Shown here piece after piece: positions 1 to 53,961 of a DNA stretch of 53,961 nt (within the stretch, counting starts at the first letter, position 1; each line of letters begins with the position of its first letter). This DNA is from an uncultured Thermomicrobiales bacterium (GTDB lineage Bacteria > Chloroflexota > Chloroflexia > Thermomicrobiales > UBA6265). The notes below the pieces were generated by a model. That model did no database searches, was not told the DNA's origin, and worked only from the letters and a program-made list of their open reading frames with translations. The stretch spans positions 1-53,961 of the forward strand of contig CADCWF010000333.1 of the NCBI GenBank assembly GCA_902806345.1, read 5' to 3'. A program made the translations under genes and the position numbers.

Positions 1-2
1 CG

Positions 3-476
3 GCGACACCGGTTGGATCCCCTCCGGCTGCGCCACTTCCTGCCGCTGCGGCCCCGACCTCGGCGGCCTTGCCTGCAGCACTCGCCCCGGCTCCCACCGC
101 AACCGCGCTCCCGACGGCGACGCCCGAGCCGACGAATACCCCGGCACCGACCGCGACTCCGGTTCCTACGGCGACCCCGACGCCGGAAGCGACGGCCACC
201 CCCGAACCGACCGCTACCGCCACCCCGCAGCCGACGGCCACGCCGCTGCCCACCGCGACTGCAACGCCGGAGCCGACGGCAACGTCCGTTCCCACCGCAA
301 CACCCACGCCCGAGCCGACTGCAACCCCCGTTCCGACCGCCACCGCGACGCCGGAGGCAACCGCGACGTCGACGCCCCGCCCGACCAGCACCCCAACCCG
401 AACAGCGGTACCGAGCGAAACACCCGCCCCGGTGCCGACAACGGCGCCGTTACCCGGGCCGCCGTCGCTCGGTTAG
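3..476 (+). CDS. PT-rich surface/secreted protein, C-terminal fragment
   Basis: The frame is open from the window edge and stops at 474-476, so the start lies upstream. All that is visible is about 157 residues of low-complexity Pro/Thr/Ala sequence built from units such as TATPEPT, PTATP and PTATATPEP, ending PLPGPPSLG. Such linkers are common in cell-surface or secreted Chloroflexota proteins, where they act as extended stalks that may be O-glycosylated (family knowledge). No catalytic or anchoring domain is visible in this part, so the function cannot be named. It is followed by a gene-free stretch of about 210 bp. It could be the stalk of a lipoprotein, a protease or a substrate-binding protein. 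Confidence 0.75.
112..405 (+). repeat. Degenerate 15-21 bp coding repeat (PT-rich linker)
   Basis: Short degenerate tandem repeats of the form ACCGCGACNCCGGAG / CCGACGGCNACG encode the TATPEPT-like peptide units. Unit length and spacing vary, and there are no unique spacers. Confidence 0.7.
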
Positions 477-689
477 CTCTATCGGGCGTTGCTCGCGGGG
501 CAGGATTGGAGGAATCCAATTCGCCGCCTCGCCCATGCCGGAGCGCGGATCGGCCGAGCAGCAGCAGTTCGGTTATCTACCGCGTTCGCTACACGGTTCA
601 TCGCTCAAACACTCGGCATGGCCGACGGTCCCGGGGGTTTCGACGGGCTGGGTCAACCGCCATCGATGCTTGACGGGAGTTGAGAGGGG

Positions 690-1610
690 ATGGTCGACAC
701 GAACGGAGCAGACCGAATAACGGTGGTCGAGGTCGGCCCGCGCGATGGACTCCAGAACGAATCGTTGTCGATCTCGACCGGGGCCAAGGTCCGGTTCATC
801 GAGGCACTGGCCGACGCCGGCTTTTCGGTCGTCGAGGCGACCAGCTTCGTCAACCCGAACGCGGTGCCCCAACTGGCTGACGCCGATCTCGTGATGCGCT
901 CGATCCGTCGTCGACAAGGCGTCCGCTACCTCGCCCTGGTGCCGAACACTAGGGGGCTCGATCGCGCTCTGGCAGCCGACGTTGATGCGATTGCCCTGTT
1001 CACCTCGGCCACCGATGCCTTTGCCCGGGCCAACGTTGGCGCGACGATTGCCGGCACGTTCGAACGGTTCACACCGGTCGTGGAGCGGGCTCGAGACAGG
1101 GGTTGCTGGCTCCGCGGGTATGTCTCGGTCGCGTTCGGCTGCCCGTACGCCGGTTCGGTTCCTCCGGAGGCGGTGATGTCCGTAGCCACGGACCTCTTTG
1201 CGCTCGGTTGCGATGAGGTGTCGATTGCGGACACGATTGGGTCCGCCCTCCCCGATCAGGTCTCCGATCTGCTCCGCTTAGCGAAGGAAGCGCTCCCACT
1301 CGACCGGATCGCGCTCCATTTTCACGACACGAGTGGCAGGGCGATCGACAACGTGCTGGCCGGCATCGATGGCGGCGTCCGCGTGTTCGATGCCAGCGCC
1401 GGCGGTCTCGGCGGATGTCCGTTTGCTCCCGCGGCCCCCGGAAACCTCGCCACCGAGCGCCTCCTTGCCGCCCTTTCCGACTGGGGGTGGGAAACCGGGA
1501 TTGACCGGCAGGCGGTCGAGCGCGCCGTGGTGGAACTCATGGCCGCCCGTGGTGGGGAACGGTGCCTCGTCGGTCCGGCCGTTGCCCCACCGAACGAACC
1601 TGAACGGTGA
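690..1610 (+). CDS. mvaB: Hydroxymethylglutaryl-CoA lyase
   Basis: This is predicted to cleave HMG-CoA to acetyl-CoA and acetoacetate, the last step of leucine catabolism. It is a HMGL-like TIM barrel of 306 residues, the usual bacterial length. Visible signatures are GPRDGLQNE at residues 16-24 (substrate and metal site), the metal-binding HFHD near 210, and the glycine-rich loop GGLGGCPFAP near 237-246 that carries the conserved catalytic-loop Cys. The ATG follows GAGAGGGG closely. Its stop overlaps the GTG of the next gene (GTGA). The leucine-pathway carboxylase is not in the window, so another short 3-hydroxyacyl-CoA lyase substrate is possible. Confidence 0.9.
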   Translation: MVDTNGADRITVVEVGPRDGLQNESLSISTGAKVRFIEALADAGFSVVEATSFVNPNAVPQLADADLVMRSIRRRQGVRYLALVPNTRGLDRALAADVDAIALFTSATDAFARANVGATIAGTFERFTPVVERARDRGCWLRGYVSVAFGCPYAGSVPPEAVMSVATDLFALGCDEVSIADTIGSALPDQVSDLLRLAKEALPLDRIALHFHDTSGRAIDNVLAGIDGGVRVFDASAGGLGGCPFAPAAPGNLATERLLAALSDWGWETGIDRQAVERAVVELMAARGGERCLVGPAVAPPNEPER

Positions 1611-2314
1611 GGATGACACCCGGTTACTGGTTCGTCATCGGCGTGGTCGTCGTCGCTCTGGCGGCGGTCCTGTTCGCGGTCTGGAGAGACGAGGAGTTGG
1701 TCACCGAGGGGGAGCGCGGGGTATGGGTCGTCCTCGCCGCCTCCGATGGGACCGGCCAAGGTCTCGCCGATCCGGACGATGGAGCCTGGCCGCTCCTCCT
1801 CGCCCGCTCGTTGCCTCCAACGAGTCCGCGCATCACCAATCTTTCGGTGGCAGGCCTGACACTTGACCGCGCCATAAGGGAGACGCTCCCGAAAGCTCTG
1901 CGGCTTGAGCCCCTGGGCGTCACCATCTGGCTTGCGGTCAACGACTTCGGGTTCGGCCGACCCCTCCCCGCCTACATTGCGGATCTCGAGACGATGCTGT
2001 CCACGCTGCAAGGGATCGGCGCCGAGGTGATCGTCGGCAACCTGCCCGACCTGTCGACCGTTCCACTTCTGGCGGAAGCCTCCGGCGATGCGGCGAGCCT
2101 ACGCGCCGACTGCGCTCGGTGGAACGCCGCGATCGCGGAGGTTGCCGCCAAGTACGGCGCGACCGTTGTCGATTTCTTTCCCGATCCGATCGACCCCGAA
2201 ACACTCGGTCCGGACGGCTTCCATCCAAGCGAGGAGGGGCAGCGGCGGTTGGCCGAGCGGTTCCGCCGCGCGATGCCGGCAACGGAGCAGGCGGTCCCCG
2301 GCCTCGGGCGATAA
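1607..2314 (+). CDS. SGNH/GDSL-type hydrolase, membrane-anchored or secreted
   Basis: This 235-residue protein has one hydrophobic N-terminal helix (about residues 7-26), which suggests a signal anchor facing outward. The SGNH blocks are visible. Block I is ASDGTG near residue 45, an unusual form of GDS in which the Ser precedes Asp. Block III is AVNDF near 108. Block V is DGFHPSEEG near 202, carrying the catalytic Asp/His pair. It is likely an esterase, lipase or acyl-hydrolase; the substrate is unknown. The GTG at 1607 overlaps the mvaB stop; an ATG two codons later (1613) is an equally possible start. It lies between mvaB and an aminopeptidase in a close + strand run. Confidence 0.75.
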   Translation: MRMTPGYWFVIGVVVVALAAVLFAVWRDEELVTEGERGVWVVLAASDGTGQGLADPDDGAWPLLLARSLPPTSPRITNLSVAGLTLDRAIRETLPKALRLEPLGVTIWLAVNDFGFGRPLPAYIADLETMLSTLQGIGAEVIVGNLPDLSTVPLLAEASGDAASLRADCARWNAAIAEVAAKYGATVVDFFPDPIDPETLGPDGFHPSEEGQRRLAERFRRAMPATEQAVPGLGR

Positions 2315-2343
2315 GGACCGCCGCATCTTGAAGGGAGCAAGCG

Positions 2344-3414
2344 ATGGACGACGGACGCCGCCAATTTCTCCGCCGGCTCCTCGACGCACCCGGGCCGTCC
2401 GGGTTTGAACAGGGGCCTGGTCATGTCTGGCGAACCGAAGCGGAGGCCTTCGCCGACGAGGTGACGCTCGACATCGTCGGCAACTCGTACGCCCGCGTCC
2501 GCGGGACCGCCGGGCCCGAGGCCCCGACGGTGCTTGTCGCCGGGCACGTCGACGAAATCGGGTTCGTCGTCACCCACGTCGACGAGGAGGGCTTCCTCTG
2601 GTTCGACGCGCTCGGCGGCTGGGACCCACAGGTGGTCATCGGCCAGCGGATCCGCCTCCTCGGGCACGCCGGAGAGACCATCGGCGTTGTCGGCAAGAAG
2701 GCGATCCACCTTATGAAGCCGGAGGATCGCGACAAGCCGTCTCGGCTTTCGGATCTCTGGATCGATATCGGCGCCACCGACCGCGAGGATGCCCGGAGGC
2801 GAGTCGAAGTGGGCGACGCCGGGGTGATCGATGCGGCGTTCGTCGAGCTCTCCGGCGACATCTGTGCCTCGCGCAGTATGGACGATCGGGTCGGCGCCTT
2901 CGTCGCCCTCGAGGCGGCCAGACTCTGCGCGGAGCAGCGCCCCTTTGCGGACATCGTGGCGGTTGCGAACGTCCAAGAGGAGAGCGGCTTGATCGGCGCC
3001 GCGGTCGCCGCGTTCCGGGTCGCGCCGTCCGTCGCCATCGCCGTCGACGTCACCCACTCAACGGACTACCCGGGAGCCGACAAGCACCGCGACGGCGAAG
3101 TACCCCTTGGCGGGGGGCCGGTTCTGACGAGGGGAGCGACGCTGAACCCCGTCGTCTACGACCAGATCCGCGCCGCCGCCCGAAGCCATGCAATCCCCTA
3201 CACCCTGCAGGCGACGGGGAATCGCAGCGGGACCGACGCGGACTCGATGATCTCCAGTGGGGCGGGGACCGCCACCGGCTTAGTCTCGATCCCTACCCGG
3301 TACATGCACTCCCCAAACGAGACCGTTCACCTTGGCGACCTCACGAACGCCGCCCGCTTGATCGCGGCCTTCGTCTCGGAAATCACCGCCGAAAGCGATT
3401 TCCGGCCGCGTTAG
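2344..3414 (+). CDS. M42 family metallo-aminopeptidase (FrvX/TET-like)
   Basis: This is a co-catalytic dimetal aminopeptidase of 356 residues, matching the family. Metal and catalytic motifs are visible: AGHVDEIG (His near 67), SMDDRVG near 178 (bridging Asp), QEESG near 210 (base Glu plus ligand Glu), VDVTHSTD near 234 and the terminal ligand in HSPNETVH near 321. Members form large tetrahedral assemblies that degrade short peptides in the cytoplasm (family knowledge). The ATG is preceded by AAGGGAG at a normal distance. The gene follows the SGNH hydrolase by 29 bp and probably shares its transcript. Glutamyl, leucyl or deblocking specificity cannot be told apart here. Confidence 0.9.
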   Translation: MDDGRRQFLRRLLDAPGPSGFEQGPGHVWRTEAEAFADEVTLDIVGNSYARVRGTAGPEAPTVLVAGHVDEIGFVVTHVDEEGFLWFDALGGWDPQVVIGQRIRLLGHAGETIGVVGKKAIHLMKPEDRDKPSRLSDLWIDIGATDREDARRRVEVGDAGVIDAAFVELSGDICASRSMDDRVGAFVALEAARLCAEQRPFADIVAVANVQEESGLIGAAVAAFRVAPSVAIAVDVTHSTDYPGADKHRDGEVPLGGGPVLTRGATLNPVVYDQIRAAARSHAIPYTLQATGNRSGTDADSMISSGAGTATGLVSIPTRYMHSPNETVHLGDLTNAARLIAAFVSEITAESDFRPR

Positions 3415-3757
3415 CTTCCCCCGAACCTCCCTGTCTGGCTCCGCCACCGGCGGTGCGGCGAGGGTTCGATGCCGCGGTGACCTCGATGGCGCCCAGGTGG
3501 ATGCGAAGCAACAAGACGCCGGTTCGGTTGTCGGCATTGGTCGGGCGGTCCGCTGACGGATGCTCGATACCGAGGCAGGAGAACGACGGGACAGAGGAAA
3601 GCAGATCCTCTCGTCCCTGCGACAGCGTCCGCGGTCGCCGGAAACGGGGCTGAGGCTGGACATCGGCGAGACGTCGTCGATCCCTCGCGGACGAACGGCG
3701 CTGGCGATCGACGGCGAGCCGATTTCACGCGACCGGGTCCGAGATTCGACGCCACTG
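3415..3757. other. Gene-poor interval, about 340 bp
   Basis: The interval separates the convergent ends of the M42 peptidase (+) and a small hypothetical gene (-). Open frames exist on both strands but are Arg/Pro/Ser-rich, start without a ribosome site and run into the neighbours, so they look like chance frames of high-GC DNA. No tRNA, strong hairpin with a T-run, or repeat was seen. Confidence 0.5.
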
Positions 3758-4090
3758 CTACGAACGAACGATCACCTTTCCGGAGGCTGCGACGATCAGG
3801 TACTCGCCGCTGGTCCGCCGGAACAGGGCCTCGATCCCGTCGACGAACTCGACCTGCTTGACGCGGGTAAAAACGGTGGTCGCCGCTTGGGCGATCACGT
3901 CGAGGCGCTGGATCGTCGGCCAGAGGGTGAGCAACACCACCGGCCGCTCGCCGCTTCCGCCCACTGTCATCTGGTAGACCGTTCCCCCCGGAAGCTGGAA
4001 GGGCGCCAGCGTTGCGGCAACGCCGAAGACATCGGCGACGACCGCCACCGCTTCCCGATCGTACGGGACCGTCCGAACGCTGCTTCTCAT
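3758..4090 (-). CDS. Conserved-looking hypothetical protein (110 aa)
   Basis: This is a small soluble protein beginning MRSSVRTVPYDREAV at 4090, with alternating hydrophobic strands (VVLLTLWPTIQRLDVI, VFTRVKQVEFVDGIEAL, YLIVAASGKVIVRS). The pattern is typical of a compact alpha/beta fold and not of a random frame. A longer in-frame start at 4153 exists, but its extra residues are Arg/Gly-rich and unlikely to be coding. I do not recognise the family. It is divergent from threonine dehydratase, with the start region between the two genes containing a -10-like TATACT on the + strand. Confidence 0.6.
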   Translation of the reverse strand: MRSSVRTVPYDREAVAVVADVFGVAATLAPFQLPGGTVYQMTVGGSGERPVVLLTLWPTIQRLDVIAQAATTVFTRVKQVEFVDGIEALFRRTSGEYLIVAASGKVIVRS

Positions 4091-4131
4091 CCCGCCTCCG
4101 CCGGGCCGGCCCGACGATCGGCCACGTTGGC

Positions 4132-4137
4132 TATACT
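4132..4137 (+). promoter_or_regulatory. -10 element (TATACT) upstream of ilvA
   Basis: TATACT in the context TTGGCTATACTG lies about 60 bp upstream of the threonine dehydratase ATG. The same GGCTA(T/C)ACT context recurs at the rpoD, tRNA-Arg and lepA promoters in this window. No convincing -35 was found at 16-18 bp spacing. Confidence 0.5.
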
Positions 4138-4197
4138 GCCGCGTCCCGCTCAATCGGTGCAGCCGATCCCTACCACCTCCGGACGGAGCCCTCCCGC

Positions 4198-5193
4198 ATG
4201 ACCGATTCCGTCACCGCCCGTCACCTCACCACGGATGCGGTCTTCCTGCCGGAGGTTGACGATGTCCTCGCCGCGGCCGAACGGATCGAACCCTACATCC
4301 ATCGCACGCCTATCCTGCCGAGCCAAACGCTTGGTCGCCTGACGAACACCCGCCTCGGACTCAAGGCCGAGCACCTCCAGCGCACGGGCTCATTCAAGGC
4401 GCGCGGCGCCGTCAACGCCGTGCTCCGCCTCTCGCCCGAGCAGCGCGCCCGAGGCATCGTCACCATGTCCGCAGGCAACCACGGCCAGGGGCTTGCCTAT
4501 GCAGCCTCGCTGGTTGGCGTCCGCTGCGTGGTCTTCATGCCGGAAACGGCCGTGCCGACCAAGGTGGCGGCAATTGCCGGCTACGGGGCGGAATGCTTGT
4601 TCGCTCCTTCGATGGAGCGGTTGTTCTCGGCGATGGACTCGTTCCGGACCGCCCATGACCTCCACTACGTCCACCCCTTCGCCGATGCCGATGTGATAAC
4701 CGGCCAAGGCACGGTCGGACTGGAAATCCTGGCGGATGTTCCCGATGTCGAAGCCGTCGTCGTCTCTACGGGCGGTGGCGGTCTGCTCGCCGGGATCGCG
4801 CTCGCCGTCAAGGCACTCCGACCGGATGTGCGGGTGATCGGGGTCGAACCGGAAGGTGCGGCAGCCGTTTCCCGGAGCCTCGCCGCTGGCTACCCGGTGA
4901 CGCTGGATCGGATCGATACTGTCGCCGACGGTCTGGCGGCGCCGTTCGGTGCCGAGCTGACGCAGGCCATCATCGCCGAGCATGCGGACGATGTCGTCCT
5001 CGTCTCCGACGACGAAATCGTGGCGGCGCTGCGGCTGGTGGTGGAACGAACCAAGCAGGTGGTCGAACCCGCCGGGGCCGCGGCCGTCGCGGCCCTCCTG
5101 ACCGGCCGCGTCGGCCTGGCGGCGGGGACCAAGACCGTGGCGACACTGAGCGGCGGCAACATCGACGGGGAGCGGTTGAAACGGCTCCTCTAA
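4198..5193 (+). CDS. ilvA: Threonine/serine dehydratase (PLP, fold type II)
   Basis: This PLP enzyme deaminates threonine to 2-oxobutyrate. It has 331 residues, the length of the short form without a C-terminal ACT/regulatory domain, so allosteric isoleucine control as in the long IlvA is not expected. Visible motifs are GSFKARGA near 65 (Schiff-base Lys), SAGNHGQG near 90 (carboxylate-binding loop) and TGGGGLLAG near 190 (phosphate-binding glycine loop). The ATG at 4198 is chosen because GGAG lies just upstream and the N-terminal extension in front of it is non-conserved. A catabolic TdcB-like or serine-racemase-like role is an alternative. Confidence 0.88.
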   Translation: MTDSVTARHLTTDAVFLPEVDDVLAAAERIEPYIHRTPILPSQTLGRLTNTRLGLKAEHLQRTGSFKARGAVNAVLRLSPEQRARGIVTMSAGNHGQGLAYAASLVGVRCVVFMPETAVPTKVAAIAGYGAECLFAPSMERLFSAMDSFRTAHDLHYVHPFADADVITGQGTVGLEILADVPDVEAVVVSTGGGGLLAGIALAVKALRPDVRVIGVEPEGAAAVSRSLAAGYPVTLDRIDTVADGLAAPFGAELTQAIIAEHADDVVLVSDDEIVAALRLVVERTKQVVEPAGAAAVAALLTGRVGLAAGTKTVATLSGGNIDGERLKRLL

Positions 5194-5284
5194 TCGATTC
5201 GAGTAGGTCGCCCGTCCGGGCGATCTCGTCGCCAACGAACCTTTCTCGTTGACACGGTCGTCGAACGGCATCAGGGAGCGCGGG

Positions 5285-5794
5285 ATGGGCTGGCATCAAA
5301 CACCGTTGGCACTCGCCGCCTTCGTCCTCGCCATCGCCGTTCCGACGCTTGACGGCGCCGGATCGCAGACGGGAATGCCAGCGGCGGAAACGCCGACTGT
5401 TTCCAGCCAGGTCATCGCCGAGGCATCCCCAGTGGCCATCGAAGATCCCGTCCTCGCGATTGCCGTCGTCCGGGTCGAGCCCGGCGGCGCCATCGCCCCT
5501 CACATTCACCCGGGAACACAACTCGGCACCATCGCCGCCGGGGAACTGACCTACACCGTCCTGAGCGACCACGTGACGATCGTCCGCGCTAGCGAAGGGG
5601 CGGGTCGGCCGGAAGGCCGGGTGGATGCCGGTGAGACCGTCGTCCTTGGCACCGGCGACGCGGTGATTGAGACTCCCGGAGCGGCCCACCGGGCGCGCAA
5701 CGACGGCGACGAAACCGTGGTCATCTGGCTCTCGACCCACTTCCCCGCCGGTGCCCCGAGGTCCGAGCCGGCACCGGCCGCGCCCGTCCAGTGA
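5285..5794 (+). CDS. Secreted cupin-domain protein
   Basis: The protein has 169 residues. It begins with a signal-like hydrophobic stretch (residues 6-23) followed by a short Pro/Thr/Ala linker. A single cupin beta-barrel follows, with APHIHPGTQ near residue 70 (metal-ligand His pair), GELTYTV, then PGAAHRARN and VVIWLSTHF in the second motif. The protein probably acts outside the membrane; its substrate is unknown. The ATG at 5285 has GGGAG 5-9 bases upstream. The last four bases (GTGA) overlap the hemW start, so the two are co-transcribed, although a functional link is not obvious. Confidence 0.75.
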   Translation: MGWHQTPLALAAFVLAIAVPTLDGAGSQTGMPAAETPTVSSQVIAEASPVAIEDPVLAIAVVRVEPGGAIAPHIHPGTQLGTIAAGELTYTVLSDHVTIVRASEGAGRPEGRVDAGETVVLGTGDAVIETPGAAHRARNDGDETVVIWLSTHFPAGAPRSEPAPAAPVQ

Positions 5795-7020
5795 GAAGTC
5801 CGTCGATCGCGCCGTTCAGCCCGGAACTGGCGCGGACACACGCCGAGGGTGCGCCGGCCCTCCCCGCCGAGGCCGCCGGCATCTACGTCCACGTCCCGTT
5901 CTGCGCCCACATCTGCCCCTATTGCGACTTCAACACCTACTCCGGCCAGGATGCGCTCGTCCCCCGCTACGTCGCGGCCGTCGAACAGGAGATCGAGGCC
6001 TCGGCCCCGCTCCTCTTCGGTCGGTCCGTCGCATCCGTTTTCCTCGGGGGCGGCACGCCGTCCCTCCTCTCGCCGGACGAAATCGGTCGGATCCTGGGGG
6101 CGTGCCGGTCCTCGTTCGATCTCCAGCGCGACGCCGAGGTGACGCTCGAAGTTAACCCCAACGGCGTCGACGCCGCCTACTTCGCAAACCTCCTCGAGAC
6201 CGGCGTGAACCGGGTCAGCATCGGCGCCCAAACCCTGTCCCGGCGCGGGCTGCGGACCCTGGGCCGCCTCCACGAAGCCGAGCAGGTGGGCGCTGCCGTC
6301 CAGGCCGCCCGCACTGCCGGCGTCGCCAACCTCAGCCTCGATCTCCTGTTCGGGTGGCCCGGCCAGACGCCTGACGCTTTCGGACGCGATCTCGACACGG
6401 TCCTTGCCAGCGCCGTCGGCGGCTCGCTTCCCGAGCACCTCTCTCTCTACTCCCTGATCGTCGAACCGGGGACACCGATGGCCGACGCCGTTGCGCGTGG
6501 CGTGCTCGTACCTCCCGACGACGATGCCGCGGCGGACCTTTACGAACTTGCCATCGATCGACTCGCGAATGCCGGCTGGGCCCATTACGAGGTTGCCAAC
6601 TGGTCGAGGGAGAGCGGATTGGGTTCGCGCCACAACCGCCTCTACTGGCGCAATGGCGACTACCTCGGCATCGGAGCCGGAGCCCACGGGCATGTTGGAG
6701 GACGGCGGTGGATGAACCACCTCCTGCCAAAGACCTATTGTCAGGCCATCGAGCGGGGTGAGGACGCACGGTCAAACGTCGAGACCATTCCGCCGCCGAC
6801 GGCGATGGGCGAGACGATGATGCTCGGCCTCCGCCTGTTGGAAGACGGAGTCGACGCCGCCCGCTTCGCGGCCCGTCACGGGATCTCCCTCGACGAGGCG
6901 TTTGGTACCGCGATCTCTGACCTCGTCGACCTCGGTCTCCTGAGGCGTTCAGCGGACACCGTCGCCCTTAGCCGACGCGGTCTCATGCTGGCCAACGATG
7001 TCTGCGCCCGCTTCCTCTAG
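5791..7020 (+). CDS. hemW: Radical SAM heme chaperone HemW (HemN-like)
   Basis: This radical SAM protein of the coproporphyrinogen-oxidase-like family has 409 residues. The cluster motif CAHICPYCDF at residues 38-47 has the CxxxCxxC spacing, and GGGTPS near 87 is the SAM-binding motif. A C-terminal HemW/HemN domain is present (NWSRESGLGSRHN... near 270, then a winged-helix tail). In this subfamily the protein binds heme and delivers it to respiratory enzymes and is not a true oxidase (family knowledge); annotations as oxygen-independent HemN are common. It starts at GTG inside the cupin stop and overlaps folC by 23 bp. Confidence 0.87.
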   Translation: MRSPSIAPFSPELARTHAEGAPALPAEAAGIYVHVPFCAHICPYCDFNTYSGQDALVPRYVAAVEQEIEASAPLLFGRSVASVFLGGGTPSLLSPDEIGRILGACRSSFDLQRDAEVTLEVNPNGVDAAYFANLLETGVNRVSIGAQTLSRRGLRTLGRLHEAEQVGAAVQAARTAGVANLSLDLLFGWPGQTPDAFGRDLDTVLASAVGGSLPEHLSLYSLIVEPGTPMADAVARGVLVPPDDDAAADLYELAIDRLANAGWAHYEVANWSRESGLGSRHNRLYWRNGDYLGIGAGAHGHVGGRRWMNHLLPKTYCQAIERGEDARSNVETIPPPTAMGETMMLGLRLLEDGVDAARFAARHGISLDEAFGTAISDLVDLGLLRRSADTVALSRRGLMLANDVCARFL

Positions 7021-8407
7021 CTCGGTCCCTCCAACCGCGGTCGAAGACTGGGAGTCCTACCTCGCGGCGCTCGCTCGGCTGGAGACGCGGCTTTCCCCGT
7101 TGTCGCCCCTCCCGACATCCCGCACGGCGATCCAGGCGCGCGCCCAGCGTCGGCTCGAGCGGACACGCGGCGTACTCGAAGTGCTCGGCAAGCCCCAATC
7201 GGGCCTCCCCGTCGTCCACGTGACCGGGACGAGTGGCAAGGGATCGACCTCAATCGGGATCGCGGCTCTGCTCACCGGGGCCGGTCTTCGGGTCGGCCTG
7301 GCCACGTCGCCGTATCTCCAAGTCGCCACGGAGAAGTTGCAGATCGGCGACCGGCTCATCGCCGGTTCGGCCCTCCTCGCGGCAGTTGCGGAGGTGGAAC
7401 AGGCGGAGTCATGGTGGAGGGGGCAAACCGGCGAATCGCGATTGACCTACGCGGAGATCTGGACCGCTTTGTCGCTCAAGTGGCTCGCCGTGAATCGGGT
7501 CGACATCGCCGTCGTCGAGGTTGGTGCCGGCGGCCGGTTCGACCCCACCAACGTCGTCGAACCGGTCGCGACCGTCATCACCAATATCGGGCTCGACCAC
7601 GTCGAATCACTCGGCCCGTCGACGGCCGACATCGCATGGCACAAGGCCGGGATCATCAAGCCGGGCGCTCTCGCCGTGACCGGAGAGCGGCGGCCCGAGA
7701 CGCTGGAAATCATCACCGCCGAGGCAGCAAAGGCGGGTGTCCGCCTCCAAGTAGTCGAACTCATGGAGTGCGACGGGGACGCCGGACAAGTGCCGCACGT
7801 CCAGGCGAATCGGGCGGTGGCGGTCGCAACCGTGCAGGGGCTCGCCAAGATCGGCCACGTCTCGCCGAACAAGATTGATCCCCGATGTCTCGACGGGGCG
7901 ATGCTTCCAGGACGATTCGAGCGGATGCCTAGCCGGAGCGAACCGCCGGTCATCCTCGATGGCGCCCACAACCCGGACAAGGTGTCGGCCCTGATGTCCG
8001 CGGTCAGTAACTGGCGTCAGAACCGTCGACTCCCGCCCCCGGTTGTCGTCGTCGGTGCCCTGGCGGCGAAGGACGCTCGCGGGCTTGCTCCGGTCCTTAC
8101 CTCCGGGGTTGCCCTCGTCGCGACGACGGCGGCGGCGACCGCCAAGCCAGGAACTCCTGCATCGACGATCGCAAGCCTCGCCCGCGAGCGGGGCTTCGAC
8201 GGACCCGTCATCGTTCAGCCCGAACCGGAGGCCGCGATGGCGCGCGCGCTCGATCTTGCCGGGGAGCGAAGGACCTGGGTGCTCGGAACGGGCTCCTTGT
8301 ACCTCGTCGGGCAACTCCGGCGGCGGTGGTACGCCGACCGGGCCATTGTCGAGTCCCGCTCGCCGTGGCCGGTACCAACGGACCAGGATGCCTCACCTCG
8401 GCGTTGA
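6998..8407 (+). CDS. folC: Folylpolyglutamate synthase / dihydrofolate synthase
   Basis: This Mur-ligase-superfamily enzyme adds glutamate to folates and, in bifunctional forms, makes dihydrofolate from dihydropteroate. It has 469 residues. The P-loop GTSGKGST is at about 75-82, followed by the folate-loop region (LATSPYLQVATEKL) and VEVGAGGRFDPTNV near 172 (usual FolC motif with DATN replaced by DPTN). Then come NIGLDHVESLG and the C-terminal DGAHNPDK near 325 that is diagnostic of FolC. The ATG lies inside the end of hemW, an overlap of 23 bases, which fits translational coupling. Confidence 0.9.
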   Translation: MSAPASSSSVPPTAVEDWESYLAALARLETRLSPLSPLPTSRTAIQARAQRRLERTRGVLEVLGKPQSGLPVVHVTGTSGKGSTSIGIAALLTGAGLRVGLATSPYLQVATEKLQIGDRLIAGSALLAAVAEVEQAESWWRGQTGESRLTYAEIWTALSLKWLAVNRVDIAVVEVGAGGRFDPTNVVEPVATVITNIGLDHVESLGPSTADIAWHKAGIIKPGALAVTGERRPETLEIITAEAAKAGVRLQVVELMECDGDAGQVPHVQANRAVAVATVQGLAKIGHVSPNKIDPRCLDGAMLPGRFERMPSRSEPPVILDGAHNPDKVSALMSAVSNWRQNRRLPPPVVVVGALAAKDARGLAPVLTSGVALVATTAAATAKPGTPASTIASLARERGFDGPVIVQPEPEAAMARALDLAGERRTWVLGTGSLYLVGQLRRRWYADRAIVESRSPWPVPTDQDASPRR

Positions 8408-8460
8408 GTCGGCTTGGCCGGAATGACGGACGCCGCCGACCTCCGCCTAGTCGGCCCTCG

Positions 8461-8673
8461 CTACCCGGAAGACTCGTCTGCCTCGATGGTGCCGCGGTAC
8501 AGCACGATACCGGCGATCAGTGCGACGAACCCGGCGACGGACACGAGAATGCCTCGCTGGATCAACTCCGCACTGGGCACCAGTTCGGACATTCCCATGC
8601 CGGCGACGATGATTCCCGTCCATGCCGCGACCGCACCGATCGCGATCAACCAGCGGGCGACTTCCGCTCCCAT
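8461..8673 (-). CDS. Small two-helix membrane protein (70 aa)
   Basis: The protein starts at MGAEVARW and contains two hydrophobic helices (about residues 6-25 and 40-60) separated by a short loop (GMSELVPSAELIQRG), ending in an acidic tail EADESSG. Longer in-frame starts at 8709 and 8745 add an Arg-rich segment and are less likely. It is not recognised. It resembles the general layout of small DUF2905-like inner-membrane proteins but lacks their characteristic loop. It is convergent with folC, and its upstream neighbour on the same strand is the UPF0182 gene. Confidence 0.6.
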   Translation of the reverse strand: MGAEVARWLIAIGAVAAWTGIIVAGMGMSELVPSAELIQRGILVSVAGFVALIAGIVLYRGTIEADESSG

Positions 8674-8796
8674 TGGCGCCCTCCTCCATCCATCCCGACG
8701 AGCGGGCATGAGCGACGACCGGTAGGCTAGCGAATCCCCGCTCACCCGTCGAGGGGCCGCTCGCGTTCATCCGGCACGCGTACCCTCACCAGGGCC

Positions 8797-11652
8797 TCAA
8801 GGTGCCGGGGTGCCATCAACCGGGATCTCCTCGCCCGTTTGCCCAACCGGCTCCCCGCCGTCGACGTTGGCCAACCGCTGCAGAATGGCGGCCAGCTCGG
8901 CCTGGGCGTCGCCGTACCCTTGCCAGTCGCCCTGAACGAGGGCGTCCTGCCCCCGGTCGTAGGCGGCGAGGGCTTGCTCGGCAAGGTCGCCGACCGGCAG
9001 GTCGGTCGGTTCGGACACCTCGGCCTGCGCCGGCTCCGCGGCGGCCGGCGCGCCGTCTTCCCCGGCAACCGCCGCCAGCGCCTCCGCCAACGTCGGCCGC
9101 ATTTCGACGTCGTCGTTGGTCGCCACGATAACGAACTGGAGCTCGGTCGGCGCTCCCTGCGTTTCCGTCGCCTGGAGATAGAGCGGCTGGACGTAGATGA
9201 CCGTCTCGCCGATCGGGAGGACGAGCAGGTTGCCCCGGATGACGCGCGAGCCGGCCTGGCTCAGCAGCGTGATCTGGGACGAAATCTCGGGGTCCTGGTT
9301 GATCCGGGCCTCGACCTGCTGCGGCCCGAAGACCGTTGTTTGGCGGGGAAACCGGAAGACCGTCAGCTGCCCCTGACCCGTTGCATCGGTTTGGCCCGCC
9401 ATCCAGGCCGACATGTTGGGTCGGTTGTTCGGCGTGAACGGACGGACCAGCTTGAAGCTCGACTCGGTCTCGCCCGGTAGCGGAAGGGTCATGTAGTACG
9501 CCTCCATCCGCTGGGTGCCGCCCTCCCGCCGACCGTCGCCCTCGACCTCCTCTTCGGCGATCTCCCAGCGGTCCTCGCCGTTGTAGAACGCGGCCGGGTC
9601 GGTAACGTGGTAGGCGGCGTAGACCTCGGATTGGATGTCGAACAACCCCTCCGGATAGCGGAAGTGCTCCCGTAGTTCCGGCGACGCCTCGGCGATCGGA
9701 GTGAAGACGTCGGGGAAAACCCGCGCGTAGGCGTCCGCGATCGGGTCGGGTACCTCGGTTCGATAAACGGTCACCGTGCCGTCGTAGGCGTCGAGGGTAA
9801 CCTTGGCCGTGTGGCGGAGGTAGTTGAGCTCCTCGAACGGCGTGGAGCCGGGGAAGCGGTCGGTGGCCGAATACGTGTCGACGATCCAGACGAGGCGCCC
9901 GTTCACGATCGCCATGTACGGATCGGGGTCGGCCAGGAGGAACGGCGCCACCGCCGCAACCCGCTCTTGGATCGACCGCCGGAGCAGGATCCGAGATTCC
10001 TCGGTCAGCGGGTTGCCGAGCAGGATCCGGTTGTCTCCCAGGTTCAGCGCCAGGACGAGCCGCTCGAGGTAGTTGGAGACGCCGACCGAACCGCGGGCGG
10101 CGCCGTCGTACGTTCGGGGTTCGGTCTCGCCGCTGAGGCCGCTGATCTCGCCTTGCCGCGTGTTGACCGCCACCCAGTTTGCGGTCTCCTCGCCGAAATA
10201 AATCTCGGGTCGCTCGATCGCCAGCGGACCCGCTCCCTCGGGCGGAATGTTCCCGACGAGGAACCTCGGTAGCCCCTGGACCGTCTCCTCGCTGATCGGG
10301 CTGACGACGACGCCGTAGCCGTGGGTGTAGGCGAAGTGTTCGTTCAACCACGTCTGCGCGTTCGGCGGCAGCCCGTCCGTCGAGAGCTCGCGGGCCGCGA
10401 TCAGCACCTGTCTGAGCCGCCCATCGATCTCGTACCGGTCGACATCGACATCCGGAAAGACGTAGTAAGGCACGAACGAGCGCAACTGCTGGAACGTCTG
10501 GCCGGCGATCCGGTAGTCCCAGAGTCGGATGTTGTCGAAGATCTCCGAGTCCGGCGAGAGTTGCTCCGGCGACGGCTCGCCTTGCCCGCTCAGGCTCTCC
10601 GTCTCGGTCCGATCCAGGTCGTAGGCGGCGCGCGTCAGCGCGATGTTGTTTGTGATGTAGGGCTGCTCCCGCGCCAACTCCGACGGTTCCACGATCGCTT
10701 GTTGGACGATCGCCGGGAGAACGCCGCCTAGAACTACCGCTATAAGCCATGCGGCGCCGGTGATCACGAGCAGCCGCCCCCGCCAGCGGGCGATGTTCAG
10801 CGCGACCAGCACCGCCGCGATGAGCGAGACGGCGACCAGGATCAGATTGAGCGGGCGGACGACGGTGGCGTCGGTGAACCCGACGCCGAAGACCGACCCG
10901 CGGCTTGAGTAGACGAGGCCGAAGTTGGCCAGGTAGTACCCCACCGCCACCAGCACCAGGAACAGCATTGCCAGCACGAGGACGTGCGAACGGATCGGCC
11001 GTGGCGGATTGGCGAGATCGATCCGCTCGATGCCGAGCGCCACCGCATAGATTGCGACGACCACGACCAGAGTCGGCAGCAAGACGGAGAGTGCCCCTTG
11101 GTGGAGGAGCGTCAGCACCGGGAGCCGGAACACGTAGAACCCGGCGTCGCGGCCGAAGATGGGGTCAACGATACCGAACGACCCGCCGGCCAGGAAGAGC
11201 CGCCACGACTCCCAGCGGGCCGAGGCCGAGGACCCGACCGTCAGGCCGAGGAGCAGGGTTAGCCCGACCAGAAGCCAGCTGCCGACGCGGGTCGAGAAAA
11301 AACCGCCGCCCTGGTAGGCCAGCGATCGGCTGACCCGGAGCGCCATCTTCCAGTTCGCGGCGAAGAAGAGCGCGGCCAACCCGCCCGTCACCAGGAACGC
11401 CGCGATCTGAGAGACGTAGCGCGTCGTCAGCACTTGGCGGTAGCCGATACTGCCGTACCACCACCAGTCGACCCAGAACGACGCGGTCGAGACGACGAGG
11501 AGGAAGAGGCCGAAGATGATCCCCGCCGTCACGACCATGCGGGTGGTGGACGGCGACAACCCGAACCGGCCCCGAGGCGCTTGGGGTGGCCGAGAGCTGC
11601 CCCCGGGACTACGCTGCGTGGGACCACCTCCGGCCCGTTGAAATTGGTCCAA
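8797..11652 (-). CDS. UPF0182 family large membrane protein
   Basis: This 951-residue protein is of COG1615/UPF0182 type. It has a proline/glycine-rich cytoplasmic N-terminus (about 1-35), then about seven transmembrane helices up to residue 310. A large extracytoplasmic domain follows with family-like blocks (NNIALTRAAYDLDR near 325, DVDRYEIDGR, LNEHFAYTHGYGVVVSP near 445, FPGSTPFEELNYLRHTAKVTLDAYDG). The tail is acidic and Ala/Glu-rich. Function is unknown across the family. The start is TTG at 11652 with GGGAGG 7 bases upstream; the TTG lies inside a perfect inverted repeat. The length agrees with the family (about 900-1000). Confidence 0.9.
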   Translation of the reverse strand: MDQFQRAGGGPTQRSPGGSSRPPQAPRGRFGLSPSTTRMVVTAGIIFGLFLLVVSTASFWVDWWWYGSIGYRQVLTTRYVSQIAAFLVTGGLAALFFAANWKMALRVSRSLAYQGGGFFSTRVGSWLLVGLTLLLGLTVGSSASARWESWRLFLAGGSFGIVDPIFGRDAGFYVFRLPVLTLLHQGALSVLLPTLVVVVAIYAVALGIERIDLANPPRPIRSHVLVLAMLFLVLVAVGYYLANFGLVYSSRGSVFGVGFTDATVVRPLNLILVAVSLIAAVLVALNIARWRGRLLVITGAAWLIAVVLGGVLPAIVQQAIVEPSELAREQPYITNNIALTRAAYDLDRTETESLSGQGEPSPEQLSPDSEIFDNIRLWDYRIAGQTFQQLRSFVPYYVFPDVDVDRYEIDGRLRQVLIAARELSTDGLPPNAQTWLNEHFAYTHGYGVVVSPISEETVQGLPRFLVGNIPPEGAGPLAIERPEIYFGEETANWVAVNTRQGEISGLSGETEPRTYDGAARGSVGVSNYLERLVLALNLGDNRILLGNPLTEESRILLRRSIQERVAAVAPFLLADPDPYMAIVNGRLVWIVDTYSATDRFPGSTPFEELNYLRHTAKVTLDAYDGTVTVYRTEVPDPIADAYARVFPDVFTPIAEASPELREHFRYPEGLFDIQSEVYAAYHVTDPAAFYNGEDRWEIAEEEVEGDGRREGGTQRMEAYYMTLPLPGETESSFKLVRPFTPNNRPNMSAWMAGQTDATGQGQLTVFRFPRQTTVFGPQQVEARINQDPEISSQITLLSQAGSRVIRGNLLVLPIGETVIYVQPLYLQATETQGAPTELQFVIVATNDDVEMRPTLAEALAAVAGEDGAPAAAEPAQAEVSEPTDLPVGDLAEQALAAYDRGQDALVQGDWQGYGDAQAELAAILQRLANVDGGEPVGQTGEEIPVDGTPAP

Positions 11653-11654
11653 TT
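11642..11654. repeat. Perfect inverted repeat over the UPF0182 start codon
   Basis: AATTGGTCCAATT is a 13-base perfect palindrome with a central base, and it covers the TTG start codon (11650-11652) of the UPF0182 gene. It could be an operator or mRNA hairpin, or a by-product of the Asp-Gln-Phe codons. Confidence 0.4.
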
Positions 11655-11737
11655 CGGTCCTCCCGCACGAACCCCTCGTCCCGGCCTGGGAGGGTCCGCC
11701 GCCCGTGTTGGTTTCTGCCCGCGAGGGAGTCTACCTT

Positions 11738-12613
11738 GTGAGCGTGCGCATTCCTCGCCGCGGTCAACCGGCCGATCGGAACTCGCCGGTCGCCCTACCA
11801 ACTTCGCCGCGGGTTCGCGTCCATAACGTCGGGAGCGGCAGCTCCGGCAACGCACTCGTCGTCGCCGCGGGCGGTGCGGCGATTCTCGTCGACTGCGGCG
11901 TGGACCGACGCCGCCTCATGGCCGGATTGGAGGCCGCGGGGCAGTCGCCGGCCTCGCTCGCGGCCGTGTTCCTCAGCCACGAGCACGGCGACCACGTTCG
12001 CTCACTGCCGGTACTTGCCCGCTCGGATGTAGGCGTGGTCGCCAGCGAGGGAACGCTAACGTCACTCGAATTGAAGGGCGACGGGGTAGCCCGGATCGCA
12101 CCCGGGCGGGAGGTCACGGTCGACGGGTTCGTCGTCACCGCGCTACCGGTCGAGCACGACGCACGTCAGCCGTACGGATTCACAATCTCCGTCGCCGACC
12201 GCCGGATCACGGTGTTGACCGACCTTGGTCGAGCCGACGACTCGCTGATCGACGCGCTTGCCGAGAGCGACCTGATCGTCCTCGAGGCCAACCACGACGA
12301 TGCGCTGCTCCGGGACGGCCCGTACCCGCCCCAGTTGAAGCGGCGGATCCTCTCGCCTCGCGGCCACCTGTCGAACGCGGATGGTGCCGTTCTCCTTGCC
12401 AAGGCGCTCCGGGTTTCCCGCCGCTCCCCGACGATCTGGCTGGCACATCTCTCGCGCACGAACAACCGCCCCGATCTCGCGTGTGAGACCATCCTAATGG
12501 CCCTCGACCAGGCCGGACTCGTCGCCCCAGTCGCCGCCATGAATCGGAACGGCGCCAAGCAGGTGTGGGAGGCGAATCCGCCGCGTCCCAACCAACTCCG
12601 GTTGCCGTGGTGA
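11738..12613 (+). CDS. MBL-fold metallohydrolase, YycJ/WalJ-like
   Basis: This beta-lactamase-fold hydrolase of the YycJ type has about 291 residues. Visible are the N-terminal GSGSSGNAL segment, VDCGVDRRRL, the metal-binding SHEHGDH near 79-85, PVEHDARQPYGF near 135 and TDLGRAD near 155. Then come LEANHDD and the C-terminal HLSRTNN near 240. YycJ proteins are linked to DNA-repair exonuclease activity and cell-wall coordination in Firmicutes (family knowledge). GTG 11738 was chosen because GAGGGAG ends about 9 bases upstream; GTG 11705 is an alternative with a poor site. It is divergent from the UPF0182 gene. Confidence 0.82.
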   Translation: MSVRIPRRGQPADRNSPVALPTSPRVRVHNVGSGSSGNALVVAAGGAAILVDCGVDRRRLMAGLEAAGQSPASLAAVFLSHEHGDHVRSLPVLARSDVGVVASEGTLTSLELKGDGVARIAPGREVTVDGFVVTALPVEHDARQPYGFTISVADRRITVLTDLGRADDSLIDALAESDLIVLEANHDDALLRDGPYPPQLKRRILSPRGHLSNADGAVLLAKALRVSRRSPTIWLAHLSRTNNRPDLACETILMALDQAGLVAPVAAMNRNGAKQVWEANPPRPNQLRLPW

Positions 12614-12749
12614 CGCGGTGCGCGTTCCACCCCTGGAACCGGATCGCACCCCGAACACCGGGCCCTATACTCGCGGATCGGACGGTCGACGGCTCGATCG
12701 ACCAATGCTCGCCCGACCATCCTGAGGGAGATCGACGCTGTACCCGACC

Positions 12750-13112
12750 ATGCACCTCATCCACGACCGGCTATCGCTCTCGGTCATGATCTTCTGGGCG
12801 GCCGTCGGCCTCTGGGGAGTCTTCGCGTTCGTCCGCGGGGGAGGGCTCTCCGGCAGCATCGCCGGGGCACTCGCGATCGGACAGGCCCTCGTCGTCGTCC
12901 AGGTCCTGGCCGGGGTGGTGCTCGTGGCGCTCGGCGGCCGTCCTCCGGAAACGACCCACTACCTGTACGGGGTGACGGGCATCCTCGTTCTCCCGTTCGC
13001 CTGGAGCTTCCTCAAGGAGCGCGACCAGCGGCAGGCCCTCATCGTCTACAGCCTTCTCGCGCTGTTCATCGCGGGGCTGGCCATCCGGGGCATGACCACC
13101 GGCCAGGGGTAA
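12750..13112 (+). CDS. Four-helix integral membrane protein, unknown
   Basis: The protein has 120 residues with four predicted transmembrane helices: FWAAVGLWGVFAFV, GALAIGQALVVVQVLAGVVLVAL, LYGVTGILVLPFAWSFL and ALIVYSLLALFIAGLAI. Charged turns (RGG, RPPETTHYLYG, KERDQRQ) separate them. A His-rich start (MHLIHDRLS) and the HYLYG segment recall small cytochrome/heme-associated membrane proteins, but no family is recognised. The ATG has no perfect ribosome site; CTG at 12738 lies 8 bases after GAGGGAG and could be the true start. It is followed by a long non-coding interval. Confidence 0.65.
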   Translation: MHLIHDRLSLSVMIFWAAVGLWGVFAFVRGGGLSGSIAGALAIGQALVVVQVLAGVVLVALGGRPPETTHYLYGVTGILVLPFAWSFLKERDQRQALIVYSLLALFIAGLAIRGMTTGQG

Positions 13113-13405
13113 CCCAACCGAAGCTTGTTCGGTTCCACCATTCCTTACAATCGTCGCCACCACTCATCCAAATCCGCCCACCCGCGTTTGACAGTCAAAT
13201 CGCCATGAATGCGGCGGTACCCCCGAAGAGGGATCGGCTGGAAGGCCTCGCAAATCCGCGGATAATCCGTCGTTCTATAACCGCCCACCGCACAGAGAAC
13301 TCAGGCGCAAAAGCGACGCTCGGGCGGCAAGCACCGGCGGAACAAAGGGCAGGGCGGCTCGTCCACCCCATGGGTCCTGGAATCACCCGCACGTTCAGCG
13401 CTTTA
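13113..13405. other. Intergenic interval with a palindrome, no clear gene
   Basis: This stretch is locally less GC-rich than its surroundings. A possible 91-codon frame starts at 13205 but runs through the promoter and start of the next gene and has an Arg/Pro/Ser composition, so I do not call it. The only structured element seen is the perfect palindrome at 13187-13199. Confidence 0.5.
13187..13199. promoter_or_regulatory. Perfect 13-base palindrome TTTGACAGTCAAA
   Basis: Six-base arms TTTGAC/GTCAAA are symmetric around one base. It contains a consensus -35 (TTGACA) on both strands, but no -10 lies at the right distance on the + strand. It may be an operator for a dimeric regulator; the HTH gene beginning at 13501 is the nearest candidate. 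Confidence 0.4.
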
Positions 13406-13434
13406 TTGACACCTCTAAGTCCCCCACCTAGACT
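13406..13434 (+). promoter_or_regulatory. Sigma-A type promoter of the HTH gene
   Basis: TTGACA (13406-13411), a 17-base spacer and TAGACT (13429-13434) form the best consensus promoter in the window. The start codon at 13501 lies about 60 bases beyond the expected transcript start. Confidence 0.8.
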
Positions 13435-13500
13435 CCGACCGTACAGTCACAAGCGGTGTTCGGTCACGTTTGTTACCTGATTCGGCAGAAAGGAGCCCCA

Positions 13501-14031
13501 GTGGAGGCCGAGCAGCCGGATTATCAGGATGTGGTGGACCAGGCCCTGCAACTGGTCTACAGCCATCACCACCGCCTGGTATCCCAACTCCATCCGGCGG
13601 CGTTCGCGCCGCTCAGCCTCGACCAGCTCCGGCAGGGGCCGCTGGGCCAGGATTTGACCCGTTTGGCTGACCTCGCACGAGGCGAGGTGCGGGAACCGAA
13701 GGAACGCGTCCTCGCCGCGATCGACTCCGTCCTCCAGCTCCTGTTCTGGCCAGCCGCGGCCGACGATTACACGGTGCCCCGGTCGTTCTGGGACACAGAC
13801 CTCGGGCGCATGTTGGCCGTGGCCAAGTACCGGGCCTACGATCCCGCGGAGCTCGTCAGCATCGGCAACGCCGCCCAGCAATTGGGCGTCACCCGGCCGA
13901 CGATCTACCGCTGGATGGACGACCGCACGCTCAACTACGTCCGTGACGACATGAGCGGGCGCACGTTCGTCGTCAGGCGCGATATCGACAATCTGAAGCG
14001 TGTTGCCGCGGAGTTGGCTGCGACGGAGTAG
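13501..14031 (+). CDS. HTH (MerR/excisionase-type) DNA-binding regulator
   Basis: The protein has 176 residues. The N-terminal ~115 residues are helical and unrecognised (YQDVVDQALQLVYSHHHRL..., VLAAIDSVLQLLFWP..., SFWDTDLGRMLAVAKYRAY). A C-terminal helix-turn-helix SIGNAAQQLGVTRPTIYRW at about 119-137 and a beta-wing (RTFVVRRDIDNLKRV) have the layout of the excisionase/MerR HTH_17 domain. The GTG start is set by AAGGAG 6 bases upstream. The gene has a strong promoter of its own and a following terminator, so it is a monocistronic, well-expressed unit. Targets are unknown; autoregulation through the upstream palindrome is possible. The N-terminal domain lacks ligand motifs that I know. Confidence 0.8.
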   Translation: MEAEQPDYQDVVDQALQLVYSHHHRLVSQLHPAAFAPLSLDQLRQGPLGQDLTRLADLARGEVREPKERVLAAIDSVLQLLFWPAAADDYTVPRSFWDTDLGRMLAVAKYRAYDPAELVSIGNAAQQLGVTRPTIYRWMDDRTLNYVRDDMSGRTFVVRRDIDNLKRVAAELAATE

Positions 14032-14051
14032 CGCCGAGCGCGGCGGGTCCA

Positions 14052-14088
14052 GGAGGGCGGTGGCCGACCCCCGTCGCCCTTCCTTTTT
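14052..14088 (+). terminator. Rho-independent terminator after the HTH gene
   Basis: GGAGGGCG pairs with CGCCC(T)TCC across a 12-base loop (8 bp, one bulged base) and is followed directly by TTTTTG. It lies 20 bases past the stop. Confidence 0.8.
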
Positions 14089-14113
14089 GCCCCGGATTTC
14101 CCTAGCTTGTTCG

Positions 14114-15316
14114 TTAGTCGAACCGCAGCACGTGCCGCGGCACTCTGGCTGCGATCCCGGTGAAGATTTCGTAGGAGATCGTGCCGCAGAGTTCGGCCAC
14201 CTCGTCAACGGTCGGCGCCGCCTCGCCCAGAATGCCACCCATCACGACCACCTCGTCGCCGACCGTGGTGGTCACCCCGTCGGGTAGTCGGACAACCGTC
14301 TGGTCCATCGAAATCCGACCGATGACCGGGGCCTTCCGGCCCGCTATGCCCATCCAGCCCCTGTCGGACAGCCCCCGTCGGTAGCCGTCGGCATAGCCCA
14401 GCGGCACGAGTGCCGCGCGTTCCGGCGCGACGCACCGGTAACCGCGGCCGTAGCCCACGCTGTCGCCAGGGGTGAGGTCGAAGACCCGCGCGATCCGGGA
14501 CCGAAGCGTCATCACCGGCCGAACACCGCCGGGCAACGGCAGCTTCGGCGACGGAGATGCTCCGTAGAGCGCGAGGCCGACCCGCGCGAAGCTGGATCCC
14601 TCGGCGAGGTGCCTGAGTGCGGCGGCGGAGTTCGCCTGGTGCCATGAGCGCGGTCGGATCCCCTCCTCGGCAAGCCGGGCCAGGCATTGAGCAAGCGCGG
14701 TCCGCTGCTGGCTGGTGAACCCGTGCTCGTCGTCGTCTGTGTCCGCAACCGCGAAGTGGGTGGAGAGGCCGTCGAGTTCGAGCAGCGGGTCCGCGTCCAC
14801 TCGTCGGGCCAGGACACAGGCGAGGTCCGGGAGAGCACCGTAGCGCCGCAAGCCGGTATCTACCTTGATGTGGACCGGTACCGGCGCAACCGGCACCACC
14901 GTCCGCACCGCCGACTGGACTGCCTCGAGCAGCTCTTCGGTGCCGATCGTCAGCGCGAGTTCGTGCCCGAGAGCGGCCATCACCTCTCCTGGGTCAACAG
15001 CCCCGAGGATCAGGATCGGCGCCGAGATCCCGGCCAGCCGCAGCGCCTGGCCTTCGCCGACGGTGGCCACCCCCAGGCCGACGGCGCCGGATTCGACCGC
15101 TGTGCGAGCAATCTCGACCGCGCCGTGGCCGTAGGCGTTCGCCTTGACCACCGCCATCAATCCCGTGCCGGCGGGAAGCTCCTTCCGGATCACCGAGACG
15201 TTGCCTGCGAACGCGCCGAGGTCGATCTCGGCCCGGGTTGCCCGCCCGGTCCACTCGGCTTCCCGGTTGGGTATCGATCTAAACGGGGCCGAAACCGGCC
15301 CGCTCGCCTTCCTCAC
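14114..15316 (-). CDS. alr: Alanine racemase
   Basis: This PLP enzyme makes D-alanine for peptidoglycan. It has 400 residues, slightly longer than usual because of an N-terminal extension of about 25 residues. The PLP lysine motif VVKANAYGHG has Lys at residue 58, and the second-base Tyr motif DSVGYGRGY is near 285. SMDQTVVRL is near 340 (substrate carboxylate site), and the beta-domain ends in RVPRHVLRFD. The GTG at 15316 is preceded by GAAGGAG and overlaps the CBS gene by 38 bases. It is the last gene of a five-gene overlapping operon starting at tgt. Confidence 0.92.
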   Translation of the reverse strand: MRKASGPVSAPFRSIPNREAEWTGRATRAEIDLGAFAGNVSVIRKELPAGTGLMAVVKANAYGHGAVEIARTAVESGAVGLGVATVGEGQALRLAGISAPILILGAVDPGEVMAALGHELALTIGTEELLEAVQSAVRTVVPVAPVPVHIKVDTGLRRYGALPDLACVLARRVDADPLLELDGLSTHFAVADTDDDEHGFTSQQRTALAQCLARLAEEGIRPRSWHQANSAAALRHLAEGSSFARVGLALYGASPSPKLPLPGGVRPVMTLRSRIARVFDLTPGDSVGYGRGYRCVAPERAALVPLGYADGYRRGLSDRGWMGIAGRKAPVIGRISMDQTVVRLPDGVTTTVGDEVVVMGGILGEAAPTVDEVAELCGTISYEIFTGIAARVPRHVLRFD

Positions 15317-15800
15317 CGATGGAGGCTCCTTCGAGACGGGCGATTACCCGGACGAGGTCCGCCCGGCTGACGATTCCGACTAGTGTGTTGCTCTCGTCGA
15401 CCACGGGGACCGGGTTCACCCGGTGCTCGACCATCAGCGTCGCCACCTGGTTGAGCGTCGCCGAGCGGCGGATCGTGTAGACGGGGGAGGTCATCAGCTC
15501 GCCGGCGGTCAAGGCCAGCACCCGCCGCAAGTCCTCCTCGAATGGGGTGCCGGCATCGGCAACCAGCATCGCGTCCAGCACCGGCACCACCGTCGGCACG
15601 CTCACGTCCGCCTCGCGGAAGACCAGGTCGGACTCGGTCACGATGCCGACCAGGGTGTCGCCGTCGATCACCGGGACGCCCGGCAGGGCATTGTCAGCAA
15701 GCAACCGGGCCACCGTTGCGATCGAGTCGGCGGGCGCCGCGGCCGGCACGTTCTGGCGCATGATCTCGGTGACCGTCAGCCCGTCGCTCCCGTCCGTCAC
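15279..15800 (-). CDS. CBS-domain pair protein
   Basis: The protein has 173 residues consisting almost entirely of two CBS domains: TVTEIMRQNVPAAAPADSI... (about 9-62) and ELMTSPVYTIRRSATLNQV... (about 101-155). The second carries MVEHRVNPVPVVDESNTLVGIVSRADLV. CBS pairs (Bateman modules) bind adenine nucleotides such as AMP, ATP or SAM (family knowledge). The GTG at 15800 overlaps the nnrD stop by GTGA, and the end overlaps alr. Stand-alone CBS proteins usually act as nucleotide sensors; which partner it controls is unknown, but the placement suggests coupling to the neighbouring enzymes. Confidence 0.85.
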   Translation of the reverse strand: MTDGSDGLTVTEIMRQNVPAAAPADSIATVARLLADNALPGVPVIDGDTLVGIVTESDLVFREADVSVPTVVPVLDAMLVADAGTPFEEDLRRVLALTAGELMTSPVYTIRRSATLNQVATLMVEHRVNPVPVVDESNTLVGIVSRADLVRVIARLEGASIGEEGERAGFGPV

Positions 15801-16819
15801 GATTCCTCCCCGGTGGGCTCGCGTTCGAGCAGCGCCAACTCCTCGGCCATCGCCGCCGGCAGGTCGCCAGCGACGAGCCCGATCGTGCCGAACCGCTCTT
15901 CCAGTCTCGACGCGGCGCGCATGCCGACGTAGACGGCGAGGGACGCCGCATCGACCGCGTCGAGTCCCTGGGCAAGGTAGGCGCCGATCGCCCCGGCGAA
16001 GACATCCCCCGACCCCGCCGTCGCCAGGGACAGCGGCGCCGCCTCCGCTACCAGGGTGCGCTCCCCGTCGGAGACGACGGTGTACCCGTACTTGAAGACG
16101 ACGGTCTGGCCCCAGGCCTTCGCTGCCTCGCGCGTCGTCTCGACCGGGTTGGCGATCAGATCGGCCGCCGGGGCGTCGAGGAGGCGGGAAAGTTCCCCGA
16201 CGTGCGGCGTCAGCACCGCGCGCCCCGGGGGAATCAACGAGGGCCAGTCTGTCTGCTTCGCAAGCCAGTTCAGGGCGTCGGCGTCGAGCACGGCCGGCTT
16301 CCCTGCACGACCGAGAAGACCGCCGTCGCCCCTCGGCGCCAGTGCGCCGGAGTCGAAGCCGAAGCCGATCGCGGAGCGACTCGCTTCGAGGCCGAAGATG
16401 GCCGCCAGGAGATCGCCGGCGGCCTCGTCTTCGCTCAGCCCGGGACCGATCAGGATCGCAGCTGACTTCTCGAGTTTCTTCTCGATCGACTCGACGGAGC
16501 GACGCGGATCGTCGTCCGACAAGAGGATGGTCGCGGCCTCGGGGACGGCGATGACGACCGGAGCTGAGAGCGACCGGGGCAACGCGACGTTGATGATGCC
16601 GGCACCGTTGCGGCCGGCGGCGAGCGCGCTGAGAACCGCGGCGCCGGCGTACCCCGGAGCGCCGGCGACGATGACGAGACCGCCGACGCCCCACTTGTGC
16701 GCGCCGAACTCACGCCGTGGCGCGAGCTCGGCGGCCAGCGCACGATCGATCGTCAAGTCGTCCGGTCCCAACTCCGGCCGAAGCCGCGCAGGCGCCGTTC
16801 CCATCTGGTTCTCCCTCAT
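15797..16819 (-). CDS. nnrD: ADP/ATP-dependent NAD(P)H-hydrate dehydratase
   Basis: This ribokinase-fold enzyme repairs hydrated NAD(P)H (NADHX). It has 340 residues and is the dehydratase domain only, without the YjeF-N epimerase half that is often fused in bacteria. Motifs are HKWGVGGLVIVAGAPGYAGA near 42 (YjeF-C start), ILIGPGLSEDE, VLDADALNWLA, LTPHVGELSRLL near 200 and ATAGSGDVFAGAIGAYLAQG near 268, whose GSGD carries the catalytic Asp. The ATG overlaps the acpS stop (ATGA). No epimerase (nnrE) is visible in the window. Confidence 0.88.
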   Translation of the reverse strand: MRENQMGTAPARLRPELGPDDLTIDRALAAELAPRREFGAHKWGVGGLVIVAGAPGYAGAAVLSALAAGRNGAGIINVALPRSLSAPVVIAVPEAATILLSDDDPRRSVESIEKKLEKSAAILIGPGLSEDEAAGDLLAAIFGLEASRSAIGFGFDSGALAPRGDGGLLGRAGKPAVLDADALNWLAKQTDWPSLIPPGRAVLTPHVGELSRLLDAPAADLIANPVETTREAAKAWGQTVVFKYGYTVVSDGERTLVAEAAPLSLATAGSGDVFAGAIGAYLAQGLDAVDAASLAVYVGMRAASRLEERFGTIGLVAGDLPAAMAEELALLEREPTGEES

Positions 16820-17328
16820 CGGTCGTCCAATTTCGCGGCCCCTCGGAGCGCGACCACGAACGCGATCGCGTCGGTTCGGGAGTGGGTCAGCGAGACATCG
16901 AAGGCAGTCAAGCCGAGGCGCGCGGCGCGCTCGGCGGCACCGCCGTGGAGCACCAGGATCGGCTTGCCGCGCCGGTTCGAGACGATCTCCATCTCTTTCC
17001 AGCGGATTCCCCTGATACCCGTCCCGAGCGCCTTCGACGTTGCCTCCTTCGCCGCGAAGCGGGCGGCCAACTCCGGCACCCGGTCCCCGTACCGCTGGCG
17101 CTCCCGCTCCGTGTAGACCTTGCGCAGGAACCGCTCGCCGAACTCGCCCAGGACGCGCTCGATCCGGGCGATCTCGATGACATCGACGCCGGCGGCGATG
17201 CCACCGACCCGGTCGGCATCGAGCTCCGGCTCGTACCGCGTCCCTTCGGGACCTGATCCCACCCCTTCGGTCCCTTCTGACAGCGCACGCCGCCGGCGGA
17301 TTGTAGACAGCGGGAATAGAGACGTCAC
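16816..17328 (-). CDS. acpS: Holo-[acyl-carrier-protein] synthase
   Basis: This enzyme transfers the 4'-phosphopantetheine arm of CoA to ACP. The AcpS core is visible: AAGVDVIEIARIERV at about 45-59 (Mg-binding Asp) and FAAKEATSKALGTGIRG near 94-110 (second acidic ligand and CoA site), ending LTHSRTDAIAFVVA. The protein is 170 residues from GTG 17328, about 40 longer than a typical AcpS. That start is supported by GGAGGGAG and a GTGA overlap with the tgt stop, but GTG 17262 is an alternative that trims the Arg-rich extension. It is second in the tgt-acpS-nnrD-CBS-alr operon. Confidence 0.9.
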   Translation of the reverse strand: MTSLFPLSTIRRRRALSEGTEGVGSGPEGTRYEPELDADRVGGIAAGVDVIEIARIERVLGEFGERFLRKVYTERERQRYGDRVPELAARFAAKEATSKALGTGIRGIRWKEMEIVSNRRGKPILVLHGGAAERAARLGLTAFDVSLTHSRTDAIAFVVALRGAAKLDDR

Positions 17329-18542
17329 GGCTCTCCCTCCAGTCCGTCATCCCGCACGCCGCCTCCGACGGCACCCACTGGCCGATACCGATCCCGGAAC
17401 TCTGCGTGAGCCTGGGTGAACGCTCCCGCCTCGATCGCGGCACGGATGGACTCCATCTGCCGCGCCAGGAACCGGAGGTTGTGGGCCGAGGCGAGCCTGA
17501 GCCCGAGCACCTCGCCCGCCCGGAACAGGTGGTGGAGGTAGGCCGCCGTGAAGCGGCAGCATGCGGCGCAATCGCAACTCGGGTCGAGGGGCTCGTGCCG
17601 CTCAGCGAAGAAGCGGTGGCGGATGCTGACCCGGCCATCCGGCGTGAACACAGCCCCGTTCCGCGCCAGCCGCGTTGGCAACACGCAATCGAAAAGATCG
17701 ACTCCGCGTTCGACCCCCATCCAGAGATCCTCCGGCGAGCCCACCCCCATTAGGTAGCGCGGCTTCTGGCGGGGCAGGTCGGGTTCGACGACCTCCAGCA
17801 TCGCCGCCATCAAAGGCTTCGGTTCGCCGACGCTGAGGCCGCCGATGGCGCACCCCGCAACCTCGGACGAGGCGACGAAGCGGGCGCTCTCCCGCCGGAG
17901 GTCCGGCTCCAGTCCGCCCTGGGCGATCCCGAAGAGGACCGAGCCCCGGCTTGTTTCGTCCCTGGCCCGATGCGCCTCTTGGCAACGGACCAGCCAACGG
18001 TGACTCCGCTCGGTGGCGTCCCGGACAGCAACCCGTTCCGCCGGTAAGCCGACCACGTGGTCGAGCGGCATCAGCACATCCGAGCCGAACCCCAGCTGTA
18101 GTTCCACCGCCCGCTCGGGAGTCAGCCTGTGAGCGGACCCGTCGATGTGGGAGCGAAAGGTGACGCCATCGTCGGAGACCTGGGCCTTGTGGGCCAGGCT
18201 GAAGACCTGGAACCCCCCGCTGTCGGTCAGGATCGGACCGTCCCAGCCCATGAAGCGGTGGAGACCGTCTGCTCGCCGAATCGTCTCGACCCCGGGCCTC
18301 AGCATCAGGTGGTAGGTATTCGCCAGGATGATCGAGGCGCCGGTCGCCCGCACTTCGTCGGGGTGCAGCGTCTTGACTGCCGCCTGCGTCCCGACGGGCA
18401 TGAACGCCGGAGTCTCAACGTCACCACGCCCAAGAGTCAGGCGACCACGCCTGGCGGCACAGCCCGCGGCTTCCGCCAGGAGGTCGAACCGGAATCCCGA
18501 TCCCGTCGGTCCGATGGTAGAGGTTGGAACGCTCAAGCTCAC
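17325..18542 (-). CDS. tgt: Queuine/preQ1 tRNA-guanine transglycosylase
   Basis: The enzyme exchanges guanine 34 of GUN-anticodon tRNAs for preQ1 in queuosine synthesis. It has 405 residues. The substrate motif LTDSGGFQVFS has Asp at 107, GGLSVGEPK is near 235, and DLFDCVLPTRLARNGAVFT near 280 contains the nucleophilic Asp. The zinc site CDCAACCRFTAAYLHH lies near 323-340. The start is GTG 18542. It heads a five-gene operon. A queuosine-precursor transporter gene lies 1.4 kb away on the other strand, which fits salvage of Q precursors. Confidence 0.94.
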   Translation of the reverse strand: MSLSVPTSTIGPTGSGFRFDLLAEAAGCAARRGRLTLGRGDVETPAFMPVGTQAAVKTLHPDEVRATGASIILANTYHLMLRPGVETIRRADGLHRFMGWDGPILTDSGGFQVFSLAHKAQVSDDGVTFRSHIDGSAHRLTPERAVELQLGFGSDVLMPLDHVVGLPAERVAVRDATERSHRWLVRCQEAHRARDETSRGSVLFGIAQGGLEPDLRRESARFVASSEVAGCAIGGLSVGEPKPLMAAMLEVVEPDLPRQKPRYLMGVGSPEDLWMGVERGVDLFDCVLPTRLARNGAVFTPDGRVSIRHRFFAERHEPLDPSCDCAACCRFTAAYLHHLFRAGEVLGLRLASAHNLRFLARQMESIRAAIEAGAFTQAHAEFRDRYRPVGAVGGGVRDDGLEGEP

Positions 18543-18620
18543 GGGTACAGGCGAAGCGCCGCGCGCCGACCGTCTCGGCGCGTCGTTGGACGGCCGGTCA
18601 TCCGGTCAACCTCGGGGACA

Positions 18621-18652
18621 GTTCTTGGGGAGAACCAAAGGGTTGCCAACCC
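18621..18652 (-). terminator. Tandem hairpins between tatA and tgt
   Basis: Two perfect 5-bp stems lie side by side: GGGTT/AACCC (18640-18652) and GTTCT/AGAAC (18621-18635). On the minus strand they fall just after the tatA stop, the first being followed by TTTGGTT. They may be a weak terminator or part of the tgt leader. Confidence 0.4.
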
Positions 18653-18669
18653 AAATCGGTTGAGATGCA

Positions 18670-19275
18670 TCAGGCCCGCCGGCTGTACGACGCCGCGGCA
18701 CGGCGCTGCCGGACTCGCGCCAGCGCGGGGTCACCCTGGGCAACCAGGTTTTCAAGTTCGGTCCCGTTGCCGTTACCGGAGGTTGGGCCCGTCAGCAGGG
18801 CGTCGTCCAACATGGACACGTCGACCAGGGGATCGGCTTTGGTGGCAAGCGGGAGCGCGGCCTTGCCGTTCGTCGCGGGTTTGCTAACGGCGTGCTTGGG
18901 AGCGGTCCTGGAGGCAGGCTTCGCCCCCGAGGTCTTGGCGGCCCCCGACGTTGCCGCCGTCTTCGCCGACCCGCTCCCCAGCTTTGCCGGCGTTCCCTTG
19001 CGACCAGTCGCCGAGGAGAGGTCGCTCTTGACGCTGTCGGCGACGGTGTCGACCTCGTCGACCATCGACTTCATCTCGCGGCGGAAGGTGTCCTTGATGT
19101 CGTCGACCTCGGCGATGGTCTTCTCGAACTCGCCGGTCAGGTCGGACGTCATCTTGCGGAACTCGCGGATCCAGCGCCCCGCCTGCCCTGCCAACTCGGG
19201 CAGTCGGGCTGGCCCGAAGACCACCAGGGCGATCACCGCGATGATGAAGAGTTCCGTGTACCCGACGCCGAACAT
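18670..19275 (-). CDS. tatA: Sec-independent translocase subunit TatA/TatB
   Basis: The protein has 201 residues. The N-terminal membrane helix and hinge are typical: MFGVGYTELFIIAVIALVVFGP, then ARLPELAGQAGRWIREFRK and an amphipathic helix. It then has a charged helical stretch (about 40-95) and a long Ala/Lys/Ser/Thr-rich disordered tail, ending ASYSRRA. TatA proteins are usually 60-100 residues, so the extension is closer to TatB-like lengths; A versus B type cannot be settled from this sequence. No tatC is nearby. It lies divergent from pth. Confidence 0.88.
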   Translation of the reverse strand: MFGVGYTELFIIAVIALVVFGPARLPELAGQAGRWIREFRKMTSDLTGEFEKTIAEVDDIKDTFRREMKSMVDEVDTVADSVKSDLSSATGRKGTPAKLGSGSAKTAATSGAAKTSGAKPASRTAPKHAVSKPATNGKAALPLATKADPLVDVSMLDDALLTGPTSGNGNGTELENLVAQGDPALARVRQRRAAASYSRRA

Positions 19276-19394
19276 GCAGGAGGTCCTCGACGAGGCGTGC
19301 GGCCGTACGGGATGAGGAGTGCCGCGACGTGGCAGAATCGGGCCGGGAGTATACCACCGACCGGCTTCGCTCCAGGAGGCACCCGCGCTATCTG

Positions 19395-19976
19395 ATGAAA
19401 TTGATCGTTGGATTGGGAAATCCCGGCCGTGAATACGCGACCACCCGCCACAACCTCGGCTTCATGGTCGTCGACGAACTCCTGCGCCGAGCCGGAGGCG
19501 GAATCTTCCGCAAGCGCTTCAAGGCCGACCTGGTGGACATCATGCACAAGGCGGAGAAACTGGTCCTGGTCAAGCCGCAGACCTACATGAACCTCAGCGG
19601 CCATTCCGTGCGCGAGACGGCAGGCTGGTACAAGGTCCCACGCCAGGACATCCTGGTCGTGTTGGATGACCTCGACCTCCCGTTCGGCTCGATCCGGATG
19701 AGAGCAGACGGCAGCGCCGGCGGGCATAACGGCCTGAAGTCCGTGACGGAACAACTCGGCGGTCGCGACATCCCGCGCCTCCGAATCGGGATCGGGCGCG
19801 GCCCCGGTGCCGCCACCGCCCAAGTCCTGTCGCGGTTCGGGCCGGCGGAGGAGCGAGCGCTACCCGAGATCGTCGGCGGTGCAGCCGACTGCTGCGAGCG
19901 GTGGGTGGCGGAAGGCATCATCGCCGCAATGAATCGCTGCAACAAGCGGGAATCCACTGTCCTGGAGCCGGCATGA
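19395..19976 (+). CDS. pth: Peptidyl-tRNA hydrolase
   Basis: This enzyme releases peptides from stalled peptidyl-tRNA. From ATG 19395 it is 193 residues, the normal length. Motifs are GLGNPGREYATTRHNLGF at 6-23 (conserved Asn 9 and catalytic His 19), KPQTYMNLSG near 60-70 and LDDLDLPFG near 90 (conserved Asp). SAGGHNGLKS follows near 109. A GGAGG sits about 15 bases upstream, rather far; GTG 19329 would add 22 non-conserved residues. The stop overlaps the ATG of the transporter gene. Confidence 0.92.
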   Translation: MKLIVGLGNPGREYATTRHNLGFMVVDELLRRAGGGIFRKRFKADLVDIMHKAEKLVLVKPQTYMNLSGHSVRETAGWYKVPRQDILVVLDDLDLPFGSIRMRADGSAGGHNGLKSVTEQLGGRDIPRLRIGIGRGPGAATAQVLSRFGPAEERALPEIVGGAADCCERWVAEGIIAAMNRCNKRESTVLEPA

Positions 19977-20719
19977 TGAGCGCTGCCCTGCCCCCTATCG
20001 AGGGCGTACCGGGGCCGAGAGACGCCTTCCGGTTCCTCGACCTGATCACGGCGTCATTCGTCGCCACCCTGCTCCTCTCCAATATCGCCTCGACCAAGAT
20101 CGTCTCGATCCCGCCGTTCGAGTTCGACGGCGGAACCGTGCTCTTCCCGCTGTCGTACGTCTTCGGAGACATCCTGACCGAGGTCTACGGCTACCGGCGG
20201 GCGCGGCGGGTAATTTGGATCGGGTTTATCTGGATCGCCGTCGCGGCCGGGTTCCTCGCCCTGGTCGACGCGTTGCCGGCGGCTCCCGGCTACGAACTGG
20301 CCGGCGCGTTCCATGCCATCCTCGGGCAAACCCCGCGGATCATCGTCGGCAGCCTCGTCGCCTTCTGGGCCGGCTCGTTCGTCAACAGCGCCGTCCTCGC
20401 CCGACTCAAGGTGGCGACCCATGGTCGCTTCCTCTGGCTCCGAACGTCGTCGTCGACCATCGGCGGTCAGGGCGTCGACACCGCCATCTTCCTGGCCATC
20501 GCCTTCTGGGGCGTGCTCCCGAACGAGCTCTTGCTGGCCGTCTTCGTCTCCAATTACGTCTTCAAGGTCGGCGTCGAGTTACTGCTGATGCCCGTTACCT
20601 ATCTGATCGTCGGCTCGCTGAAGCGGGCCGAGGGGGTCGACATCTTCGACCGACGGACTGACTTCAACCCGTTCCGCCTCTCCCGTGCTCATCCGGACAC
20701 CGCGACTGTACGATCGTGA
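19973..20719 (+). CDS. yhhQ: Queuosine precursor transporter (YhhQ/DUF165)
   Basis: This is a 248-residue membrane protein with about six helices. The DUF165 pattern is visible: ITASFVATLLLSNIASTKIV near 24, GGTVLFPLSYVFGDILTEVYGYRRARRVIW near 50-80 and VNSAVLARLKVATHGRFLWLRTSSSTIGGQGVDTAIF near 135-170. The family imports queuosine precursors such as preQ0/preQ1 (family knowledge). The start ATG overlaps the pth stop and has GGAG upstream. With tgt nearby and no queCDEF genes in the window, it suggests scavenging of Q precursors. Confidence 0.9.
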   Translation: MMSAALPPIEGVPGPRDAFRFLDLITASFVATLLLSNIASTKIVSIPPFEFDGGTVLFPLSYVFGDILTEVYGYRRARRVIWIGFIWIAVAAGFLALVDALPAAPGYELAGAFHAILGQTPRIIVGSLVAFWAGSFVNSAVLARLKVATHGRFLWLRTSSSTIGGQGVDTAIFLAIAFWGVLPNELLLAVFVSNYVFKVGVELLLMPVTYLIVGSLKRAEGVDIFDRRTDFNPFRLSRAHPDTATVRS

Positions 20720-20753
20720 GAGCTTCGGCGGGACAGAACGGCTGGGAGAAACG

Positions 20754-21644
20754 GTGACCGAGCAGGATACCGACCGACAGTCGGTCAGGGCCAGCACCGA
20801 GATCGTACTCGTGATCGGCGCCGGCACCATGGGACGCGGAATCGCTCAAGCGGTCGCCGAAGCCGGCCACCCTACACTGCTCTTCGACGCCGACCAAAGA
20901 AATCTCGAGCACGGACTGGCGGTCCTGGAGACCGCTTGGGAGCGCGCGGTCCAGAAGGGCAAGCTCGCTTCGAGCGACGCCCGAGCCGCCCGAACCCGCT
21001 TGCAACCGGCTCAGGGGCTGGACGAGGCGGCCGCGGCGGCGATCGTCATCGAGGCCATCTTCGAAGATCCGGAGATCAAGGTCACCCTGTTCCGGGAACT
21101 CGACGCCATCGTGCCCGAGAGCGCGCTCCTGGCCTCCAACACGTCGTCGATCTCGATCACCCGTCTGGCCGCCGCGGTGAAGGCGCCTGGTAGCTTCTTG
21201 GGCCTCCACTTCTTCAACCCGGTACCGGTGCTGCCGCTGGTCGAGGTGGTTCGCGGTCTGCGTACGGACGAGGCGACGGTCAATCGGGCGCTCGGTTTCG
21301 TCCGGGGACTCGGCAAGACGCCGGTCGTCGTCAACGATTCCCCCGGTTTCGTCGTCAACCGTGTGCTCCTGCCGATGATCAACGAAGCCGTCCTCTGCCT
21401 CGCCGAAGGGGTCGCCGGCAAGGAGGCGATCGACGAGGTGATGAAGCTCGGGGCATCCCACCCGTTGGGCCCCCTTGCCCTCGCCGATTTGATCGGCCTC
21501 GATGTCTGCCTCGACATCATGCGGACGCTCCACCGCGACCTTGGCGACGACAAGTACCGCCCGGCCCCGTTGTTGGCGAGAATGGTCGACGCCGGCAAAC
21601 TCGGCCGCAAGGGCGGCGAAGGATTCTACCGGTACGACCGTTGA
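20754..21644 (+). CDS. 3-hydroxybutyryl-CoA dehydrogenase
   Basis: This NAD-dependent 3-hydroxyacyl-CoA dehydrogenase has 296 residues, the single-function form. The Rossmann motif [11 protein letters not shown] lies at about 22-32. Other motifs are [12 protein letters not shown] near 125, [17 protein letters not shown] near 145 (catalytic His) and [20 protein letters not shown] near 195. [18 protein letters not shown] follows near 245. The GTG at 20754 has GGGAGA 4-5 bases upstream. It follows the transporter by 34 bp and is followed at 22 bp by the B12-binding mutase subunit, so an acyl-CoA catabolic transcript is likely. Confidence 0.9.
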
Positions 21645-21666
21645 CGAAGCTTTACGGGAACGCGCG

Positions 21667-22119
21667 ATGACTGAGTCCACTCCGAAGACCATCGGCTCCT
21701 CGGTGCCCCCGCCGTCGCACCCGATCCGGGTCCTCATCGCGAAGCCCGGACTGGACGGGCACGACCGCGGCGCCAAGGTGATCGCCCGCGCCCTCCGCGA
21801 CGCCGGCTTCGAGGTGGTCTATACGGGCCTCTTCCAGACGCCCGAGATGATTGCCTCCGCGGCGCTCCAGGAAGACGTCGATGTCGTCGGCCTCAGCATC
21901 CTCTCGGGGGCCCACCTGCCGCTCTTCCCCCGGATCATGGCGGCCCTGCACGATCGGGGACTCGACGATGTCCTCGTCGTTGCCGGTGGCACCATCCCCT
22001 CCGACGACGTGCCCTTGGTCAACGAAATGGGAATCGCTGCGGTCTTCGGCCCAGGCACCTCCTTCGCCGAGGTCGTCACCTTTCTCCGCGACCACGCGCC
22101 CCGACGCGAAGGGGCGTAG
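21667..22119 (+). CDS. Cobalamin-binding subunit of methylmalonyl-CoA mutase
   Basis: This is a stand-alone B12-binding domain of 150 residues. [18 protein letters not shown] has the DxHxxG motif with the cobalt-ligand His at 32, followed by SILSGAH near 83 and [10 protein letters not shown] near 108. It is the small/C-terminal module of acyl-CoA mutases that interconvert methylmalonyl- and succinyl-CoA. The large catalytic subunit is not in the window, so it must be elsewhere. The following gene is its GTPase chaperone, 4 bases downstream, which supports the assignment. Isobutyryl- or ethylmalonyl-CoA mutase is an alternative partner. Confidence 0.9.
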
Positions 22120-22123
22120 GCGG

Positions 22124-23107
22124 GTGGCCGGCGATCTGGTGGAACAACTCGACCGGGGCGATCAACGGGCCCTGCCACGCCTCCTGACGCTGGTCGAGAA
22201 CGACGATCCCCGTGGCCTCGCCGCGCTCGAGCAGCTCTACCCTCGGACCGGACGAGCCCACGTCGTCGGGATCACCGGCCCGCCGGGGAGCGGCAAGAGC
22301 ACCCTCGTCGCCGCTCTCGTTGCCGGTCTCCGTAAGCGGAGCGAACGCGTCGCGGTGCTGGCGATCGACCCGTCGAGCCCGGTCTCTGGCGGCGCCGTCC
22401 TCGGTGACCGGATCCGGATGATGGAGCGACACGCCGACCCGGGCGTCTTCGTCCGCTCGATGGCCGCTCGAGGACGCCTCGGCGGCCTCGCCCCGACCGC
22501 CGCCCGAGCGGTCCACCTGCTCGACGCGGCGGGCTACTCGACGATCCTGGTCGAGACCGTTGGCACCGGGCAGGACGGCATTTCCGTCGCCGACCTGGCC
22601 CACACCGTAGCGGTCGTCCAGGTGCCGGGCCTCGGCGACGGAGTCCAGTCGATCAAGGCCGGTCAACTCGAGATCGGCGACCTGCTTGTGGTCAACAAGC
22701 TGGATCTGCCCGGGGCACGGGAGGTGGTGCGGCTCCTCCGATTGGATGTCGCCGCTCAACACCAACCCGACGGCTGGGACACCCCAGTTGTCGGCGTTTC
22801 GGCGACGAGCGGCGACGGCATCGAGGACGTTCTGGAGGCCATCGAGGCCCACCACCGCCACCTCAAGGCGACGGCCGGGTGGGGCGACCGCACCCGCCGC
22901 GCGGCCGTTGCCGAGATCCTCGGCGGCGTCCGTCAGGAGCTCGATCGACGGTTCCGAGAGGTCGGCAGTTCCGATGACCTCGGTACCCTGGTGGCGGACG
23001 TGGCGAACCGAAGGAGTTCGCCGGAGATGGCGATTGCCGCACTGCTCGACCGCCTAGGGGGTGCCCTTGGCGGCGGCGATCCGGTTGGCGATCAGCGCCG
23101 CGGTTGA
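22124..23107 (+). CDS. meaB: Methylmalonyl-CoA mutase GTPase chaperone MeaB/ArgK
   Basis: This G3E-family GTPase loads and protects adenosylcobalamin on the mutase. It has 327 residues. The P-loop GPPGSGKST is at 52-60, DPSSPVSGGAVLGDRIRM is near 84-101, VETVGTGQ near 146 and NKLDLPGA near 195. The helical C-terminal dimerisation arm follows. The GTG start lies 4 bases after the B12 subunit stop. Its 3' end overlaps larB on the opposite strand by 54 bases, so the two transcripts converge within coding sequence. Confidence 0.92.
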   Translation: MAGDLVEQLDRGDQRALPRLLTLVENDDPRGLAALEQLYPRTGRAHVVGITGPPGSGKSTLVAALVAGLRKRSERVAVLAIDPSSPVSGGAVLGDRIRMMERHADPGVFVRSMAARGRLGGLAPTAARAVHLLDAAGYSTILVETVGTGQDGISVADLAHTVAVVQVPGLGDGVQSIKAGQLEIGDLLVVNKLDLPGAREVVRLLRLDVAAQHQPDGWDTPVVGVSATSGDGIEDVLEAIEAHHRHLKATAGWGDRTRRAAVAEILGGVRQELDRRFREVGSSDDLGTLVADVANRRSSPEMAIAALLDRLGGALGGGDPVGDQRRG

Positions 23108-23833
23108 ACCGGCGCCGACGCCGTTGTCGATGTTGACCACGACCAGTCCAGGTGCGCACGACTGGAGCATGGTGGTCATTGCGCCGACCCCGCCTCCGCC
23201 GAAGCCGTAGCCGATCGACGTCGGCAGCCCGATTACCGGCACCGCCACGAGGCCGGCGACGACCGACGGCAGGGCGCCGTCCATGCCGGCCGCGACGACG
23301 ATCACGTCGACCCCCGACCCGACCATCCGCTCGAGCGGACCCACCAGCCGGTGAAGGCCGGCCACGCCGACGTCGACCGCCTCGTCGACGGTCGCCCCCA
23401 TTTCTCGCGCTACCAGCGCTGCCTCCGCCGCGATGGGCAAGTCCGAGGTGCCGGCGGCGAGCATGCCAACGCGACCTCCGCCGTCCTCGACCGACGACTC
23501 AGCGGTCGCGACGACCACCGCCCGTGCTCTTTCGTGCCGTTCGACAACCCACCCGACTCTCAGTCGCCGCTCGACCTCCTCGGCAACCGATTCCGAGCAC
23601 CGAGTCGCCAATGCGCGGCCGTTCCGTTCCGCCAACCGGAGCAACGCCTCGGCAACGGTCTCGGCACTCTTGTGCTCGGCGTGAACAATCTCGGGGATGC
23701 CGGTTCGCTGACGACGCGCAAGGTCGAGCCGGAGCGTCGGCCGGTCATCACCGACTGGCAATGCCCGGTTCCCGGCTCCGTCTCCATCGAGGGCCGCCCG
23801 AACGTCGTCAAACGGCCGCGGTCGCTGGCTCAC
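23054..23833 (-). CDS. larB: Nickel-pincer cofactor biosynthesis protein LarB
   Basis: The protein has 259 residues with an AIR-carboxylase (PurE)-like C-terminal domain: GMLAAGTSDLPIAAEAALVAREMG near 122, DVIVVAAGMDGALPSVVAGLV near 175 and PTSIGYGFGGGG near 203. The N-terminal region has the LarB form (DLARRQRTGIPEIVHAEHKSAE near 37-58). LarB carboxylates and hydrolyses nicotinic-acid adenine dinucleotide at the start of nickel-pincer synthesis (family knowledge). Neither larC nor larE is visible here, which is unusual. The ATG lies within the tlyA stop region, so it is translationally coupled to tlyA. Confidence 0.88.
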   Translation of the reverse strand: MSQRPRPFDDVRAALDGDGAGNRALPVGDDRPTLRLDLARRQRTGIPEIVHAEHKSAETVAEALLRLAERNGRALATRCSESVAEEVERRLRVGWVVERHERARAVVVATAESSVEDGGGRVGMLAAGTSDLPIAAEAALVAREMGATVDEAVDVGVAGLHRLVGPLERMVGSGVDVIVVAAGMDGALPSVVAGLVAVPVIGLPTSIGYGFGGGGVGAMTTMLQSCAPGLVVVNIDNGVGAGSTAALIANRIAAAKGTP

Positions 23834-24639
23834 CGCTCAGTTGCCTCCCGCATTGCCTGGTCGATCATCGATCCCACGTCCCCGCTCGGCTCACCCAGCC
23901 GTAGCGACGCCAAAAACTCGACGTTCCCCGCCGGCCCCAACAGCGGCGACGCGGTCAGCCCGACACAGCCGAACCCGATGCCCTCCGCCGCTCCCAGCAC
24001 GTCCTCGAGAACCCGCCGGTGGGTCGCCGGGTCGCGCACAACGCCGCCCTTGCCGACCTCCTTCGGGCCCGCTTCGAACTGCGGCTTGACGAGCGGCACG
24101 CAGACGCCGCCGGAGCGGAGGAGCGCGGCGACGGCCGGCAGCACCAGATTGAGCGAGATGAACGACACGTCGACGGTCGCGATGTCGATCGGCTCGGGCA
24201 GTTCCCGGAGGTGGCGGGCGTTGGTCCGGTCCAAGACCACGACGCGGGCATCCCCGCGAATCTTCTCCGCGAGCTGGCCGTAGCCAACATCGATCGCGTA
24301 GACGCGAGCGGCTCCGCGTTGGAGTAGGCAGTCCGTAAACCCTCCCGTGGACGCCCCGAAGTCGGCGGCCACCAACCCCGAGACGTCGACCCCGAAGCGG
24401 TCGAGGGCGTGGTCCAGCTTTTCTCCGCCACGGGAAACGAATCGAGCTTTCTCGACCAGCGCGATCGCGTCGGTTGACTTGACCCCGGCCCCAGCCCGAT
24501 CGACGACGGCGCCGTTGACCAGTACGTCGCGGGCGAGGATCAGAGCCCGTGCCCGCGACCGCGTCTCCGCCACTCCTCGAGCGACCATCGCCTCGTCGAG
24601 ACGCTGTCGGGTCGCGTTCGCGGCGGTTCCGATCGCCAT
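23830..24639 (-). CDS. tlyA: TlyA-family rRNA 2'-O-methyltransferase / hemolysin-like
   Basis: The protein has 269 residues. An N-terminal S4 RNA-binding domain (RLDEAMVARGVAETRSRARALI to about 60) is followed by an FtsJ-like SAM methyltransferase domain: DFGASTGGFTDCLLQRGA near 93-110, AIDVGYGQLAEKIRGD near 115, DVSFISLNLVLPAVA near 155 and LVKPQFEAGPKEVGKGGVV near 180. In mycobacteria TlyA 2'-O-methylates 16S and 23S rRNA (family knowledge). It sits 3 bases after ruvC and overlaps larB by 4. Confidence 0.92.
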   Translation of the reverse strand: MAIGTAANATRQRLDEAMVARGVAETRSRARALILARDVLVNGAVVDRAGAGVKSTDAIALVEKARFVSRGGEKLDHALDRFGVDVSGLVAADFGASTGGFTDCLLQRGAARVYAIDVGYGQLAEKIRGDARVVVLDRTNARHLRELPEPIDIATVDVSFISLNLVLPAVAALLRSGGVCVPLVKPQFEAGPKEVGKGGVVRDPATHRRVLEDVLGAAEGIGFGCVGLTASPLLGPAGNVEFLASLRLGEPSGDVGSMIDQAMREATER

Positions 24640-24642
24640 GAG

Positions 24643-25131
24643 CTAGGCGCCGACGCGGAGGTTGAAGGGAGCGGTTTGCGCGTGGCAGAGGGCGACGGCG
24701 AGCGCGTCGGCCGCGTCGTCCGGATGCGGCACCTGGGCCAATCTCAGGGTGATTCGGACCATCTCCCCCATCTGCGCCTTGTCGGCCTTGCCGTATCCGG
24801 CCACCGCCTGCTTTACCTCCGACGGGGTGTACTCCGCGACATCCAGGCCGGCACGGGCGGCCGCCAGGAGGACGACCCCTCGGGCCTGCCCAACGGCCAG
24901 CGCGTTGGTGACGTTGCGTGCGAAGAAGAGCTGCTCGACCGCAATCGCATCCGGGCGATGGCGAGCGATGAGCGCCTCGATCGCGTCGTACAGCACAAGA
25001 AGCCGTCCAGGCATAGCCTGAGCGGAGGGAGTTTCGACGACCCCGAACTCTAGGCAGCGGAGTCCGTCGGTGTCATCCACGAATCCGAAGCCCAGCCGAG
25101 CGGTGCCCGGATCGATCCCCAGCGTCAGCAA
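24643..25131 (-). CDS. ruvC: Holliday junction resolvase RuvC
   Basis: This endonuclease resolves Holliday junctions with RuvAB. It has 162 residues, the usual length. The acidic catalytic residues are visible: GIDPGTARLGFG (Asp 7), AVEQLFFARNV near 65 (Glu) and HPDDAADALAVALCH near 138-152 (Asp pair). PSEVKQAVAGYGKADK near 105 carries the DNA-binding loop. It lies 2 bases after yebC, the common yebC-ruvC order in bacteria; ruvAB is not in the window. Confidence 0.95.
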   Translation of the reverse strand: MLTLGIDPGTARLGFGFVDDTDGLRCLEFGVVETPSAQAMPGRLLVLYDAIEALIARHRPDAIAVEQLFFARNVTNALAVGQARGVVLLAAARAGLDVAEYTPSEVKQAVAGYGKADKAQMGEMVRITLRLAQVPHPDDAADALAVALCHAQTAPFNLRVGA

Positions 25132-25133
25132 CC

Positions 25134-25880
25134 CTAGCCGACCTGCGCCAGGACCTCGTCGGTCACTTCGAGGTTCGTGTACACGCCCTGGACATCGTCC
25201 AGGTCCTCGAGCTTCTCGACCAGCCGGATGACCTTGACCGCCACGTCGGGCTCGGGAGCCAGCATCGTCTTCGGCTTCATCGTCAACTCGGCCGCGGAGA
25301 TGATGAACCCGGCCTCCTTCAGCGCCTCCTGGACGGAATGGAGGTCCTGCGTCTCGGTGTAGACCTCGACAGTGCCGTCCTCTCCCTGGACATCGGCGGC
25401 ACCGGCGTCGATCGCCCGGAGTGCGATCTCGTCGGGGTCTGCCTCGGTCGCGTCCAGTTCGATCAAGCCGACCTGGTCGAACATCCAGCCGACGCTGCCC
25501 GATTCCCCGAGCGTGCCCCCCGCCCGCGTCAAAGCCGCCCGCACCTCGCCGACGGTGCGGTTCCGGTTGTCCGTCATAGCCTGGATCATCAGGGCGGTGC
25601 CGCCGGGTCCGTACCCTTCGTACCAGATCTCGTCGTAGTTGACGGCTCCGCTTTCGCCGGCGGCGCGGGCGACCGCCCGCTCAATGTTGTCCTTCGGCAT
25701 GCTCGACGCGCGTGCTCGGTCGATCGCCAATCGGAGCCGGACGTTGTACTCAGGGTCGGGAAGACCCTGCCGGGCGGCGACGGAGATCTCGCGGGCGAGC
25801 TTGGTGAACAATTGCCCGCGCTTGGCGTCGGCGGCACCCTTTGCCCGCTTGATGGTTGACCATTTCGAGTGCCCGGACAT
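25134..25880 (-). CDS. yebC: YebC/PmpR-family transcriptional/translation regulator
   Basis: The protein has 248 residues. The YebC N-terminus [20 protein letters not shown] is almost invariant, followed by [23 protein letters not shown] and YEGYGPGG near 90. Then [21 protein letters not shown] and a C-terminal acidic domain follow. Family members act as DNA-binding regulators, and related proteins relieve ribosome stalling at proline stretches (family knowledge). The ATG at 25880 is fixed by this conserved N-terminus. It starts the yebC-ruvC-tlyA-larB operon and is divergent from rpoD. Confidence 0.93.
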
Positions 25881-25954
25881 CGCAGAGACGCTCCTGAGAA
25901 CCCGGCGCAGGGCGCCTCCACGGCGTGGCGTCCGGGCATGACAATGCCGCAAAA

Positions 25955-25960
25955 AGTATA
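25955..25960 (-). promoter_or_regulatory. -10 element (TATACT) upstream of yebC
   Basis: On the minus strand, TATACT in the context GTGTATACTTTTTG lies about 75 bases upstream of the yebC ATG. No good -35 was found at 17 bases. Confidence 0.45.
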
Positions 25961-26066
25961 CACGCGGGTAGAAATCATCCCCGCCAGTGAAGGGCAGGGC
26001 GGCGTTGCTCGAGGGGCAATCCAGAGGCGCCGCATTCGGGTCACTGACGACGTTTGCAAAAAAGGC

Positions 26067-26095
26067 TTGAAATATAAGCAAAGCTTGGCTACACT
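26067..26095 (+). promoter_or_regulatory. rpoD promoter
   Basis: TTGAAA (26067-26072), a 17-base spacer and TACACT (26090-26095) are present in an unusually AT-rich patch. The expected transcript start near 26102 gives a leader of about 214 bases before the rpoD ATG. Confidence 0.8.
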
Positions 26096-26147
26096 CGGGC
26101 CAGCCTCCTTCCCCGTAGGGATACCGAACCGGTTTCAGCGCGACGAC

Positions 26148-26217
26148 GCGAGGGGATCATGCCAGCCCGCACTGGTCGTTATCCGCCGGTCCAGCACGCC
26201 CGATATTAACCCTCCGC
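26148..26217 (+). promoter_or_regulatory. Possible antiterminator helix in the rpoD leader
   Basis: GCGAGGG (26148-26154), which contains the leader-peptide Shine-Dalgarno, can pair with CCCTCCGC (26210-26217) in seven base pairs with one bulge. That pairing uses the 5' arm of the terminator, so the two structures exclude each other. Confidence 0.45.
26159..26209 (+). CDS. Putative 16-residue leader peptide of rpoD
   Basis: A 16-codon frame ([19 protein letters not shown] at 26207-26209) follows the strong ribosome site GAGGGG 4 bases upstream (26150-26155). Its stop codon touches the first base of an intrinsic terminator hairpin. The codons include three Arg, two Tyr and a Pro-Pro pair, places where a ribosome could pause. 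It lies between the rpoD promoter and the rpoD start, which is the standard arrangement of a ribosome-controlled attenuator. The reading frame is an inference from position and ribosome site; no homologue is recognised. Confidence 0.6.
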
Positions 26218-26235
26218 CCGAAGCGGTGGGTTTTT
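26209..26235 (+). terminator. Intrinsic terminator inside the rpoD leader
   Basis: ACCC-T-CCG, a 7-base loop (CCCGAAG) and CGG-T-GGGT form a 7-bp stem with one T-T mismatch. It is followed by TTTTTGTTT. It lies about 80 bases before the rpoD start codon, so it can only act as a conditional terminator. Confidence 0.65.
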
Positions 26236-26315
26236 GTTTGCCGTTCGCCGCGCTCGGCCTTGCCTTCCCGCATCCCTCCACGGCAGCGCTCGCACGCAAG
26301 GTGGTGAAGCGATCC

Positions 26316-27524
26316 ATGGTTAGCAGCCTGATCGCCAAAGGTAAGGACCAGGGCTACCTCCTTTCCGACGATATCGTCGCCGCCTTCCCGAACGCCGAAG
26401 ATCAACTCGACCATCTCGAAGAGTTCTACACATCCCTCGTCGCCGAAGGAATCGAGGTTGTCGATCAGGCACCGGCCGCGGCGCCGATCCCGCTGCCGGT
26501 TCCGATCAAGGTCGTCGCGAAGAACCGCGAGAGCGGGCAGCCCGCTGCCGAGCGCCCGCTCGACCGGGCGACCGAGCGGTTGGTCGAGCGGGCGGCCGCC
26601 CACGACGACTACTCGGCTGGGGTCGGCGACTCGGTGCGCCTCTACCTCCAGGAGATCGGCGAGACGGACCTGTTGACGATGCAGGAGGAGGTCTGGCTGG
26701 CGAAGCGGATGGAGCGAGGCAAGCAGGCCGAAGACTCGATGCTCGACCCGATGCTCTCGGGCGAGGAGCGGGCATCGTTCCTGGCGGACAAGGAGGACGG
26801 GGAGGCCGCCCGTTGCCACCTCATCCAGGCCAACCTGCGGCTCGTCGTTTCCGTCGCCAAGAAGTACGTCGGCCGCGGCCTTTCCTTCCTGGACCTCATC
26901 CAGGAGGGGAATATCGGCCTGATGAAGGCGACCGACAAGTTCGACCACAAGCGGGGTTTCAAGTTCAGCACCTACGCCACCTGGTGGATCAGGCAGGCGA
27001 TCACCCGCGCCATTTCCGACCAGAGCCGGACCATCCGCCTCCCCGTCCATGTCGGCGAGACGATCAACCGGGTCAAGAAGACCGGCCACCGTCTCCAGCA
27101 GATCCTCGAGCGGGAGCCGACCCAGGAAGAGATCGCGCGGGCGATGGACGTGCCGGACGACAAGGTTCGTCAGGTCCTCGACGTCTCCCGCCACCCGGTC
27201 TCCCTCGAAGCGCCGGTCGGTCAGGACGGCGACGCCTTCCTCGGCGACTTCATCGAGGACGAGACGATGCCGCAGCCGATCGAGCTGGCATCGCAGGAGC
27301 TGCTGAAATCGCAGATCGGCGACGCCCTCGACAAACTGACCGATCGCGAGCGGAAGATCATCGTCCTTCGCTTCGGCCTGGAGGACGGTCGCTTCCGCAC
27401 CCTGGAGGAAGTCGGCCGCGAGTTCGGCATCACCCGCGAACGAATCCGCCAGATCGAAGCAAAGGCGCTCCGCAAGCTGCGCCACCCTTCCTACAGCCGC
27501 AAGCTGCGTGGCTATCTCGAATAG
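26316..27524 (+). CDS. rpoD: Primary RNA polymerase sigma factor (sigma-70, RpoD/SigA)
   Basis: This is the housekeeping sigma factor, with 402 residues from ATG 26316. Region 1.1-like helical start ([18 protein letters not shown]), Pro/Ala linker, region 1.2 [11 protein letters not shown] near 105 and region 2 [19 protein letters not shown] near 172 are visible. So are [13 protein letters not shown], the -10 recognition segment [15 protein letters not shown] near 216, region 3 and region 4.2 [20 protein letters not shown] near 365. GTG 26301 is an alternative start. A 214-base leader with a terminator-like hairpin precedes it, so expression may be attenuated. Confidence 0.95.
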
Positions 27525-27597
27525 GCGACAGGGGTAGCGGGTAGGAGATAGGAGTACGACGGCGGGTAGCTTCCGACGATCTCCGATCCCCTCCGGC
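27525..27597. terminator. Imperfect inverted repeat between rpoD and fabF
   Basis: Convergent genes are separated by purine-rich AGGGGTAGCGGGTAGGAGAT on the left and its near-complement on the right (GATCTCCGATCCCCT, CCTATCCCCT). It could form a long imperfect hairpin acting on both transcripts; no T-run is present. Confidence 0.35.
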
Positions 27598-28845
27598 CTA
27601 TCCCCTAAACGCTGAGAAGATGAGTGACACGTTGTGGCCGCCGAAGCCCATCGAGTTGCTCATGACGTGGCGGAGCGGGGCGGGGCGGGCTGTGTTCGGC
27701 ACGTAGTCGAGGTCGCAGTCCGGGTCCGATGTCTCCTGGTTGATCGTTGGCGGGATAACCCCGTGGCGAATCGCCTCGACCGCGATGGCGCCTTCGAGGG
27801 CGCCGGCCGCGCCGAGCAGGTGACCCGTCATCGACTTGGTCGAGCTGATCGGCACCTGGAAAGCCCGGTCCCCGAACACCGCCTTGAGCGACTGCGTCTC
27901 GAACTTCTCGTTGAGCGGCGTCGAGGTGCCGTGGGCGTTGACGTAGTCGATAGCACCCTGGGAGAGGCCCGCGTCCTCCAGTGCCGCCTGCATCGCGCGG
28001 GCGGCGCCGGCACCGCCGGGCGCCGGTTGGACAACGTGGTTGGCGTCATCGGTTGCCCCGTACCCGGAAAGCTCCGCCAACGGCTCGGCGCCCCGGGCCA
28101 GTGCACCGTCGAGCGATTCGAGGATCAGGACGGCGGCGCCTTCGCCGATGACGAACCCATCGCGGCCACCGTCGAACGGCCGGCTCGCCGCCGGCGGGTT
28201 GTCGTTGCGGGTGGAGAGGGCGCCCATCGCGTTGAAGCCGGCGATGCTGAGCGGCGTCACCGCGGCCTCCGAGCCCCCGGCGAGCATGACATCGGCCCAG
28301 CCTCGCCGGATCATCATCGCGGCCTCGCCCAAGGCGTGGGCGGACGAGGCGCAGGCCGAGACGGGCGCGTAGTTGGGCCCGCGGGCGCCGACCGTCAGGG
28401 CCACCACACCGGAGGCCATGTTCGGCAGGAACATCGGCATGAAGAAGGGCGAGATCCTACCCGGTCCTTGCTCGAGCAGTGTCTTCGCTCCCGCTTCCAG
28501 CGTCTCGATCCCGCCCATGCCGCTGCCGATCAAGGCTCCGACTCGATCCGCGTTTGATTCGTCGATCCGCAGCCCGGATTGGGAGAGCGCCTCCTGAGCG
28601 GCGACGACCGCAAGCTGGGTGTAGCGGTCGGCCCTGCGGGCCTCCTTTCGGCCCATCGTGGCAACCGGATCGAAGCCGACCACCTGGCCGGCGATCCGGG
28701 TCTGGAGCGCCGACGCATCGAACCGCTCGATCGGCCTCACCCCGGAGCAGCCGGCGGCAAGCGATTCCCAGGTCGAGCCGCGGTCGAGCCCGACCGGGCA
28801 GACCACCCCGATCCCCGTCACGACCACCCGCCGCGGTTCGATCAT
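27598..28845 (-). CDS. fabF: Beta-ketoacyl-ACP synthase II
   Basis: This condensing enzyme of fatty-acid elongation has 415 residues. The nucleophile Cys lies in SACASSAHALG near 165, the first His in NAHGTSTPLNE near 305 and the second in STKSMTGHLLGAAGA near 335-349. The N-terminal VVVTGIGVVCPVG and DGRDGFVIGEGAAVLILE near 225 are typical. It ends 74 bp from rpoD in convergent orientation. Its upstream region holds the 6S-like RNA, transcribed away from it. No fabD/fabG/acpP is adjacent. Confidence 0.94.
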   Translation of the reverse strand: MIEPRRVVVTGIGVVCPVGLDRGSTWESLAAGCSGVRPIERFDASALQTRIAGQVVGFDPVATMGRKEARRADRYTQLAVVAAQEALSQSGLRIDESNADRVGALIGSGMGGIETLEAGAKTLLEQGPGRISPFFMPMFLPNMASGVVALTVGARGPNYAPVSACASSAHALGEAAMMIRRGWADVMLAGGSEAAVTPLSIAGFNAMGALSTRNDNPPAASRPFDGGRDGFVIGEGAAVLILESLDGALARGAEPLAELSGYGATDDANHVVQPAPGGAGAARAMQAALEDAGLSQGAIDYVNAHGTSTPLNEKFETQSLKAVFGDRAFQVPISSTKSMTGHLLGAAGALEGAIAVEAIRHGVIPPTINQETSDPDCDLDYVPNTARPAPLRHVMSNSMGFGGHNVSLIFSAFRG

Positions 28846-28947
28846 CTACCCTTCTCCGCTTCCCCGCCGCCGTCTCCGATCTGCGTCCACGCTCCATCCT
28901 ACCCCGCCGATGTGCAACACGGCGGGGCTCTCCGGTGGTCGCCGCAT

Positions 28948-28977
28948 TGCTGCCGGCCGGACGACGGTGGTACGCTC
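28948..28977 (+). promoter_or_regulatory. Candidate promoter of the 6S-like RNA
   Basis: TTGCTG (28948-28953), an 18-base spacer and TACGCT (28972-28977) predict a transcript start near 28984. That matches the 5' end of the closing stem found independently. Confidence 0.55.
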
Positions 28978-28983
28978 GTCTCC

Positions 28984-29145
28984 AAGCCGGTCCTGCGGTG
29001 TTCGTGATGTTGTCCGTGGTCTTGAGCCGATAAAGAAACGAGTCCGGGAGCTCCCAGCCGGACGGTGTTCCGTCCGGGGCCGGGGCGCCCACCTGCGAAA
29101 GCAGGTTCAAGACTCCGTTACACACGGCACAGGCAGGGTCGGCTT
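28984..29145 (+). ncRNA. ssrS: 6S RNA (ssrS-like)
   Basis: The interval between fabF and holA has the shape and words of 6S RNA, which binds sigma-70 holoenzyme. The closing stem AAGCCGGTCCTGC (28984-28996) pairs with GCAGGGTCGGCTT (29133-29145) over 13 bp including two G-U. An inner stem GTCTTGAGCC / GGTTCAAGAC (around 29018 and 29104) matches the conserved TTGAGCCGATA and GGTTCAAG elements of proteobacterial 6S RNAs. GCGGTGTTCGTGA after the closing stem is also 6S-like. Inside are a CCGGACGG/CCGTCCGG hairpin and ACCTGC-GAAA-GCAGGT. The length, about 162 nt, is slightly short for the family. It is judged by eye, not by covariance search. Confidence 0.72.
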
Positions 29146-29189
29146 TCTGCCGCCGCTCGACAATCGAATCCCCGCCGAAAGGTCGCGTC

Positions 29190-30260
29190 GTGATCGTCCT
29201 CGTCCACGGCCCCGACGCCGCCATGGCCCGCGGTGCTGTGGCCGACCTCGTTCGTGCCCACGACCCCGAGGGCGCGAACACGAGCGCGTTCGACGGCAAG
29301 GAGCATCCCCTCGCCCAGATCATCGGCGCCGCCGGCAGCGCGGGTTTCTTCGGCGTCGGTCGGGTCGTCGTCGTCCGCGACCTCATGGCCCGAGTTCGAG
29401 GCGGCAAGAACGCGACCGAGAACGACGGCGACGATAGCCAACCTGGCGCGCTCGATCTTGGCCCACTATTTGCCGCGGTGCCACCGGAGAACCTGCTAAT
29501 CCTGGTCGACCCGGTCCTCTCGTCCGTCCCGGCCTCGGTCAGGAGAGCGGCTCCGAAGGACATCCGGGTAATTGCCGGCGACCCACCACGCGGGCGGGAC
29601 TTGATCGGCTGGATCATCCGGGCCGCGGCCGAAACCGGCGGCGAGATCGACGCCGGGGCGGCAAAGCTGCTCGTGGAATCCCTCTATCCGCAGACGTGGT
29701 CGGCGAAGCCGAACAACCCGCGGTACGACCGGCCGCCCGATCTCGACCTCCTGCGTTCCCGGTTGGAGACGCTGGTGCTGTACGCCCACCCGGAAGCGGT
29801 TGCGCCAGCCCACATTCGGGCGCTCACCGAAGGCGCTCCCGACGACCGCATCTTTAGGTTCGTCGAGGCCGCGGCGACGGGAGACCTCCGGACGGCGGTG
29901 GCAGAGCTGGACGAGTTGCTACTGGCGGGGGAAGAGCCGGCAAAACTGTTGGCCCAGGTGTACGGGCAAGTCGAGTTAGGTGCCGTCGCCGAGGTCGGGG
30001 GCCGGCTCGACCCAACGGAGATCGGCCGCCAACTCGGCCTGAGCAACCCCGCTCAGATGACCGCGGTTTCGCGGGGTAGGCGGTCGGCCCGAACCGGCGT
30101 GGATTCGGCGGTCGCAGCCGCGGTCGAGACCGAGCGAGGGTTCAAGACCGGTCGGATCCGACAACCCACCGATGCGCTGCTGGCGTTGCTCGTCCGGCTC
30201 TCCGAACGGCAGGAGCCCGGCTCGCAGGGCGGCCGGGCTCCTGAGCGGATGGGACGGTAG
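29190..30260 (+). CDS. holA: DNA polymerase III delta subunit
   Basis: This clamp-loader subunit opens the beta clamp. It has 356 residues. The N-terminal pattern MIVLVHGPDAAMARGAV, FFGVGRVVVVRDL near 54 and NLLILVDPVL near 110 fit DNA_pol3_delta. AKLLVESLYPQTWS replaces the usual helical lid, and the C-terminal collar contains AEEPAKLLAQVYGQV-like sequence near 252. An insertion (GGKNATENDGDDSQPG near 75-90) is unusual. GTG 29190 has AAAGG 7 bases upstream. Its last codons contain a strong hairpin, and rpsT converges on it. Confidence 0.86.
   Translation: MIVLVHGPDAAMARGAVADLVRAHDPEGANTSAFDGKEHPLAQIIGAAGSAGFFGVGRVVVVRDLMARVRGGKNATENDGDDSQPGALDLGPLFAAVPPENLLILVDPVLSSVPASVRRAAPKDIRVIAGDPPRGRDLIGWIIRAAAETGGEIDAGAAKLLVESLYPQTWSAKPNNPRYDRPPDLDLLRSRLETLVLYAHPEAVAPAHIRALTEGAPDDRIFRFVEAAATGDLRTAVAELDELLLAGEEPAKLLAQVYGQVELGAVAEVGGRLDPTEIGRQLGLSNPAQMTAVSRGRRSARTGVDSAVAAAVETERGFKTGRIRQPTDALLALLVRLSERQEPGSQGGRAPERMGR
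30211..30242. terminator. Perfect 11-bp hairpin at the holA/rpsT convergence
   Basis: AGGAGCCCGGC and GCCGGGCTCCT pair perfectly across a 10-base loop inside the last codons of holA. It is 28 bases past the rpsT stop on the minus strand. Neither side has a clear T-run, so it may be a bidirectional roadblock or 3'-end stabiliser more than a classic terminator. Confidence 0.45.
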
Positions 30261-30269
30261 CCGCCGGTT

Positions 30270-30560
30270 CTAGGCCTGCGCCGTCGCCGCGACACCGAGT
30301 TTGTTGAACTTGGCCATCAGCCGGGACTTGCGGCGGGCAGCGTTGTTCGGGTGGATCACGCCCTTGCCGGCGACCTTGTCGAGCTGGCTGATCGCGAGGC
30401 GAACCTCGGATGCCGCCGTCTCGGCGTCGCCGGCCGCGATCGCGGTTTCGGCCCGCTTCTCAAACGTCTTTGCGGCCGAGCGAAGCGGCTTGTTGCGGGC
30501 CCGCTTCCGTTCGGCCACACGGATCCGCTTCTCGGCCGATTTCGAGTTCGCCAACGCCAA
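30270..30560 (-). CDS. rpsT: 30S ribosomal protein S20
   Basis: The protein has 96 residues and is strongly basic and helical. It starts ALANSKSAEKRIRVAERKR and contains the S20 motif VIHPNNAARRKSRLMAKFN near 68-86. It binds 16S rRNA in the 30S body. The start codon is TTG at 30560, with AAGGA a few bases upstream; no in-frame ATG exists. Rare start codons and autoregulation are known for S20 in enterobacteria (family knowledge). It has its own promoter and a leader hairpin. Confidence 0.95.
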   Translation of the reverse strand: MALANSKSAEKRIRVAERKRARNKPLRSAAKTFEKRAETAIAAGDAETAASEVRLAISQLDKVAGKGVIHPNNAARRKSRLMAKFNKLGVAATAQA

Positions 30561-30591
30561 TCATCCTTCGCGACGCGACAAGTTTCGTGCA

Positions 30592-30613
30592 GACACAAAC
30601 GGGACGACGTTGC
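30592..30613 (-). promoter_or_regulatory. rpsT leader hairpin
   Basis: ACGGGCGACG and CGTCGTCCCGT pair over 10 bp with one bulged T and a 3-base loop in the S20 mRNA leader, about 30 bases before the TTG start. It could be a site for S20 feedback. Confidence 0.45.
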
Positions 30614-30632
30614 GTCGCCCGTGATCTCGACG

Positions 30633-30661
30633 ATAGTAGCAGACCCGCGCCCCTGCCTCAA
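30633..30661 (-). promoter_or_regulatory. rpsT promoter
   Basis: On the minus strand TTGAGG (30656-30661), a 17-base spacer and TACTAT (30633-30638) lie about 66 bases from the expected transcript start to the TTG start codon. Confidence 0.7.
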
Positions 30662-30849
30662 CCCGAAGAACGCGTCCGCGACTGCAATGAAGCCAGCGAG
30701 AAGTGGCACAATGGCCGGGTGGGCACGAACCTCCAGCCTGGACCGAGGGGCGGGCGCCGACGGTGGTGAACGGAGAGCAGCCGCACGCGTCCCGGACTTG
30801 GCCAACCTGGCCCCGCCCCGGCGTTCCGATCCGGATCGAGGCGTGGCAA

Positions 30850-32454
30850 ATGCCGGCCACGGGGGCGCCGTCGCGGCTCGCCCGCAGCGCGGGGGTCGTG
30901 GCAGGGGCGTTTGTCCTCAGCAGGATCCTTGGTCTCGTTCGCGAGATCATCCTCAGCCGGCTGTTCGGGACGTCGGCCGAGGCAAGCGCCTACGCGGCGG
31001 CGTTCCGTATCCCCGACCTCCTCTTCCTCGTCGTCATGGCCGGCTCGTTCGGCTCCGCGTTCATTCCCGTCTTCTCGGGGTACATCGGCGGCGGCAAGAA
31101 GGATGAGGCCTGGCGCCTCGCCTCGACCGTCCTCACCATCTCCGCACTCGCCCTGGCAATCACCGCCGGGCTGGCCTACCTTTTCGCCGATCCTCTCGTC
31201 AACACCGTCGTCGCCCCCGGGGCTCCGCCCTACGTCCAGGCACTCACCGCGGAGACGATGCGGATCCTCCTGCTGTCGCCCGTCTTCCTCGGCTTGGGGA
31301 TCGCGGCGAAGGGCATCCTCGAAGGCCAGGACCGGTTCGACCTACCGGCATTCGCGCCGGTTGTCTACAACCTGGCGACCATCGCCGGCGCGCTCCTGCT
31401 CGGCCCGACGATGGGGGTCCACGGGGTCGCCATCGGGGTCGTCGTCGGCGCCCTCGGTCACTTCCTGGTCCAACTCCCCGGCCTAGTCCGCTCCGGCCTT
31501 CGCTTCCGACCCTCGTTCGATCTCCAGACCCCAGGCCTCGGGGAGGTTGGCCGGTTGCTCGCGCCCCGGATCGTTGGTCAAGCCGCGTTCCAGGTCAACT
31601 TCGTCGTCGTCACCGCCCTCGCTTGGCGGTCCGGCGAGGAAGCGGTCTCCGCCCTCAATTACGCCTGGCAGCTCCTGATGTTGCCCCACGGCGTGCTGGC
31701 GCTCTCGATCTCAACGGTGGTCTTCCCGACCATGTCGCGCCTGTTCGCGACGAGCGATCTCGTCGGACTGCGCGGTGCTCTGGGGAAGGCACTCAAGCCG
31801 CTCGTCTTCCTCAGCCTGCCGGCCGCGGTGGCGCTCTACTTCTTCCGCGACGCGATCATCCAAACCTTGTTCCAGGGCGGCGCCTTCGACGCCGAGAGCA
31901 CCCGGCTCGTCGCCCTCCCGCTCGCCTGGTTCGCCGCCGGTCTGCTCGGCTACGCCGTCGTCGAAGTCCTGACCCGGACGTTCTACGCGATGCGCGACAC
32001 AGTAACGCCGGTTGCGGCCGGGATCGCGATCGTCGTCCTCAACCTCGCGATCGGGATAACCCTGATCGACCGCCTCGGCTTCGTCGTGCTCGCCTTTGGA
32101 TTGAGCCTCTCGACCGCGCTGGAGGCCGTCATCCTGCTCGTCGTGCTGCAGGGGCGCCTCGGGCGACTGCGCCGCGCGGAATGGGGATGGCTGGGTCGGG
32201 CGCTGGTTCCAGCCGGCGCGATGATCCTGACCGCCGCCCCACTGGGGGTGCTGGCTGCGAGCTGGACGACGCCCGGTTCGACCCCGTCGCCGATCCGGGT
32301 CATCCTCCTCATCGCGGCGCTGACCCTCTGCGCGAGCGTCTACCTGGCCACGGCCTGGTTCATCGGCCTTCCCGAACCGCGGACCGCGTTCGCGCGGATC
32401 GGCGCGCGCCTCGCCCCGGGTGCTCGCCTCGTTCGGCGCCTCGGTTCCGGCTAG
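30850..32454 (+). CDS. murJ: Lipid II flippase MurJ
   Basis: This MOP-superfamily transporter moves lipid II across the membrane. From ATG 30850 it has 534 residues and about 14 helices. Signatures are LARSAGVVAGAFVLSRILGLVREIILS near 9-35, AYAAAFRIPDLLF near 45, GSFGSAFIPVFS near 65 and GILEGQDRFDLPAFAPVVYN near 158. ALNYAWQLLMLPHGVLALSISTVVFPTMS is near 270 and TRTFYAMRDTVTP near 375. The conserved charged residues in helices 1, 2 and 8 are in place. Upstream in-frame starts at 30703 or 30763 would add a Trp/Pro-rich tail. GAGG lies about 8 bases before 30850. Confidence 0.9.
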   Translation: MPATGAPSRLARSAGVVAGAFVLSRILGLVREIILSRLFGTSAEASAYAAAFRIPDLLFLVVMAGSFGSAFIPVFSGYIGGGKKDEAWRLASTVLTISALALAITAGLAYLFADPLVNTVVAPGAPPYVQALTAETMRILLLSPVFLGLGIAAKGILEGQDRFDLPAFAPVVYNLATIAGALLLGPTMGVHGVAIGVVVGALGHFLVQLPGLVRSGLRFRPSFDLQTPGLGEVGRLLAPRIVGQAAFQVNFVVVTALAWRSGEEAVSALNYAWQLLMLPHGVLALSISTVVFPTMSRLFATSDLVGLRGALGKALKPLVFLSLPAAVALYFFRDAIIQTLFQGGAFDAESTRLVALPLAWFAAGLLGYAVVEVLTRTFYAMRDTVTPVAAGIAIVVLNLAIGITLIDRLGFVVLAFGLSLSTALEAVILLVVLQGRLGRLRRAEWGWLGRALVPAGAMILTAAPLGVLAASWTTPGSTPSPIRVILLIAALTLCASVYLATAWFIGLPEPRTAFARIGARLAPGARLVRRLGSG

Positions 32455-32531
32455 GTGCTCCACCCGCGGTCCGGACGACCGCTCTCCGACGGCTAACCCC
32501 GTGGTGCGGATCGTTGTTGAGGGGCAACGGC

Positions 32532-32537
32532 TATACT
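32532..32537 (+). promoter_or_regulatory. -10 element (TATACT) upstream of lepA
   Basis: TATACT in ACGGCTATACTCTCC lies 35 bases before the lepA ATG. A -35 at 17 bases is not recognisable. Confidence 0.5.
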
Positions 32538-32572
32538 CTCCGCCGTGAGCAAGCCCATCTCGAAAGCAGACG

Positions 32573-34414
<1,842 letters not shown>

Positions 34415-34421
34415 TCCGCGG

Positions 34422-35789
34422 ATGACGCCCCGGATCACCGTCGTGGGCCTGGGACCAGGCGACCCCTCGACGCGTACGGTCGGTGCTCAGGCCGCCCTCG
34501 ACCGGGCGTCCCGGATCGTGCTCCGGACCTGCGTCCACCCCGGCATCGACGACCTCCTGACGGATCCACGCGTCTCGACCTGCGACGACCTCTACGAGTC
34601 GGAGGAGACCTTCCTGGGGGTCTACCGACGGGTGGCCGACCGGGTGTGCGCCCTCGCCGCCGAGACGGACGGTGAGACCGTCTTCGCCGTGCCGGGCCAC
34701 CCACGGTTCGGGGAGCGCAGCGTGTCGCTGCTCCTGGACGACTCGGGCGACGGCGGGATTTCGGTCGAGATCCTGCCCGCCGTCAGCTACCTCGACATCA
34801 TTGCGATCACGCTCGCCCAGGACCCGGTCCAGACGCGCCTTCAGCTGATCGACGCCCTCGACCTGCAGATTGCTGAGGCAGACGAACCGTTCTCCGGCGG
34901 CACAGACGCGATCGACCCGACGCGAGGCTGCCTCGTCGCCCAGGTCTACAGCCAGCCCGTCAGCGCCGCGGTCAAGAACCGGCTCGGTCGGTTCTACCCG
35001 GACGACCATCTCGTCTGGGTGATCACCGCAGCCGGCGTCCCCGGCGCGGAACGGGTCGCCCCCTGCGCCCTCTGGGAGCTGGATCGGCAGCCCGTCGACC
35101 ACCTCACCAGCGTCTGGGTGCCCCCTCTGACCTCGCTCGACGCCGTCCGTTCGCCCCACACGCTCCAGCGTATCGCCGCGCATCTGCGGGCGCCAGACGG
35201 CTGCCCGTGGGATCGCAAGCAGACGCATGCCTCCATCAGGCAGGCGGTGATCGAGGAGGCGTACGAGACGGTCGACGCGATCGACGACGACGATCCCGAC
35301 GGGCTCGCCGACGAACTGGGCGACCTCCTCCTCCAGGTCGCACTCCACAGCCAGATCGCGGAGGAGTCGGGCGAGTTCGCGCTCGAGGACGTCTACGAGA
35401 AGGTCAACCGCAAGCTGATCCGCCGCCATCCCCACGTTTTCGGGGATGCAACGGCCGAGACTGCCGGCGAGGTCGTCCGGACGTGGGACGCGGTCAAGGC
35501 GGCGGAACGCGTCGCCGCCGGCAAGCCGGCAAAGGGCGCCTCCCACCCGCTCGACGAGCTTCCCCGGGCGATGCCGGCGATCGAGAAGGCACGCGTTCTT
35601 GTCGGCCCGCGCAAGGGCGAGCCAACCGGAAACCTCGACGTCTCCGTGATCGAGGCGTCCGGCGCAGCCATCTTGGCCGCCGTCGAGGCCGCGATCGAGG
35701 CCGGCGTCGATCCCGAACAGGCACTCGACCGGGCGTTGCGGGCGCGCTTCGCTCCCACGCCCCAAGCCATGGAGCCCTCCAGATCGTGA
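34422..35789 (+). CDS. mazG: MazG-type NTP pyrophosphohydrolase with tetrapyrrole methylase-like domain (YabN-like)
   Basis: This 455-residue fusion has an N-terminal domain (about 1-215) with the tetrapyrrole-methylase fold (ITVVGLGPGDPSTRTVGA at 4-21, VFAVPGHPRFGE near 92) but without an obvious precorrin-type partner. The C-terminal part has a MazG domain: LRAPDGCPWDRKQTHAS near 252, EEAYETVDAID near 278 and ELGDLLLQVALHSQIA near 296, with the Glu/Asp metal ligands. YabN proteins in Bacillus have the same layout. MazG hydrolyses non-canonical or excess NTPs to NMP and PPi (family knowledge). Its stop overlaps the aspS GTG. It lies 7 bases after lepA. Confidence 0.88.
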   Translation: MTPRITVVGLGPGDPSTRTVGAQAALDRASRIVLRTCVHPGIDDLLTDPRVSTCDDLYESEETFLGVYRRVADRVCALAAETDGETVFAVPGHPRFGERSVSLLLDDSGDGGISVEILPAVSYLDIIAITLAQDPVQTRLQLIDALDLQIAEADEPFSGGTDAIDPTRGCLVAQVYSQPVSAAVKNRLGRFYPDDHLVWVITAAGVPGAERVAPCALWELDRQPVDHLTSVWVPPLTSLDAVRSPHTLQRIAAHLRAPDGCPWDRKQTHASIRQAVIEEAYETVDAIDDDDPDGLADELGDLLLQVALHSQIAEESGEFALEDVYEKVNRKLIRRHPHVFGDATAETAGEVVRTWDAVKAAERVAAGKPAKGASHPLDELPRAMPAIEKARVLVGPRKGEPTGNLDVSVIEASGAAILAAVEAAIEAGVDPEQALDRALRARFAPTPQAMEPSRS

Positions 35790-37597
35790 CCGACCGGAGT
35801 AATACCAATCCTTCTCAGTTCGGACGACTCACCTGTGGTTCGCTCCGGATCGACCAAGCAGGCGAGTCGGTCGCTCTGCGGGGCTGGGTTCACCGCCGCC
35901 GTGACCTCGGGGGGCTGATCTTCATCGATCTGCGCGACCGCTACGGCTTGACCCAGGTCGTGTTCAACCCGCAGATCGCGCCGGACGCGCACGAACTTGC
36001 CAGCGGGGTCCGCCCCGAGTACGTGCTGAAGGTCGGCGGCACGGTCCGCCCGCGGCCGGAGGGCACGATCAACCCGAAGCTGGCGACCGGCGAGATCGAG
36101 GTCGAGGGGCTCGCCCTGGAGGTGCTCAACGAGTCCAAGACCCCGCCGTTCGAGCTCAACCAGGAGGGCGAGGTCGACGAAGGCGTTCGTCTTCGCCACC
36201 GGTACCTCGATCTCCGGCGATCCCGCCTGCAGCGCAACATCGTCCTCCGCCACGACGTCGTCGCCGCGATGCGCGACTTCCTGATCGCCCGCGACTTCCT
36301 CGAAATCGAGACGCCGAACCTGATCAAGTCGACGCCCGAGGGGGCGCGCGACTTTCTGGTGCCCAGCAGCGGCTTTCCCGGCAACTTCTACGCGCTGCCC
36401 CAGTCGCCCCAACAGCTCAAGCAACTGCTGATGGTGGCCGGCTTCGACCGCTACTTCCAGGTCGCCCGCTGCTTTCGGGACGAACCGCAGCGGGCCGACC
36501 GCCAGCCAGAGTTTACCCAGCTCGACATCGAGATGAGCTTCGTCGAGCCGGACGAGGTGATGGGGCTGAGCGAGAACCTGTTCCTGGAGCTGAGCCGGCG
36601 ATTCTCGACCAAACGCATCCGCGAAACGCCGTTCCCGCGGCTGACGTACGCCCAGGCCATGGACCGCTTCGGGAACGACCGTCCCGACCTCCGCTTCGGC
36701 ATCGAGCTGCGGGACGTGTCGAACGCGCTGACCGGCACCTCGTTCAACGCCTTCGCCCAAACCCTGTCCGGCGGCGGCCAAGTCAAGGCCATCGTCGTAC
36801 CCGGCGCCGCCGACTACAGCCGGCGGGAGATCGATGGGTTGACCGAGCTGGCGAAGCAGTCCGGGGCGAAGGGGATGGCGACGCTGGCCGTCCGAGCCGA
36901 CGAGGTCCGCGGCCCGATCGCCAAGTTCCTCTCGCCGTCGGAACTGGATGCCCTGACGACGGGCATCGGCGCGAACACGGGCGATCTCGTCCTCGCCGTC
37001 GCCGACACGCCCCAGGTTGTGGCGAAGAGCCTATCGGCGCTGCGGCTCGAGATCGGGAACCGGCTCGGCCTGATCGACCCGAACGTGTTCGCCTACTGCT
37101 GGGTCTACGAGTTCCCGCTCCTCGAGTGGAACGAGGAGGAGGGCCGCTGGGAGGCGACCCACAATCCCTTCTCAGGCTATCTGGAGGAGGACGCCCCGCT
37201 GCTCGATACCGACCCCGGCGCCGTCCGCGCCAAGCAGTACGACCTCGTGCTCAACGGCTACGAACTCGGCGGCGGCAGCGTCCGCAACCACCGCCGCGCC
37301 GACCAGGAGCGCCTGTTCGCCCTGATGGGCTACCCTGCCAACGAGCTGGCCGGTCGGTTCGGCGCGCTGCTGGATGCGCTCGACTACGGCGCCCCGCCCC
37401 ATGGGGGCGTAGCGATGGGCATCGACCGCGTCGTCATGCTCCTGGCGGATGAGGAAAACATCCGCGAGGTGATCGCCTTCCCGAAGAACCAGCGCGGCCT
37501 CGACCTGATGTTCGGCGCGCCGGACCTCGTCGTTCCCAGCCAGCTCGACGAGCTCGGGCTCCGCCTCGACCCCGACAAGCAGACCACTATTCGGTAG
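35786..37597 (+). CDS. aspS: Aspartyl-tRNA synthetase (bacterial type, GAD domain)
   Basis: This class II synthetase has 603 residues. An OB-fold anticodon domain (ALRGWVHRRRDLGGLIFIDLRDR near 30-50) is followed by motif 2 FRDEPQRADRQPEFTQLDIEMSF near 230. The bacterial GAD insertion lies at about 300-420, and motif 3 GGVAMGIDRVVMLL is near 550. At the two anticodon-domain positions reported to affect tRNA-Asn recognition it appears mixed: Leu in RRRDLGG and Gly in RPEGTIN. Specificity for tRNA-Asn charging is therefore unclear. The GTG start overlaps the mazG stop. Confidence 0.94.
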   Translation: MTDRSNTNPSQFGRLTCGSLRIDQAGESVALRGWVHRRRDLGGLIFIDLRDRYGLTQVVFNPQIAPDAHELASGVRPEYVLKVGGTVRPRPEGTINPKLATGEIEVEGLALEVLNESKTPPFELNQEGEVDEGVRLRHRYLDLRRSRLQRNIVLRHDVVAAMRDFLIARDFLEIETPNLIKSTPEGARDFLVPSSGFPGNFYALPQSPQQLKQLLMVAGFDRYFQVARCFRDEPQRADRQPEFTQLDIEMSFVEPDEVMGLSENLFLELSRRFSTKRIRETPFPRLTYAQAMDRFGNDRPDLRFGIELRDVSNALTGTSFNAFAQTLSGGGQVKAIVVPGAADYSRREIDGLTELAKQSGAKGMATLAVRADEVRGPIAKFLSPSELDALTTGIGANTGDLVLAVADTPQVVAKSLSALRLEIGNRLGLIDPNVFAYCWVYEFPLLEWNEEEGRWEATHNPFSGYLEEDAPLLDTDPGAVRAKQYDLVLNGYELGGGSVRNHRRADQERLFALMGYPANELAGRFGALLDALDYGAPPHGGVAMGIDRVVMLLADEENIREVIAFPKNQRGLDLMFGAPDLVVPSQLDELGLRLDPDKQTTIR

Positions 37598-37649
37598 CCG
37601 GTGCCTGGCGGGACAGCCTCGATGGATCCGAGGAACGGCGAGACCTCCG

Positions 37650-39164
37650 CTACCGCTCGGTCCTGTAGCCCAACTCGCGGAGGAGGGCGCGGGCCACCCC
37701 GGCCTCGTTCCAGGGACGCTTCTCGCCGGACCAGATGATGCTCTCCTCGTGGCCCTTGCCGGCCAGCAGCACGCAGTCGCCCGGCGCGGCCGTCCTCAGC
37801 GCGTGCCGAACCGCCTCACGGCGATCGGTAAAGCGGAACAGGCTCTCCCCCTCTCGGGCGCCGGCGGCGATGGCGCCGCGGGTGATCTGGTCGATGATCG
37901 CGTCGGGATCTTCGTAGCGCGGATCTTCGCTGGTGACGACGGCCAGATCGGCGAGGCGCGCCGCCACTTCCCCCTGCCGAGGCCGCTTCTCGACATCCCG
38001 CTCGCCGGCACTGCCGAAGACGACGATCAGACGGCCCAGGGGGAACAGCCGGCGCAGCAGCGGCAACACGTTCGCCATCGCTTCCGGGGTGTGCGCATAG
38101 TCGACGACCACGGCGAACGGCTGTCCTTCCTGGACAAGCGCCATCCTGCCCGGCACCGCCGGGGCGTTCCCTAGTCCCGCCGCGATGACCGCGAGATCCA
38201 GGCCGACGGCAAGTCCGACGCCGGCGGCACAGAGCGCATTGGCGATGTTGAACCCGCCAATGAGCGGCAGATCGACGGCGGCGGTTCCTCGCCCCCTGCA
38301 CACCAGGGTGAAGCTGCTGCCGCCGCCGGTCGAGACGATCCCGACCGCGCTGAGGTCGGCGTGGTGGTCCTCGATCGAGTAGGTCAGCACGTCCGCATCG
38401 CCGGCAAACTCCACCATTCCGCGGGCACCGGGATCGTCCAGATTAACGACGACGGTACCGCCCGCGGCGGCGACGCGTTCGAAGAGAATCCCCTTCGCCC
38501 GCCGGTAGTGCTCGACGCTGCCGTGGTAATCGAGGTGCTCGCGGGTGACGTTGGTGACCGCGCCGGCCCGGAATCGAGTCCCGTCCAGGCGGTGCATCGC
38601 CAACCCATGCGAGGTCGCCTCCACCGTTGCCCAGTCGATGCCGCGGTCGACCATCCGACGAAACAGACGCTGAATATCGGCGGACTCGGGCGTCGTCTGG
38701 CGGGTGGTATGGAAATCCTCGTCGTCGCCCACCCGGATCGCGACGGTGCCGATCAGTCCCGTCGCCAATCCCGCCGCTCGGAGGATGGCATCGACAAGGA
38801 ACGAAACCGTCGTCTTGCCGTCCGTGCCGGTGATGCCGATCACGCCGAGTTCGCGCGAGGGGTCACGGTAGAACGCGGTCGCGACGGCGGCGAGCGCCGC
38901 CCTACTGTCGGGAACGACGATCTGGGTCGTCGCTAGCGGCAACTCCCGCTCAACCAGGAGGGCCGCCGCGCCCCGGTCCACGGCCGAAGCGGCGAACTCG
39001 TGGCCGTCGGCATGGGCCCCGGGCAACGCGGCAAAGAGGAACCCGGGCTCGACCAACCGCGAGTCGTAGGCGATCCCGCGCACTAGAGCCGAACCGTCGC
39101 CCACCAGCCGACGTTCCGACACGGCCGCCGCCAGGGAGGAAACGCTCGTCGCGACGCTCGGCAC
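37650..39164 (-). CDS. murE: UDP-MurNAc-tripeptide synthetase (MurE)
   Basis: This Mur ligase adds the third amino acid of the peptidoglycan stem peptide. It has 504 residues. The N-terminal uridine-binding part GIAYDSRLVEPGFLF is near 30-44, the P-loop GITGTDGKTT near 110 and TTRQTTPESADI near 153. EATSHGLAMHRL is near 184 and VVVDYAHTPEAM near 345. The amino-acid specificity loop reads SEDPRYEDP near 415, not the DNPR of diaminopimelate enzymes, so the third residue may be Orn or Lys. It lies 6 bp after the FemABX gene in the same operon. Confidence 0.93.
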   Translation of the reverse strand: MPSVATSVSSLAAAVSERRLVGDGSALVRGIAYDSRLVEPGFLFAALPGAHADGHEFAASAVDRGAAALLVERELPLATTQIVVPDSRAALAAVATAFYRDPSRELGVIGITGTDGKTTVSFLVDAILRAAGLATGLIGTVAIRVGDDEDFHTTRQTTPESADIQRLFRRMVDRGIDWATVEATSHGLAMHRLDGTRFRAGAVTNVTREHLDYHGSVEHYRRAKGILFERVAAAGGTVVVNLDDPGARGMVEFAGDADVLTYSIEDHHADLSAVGIVSTGGGSSFTLVCRGRGTAAVDLPLIGGFNIANALCAAGVGLAVGLDLAVIAAGLGNAPAVPGRMALVQEGQPFAVVVDYAHTPEAMANVLPLLRRLFPLGRLIVVFGSAGERDVEKRPRQGEVAARLADLAVVTSEDPRYEDPDAIIDQITRGAIAAGAREGESLFRFTDRREAVRHALRTAAPGDCVLLAGKGHEESIIWSGEKRPWNEAGVARALLRELGYRTER

Positions 39165-39170
39165 GATGCC

Positions 39171-40220
39171 CTACGCCTGAGAACTGTAGAGCCGCCGCGC
39201 CAGCGCCGGCAGCAGCGGCAGGTAGGGGCGTTCCAGCGGCGGCGGGTAGGACACGATCTCGCCGCCGAAGCGGACCTTGAACTCGTACAGGCCGCGCCAG
39301 TCGTCGCCGCGGGTGCTCGCCAGCCTATCTCCGGTCTCGGCCCGGGTCGATTCGGGATCGGTCGCGGGGATCCCCCACAGGTCGTAGCGGGTGTACCCGC
39401 GCTCGCGGGCCCACCGCATCGCCTCGAACTGGAGGCCGAAGCCCGGACCGTGCGATCGGTACCGCGTCGACGACGCCCCGTAGAGGTAGATGGCCTCGTC
39501 ACCGAAGCCGACCGCGATCAGGGCCGCGGCGGGATCACCACCTTCGACGCGGGCCAACATCAGAGTGCCGTCCTCGCGAAACGTCTCGAGGGCGTCCCGG
39601 TAGTAGTCGGCGGCGTGGATCGGGTAGTCGTTCCGACGCGAGGTTTCCTCCATCAGGGAGAAGAAGTCACGGAACGCGGCGTCCGATGATTCGATCGCCA
39701 CGGTCACGCCCCGCCGCTTGGCAAGACGGATGTTGTAGCGGGTCTTCTGGTGCATCTGCATCAGAAGCGGTTCGTCGGCAACGAGCGGCACCCGGACGGT
39801 CCGCACCGGCTGCACGGACGGCGGCCCGGGAATCAACGAAGGTCTCCTTCCGGGTATGAGAGGTAGCGGCCGCTCCGGTTCAAGGACGACCGAGATCGCC
39901 CGCCGATGCCGACACGTCCGATCGATCTCGACCAAGAGTGCCTGGAGCAGTTCCGGATCGTCGTCGGAGAGGACGGGTCCTCGTGGGATATAGCCGTACG
40001 CAAGCGGGCCCCGGTGTTTGAAGAGGATCTGGGCGTAGGCGGCCTGCCCGGCACGCTCGACCTTTGCCCGCTCGACCCCCCACCCGTGCCTCACCTTGAA
40101 GGCACCCCACCGCCATGACTGGAGGAGTCGGCCTCCGGCGCGGGTGACCCCCTCATCCCAAGCCCCTGCTTCGATCTGAAGCGCGGCCGCGGCGACGGTT
40201 GCACCGCCGGGTTTCCCCAT
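39171..40220 (-). CDS. FemABX-type peptidoglycan bridge aminoacyltransferase
   Basis: The protein has 349 residues with two GNAT-like halves typical of Fem proteins. Motifs are LLQSWRWGAFKVRHGW near 32-47, GYIPRGPVL near 76, MHQKTRYNIRLAKRRGVTV near 155 and the second-domain stretch YLYGASSTRYRSHGPGFGLQFEAMRWARERGYTRYDLWG near 247-285. It likely ends in YEFKVRFGGE. FemX-like enzymes add the first bridge amino acid from aminoacyl-tRNA to the third residue of lipid II (family knowledge). Its ATG overlaps the HEAT gene stop by one base, and murE follows, which strengthens a wall-bridge role. Confidence 0.88.
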   Translation of the reverse strand: MGKPGGATVAAAALQIEAGAWDEGVTRAGGRLLQSWRWGAFKVRHGWGVERAKVERAGQAAYAQILFKHRGPLAYGYIPRGPVLSDDDPELLQALLVEIDRTCRHRRAISVVLEPERPLPLIPGRRPSLIPGPPSVQPVRTVRVPLVADEPLLMQMHQKTRYNIRLAKRRGVTVAIESSDAAFRDFFSLMEETSRRNDYPIHAADYYRDALETFREDGTLMLARVEGGDPAAALIAVGFGDEAIYLYGASSTRYRSHGPGFGLQFEAMRWARERGYTRYDLWGIPATDPESTRAETGDRLASTRGDDWRGLYEFKVRFGGEIVSYPPPLERPYLPLLPALARRLYSSQA

Positions 40221-41239
40221 CAGGCGACGCTGCCGAACGGGTCGGCGGTCGCGAACGCTTCCTCAAGCGCCGCCTCGATCGTCTCCTGGTCGGCCTCGTC
40301 CGCCGTCGTCGACAAAGTTTGCAGGGCCCGGATTGCCGAGCGCCCGCCGATCTGACCGAGGGCGGCGATGGCGGCCTGACGGACCTCGGCGTCTTCGTCG
40401 CCGCCGCACGTCAGCAGTTCCGGCACGGCCTCCTCGTCGCCGAGCACGCCGCAGGCACGCGCAGCCTCGTAGCGGAGCAGGGCGTCGGGACTGGCAAGCT
40501 CGTCGATGACCGTGGGTAGCCAGGAAACATCGTGGGTCTGACCCATGGCGAACAGCGCGCTGCCCTGCCAGGCCTGGTCGTCCAATTCGTAGGCATCGAG
40601 GATGAGGCTTCGGATTGCGGGATCGCGGGCGAAGACGGCCGCGGACTCCAGGGCCCGCTGGCGCAGGAGCGCCGGTTGACGGTCGTCGCTCGCCACCGAA
40701 AGCAAGTCGTCGTGCAAGAGGCGGCCGACGGACTCCGGCAGTTCGCCGCTCTCGGCCAGCCGGGCAAACCGCCCGAGGCCACGGGCGGCCTCAGCCCGCA
40801 CATCAGGCGACGGGTCCTGGGCCAGGATCTCGCGCAACGGTTCGATCAGATCCTGCCGCTCGTCCTCCCAGAGGGCGGCGACGGCCAACTGGCGGACGAC
40901 CGCCGACGGATCGTCGAGGGCCAGCCGGAGCACCCGGCCGAAGATGAGGTCGACACGGTCCACGACGAGTTCGTCCATCGTCCGGACGATTCGTTCTCGG
41001 GTTGTATCGGGAAGCAAGGGCCACTCGGCCACGAAGCGGGCGACCGCGTCGCGGTCGAGGTCCGACAGGCGGGCCACGTCCGCCGACCGGACTGCGCCAT
41101 CGGCAAATGCCTCCAACGAGCCGGTGCCCCGCTCCCCGCCAACCTCATCGAGTGCCGCCTCGACGGGCTGTTCCTCCTCCTCGTCTTCTTCCATGGAGCC
41201 GTCGCTATGGGGTGGTTCCGGGGACATAGGTGTAGACAT
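40220..41239 (-). CDS. HEAT/PBS-lyase-repeat protein
   Basis: The protein has 339 residues. After an acidic start (MEEDEEEEQPVEAALDEV from about residue 16) it is almost entirely helical pairs in the HEAT style: DPSAVVRQLAVAALWE, SPDVRAEAARGLGRFA, SPDALLRYEAARACGVLGDEEAVPELL and DAEVRQAAIAALGQIGGRSAIRAL. It looks like a protein-protein scaffold with no catalytic motif. ATG 41239 has GAGGGGCAGG in front and overlaps the preceding gene by 35 bases; ATG 41194 is a non-overlapping alternative without a ribosome site. It sits between a 574-residue unknown and a FemABX gene. Confidence 0.75.
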   Translation of the reverse strand: MSTPMSPEPPHSDGSMEEDEEEEQPVEAALDEVGGERGTGSLEAFADGAVRSADVARLSDLDRDAVARFVAEWPLLPDTTRERIVRTMDELVVDRVDLIFGRVLRLALDDPSAVVRQLAVAALWEDERQDLIEPLREILAQDPSPDVRAEAARGLGRFARLAESGELPESVGRLLHDDLLSVASDDRQPALLRQRALESAAVFARDPAIRSLILDAYELDDQAWQGSALFAMGQTHDVSWLPTVIDELASPDALLRYEAARACGVLGDEEAVPELLTCGGDEDAEVRQAAIAALGQIGGRSAIRALQTLSTTADEADQETIEAALEEAFATADPFGSVA

Positions 41240-42929
41240 CCTGCCCCTCGGGGTCACGCGAGAACGCGCCGGTGTCGTCGTTCTCAAGGGTCGACCGTAG
41301 CAGCGTCTCGGTCATGGGCCGCTCGACGTTGACCCCGGCCAACAGGGTATCGAAGTCGGCCGAGTAGTTGCCGCCGCGGTGCTGACCGATCCGCTCGAAG
41401 GTGGCGGCGACGACCGATTCCGGCCGCCGCCGGACCTTCTCATCCAGCGGCTTCTCACCATTCAGACCGCTCATCCGGTCCTCGGTGAGTAACATCCGCG
41501 GCTCGACCCCGCAAGCGAACGTCGTCGGCCGGAAGACGTAGCGCTGGGCCCGCCGTTCGTCCAGTTCCAGCAGTCGTCCGTTCTGGCCGCTCTCGGCCAG
41601 GTACTCGACCCGGTAGTGACCGTCGTTCTCGGTCCGCGAGATCGAGATGATGGCCCCCGGTACGAGGTTCTCGGTGTAAAAGTCGTCGAGCCCGAGGATG
41701 AAGCCGCCCCGGTTGGGAGTCGGGTAGCGCAGCTCGACCAGGTAGGTGGTGTAGGACTGCGGGGTCTCGAAGGTGAGCACCGCCCCCCGCTGGTTGGGCT
41801 GCAGCGGCGCCGGCAGCAGGCGCTGCATTTGGCTGTCGTAGGGCAGCAAGCCGTGGATGTACTCGAAGAAGGTCAGCACGTGATCGACCGACTCGACCGA
41901 CCGGTAGGCAGGCCCCTCCGTCATTTCGTCGAGCAGGAAGCGGTAGTCGGTGCCAAGCTCGTTCGGCTTGCGCCGGGTGGTGCCGATCGGCGGCAGGCCG
42001 TTAGTCGACCAGAACCGCTGGTTGGTAGTGCCGACGAACTCGAATTCCTTCTCGCGGGAGAGCCGGTAGTCGATCGCGAAGCGCGTCAACTCGAACTCGG
42101 CCGAGCCGGCGCGGACGCCGAGCACATCCTGAGCCAGGACATCATCGGCAAGCGGCTGCTCCTGCTCCTGCAGGTACTCTCGGAGCCGTCGCAGGTCGCC
42201 CCGGCTGAACCGGGGGACGCGATCCTCCATCAACCATTGCTCACCGAAGTTCGCCACCCGCGGGTCGGCCGCCAGGCGTTGCCGGATAGCGGCGGCGAGT
42301 TCGAGGTCGTCAATCCCGGTCACGTCGGTCGGGGTGACCACGGGGATTGTGATGGTCCGGGCCGGCGGGATGACCGGAGCCTCGGCCGCTACCGGCTCCA
42401 CTGCCTGCTCGTCGACAGCCGCCATCTCGACCTCGAGGGTGGCCTCCACGACCTCCGTCTCGACGACGGTGTCGGCGGGAGCAGCCTCCTCTTCGAGATA
42501 GTCCAGCGTCACCTGGAGGGTCGACCACCGCTCGTCGATTCTCGGTCGCTCCCGAACCGGCACCGGCGGTCGCTCGGGCTTCGGCTGCGGCGTCATCAGG
42601 CGTTGGGCGAAGTCGTGCCGGCCCTGGCCGTCAACCTCGACGGCGCGAATCCCGCGTCGGGTCGTCACCACCACCGACTGGCCGTCGATCTCTTCGATCG
42701 CGAAAATGGGCGCGTTCGCGGCGACCGCGGCCCGCAACCTCGTTTCGGCCCCGGTCACGCCGGTGCCCTCGAAGTATTCGGCGATGGTCTCGAGGCTCAG
42801 GCGAATCGGCGCGTTGGCCGACATGAAGCGACCGCGGGCCCGCATCAGACCGAGTAGCTTCGCTGCAAGATCGCGGTCCTCATCAGAACCGGCAAACTGG
42901 ACGTCGAGCTCGAGGGGGTGGCTGAGCAC
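41205..42929 (-). CDS. Unknown 574-residue protein with winged-helix-like segments
   Basis: I do not recognise the family. The first ~100 residues (EDRDLAAKLLGLMRARGRFM, then RLSLETIAEYFEGTG) look like a winged-helix. An acidic Ala/Val/Pro linker (about 130-205) is followed by a second helix-rich block (DDLELAAAIRQRLAADPR, FSRGDLRRLREYLQEQEQPL) and a block with LPPIGTTRRKPNELGTDYRFL. A beta-rich C-terminal half (about 340-574: FETPQSYTTYLVELRYP, GGFILGLDDFYTENLVPG) completes it. The GTG at 42929 has GGAGGAG just upstream. It overlaps the HEAT gene and lies 85 bp after a 46-codon gene, so the products are probably used together. Confidence 0.75.
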   Translation of the reverse strand: MLSHPLELDVQFAGSDEDRDLAAKLLGLMRARGRFMSANAPIRLSLETIAEYFEGTGVTGAETRLRAAVAANAPIFAIEEIDGQSVVVTTRRGIRAVEVDGQGRHDFAQRLMTPQPKPERPPVPVRERPRIDERWSTLQVTLDYLEEEAAPADTVVETEVVEATLEVEMAAVDEQAVEPVAAEAPVIPPARTITIPVVTPTDVTGIDDLELAAAIRQRLAADPRVANFGEQWLMEDRVPRFSRGDLRRLREYLQEQEQPLADDVLAQDVLGVRAGSAEFELTRFAIDYRLSREKEFEFVGTTNQRFWSTNGLPPIGTTRRKPNELGTDYRFLLDEMTEGPAYRSVESVDHVLTFFEYIHGLLPYDSQMQRLLPAPLQPNQRGAVLTFETPQSYTTYLVELRYPTPNRGGFILGLDDFYTENLVPGAIISISRTENDGHYRVEYLAESGQNGRLLELDERRAQRYVFRPTTFACGVEPRMLLTEDRMSGLNGEKPLDEKVRRRPESVVAATFERIGQHRGGNYSADFDTLLAGVNVERPMTETLLRSTLENDDTGAFSRDPEGQDVYTYVPGTTP

Positions 42930-43014
42930 GTTGCTCCTCCTGCGTCACGGCAGACCCGCTACATCGGACGGCCGAATCGTGATGCGACGACCGAAGGCGG
43001 GTCGCCGAACGGCG

Positions 43015-43155
43015 CTACGATGCGACCTCGGAAGGCCGGGAGTGACGCCGGAGCGCGTCGATCAATTGTTGGGTGGTGACGGGCTGAGACGTATTTCGGA
43101 GGAACTGCAAGAGGTAGGCGACATCTTCGTCGTTCAGCTTGACCGGGGTCGACAT
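43015..43155 (-). CDS. 46-residue helix-turn-helix-like small protein
   Basis: This short frame starts with ATG 43155, has GGTGGAG 7 bases upstream and ends at TAG 43015-43017. The protein runs MSTPVKLNDEDVAYLLQFLR, then NTSQPVTTQQLIDALRRH and SRPSEVAS: two helices around a PVTT turn, as in the start of winged-helix domains. It is just upstream of, and on the same strand as, the 574-residue unknown, whose N-terminus also looks winged-helix. No homologue is recognised. A chance frame is possible, but the ribosome site, composition and position argue for a gene. Confidence 0.65.
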   Translation of the reverse strand: MSTPVKLNDEDVAYLLQFLRNTSQPVTTQQLIDALRRHSRPSEVAS

Positions 43156-43295
43156 CCGTTACTCCACCGTCGCAATTTCCATGACTGAAGACCGGCAGAG
43201 CCGGAACCCACCGATTGTACGGTAGGCGCACCCGTGGCGTCACGTTCCTGTTCGCCGTTGGTTCAAGGCACCCTACCGCCGAGCCGCCCAAACCT

Positions 43296-43323
43296 TTGCA
43301 ACGATGGCTCGACGGGCTACACT
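43296..43323 (+). promoter_or_regulatory. tRNA-Arg promoter
   Basis: TTGCAA (43296-43301), a 16-base spacer and TACACT (43318-43323) end 9 bases before the first base of the mature tRNA. Confidence 0.75.
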
Positions 43324-43332
43324 GTGCAGGAC

Positions 43333-43408
43333 GCGCCCGTAGCTCAGCGGATAGAGCGCTTGCCTCCGGAGCAAGAGGCCACAGGTTCGAGTCCTGTCGG
43401 GCGTACCA
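43333..43408 (+). tRNA. tRNA-Arg (anticodon CCG)
   Basis: A complete 76-base cloverleaf is visible. The acceptor GCGCCCG pairs with CGGGCGT (first pair G-U). The D-arm is GCTC/GAGC. The anticodon stem is CTTGC/GCAAG with loop CTCCGGA, giving anticodon CCG. The T-arm is ACAGG TTCGAGT CCTGT. The discriminator is A and the CCA end is encoded. It reads CGG arginine codons, which are common in this high-GC sequence. Confidence 0.97.
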
Positions 43409-43480
43409 GCGTTATCGAACGTACCCTTGTGGCAGCGGCGGGATGCATCCACACCAACTGAGGTTGTGTCCGCCTCGGTC

Positions 43481-43505
43481 GAGCCCACCTTTGTTAGGTG
43501 GGCTC
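43481..43505 (+). terminator. Terminator after tRNA-Arg
   Basis: GAGCCCACCT and AGGTGGGCTC form a perfect 10-bp stem with a TTGTT loop, followed by ACTTGTTT. Confidence 0.7.
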
Positions 43506-43535
43506 ACTTGTTTCGGCGTTCGACGCCGGTCCCTG

Positions 43536-43544
43536 TGCTAGACT
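43536..43544 (+). promoter_or_regulatory. Extended -10 promoter of the bactofilin pair
   Basis: TGC-TAGACT (extended -10 form TGn-TANACT) lies just downstream of the tRNA terminator and about 150 bases before the first bactofilin start. No -35 is seen at the right distance. Confidence 0.5.
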
Positions 43545-43697
43545 GTACGTACGCCCCGAGCGCTTCGTCCCGGTTGCCAACTGCCCGTCCCGACCGGTCG
43601 CTCGGCCGAGATCGAGGCTCTCTTGGCAACTCCGCTCCGGCGAGGCGGATTATCGCCGTTCCAATTGAGGGCGGCCGGACGTTCGGGAGGTTCGCGC

Positions 43698-44327
43698 ATG
43701 GTCTTCCGGAAGGACACGAAGGTGGACGCGTTCCAGCGGCAGATCAGTGCCCTTCGACAGCAGCTCGGCGACGGCGAGAGCGGCCCGGTCGTGGCAGATT
43801 CGAGGAATGACCTGACGAGGGCATACGAGACCGTGGATATCAACCCGCGGGAGTCGCGCCCGAATCCGTCCTTCGTCGCTTCCCGCGACGAGTTCGCTCC
43901 GCTCGAGGCCGATCCCCCAGTCTTCCCCTCGCCCGCGTTCGACCAGCAGACGAGCGTGATCGCCCACGATGCCGTCTGGAACGGGGACCTGCAGTCGACG
44001 GGTACCGTCCACGTCCACGGCCGGGTCGAGGGCTCCGTCATGGCGAGGAACGACGTCTTCGTCGCCGACGAAGCCGAAATATCGGCTTCGATCGTGGCCG
44101 AGAACGTCTCGGTCGCAGGCCTCGTCCGTGGCACGGTCCGCTGCGGCAACCGCTTCGAGGTGTTGCCGCAGGGGCGGGTAGCGGGCGACGTATTCGCCCC
44201 GGTGTTGGTGGTCCACGAGGGCGCTACGATCAACGGTCAGTTCAAGATGACCGAGGTCGAGGACTTGGCCCCCGCTTCGACGCCGACCACGTCGCTCCGC
44301 CGACGGTCCGCTCGAAGCGGGTCCTAA
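43698..44327 (+). CDS. Bactofilin-type polymer-forming protein 1
   Basis: The protein has 209 residues. An N-terminal disordered and partly helical region (VFRKDTKVDAFQRQISALRQQ...) is followed by a beta-helix bactofilin core at about 95-185. Characteristic repeats are DAVWNGDLQSTGTVHVHGRVEGSV, DVFVADEAEISASIVAENVSVAGLVRGTV and EVLPQGRVAGDVFAPVLVVHEGATINGQFKM. A basic tail (LRRRSARSGS) ends it. Bactofilins polymerise without nucleotide and scaffold envelope enzymes (family knowledge). ATG 43698 has GGGAGG upstream. The second bactofilin starts 56 bp later. Confidence 0.88.
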   Translation: MVFRKDTKVDAFQRQISALRQQLGDGESGPVVADSRNDLTRAYETVDINPRESRPNPSFVASRDEFAPLEADPPVFPSPAFDQQTSVIAHDAVWNGDLQSTGTVHVHGRVEGSVMARNDVFVADEAEISASIVAENVSVAGLVRGTVRCGNRFEVLPQGRVAGDVFAPVLVVHEGATINGQFKMTEVEDLAPASTPTTSLRRRSARSGS

Positions 44328-44383
44328 CCGGCACCCCTGCCATCGGACGGCGCCGTCTAAAGGTGCCGGAGGAGGAGGAGTTC

Positions 44384-44977
44384 ATGTCCGTGCGCGGCAC
44401 AGACCGAGACGAGTTCATGCCAGCCGGCGATGAGTTCGCCTCCGGCGATCCGTTCAGCCTGATCGACCGCAATTCGTCGTTTGATGGGGTCTTCAAGTCG
44501 GACCGCGACCTCCGGATTGAGGGCGAGGCCAAGGGGACCGTCGAGTGCCAGGGCACGCTCTTCGTGGCCGAAGGCGGGGTTGTCACCGCCACGGTCGAGG
44601 CCGAGAACGTGACGGTAGCCGGGGTGCTCACCGGCGAAGTCCACTGCCGAGGGCGACTTCAAGTCATGCCGAGCGGTCGCCTCCGTGGCAAGGTGGCGAC
44701 CAGGACACTCGTCGTCAACGAAGGCGCCATCTACGAAGGACAGCTCGAGATGCCCAGCAACGACGAGCCGGCGCGGATGGGCCGCTCGTCCAACCTCGCC
44801 CCGGTCCCCATTGCCGCCGCCGGCGAAGGACGTGGGGCGCCCGGCAATGGCGGCAACGGCGGCAACGCCACCACCTTCATCCGCCGGATGGGCGGTCCGG
44901 AAACGCCGTGGGATGCCGACAGCGAGGGTTCGGGCTCCGACGACGCTTCGCCTCCGGTTGGCGAGCGTGAAGCGTAG
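44384..44977 (+). CDS. Bactofilin-type polymer-forming protein 2
   Basis: The protein has 197 residues. The bactofilin beta-helix lies at about 30-120 (GVFKSDRDLRIEGEAKGTVECQGTLFV, TATVEAENVTVAGVLTGEVHCRGRLQVMPSGRLRGKV, TLVVNEGAIYEGQLEM). It is flanked by an acidic N-terminus and a Gly/Asn-rich tail with GNGGNGGN near 157. ATG 44384 is preceded by GGAGGAGGAGGAG. The core resembles bactofilin 1, but the terminal regions differ, so the pair may co-polymerise or localise differently. Confidence 0.88.
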   Translation: MSVRGTDRDEFMPAGDEFASGDPFSLIDRNSSFDGVFKSDRDLRIEGEAKGTVECQGTLFVAEGGVVTATVEAENVTVAGVLTGEVHCRGRLQVMPSGRLRGKVATRTLVVNEGAIYEGQLEMPSNDEPARMGRSSNLAPVPIAAAGEGRGAPGNGGNGGNATTFIRRMGGPETPWDADSEGSGSDDASPPVGEREA

Positions 44978-45127
44978 CGGCCGCGGTACGAGCCACGATT
45001 GGTCGAGGGCGCAGGCGGGGCATGCTATCCTTTCGCGGCTCGATGACCGCCAGCGCCGCGAAACTCACCCATTGTCCAATGGCTTCTTGCTAAAGGTCGG
45101 TCGGACAGGCGCGGGGAGTCCCGACCG

Positions 45128-46102
45128 GTGACGAAACGCTCCTGTCAGACCTGTCGTCACTTCGAGCCCGCAGACCTTTGGCGCCATGGCTGGTGTCGCA
45201 ACCCGCGCCTCTATGGCCCCCACGAGAGTCACTTGGTCGAGCAGGGTTCGCTCGACTGCGCGCGCGGTCTCGGTTGCCTCTGGGAACCAAGCGTCACCGA
45301 CCGCAAGCCGTCGGGTTCCCTAAGGCGAGCACTACCGTTGCTCTCGCTCTCGCCGACCCTGCCTTGGGCTGCGGTTGGCGGCCCCATGCTGGCAAGCTCC
45401 GGGGGAGGTGACCCGCCGACCGCATCAGGGCCGCTGGGGGGCAAGGTCCCACCGCCTCGTCCGGACCGTCCTCCCGCCGGTGCCCAGCAGGAGCGAGCCG
45501 TGAGTTTCCAACCCGAAGAGCGGTATTGGACCGACTATCTCCGCATCGCCTTGCCGGTGATGGGGTTGCTCCTGCTCATTGGCTTGCTCTGGTTCTGGGC
45601 TACGGCCTTGATCGGCAGCCCCGGCGACCAACCGCCGCCGACGCAGACGACGCTTGCCGCGGTCACCGAGATCAACGCCACCCCGCCACCGGCGGCTCCG
45701 ACTGCAACCCCGTTGCCAGTGGCCCCGACGCCGGGTCTGCCCGCACCCACGGCCACGATCGCGGCGGTGACGGCGGCGGACCCCACGCCCCTCCCCCAGC
45801 CGACTGTCCCCCCAACGGTGCCGCCAGCCGCCGCGGACGCCGCTGCGACGAACCCCTGCGCGAACTTGCCGCCGTCTTATCCGGTGGACACCATCGTCGA
45901 GACGACCGAGGTCGTGAACCTGCGGGAAGGACCGTCGACCGACTCCAACATCATCACGGAGCTCCCAGCTGGGACCACCGTGACCGTCACCGGGGAGTTT
46001 GCCGAGGCGGGTCAGTGCGACTGGTGGCCGGTGAGCGTTCCGTCCACCGAGCAGTCTGGATTTGTTCGAGAGGATTTCCTCCGCGAGTCCGGAACGCAAT
46101 AG
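45128..46102 (+). CDS. Zn-ribbon / single-pass membrane / SH3b protein
   Basis: The protein has 324 residues. At the N-terminus, Cys residues [18 protein letters not shown] near 6-23 and CARGLGC near 44-50 resemble a small zinc ribbon. A Pro/Gly-rich linker leads to one transmembrane helix near 138-160 ([22 protein letters not shown]). A PT-rich extracellular stalk (about 165-240) follows, then a bacterial SH3 domain near 258-318 ([41 protein letters not shown]). The GTG start has GGGGAG upstream within a possible hairpin. It follows the bactofilins and may link the cytoplasm to the wall. Confidence 0.78.
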
Positions 46103-46138
46103 GCACGACTGCGACCAAAGACCCCGCTACTTTCAAGC

Positions 46139-46147
46139 TGATATACT
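46139..46147 (+). promoter_or_regulatory. Extended -10 promoter of the rpsB operon
   Basis: TGA-TATACT (TG at 46139, -10 at 46142-46147) is an extended -10. The transcript would start near 46154, at the base of the first leader hairpin. No clear -35 is present. Confidence 0.65.
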
Positions 46148-46152
46148 GTTCG

Positions 46153-46241
46153 GCGGCCCAGCGCATGCTGGGCCGCAATTTGGCACGCGCCCGGACCGGG
46201 GGCGGGTGTGCCGCCGGTGGTGCCGGCGGTCCGTCCCCCGG
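46153..46241 (+). promoter_or_regulatory. Structured rpsB leader (candidate S2 autoregulatory element)
   Basis: Stem I, GCGGCCCAGC/GCTGGGCCGC (46153-46176), has a 4-base loop and 10 perfect pairs. Stem II, CCGCCGG/CCGGCGG (46211-46229), sits within outer stem CCGGGGG (46196-46202) / CCCCCGG (46235-46241). It lies about 45 bases before the rpsB start. Stem I followed by AATTT could also terminate the upstream gene. Confidence 0.5.
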
Positions 46242-46286
46242 GTTGAACGGCGCGGAAGCGCAACACCAGAAGGCGGAGGACAGTAC

Positions 46287-47159
46287 GTGGAGCAGATGGA
46301 TATCGCGGTGGGGCCGCAGGTCAGTCTGAAGGCGCTGCTGGAGGCCGGGGTCCATTTTGGACACCAGGCAAAGCGTTGGAACCCGAAGATGAAGCCATAC
46401 ATCTTCACCGAGCGCAACGGCGTCCACATCATCGACCTCCAGCAGACGGTCAAGTTTCTTGAGGACACCCACACGTTCGTCACCGATCTGACAGCTCGGG
46501 GCGGCAGGGTGCTCTTTGTCGGCACGAAGAAACAGGCCCAGGACGTGGTGGACCGGGAGGCCCGCCGCTCCCAGCAGTTCTTCGTCAACCGCCGCTGGCT
46601 CGGCGGCACGCTCACCAACTTCGTGACCATCCGTAACCGGCTGCGTACTTTGAAGCAGCTCCAGGGCGAGCGCGACCGGGGCGAGTTCGACTACTTGCCG
46701 AAGCAGGAAGCTTCGTCCAAGATGGGCGAACTGGAGCGGTTGGAGCGGACCCTTGGCGGCATGCGGGACATGACCCAACTGCCCGGTGCCGTCTTCATCA
46801 TCGACCCCAAGCGGGAGCACCTGGCTGTCCACGAAGCGCGGCGCCTCGGCATCCCGGTGATCGCGGTGACCGACACCAACTGCGACCCGGACGATGCTGA
46901 TTTCCTGATCCCCGCGAATGACGATGCGATCCGGGCCGTCCGGCTCCTCACCGCCGGGATCGCCGATGCCGCGCTCGCGGGGATGATGCGGGCGGAGATC
47001 GCGCAGGCCGAGCGGAGCGGGGACATGCCCGACGGCCGGACCGGCCGACCCGACCGGTCCGAAAACAACCTCTTCGCGGCCGCCCTCGACGATGCCGAAT
47101 CGGCGGTCGATGCAGCCGCCACCGTGGAGTCCGTGGCAACCGCCCAGAGGGACGGCTAG
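46287..47159 (+). CDS. rpsB: 30S ribosomal protein S2
   Basis: The protein has 290 residues. The S2 core is intact: [23 protein letters not shown] near 14-36, IIDLQQTV near 47, [12 protein letters not shown] near 75, [11 protein letters not shown] near 100 and [26 protein letters not shown] near 191-216. It has an added C-terminal acidic/Ala-rich tail of about 50 residues. The start is GTG 46287, with GGAGG 7 bases upstream; ATG 46296 is an alternative. It is the first gene of rpsB-tsf-pyrH-frr-uppS-cdsA-dxr. Confidence 0.95.
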
Positions 47160-47271
47160 CCCCGCTTCGAGATCCACGACCGACCGACGGCGGGAGCGGC
47201 TTGCCAGGCGAGCCGCTCCCATGCTGCCCGACGAACGGGCGAACGAGCAGGCACCGCAACAGGAGGCGATC

Positions 47272-47835
47272 GTGGTCATCAGTGCGAACCTCGTTAAGGA
47301 GCTGCGGGAGAAGAGCGGCGCCGGAATCATGGAATGCAAGCGGGCGCTCGAAGAGACGGGTGGCGATCTTGAGAAGGCGGCCGGGATGCTGCGCCAGCAA
47401 GGGCTGGTCAAGGCAGACAAAAAGTCGGGGCGCTCCGCCTCGGAAGGGCTGATCGAGCCCTACATCCACGGTGGTGGCCGCATCGGCGCGATCGTCGAGG
47501 TGAACTGCGAGACCGACTTCGTTGCCCGGACACCCGACTTCAAGGACCTTGCCCACGATATCGCGATGCAGGTCGCGGCTACCTCCCCGCGCTACCTCGA
47601 CGCGGAGTCAGTGCCTGAAGGCGACGTCCCTGGGCTCGAGCGCGAGTACGGTTCACGCGACGCGGGGATCGCCGCCGTCTGCCTGCTGGACCAACCGTTC
47701 ATCAAGGACCCGAAACTCACTGTGCGCGATCTCGTCCGCGACCGGATCGGCAAGCTCGGCGAGAACATCATCGTCCGCCGGTTCGCCCGATTCGAGCTCG
47801 GCGCCGACCTGCCGGCCGACGGCGGCAACGGCTGA
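47272..47835 (+). CDS. tsf: Translation elongation factor Ts
   Basis: This is the nucleotide-exchange factor for EF-Tu. It has 187 residues, the short form with a single core subdomain as in Thermus. Signatures are the UBA-like N-terminus LVKELREKSGAGIMECKRALEETGGD at 7-32 and VEVNCETDFVAR near 74-85, where the TDFV motif inserts into EF-Tu. GTG 47272 is supported by AGGAGG 5 bases upstream. It lies 112 bp after rpsB. Confidence 0.94.
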   Translation: MVISANLVKELREKSGAGIMECKRALEETGGDLEKAAGMLRQQGLVKADKKSGRSASEGLIEPYIHGGGRIGAIVEVNCETDFVARTPDFKDLAHDIAMQVAATSPRYLDAESVPEGDVPGLEREYGSRDAGIAAVCLLDQPFIKDPKLTVRDLVRDRIGKLGENIIVRRFARFELGADLPADGGNG

Positions 47836-47906
47836 TCACCACCGCCGGTCCTCAGATGGACCGGCCCCTGGACCGACGAACACGCCAAGGGGCACGGGAG
47901 GGGCGG

Positions 47907-48650
47907 GTGGCGGTCACCTACGGACGAGTGCTGGTGAAGCTCAGCGGCGAGGCGATGGCCGGGGAGGCCCAATTCGGGATCGACCCCGGCATCGTCGGCC
48001 GCCTGGCGAGGCAGATCGGACGGACCACCGAACTCGGCGTCCAGACGGCGATCGTCATCGGCGGTGGCAACATCTGGCGGGGACTGGCGGCGAGTAGCCG
48101 TGGAATGGATCGGGCCACCGCCGACTACATGGGGATGGTGGCTACGGTCCTGAACGCTCTTGCCCTGCAGGACGCGTTGGAAAAGCGCGATGTCCAAACG
48201 CGGGTGATGACTGCGATCGAAATGCACGAGGTCGCCGAGCCGTACATCCGACGGCGGGCGATCCGACACATGGAGAAAGGACGGGCGGTGATCCTGGCGG
48301 CCGGCACCGGCAACCCCTACTTCACCACCGACACCGCCGCGGCACTGCGCGCGTTGGAGCTGAACGTCGACGTGCTTCTAATGGCCAAGAACGGGGTCGA
48401 CGGGATCTACTCCGACGATCCCAAGCGCAACCCCGACGCCCGCCGCTATGATCAGATCGGCCACCAGGAGGTGATCGAGCGTAACCTGCGGGTTATGGAC
48501 ACGCCGGCGCTGGCGCTCCTGCGCGATCACAACCTTCCCATTCTTGTGTTCAATATGGCCGACGAGGCAGCGATCGAGGCAGCCTGCACTGGGAAACACA
48601 TCGGGACGCTCGTGACTGCGGGCGACGCCGTATTCGCCGAAGCGAGCTAA
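47907..48650 (+). CDS. pyrH: UMP kinase
   Basis: This amino-acid-kinase-fold enzyme phosphorylates UMP. It has 247 residues. Motifs are RVLVKLSGEAMAG near 8-20, IVIGGGNIWRGL near 52-63 and ADYMGMVATVLNAL near 73 (UMP site). ILAAGTGNPYFTTDTAAALRA is near 131 and LLMAKNGVDGIYSDDPKRNP near 155. The chosen GTG has GGGAGGGG upstream. It is 71 bp from tsf in the conserved rpsB-tsf-pyrH-frr order. Confidence 0.95.
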   Translation: MAVTYGRVLVKLSGEAMAGEAQFGIDPGIVGRLARQIGRTTELGVQTAIVIGGGNIWRGLAASSRGMDRATADYMGMVATVLNALALQDALEKRDVQTRVMTAIEMHEVAEPYIRRRAIRHMEKGRAVILAAGTGNPYFTTDTAAALRALELNVDVLLMAKNGVDGIYSDDPKRNPDARRYDQIGHQEVIERNLRVMDTPALALLRDHNLPILVFNMADEAAIEAACTGKHIGTLVTAGDAVFAEAS

Positions 48651-48714
48651 TCGCGAGCGATCCGGGCAGGAGCCGATACGCGGCCGACCGGACACTCTCC
48701 CGGGGAGGGAATCG

Positions 48715-49272
48715 ATGATCGCTGATGTGCTACGCGACGCAGAAGGCAGGATGGAGAAGGCGATCGAGGCCTTGCGGCGGGACCTCGCGACGATCCGCAC
48801 CGGGCGTGCCAGCCCGTCGCTCGTCGACCGGGTGAGCGTCGACTACTACGGCACGCCGACCCCGATCAACCAAATGGCCGGGATCTCCGTCCCGGAGGCG
48901 CGGTTGCTCGTCATCCAGCCTTGGGACCGGGGAACGATTCCGGCCATCGAGAAAGCGATCCAGAAGTCGGAGTTGGGGCTCAACCCGAACAACGATGGCC
49001 AAGTGATTCGCATCGCCATCCCGGCACTGACGGAGGAGCGGCGCCGGCAACTGGTCAAGGGCGTCCACCAGCACGTCGAAGACGGCAAGGTCGCCCTGCG
49101 CAATATCCGGCGGGATGCCATCGGCAGCATCCGAGAGTTGACAGGCGAGCGCATGATCTCCGAAGACGACGAGCGCCGGGGGACGTCCCAGATCGAGGAG
49201 TTGACGAGAAAGTTCGTTGACGAGATCGACCGTATCGGCAAGACCAAGGAGCACGAGGTGATGGAGGTCTGA
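48715..49272 (+). CDS. frr: Ribosome recycling factor
   Basis: The protein has 185 residues, the full tRNA-mimic shape. Motifs are RMEKAIEALRRDLATIRTGRASPSLVD near 11-37, VDYYGTPTPINQMA near 42, AIEKAIQKSELGLNPNNDGQVIRI near 78-101 and LTEERRRQLVK near 105. It ends in the hinge region with IEELTRKFVDEID. The ATG follows GGGGAGGGA. It splits post-termination ribosomes with EF-G (family knowledge). Confidence 0.96.
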   Translation: MIADVLRDAEGRMEKAIEALRRDLATIRTGRASPSLVDRVSVDYYGTPTPINQMAGISVPEARLLVIQPWDRGTIPAIEKAIQKSELGLNPNNDGQVIRIAIPALTEERRRQLVKGVHQHVEDGKVALRNIRRDAIGSIRELTGERMISEDDERRGTSQIEELTRKFVDEIDRIGKTKEHEVMEV

Positions 49273-49349
49273 GCGACCTCCTTTCCGGGGTATCATGCGC
49301 GCGACCCGGCATCGTCGGCAGCGACCCGTCTCCCGGTCCCGGAGGTCCC

Positions 49350-50117
49350 GTGCACCGCCCCCTTGCCGCACCACGAGTTCACGAGCCCGAGCCAGCCGGA
49401 CCGGAATCGGGGCCCCGTCACGTGGCGATCATCATGGACGGCAACGGCCGCTGGGCAGCCCAACGCGGAATGCCCCGTATCGCGGGGCATGAGCGGGGCA
49501 CCGAGAACATCCGACGGATCACCGAGGCGGCGGTCGGGCTCGGGATCCGGTACCTGACCCTTTGGGCGTTCTCCACCGAGAACTGGCGCCGGCCCCGGGA
49601 CGAGATCGCCGGGATCATGCGGATCCTGGGTGAAGCGATCGAGCGGGAAACGGGCGCGTTGCACGAGCGCGGCGCGCAGCTCCGCCACATCGGTAGTCTC
49701 GACGGGCTTGCGCCGGACCTCCAGCAGGCCGTCCTTTCGGCGATCGAGCTCACCCGTCAGAATCAGCGCCTGGTCCTTACTCTGGCCTTCAACTACGGTG
49801 GGCGCCAGGAGTTGGTTTCCGCGGTTCGGTCCCTCGTCGAGGCGGGTACCCCGGCCGACCGGATCGATGAGGCCGAGATCGGTCGCCACCTCTACACTCG
49901 AGACCTGCCAGACCCCGACTTGATCGTCCGCACGTCCGGCGAACACCGCATCAGCAATTTCCTGCTGTGGCAGGCGGCGTACGCCGAGCTCCTGTTCACG
50001 CCGGTCCTCTGGCCCGACTTCGGACCGCCCGACCTCCAGGCCGCCGTCCTCGAGTACGCCCAGCGCGATCGCCGCTTCGGCGGCGTCTCGGCGCGTTCGA
50101 CAACCGCGGTCGGATAG
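49350..50117 (+). CDS. uppS: Isoprenyl (undecaprenyl) diphosphate synthase
   Basis: This cis-prenyltransferase makes the lipid carrier of wall synthesis. It has 255 residues. Motifs are HVAIIMDGNGRWA near 24-36 (Asp for Mg), RIAGHERGTENI near 43, LTLWAFSTENWRRP near 70-83 and VLTLAFNYGGRQEL near 142. PDLIVRTSGEHRISNFLLWQAAYAEL lies near 190-215. The GTG start at 49350 adds a Pro-rich N-terminus typical of high-GC bacteria. Confidence 0.95.
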   Translation: MHRPLAAPRVHEPEPAGPESGPRHVAIIMDGNGRWAAQRGMPRIAGHERGTENIRRITEAAVGLGIRYLTLWAFSTENWRRPRDEIAGIMRILGEAIERETGALHERGAQLRHIGSLDGLAPDLQQAVLSAIELTRQNQRLVLTLAFNYGGRQELVSAVRSLVEAGTPADRIDEAEIGRHLYTRDLPDPDLIVRTSGEHRISNFLLWQAAYAELLFTPVLWPDFGPPDLQAAVLEYAQRDRRFGGVSARSTTAVG

Positions 50118-50124
50118 CCACGAC

Positions 50125-51003
50125 GTGCAGGCGCGCATTCTCGGGTCCCTCGCTGTGGTCGTCGTCGGGTTGCTCCCAACCATCGCCGGGGGTCCGGTCT
50201 TCGCGGCGCTCATGGCCGTGCTTGGCGTCGTCGGTTACCGAGAATTCACCGTCGTCTCCAAGAACCTGCCGACGGCTCCTCGGGTGCCGCCCAGCGGCTA
50301 TCCCGCAATAGCCTTCCTCGCCGGCGCCGGGCTGTTCGCCTGGCCGCTCCCGGTGGTCGCCGCCATTGGTGCCGCGGCCGTCTTCGTTCCGGTCGTCGCC
50401 CTGTTCCGGCACGCCTTGACGGCGGGCGCCGCCGAAGGGTGGGCGCTCGCAGTCACGGGCAGTTTCTATCTCGGTCTGCCTGTTCTTGCCGCGATCGAGT
50501 TGCGGGCGTTCCACGGGACCGTCGACGCCGCCTGGCTCGGGGATTTGAACCGGCTTACCGCTGCCGCCTGGGATGGGCATCCCCGGGGTCTGGCGTGGGT
50601 CATCATGGCCATCCTGGTGACCTGGATCGCCGACACCGCCGCCTTCCTCGTTGGGCGACAGATCGGACGTCGCCCGATCGCGTCTCGGGTCAGCCCGAAG
50701 AAGACAATCGAGGGAGCACTCGGCGGCCTTCTCGGCGGGATGCTCGTAGCTATCGCGGTCGACGTCGGGCTCGGGCTGGGACTCGGGCCGCTCGTGGCCG
50801 GGCTGGTCGGCATCGGCCTGACGATCGTCAGCCAGCTCGGGGACCTCGGGGAGTCGTTCCTGAAGCGACAGGCCGGGGTCAAGGACAGCGGCAACCTGAT
50901 CCCCGGCCACGGCGGATTGCTCGATCGGATCGACGCGTTGCTCTTCGTCTTTCCGTCTGCCTGGTTCCTGGCCTGGTTGCTCGACGGGCCGGGCGCGCGA
51001 TGA
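50125..51003 (+). CDS. cdsA: Phosphatidate cytidylyltransferase
   Basis: This membrane enzyme makes CDP-diacylglycerol. It has 292 residues and multiple hydrophobic helices. The C-terminal signature is present: SPKKTIEGALGGLLGGM near 190-206, then GDLGESFLKRQAGVKDSGNLIPGHGGLLDRIDALL near 243-275 (the S-x27-KR-x3-KD-x3-PGHGG-x2-DR-x-D pattern). The GTG start is 8 bases after uppS, and the stop overlaps the dxr ATG. Confidence 0.94.
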   Translation: MQARILGSLAVVVVGLLPTIAGGPVFAALMAVLGVVGYREFTVVSKNLPTAPRVPPSGYPAIAFLAGAGLFAWPLPVVAAIGAAAVFVPVVALFRHALTAGAAEGWALAVTGSFYLGLPVLAAIELRAFHGTVDAAWLGDLNRLTAAAWDGHPRGLAWVIMAILVTWIADTAAFLVGRQIGRRPIASRVSPKKTIEGALGGLLGGMLVAIAVDVGLGLGLGPLVAGLVGIGLTIVSQLGDLGESFLKRQAGVKDSGNLIPGHGGLLDRIDALLFVFPSAWFLAWLLDGPGAR

Positions 51004-52223
51004 GGGAACCTCCGATTGCCCCGTCGGGGTTGGTTCAGACAGCGGCGTCGTTGTCGGCCGTTGAGCGCGGCACACCAATTGGCGTGGCGGTGTTGGGTTC
51101 CACCGGGTCGGTCGGCACCCAGGCGCTGGACGTGATCGCGTCGATGCCCGAACGCTTCTCGGTCGTCGCCCTGGCGGCGAGTCGCGTCTCCCCGCTGCTT
51201 GAAGCGCAGAGTCGGCGGTTCCGACCCGAGATCGTCGCCGTCTCGAACGAACCAGAGGGTTGGGCCGGAACCGGCGCGATCGAGAGTGGAGCAGACGCGC
51301 TTGCCCTGGCGGCCCTCCACCCGGCGGCGGAAATCGTCATCGTCGCGACATCCGGCCACGCCGCGATGGGTCCGACCTTCCGGGCGGTCGATGCCGGCAA
51401 GACGATTGCCCTCGCCAACAAGGAGACGATCGTTTGCGCCGGTGAAATCCTCATGCCGCTGGCTCTTGCCCGCGACGCGCCGATCCGTCCCGTCGACAGC
51501 GAGCACAGCGCCGTCTGGCAGTGCCTCGCCGGCGCCCCACCTGCCGCCGTCGCCCGCCTCGTCCTGACTGCCTCCGGGGGACCGTTTCGCTCGTTGGGTG
51601 CCGACGAACTCGCCCGGGTGACCGTAGACCAAACCCTCGCGCACCCTACCTGGGCGATGGGCGGCAAAATCACGGTGGATTCCGCCTCGCTGATGAACAA
51701 GGGCCTGGAGGTGATCGAGGCACGATGGCTCTTCGACGTTCGGTTCGATCGGATCGAGGTCGTGGTTCACCCCGAGAGCATCGTCCACTCGCTCGTCGAG
51801 TTCGTCGACGGCAGCATGCTCGCCCAGCTCGGTCTACCCGATATGCGACTCCCGATCCAGTACGCCCTCACCTACCCCGAGCGTCTGCCGAGCCCCTGCC
51901 CTCGGCTGTCGCTGGTGCAAACGGCCGCACTCCACTTCGAAGCGCCCGATTTGGCCAGGTTTCCGGCCCTCGCCCTCGCGCGTCAAGCCGGTGAAGCAGG
52001 GGGGACGTACCCGACTGCGCTCAGCGCCGCCGATGAGGTGGCGGTGGAGGCCTTCCTCGCCGGTCGCCTGCGGTTTGTCGACATCCCAGCAGTGGTGGCG
52101 GATGTCCTGGCAGCGCACGAGGTTGTCGGCCCGCTCTCGCTTGAGTTGATCGCCGAAGCGGACGCATGGGCTCGACGGAGCGCCAGGAACGCTGTCGAGC
52201 GACGGAGTGCCCCATCCTGCTGA
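51000..52223 (+). CDS. dxr: 1-deoxy-D-xylulose 5-phosphate reductoisomerase
   Basis: This MEP-pathway enzyme makes 2-C-methyl-D-erythritol 4-phosphate with NADPH. It has 407 residues with an extra ~25 at the N-terminus. Motifs are VAVLGSTGSVGTQALDVI near 28-45 (NADPH site), ALANKETIVCAGE near 136, PVDSEHSAVWQCL near 164, TASGGPFRS near 190 and PTWAMGGKITVDSASLMNKGLEVIEA near 215-240. The C-terminal part has the usual helical cap. The site-2 protease gene often found next is absent; comF converges on it instead. Confidence 0.95.
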   Translation: MREPPIAPSGLVQTAASLSAVERGTPIGVAVLGSTGSVGTQALDVIASMPERFSVVALAASRVSPLLEAQSRRFRPEIVAVSNEPEGWAGTGAIESGADALALAALHPAAEIVIVATSGHAAMGPTFRAVDAGKTIALANKETIVCAGEILMPLALARDAPIRPVDSEHSAVWQCLAGAPPAAVARLVLTASGGPFRSLGADELARVTVDQTLAHPTWAMGGKITVDSASLMNKGLEVIEARWLFDVRFDRIEVVVHPESIVHSLVEFVDGSMLAQLGLPDMRLPIQYALTYPERLPSPCPRLSLVQTAALHFEAPDLARFPALALARQAGEAGGTYPTALSAADEVAVEAFLAGRLRFVDIPAVVADVLAAHEVVGPLSLELIAEADAWARRSARNAVERRSAPSC

Positions 52224-52252
52224 TCCGGTCGAGATATCAGGGTTTCCCGGAG

Positions 52253-52969
52253 CTACAAGTCCCAGGCGAGGGCGGCCGCGTCGACTTGGCCAACGCCGAT
52301 TCCGGCCAGCGCCGTCGCGCACGCTGCCAACGTGGCGCCCGTGGTCATCACGTCGTCGACCAACACAACGCGGTCGACCGGGTGCCCGAGCGCGGCGCCC
52401 GCGTCGGCCTCGAACGCGCCGACGACGTTGGCCCGCCGGCCAGCCGCATCGAGCCCAACTTGGCGCGCCGTCGCCCTCGTGCGGCGGAGTAGCGGCAGGA
52501 CGGGGAGGTCGAGCTTCCGTGCCGCGTACCGCGCGACATGGAGCGACTGGTTGTACCCTCGCTCCCGTTCGCGCCGCGGATGGAGCGGGACGGCCACGAT
52601 CACATTCGCCCGTCCAAGATCGCCGAGCGTCGTGCCAAGCAGTCCTCCCAAGTGCTCGGCGCGAGCCAGCTCGTCTTCGTACTTGAGGGCGATGATGGCC
52701 GAGCGTAGCCAATCCGTATAGGGTCCGACGGCGCGGATCGACACCAAGGGCGCGGGGATCGCGGCACACCGGCAGGGGCCGAAGCGCATCGGGATACCGC
52801 AGCGGGGGCACCAGGGCGGAGCGAACACCGGCAAATCGTTCAGGCAGATCGGACAGACCCATTCGCCCCGCGCCCCGCACCCGGCACAGCGCTTCGGGTA
52901 GACGACATCGACCAGCGAATTGGCCAATGCTCCCGCCCAGGTTCGGGCGGCTAACCGGGGCAAAGCCAT
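52253..52969 (-). CDS. comF: ComF family phosphoribosyltransferase-like protein
   Basis: The protein has 238 residues. An N-terminal zinc-finger part (CAGCGARGEWVCPICLNDL near 27-45, PPWCPRCGIPMRFGPC near 51-66) is followed by a PRT domain with HPRRERERGYNQSLHVARYAA near 145. The PRPP-loop VVLVDDVMTTGATLAACATAL lies near 202-222. ComF is required for DNA uptake in naturally competent bacteria (family knowledge). ATG 52969 has GGAGGG upstream; GTG 52993 is an alternative. The opposite-strand PolB-like gene starts 34 bp away. Confidence 0.9.
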   Translation of the reverse strand: MALPRLAARTWAGALANSLVDVVYPKRCAGCGARGEWVCPICLNDLPVFAPPWCPRCGIPMRFGPCRCAAIPAPLVSIRAVGPYTDWLRSAIIALKYEDELARAEHLGGLLGTTLGDLGRANVIVAVPLHPRRERERGYNQSLHVARYAARKLDLPVLPLLRRTRATARQVGLDAAGRRANVVGAFEADAGAALGHPVDRVVLVDDVMTTGATLAACATALAGIGVGQVDAAALAWDL

Positions 52970-53003
52970 GTCGCTGCCGCCCTCCAAGTACACTTCGGCC
53001 GAG

Positions 53004-53961
53004 ATGAACGATCACCTTCTGGGGCGCCACGCGCCCGGCACCAATATCGAGACCGAGCACCTCCTCTACGGAGCAGACTCAGCGCCTGGTCTCGTCGCCG
53101 TCGAGATGGCAGGCCCCGACCGCGTCCGTGTTTATCGGCGAGACGGAGACAGCACCCTCGCCGAAGACGATGCGTTAGAGCCGTGGTTGCTCGCCGCCCG
53201 CCCCGAACCGTGGGCGGCCCTGCGGAGCAAGCCGCGGATCGAGCCGCTCGACGGACTCCATCCCCTCCGCTTCCTCGTCACCTTCCCGACGTGGCCAGCG
53301 TTCCTCGATGCGGCGCGCGCCGCGCGCGACGCCGGGGAGCGGATGTTCCGCCTCCGGTCCCCGGTGGAGCACTATCTCACGAGGACCGGACGGACGCTCT
53401 TCAAGGGAATGACGTTCGACGATGTCCGGCGCTTGCAACTCGACATCGAAACGACCGGCTTCGATCCCTCCCGGCCGGAGAGCGAAGTGATCATCGTCGC
53501 CCTGCGGGCGGGCACGCATGAAGAGTTCCTCGTCCTCGAGGACAGCGAAGCCCAGCTCCTGGATTGCCTCGGCGAGGCGATCGCTCGGCTCGACCCTGAC
53601 GTGATCGAGGGTCACAACCTGTTCAACTTCGACCTCCCGTTCCTCCAGGAGCGCGCCCGGAGGTGGGGACTATCGCTCCCCTGGGGCCGGGATGGGTCGC
53701 CGGTCTGGATCGACGAGCGCACCTCGCGCTTCAAAGCGGGGCCGCTCACCATGCCCTACACGCCCGCCCACATTCACGGTCGGCACGTCGTCGACACGTA
53801 CCAACAGATCCAGCGGTACGACACGGGAGGCAAACTCAGCTCCTACGGGTTGAAGAACGCGATCGACGAACTCGGGCTGACCCGCCCCGACCGGAGCTTT
53901 GTCCCAGGGGATCAGATCGCGCTCCTATGGCGGACGGACCGCGATCGGCTCCTCCGCTACG
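53004..53961 (+). CDS. Family-B DNA polymerase-like 3'-5' exonuclease, N-terminal part
   Basis: The frame is open from ATG 53004 to the window end (319 codons), so it is truncated. Exonuclease motif I is LQLDIETTGFDP near 143-154, motif II IEGHNLFNFDLPFL near 195-208 and a motif III-like VVDTYQQIQRYDTGGKLSSYGL near 255-276. These belong to the DnaQ-like domain of family-B polymerases. The N-terminal 140 residues resemble the PolB N-terminal domain (LFKGMTFDDVRR near 130). It could be a full polymerase or a stand-alone PolB-type nuclease; the rest is needed to decide. The ATG has no strong ribosome site. It is divergent from comF. Confidence 0.8.
   Translation, partial: MNDHLLGRHAPGTNIETEHLLYGADSAPGLVAVEMAGPDRVRVYRRDGDSTLAEDDALEPWLLAARPEPWAALRSKPRIEPLDGLHPLRFLVTFPTWPAFLDAARAARDAGERMFRLRSPVEHYLTRTGRTLFKGMTFDDVRRLQLDIETTGFDPSRPESEVIIVALRAGTHEEFLVLEDSEAQLLDCLGEAIARLDPDVIEGHNLFNFDLPFLQERARRWGLSLPWGRDGSPVWIDERTSRFKAGPLTMPYTPAHIHGRHVVDTYQQIQRYDTGGKLSSYGLKNAIDELGLTRPDRSFVPGDQIALLWRTDRDRLLRY

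Follow-up and report, generated by a model that had tools for sequence, protein, structure and literature searches.

The 6S RNA locus

The window (the whole stretch of DNA analysed, 53,961 nucleotides of contig CADCWF010000333.1 from an uncultured Thermomicrobiales bacterium) carries a 6S RNA gene, ssrS, between the divergent fabF gene and holA (Table 1). This small RNA, found in many bacteria, turns off RNA polymerase during starvation. An Infernal search with the Rfam 6S model, which the initial annotation had suggested as a check, returned a score above threshold: the RF00013 match spans 28987-29143 (+), covers the full model (1-187) and reaches 72.0 bits against a gathering cut-off of 46.4. 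It is the single RF00013 match in the whole genome (5.08 Mb). The ssrS gene that had been proposed for a probable Chloroflexota genome is thus real, and the genome does belong to this phylum, in the order Thermomicrobiales. E. coli ssrS (L120) scores 139.8 bits in the same model, and the far lower score of the window gene is expected because it is a distant member of the family. In addition to RF00013, a lineage model, R1, was built from 28 order-level sequences.

Table 1. Positions of the 6S RNA gene, its sequence elements and other genes in the window
Feature	Position	Strand	Basis or remark
RpoD-family sigma factor gene	25869-27524	+	TIGR02393, 362 bits (cut-off 354); 1.5 kb from 6S
fabF	27598-28845	-	TIGR03150, 593.7 bits (cut-off 493.75); divergent upstream neighbour; synteny
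-35 element TTGCTG	28947-28952	+	In 12 of 14 family members, TTG precedes the -10 by 17-20 nt
Extended -10 element TGGTACGCT (TGG-TACGCT)	28968-28976	+	TG[GC]TAnnnT in most of 14 family members
6S RNA (ssrS), predicted mature RNA of ~162 nt	28984-29145	+	RF00013; R1, 157.4 bits over 28984-29145; covariation
Closing stem, 5' strand AAGCCGGTCCTGC	28984-28996	+	Pairs with GCAGGGTCGGCTT at the 3' end (to 29145)
Word GCGGTGTTCG	28995-29004	+	Sequence
Predicted pRNA template (5' central bubble and 5' strand of downstream helix)	29018-29031	+	Aligned to E. coli U44 / B. subtilis C40
Inner stem, 5' strand GTCTTGAGCC	29019-29028	+	Consensus helix 5, 100% of cells paired
Word TTGAGCCGATA	29022-29032	+	Sequence
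Predicted alternative helix, 5' strand AACGAGUC	29037-29044	+	Forms with template blocked; permutations; pair counts
3' central-bubble hairpin ACCTGC-GAAA-GCAGGT	29091-29106	+	Window fold; consensus helix 8
Inner stem, 3' strand GGTTCAAGAC	29104-29113	+	Consensus helix 5
Predicted alternative helix, 3' strand GACUCCGUU	29111-29119	+	Template-blocked fold; permutations; pair counts
holA (DNA polymerase III delta)	29190-30260	+	TIGR01128, 116.7 bits (cut-off 80); conserved neighbour, 44 nt downstream
tRNA-Arg(CCG)	43333-43408	+	Sole tRNA in the window

Fold and promoter

The RNA has the rod-shaped fold of 6S RNA, with a closing stem, a central bubble and an apical arm, and the closing stem, the inner stem and the listed words all lie where the initial annotation had placed them. 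Its fold energy is -85.2 kcal/mol, compared with -63.3 +/- 4.8 kcal/mol for dinucleotide shuffles (z -4.6), and none of 200 shuffles was as stable. In the alignment of the 28 order-level sequences, standard pairs occupy 93.8% of cells and both sides have changed in 28 of 52 pairs; these values were reached by 0 of 500 shuffles, and slid controls were 37-43% paired. Without relying on Rfam, this covariation gives strong evidence that the RNA fold is under selection. A small hairpin on the 3' side of the central bubble is probably formed already in the free RNA, as the predicted fold suggests. Open reading frames cross the interval on both strands, but a coding function was rejected: indel lengths in the alignment do not keep to multiples of three, and the constraint tracks the base pairs.

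Upstream of the gene, TTGCTG, an 18-nt spacer and TGGTACGCT form a promoter layout that is conserved in the family. Among 14 aligned family members, the TTG of the -35 element and the TGnTAnnnT of the -10 element are nearly invariant and the spacer is variable, the distance from TTGnnn to TG[GC]TAnnnT in relatives being mostly 17-18 nt. The candidate promoter of the initial annotation is therefore upheld, and transcription is predicted to start at ~28983-28984, where the closing stem begins (28984). As judged from sequence, the 6S gene is thus a discrete gene with its own promoter. A generic sigma-70 scan did not call this promoter because its hexamers are GC-rich and weak. No clear intrinsic terminator was found downstream of the 6S 3' end, so a longer transcript, extending in the direction of holA, may be processed to give the RNA.

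Synteny and distribution in Chloroflexota

Wherever contigs are long enough, the family of the window bacterium shares the gene order ruvC(-) yebC(-) rpoD(+) fabF(-) 6S(+) holA(+) rpsT(-) murJ(+) lepA(+). The linkage of rpoD to the 6S gene is maintained through the family, and two more RpoD-like genes lie on other contigs.

RF00013 matches were found in 41 of 61 relatives and R1 matches in 44 of 61; the R1 alignment and model find divergent 6S members that Rfam misses. Across the phylum, 78 of 400 Chloroflexota genomes exceed the Rfam cut-off and 99 of 400 match RF00013 at E 0.001. A pattern derived from the 3' central-bubble hairpin also matches contigs of Thermomicrobiales, Sphaerobacteraceae and Chloroflexia bacteria. 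Wehner et al. (2014), as cited in PMC7726162, had already reported 6S RNA in Chloroflexi. The 6S genes of other Chloroflexota have different neighbours, and longer apical arms are found in other classes. One Chloroflexi MAG contig (L087) carries two tandem 6S genes, at 171-343 and 429-600, with 50.8 and 79.0 bits, both above the Rfam cut-off.

Four members of the window family gave no 6S match; in one (G014) holA lies at a contig end and three have no holA match with a distant query, which is consistent with assembly gaps. A sister subclade in family f3 presents a different picture: neither RF00013 nor R1 matches in 13 genomes of genera g22, g29, g32 and g33, several of them at 99% completeness. 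A holA gene was found in 10 of the 11 of these 6S-less genomes that were searched for it, and around these genes (L122-L129, L131 and L132, from g22, g29 and g32) no 6S RNA was detected, even when filters were switched off or E was relaxed to 10. Loss of 6S RNA, or its drift beyond recognition, is likely in this subclade.

Could the RNA be a cis-acting 5' leader of holA, similar to a riboswitch or an attenuator, with no more than a likeness to 6S RNA? Its position would suit such a leader, since the RNA and holA are on one strand, with the RNA upstream and only 44 nt between them, and nearly all relatives share this arrangement. However, the match to 6S RNA is full length and includes the 6S-specific words and the central bubble, the same RNA is found elsewhere in other Chloroflexota classes (no match to holA, fabF or rpsT was found near the 6S genes of L031-L058), and several sister genera retain holA without the RNA. 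The leader reading was rejected on these grounds and is very improbable. The results confirm that Thermomicrobiales have long had the 6S system, passing it on vertically and keeping it at one fixed place before holA. The gene, its fold and covariation, the conservation of its promoter and the synteny are all direct observations on Thermomicrobiales 6S RNA.

Relation to proteobacterial 6S RNA

The window RNA resembles E. coli ssrS in its rod fold, closing stem, central bubble, GAGCCGAU template region and GGUUCAAG partner, and in fitting the Rfam model end to end. On the other hand, it is shorter (162 versus 184 nt), shares little primary sequence identity outside this core, has a preformed 3'-bubble hairpin and lies before holA, whereas the E. 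coli gene lies between zapA and fau.

The initial annotation was right about an ssrS gene in Chloroflexota, but its second inference, that the primary sequence stays unexpectedly close to proteobacterial 6S RNAs, did not hold for E. coli, the one proteobacterium compared. When the 162 bases were searched with blastn, E. coli genomes and plasmids yielded nothing, and ssrS was not matched even at E 10. In the R1 model, E. coli ssrS scores 16.9 bits, a Bacillales 6S RNA 61-72 and the window 157. In global alignments scored over shuffles, E. coli was the lowest of 14 6S RNAs (z 3.1), with 5.8 for a Bacillales 6S RNA and 6.6 to 23 for Chloroflexota. The 6S RNA of the window is closest to that of its own genus, at 84% identity; it was not found to be nearer to proteobacterial 6S RNA than to that of other phyla, E. 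coli alone representing the Proteobacteria.

One short word is nearly the same in both: TTGAGCCGATA is identical to E. coli CTGAGCCGATA except for the first letter. It occurs in the genus of the window (L001, L002 and L004), and outside this genus the GAT variant is limited to two further genera of the family (L017 and L028). Most other readable 6S RNAs of the phylum have TGAGCCAAC or TGAGCCAAT, and the phylum norm is TGAGCCAACA (AAC). The FabF tree groups the window genus as a clade with support of 100/99, and three changes are required on it to account for GAT. Because the word is genus-restricted and GAT requires these changes, its likeness to E. coli is best read as a derived genus-level change. 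A recent acquisition of the gene from Proteobacteria would also explain the shared letters, but the gene occupies the same locus with a vertical-looking spread through the order, most relatives have AAC and, of the 6S RNAs aligned, E. coli's is the least similar. On the grounds of synteny and sequence distance, horizontal transfer from Proteobacteria was rejected as even less probable than a holA leader. The case shows that a short word shared with E. coli may have arisen as a genus-level change and should not be taken for a sign of proteobacterial ancestry. The 6S gene itself is unremarkable: it belongs to a well-known family, here in a lineage, Thermomicrobiales, that has been little studied.

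The 6S RNA of a Bacillales MAG (UBA6259; L083, 732-917, -) has a 3'-bubble hairpin word in common with Thermomicrobiales and an R1 score in the range of 61-72 bits, far above that of E. coli. The possibility that this contig is a mislabelled Thermomicrobiales sequence was rejected: it has 36.6% GC and no shared neighbours, and it holds a genuine low-GC 6S locus (93.6 bits).

The predicted pRNA template and release of RNA polymerase

Polymerase binding, pRNA synthesis and refolding are established for the 6S RNAs of E. coli and B. subtilis, and the RNA binds the sigma70/sigmaA polymerase as an open-promoter mimic (PMC8876501). The pRNA template is the 5' central bubble, with the start at U44 in E. 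coli and C40 in B. subtilis. In E. coli-type release, a 9-bp 3'-bubble hairpin forms after unwinding, whereas a central bubble collapse helix is formed in the B. subtilis/Aquifex type; a small 3' hairpin is also present in free B. subtilis 6S RNA (PMC8876501).

In the window RNA, the aligned template word GAGCCGAU is found at 29024-29031, within the 6S template region, and the predicted pRNA is 5'-AUCGGCUCAAGACC, copied from 29031 towards 29018. When the template (29018-29031) was blocked in folding, 29037-29044 paired with 29111-29119, in the arrangement of a collapse helix. Across the 28 sequences, cognate strands average -6.7 kcal/mol compared with -4.9 for re-assigned strands, and 0 of 20000 re-assignments reach the cognate mean (shared ancestry uncorrected). 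The five-pair core of this helix has 80.7% standard pairs, and four pairs have changed on both sides, again with shared ancestry uncorrected. The helix is not predicted in families f3 and f4, nor in two members of the family to which the window belongs. Together with the preformed small 3'-bubble hairpin, the predicted pairing of the 3' strand of the downstream helix with the distal 5' bubble resembles B. subtilis 6S-1. These data moderately favor a central-bubble collapse helix in Thermomicrobiales 6S RNA, and the predicted refolding is Bacillus/Aquifex-like, not gamma-proteobacterial.

By analogy with the 6S family, polymerase binding, growth-phase control, pRNA synthesis and release may be expected here as well. 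Transcription would begin at the gene's own extended -10 promoter between fabF and holA, and the RNA would fold into a rod whose central bubble mimics an open promoter. The rod would bind the RNA polymerase holoenzyme with the housekeeping sigma factor and repress it when growth stops. Upon the return of nutrients, the polymerase would copy the short pRNA, the hybrid would open the inner helix, the freed 3' strand would pair with the distal 5' bubble, and the polymerase would be released. We assign a probability of about 0.97 to the explanation as a whole, namely a single-copy 6S gene with its own promoter in this gap, encoding a polymerase-repressing RNA that is released via pRNA.

The predicted start of the pRNA differs within the order. 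Most relatives have C at this position, which predicts a G start like that of B. subtilis 6S-1 (C40); the genus of the window has U, predicting an A start like that of E. coli and unlike that of B. subtilis 6S-1. The predicted pRNAs would be AUCGGCUC (A start) in the window and GUUGGCUC (G start) in a GCCAACA relative. In B. subtilis, pRNA synthesis is sensitive to how concentrated the starting nucleotide is. A switch of the start base could for this reason retune how these bacteria sense nucleotide recovery; we offer as a tentative and rather doubtful suggestion that the base switched repeatedly between C (G start) and U (A start) in Thermomicrobiales, in the window genus to A, on a Bacillus-type refolding scaffold. 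In another Chloroflexota class (L031-L047 and L050, L033 and L045 included), the 6S RNAs have an almost invariant apical-arm word, ACGCGATAGGCYTGAGCCAAGGCGG, which is more conserved than the adjacent stems and repeats the TGAGCCAA of the pRNA template.
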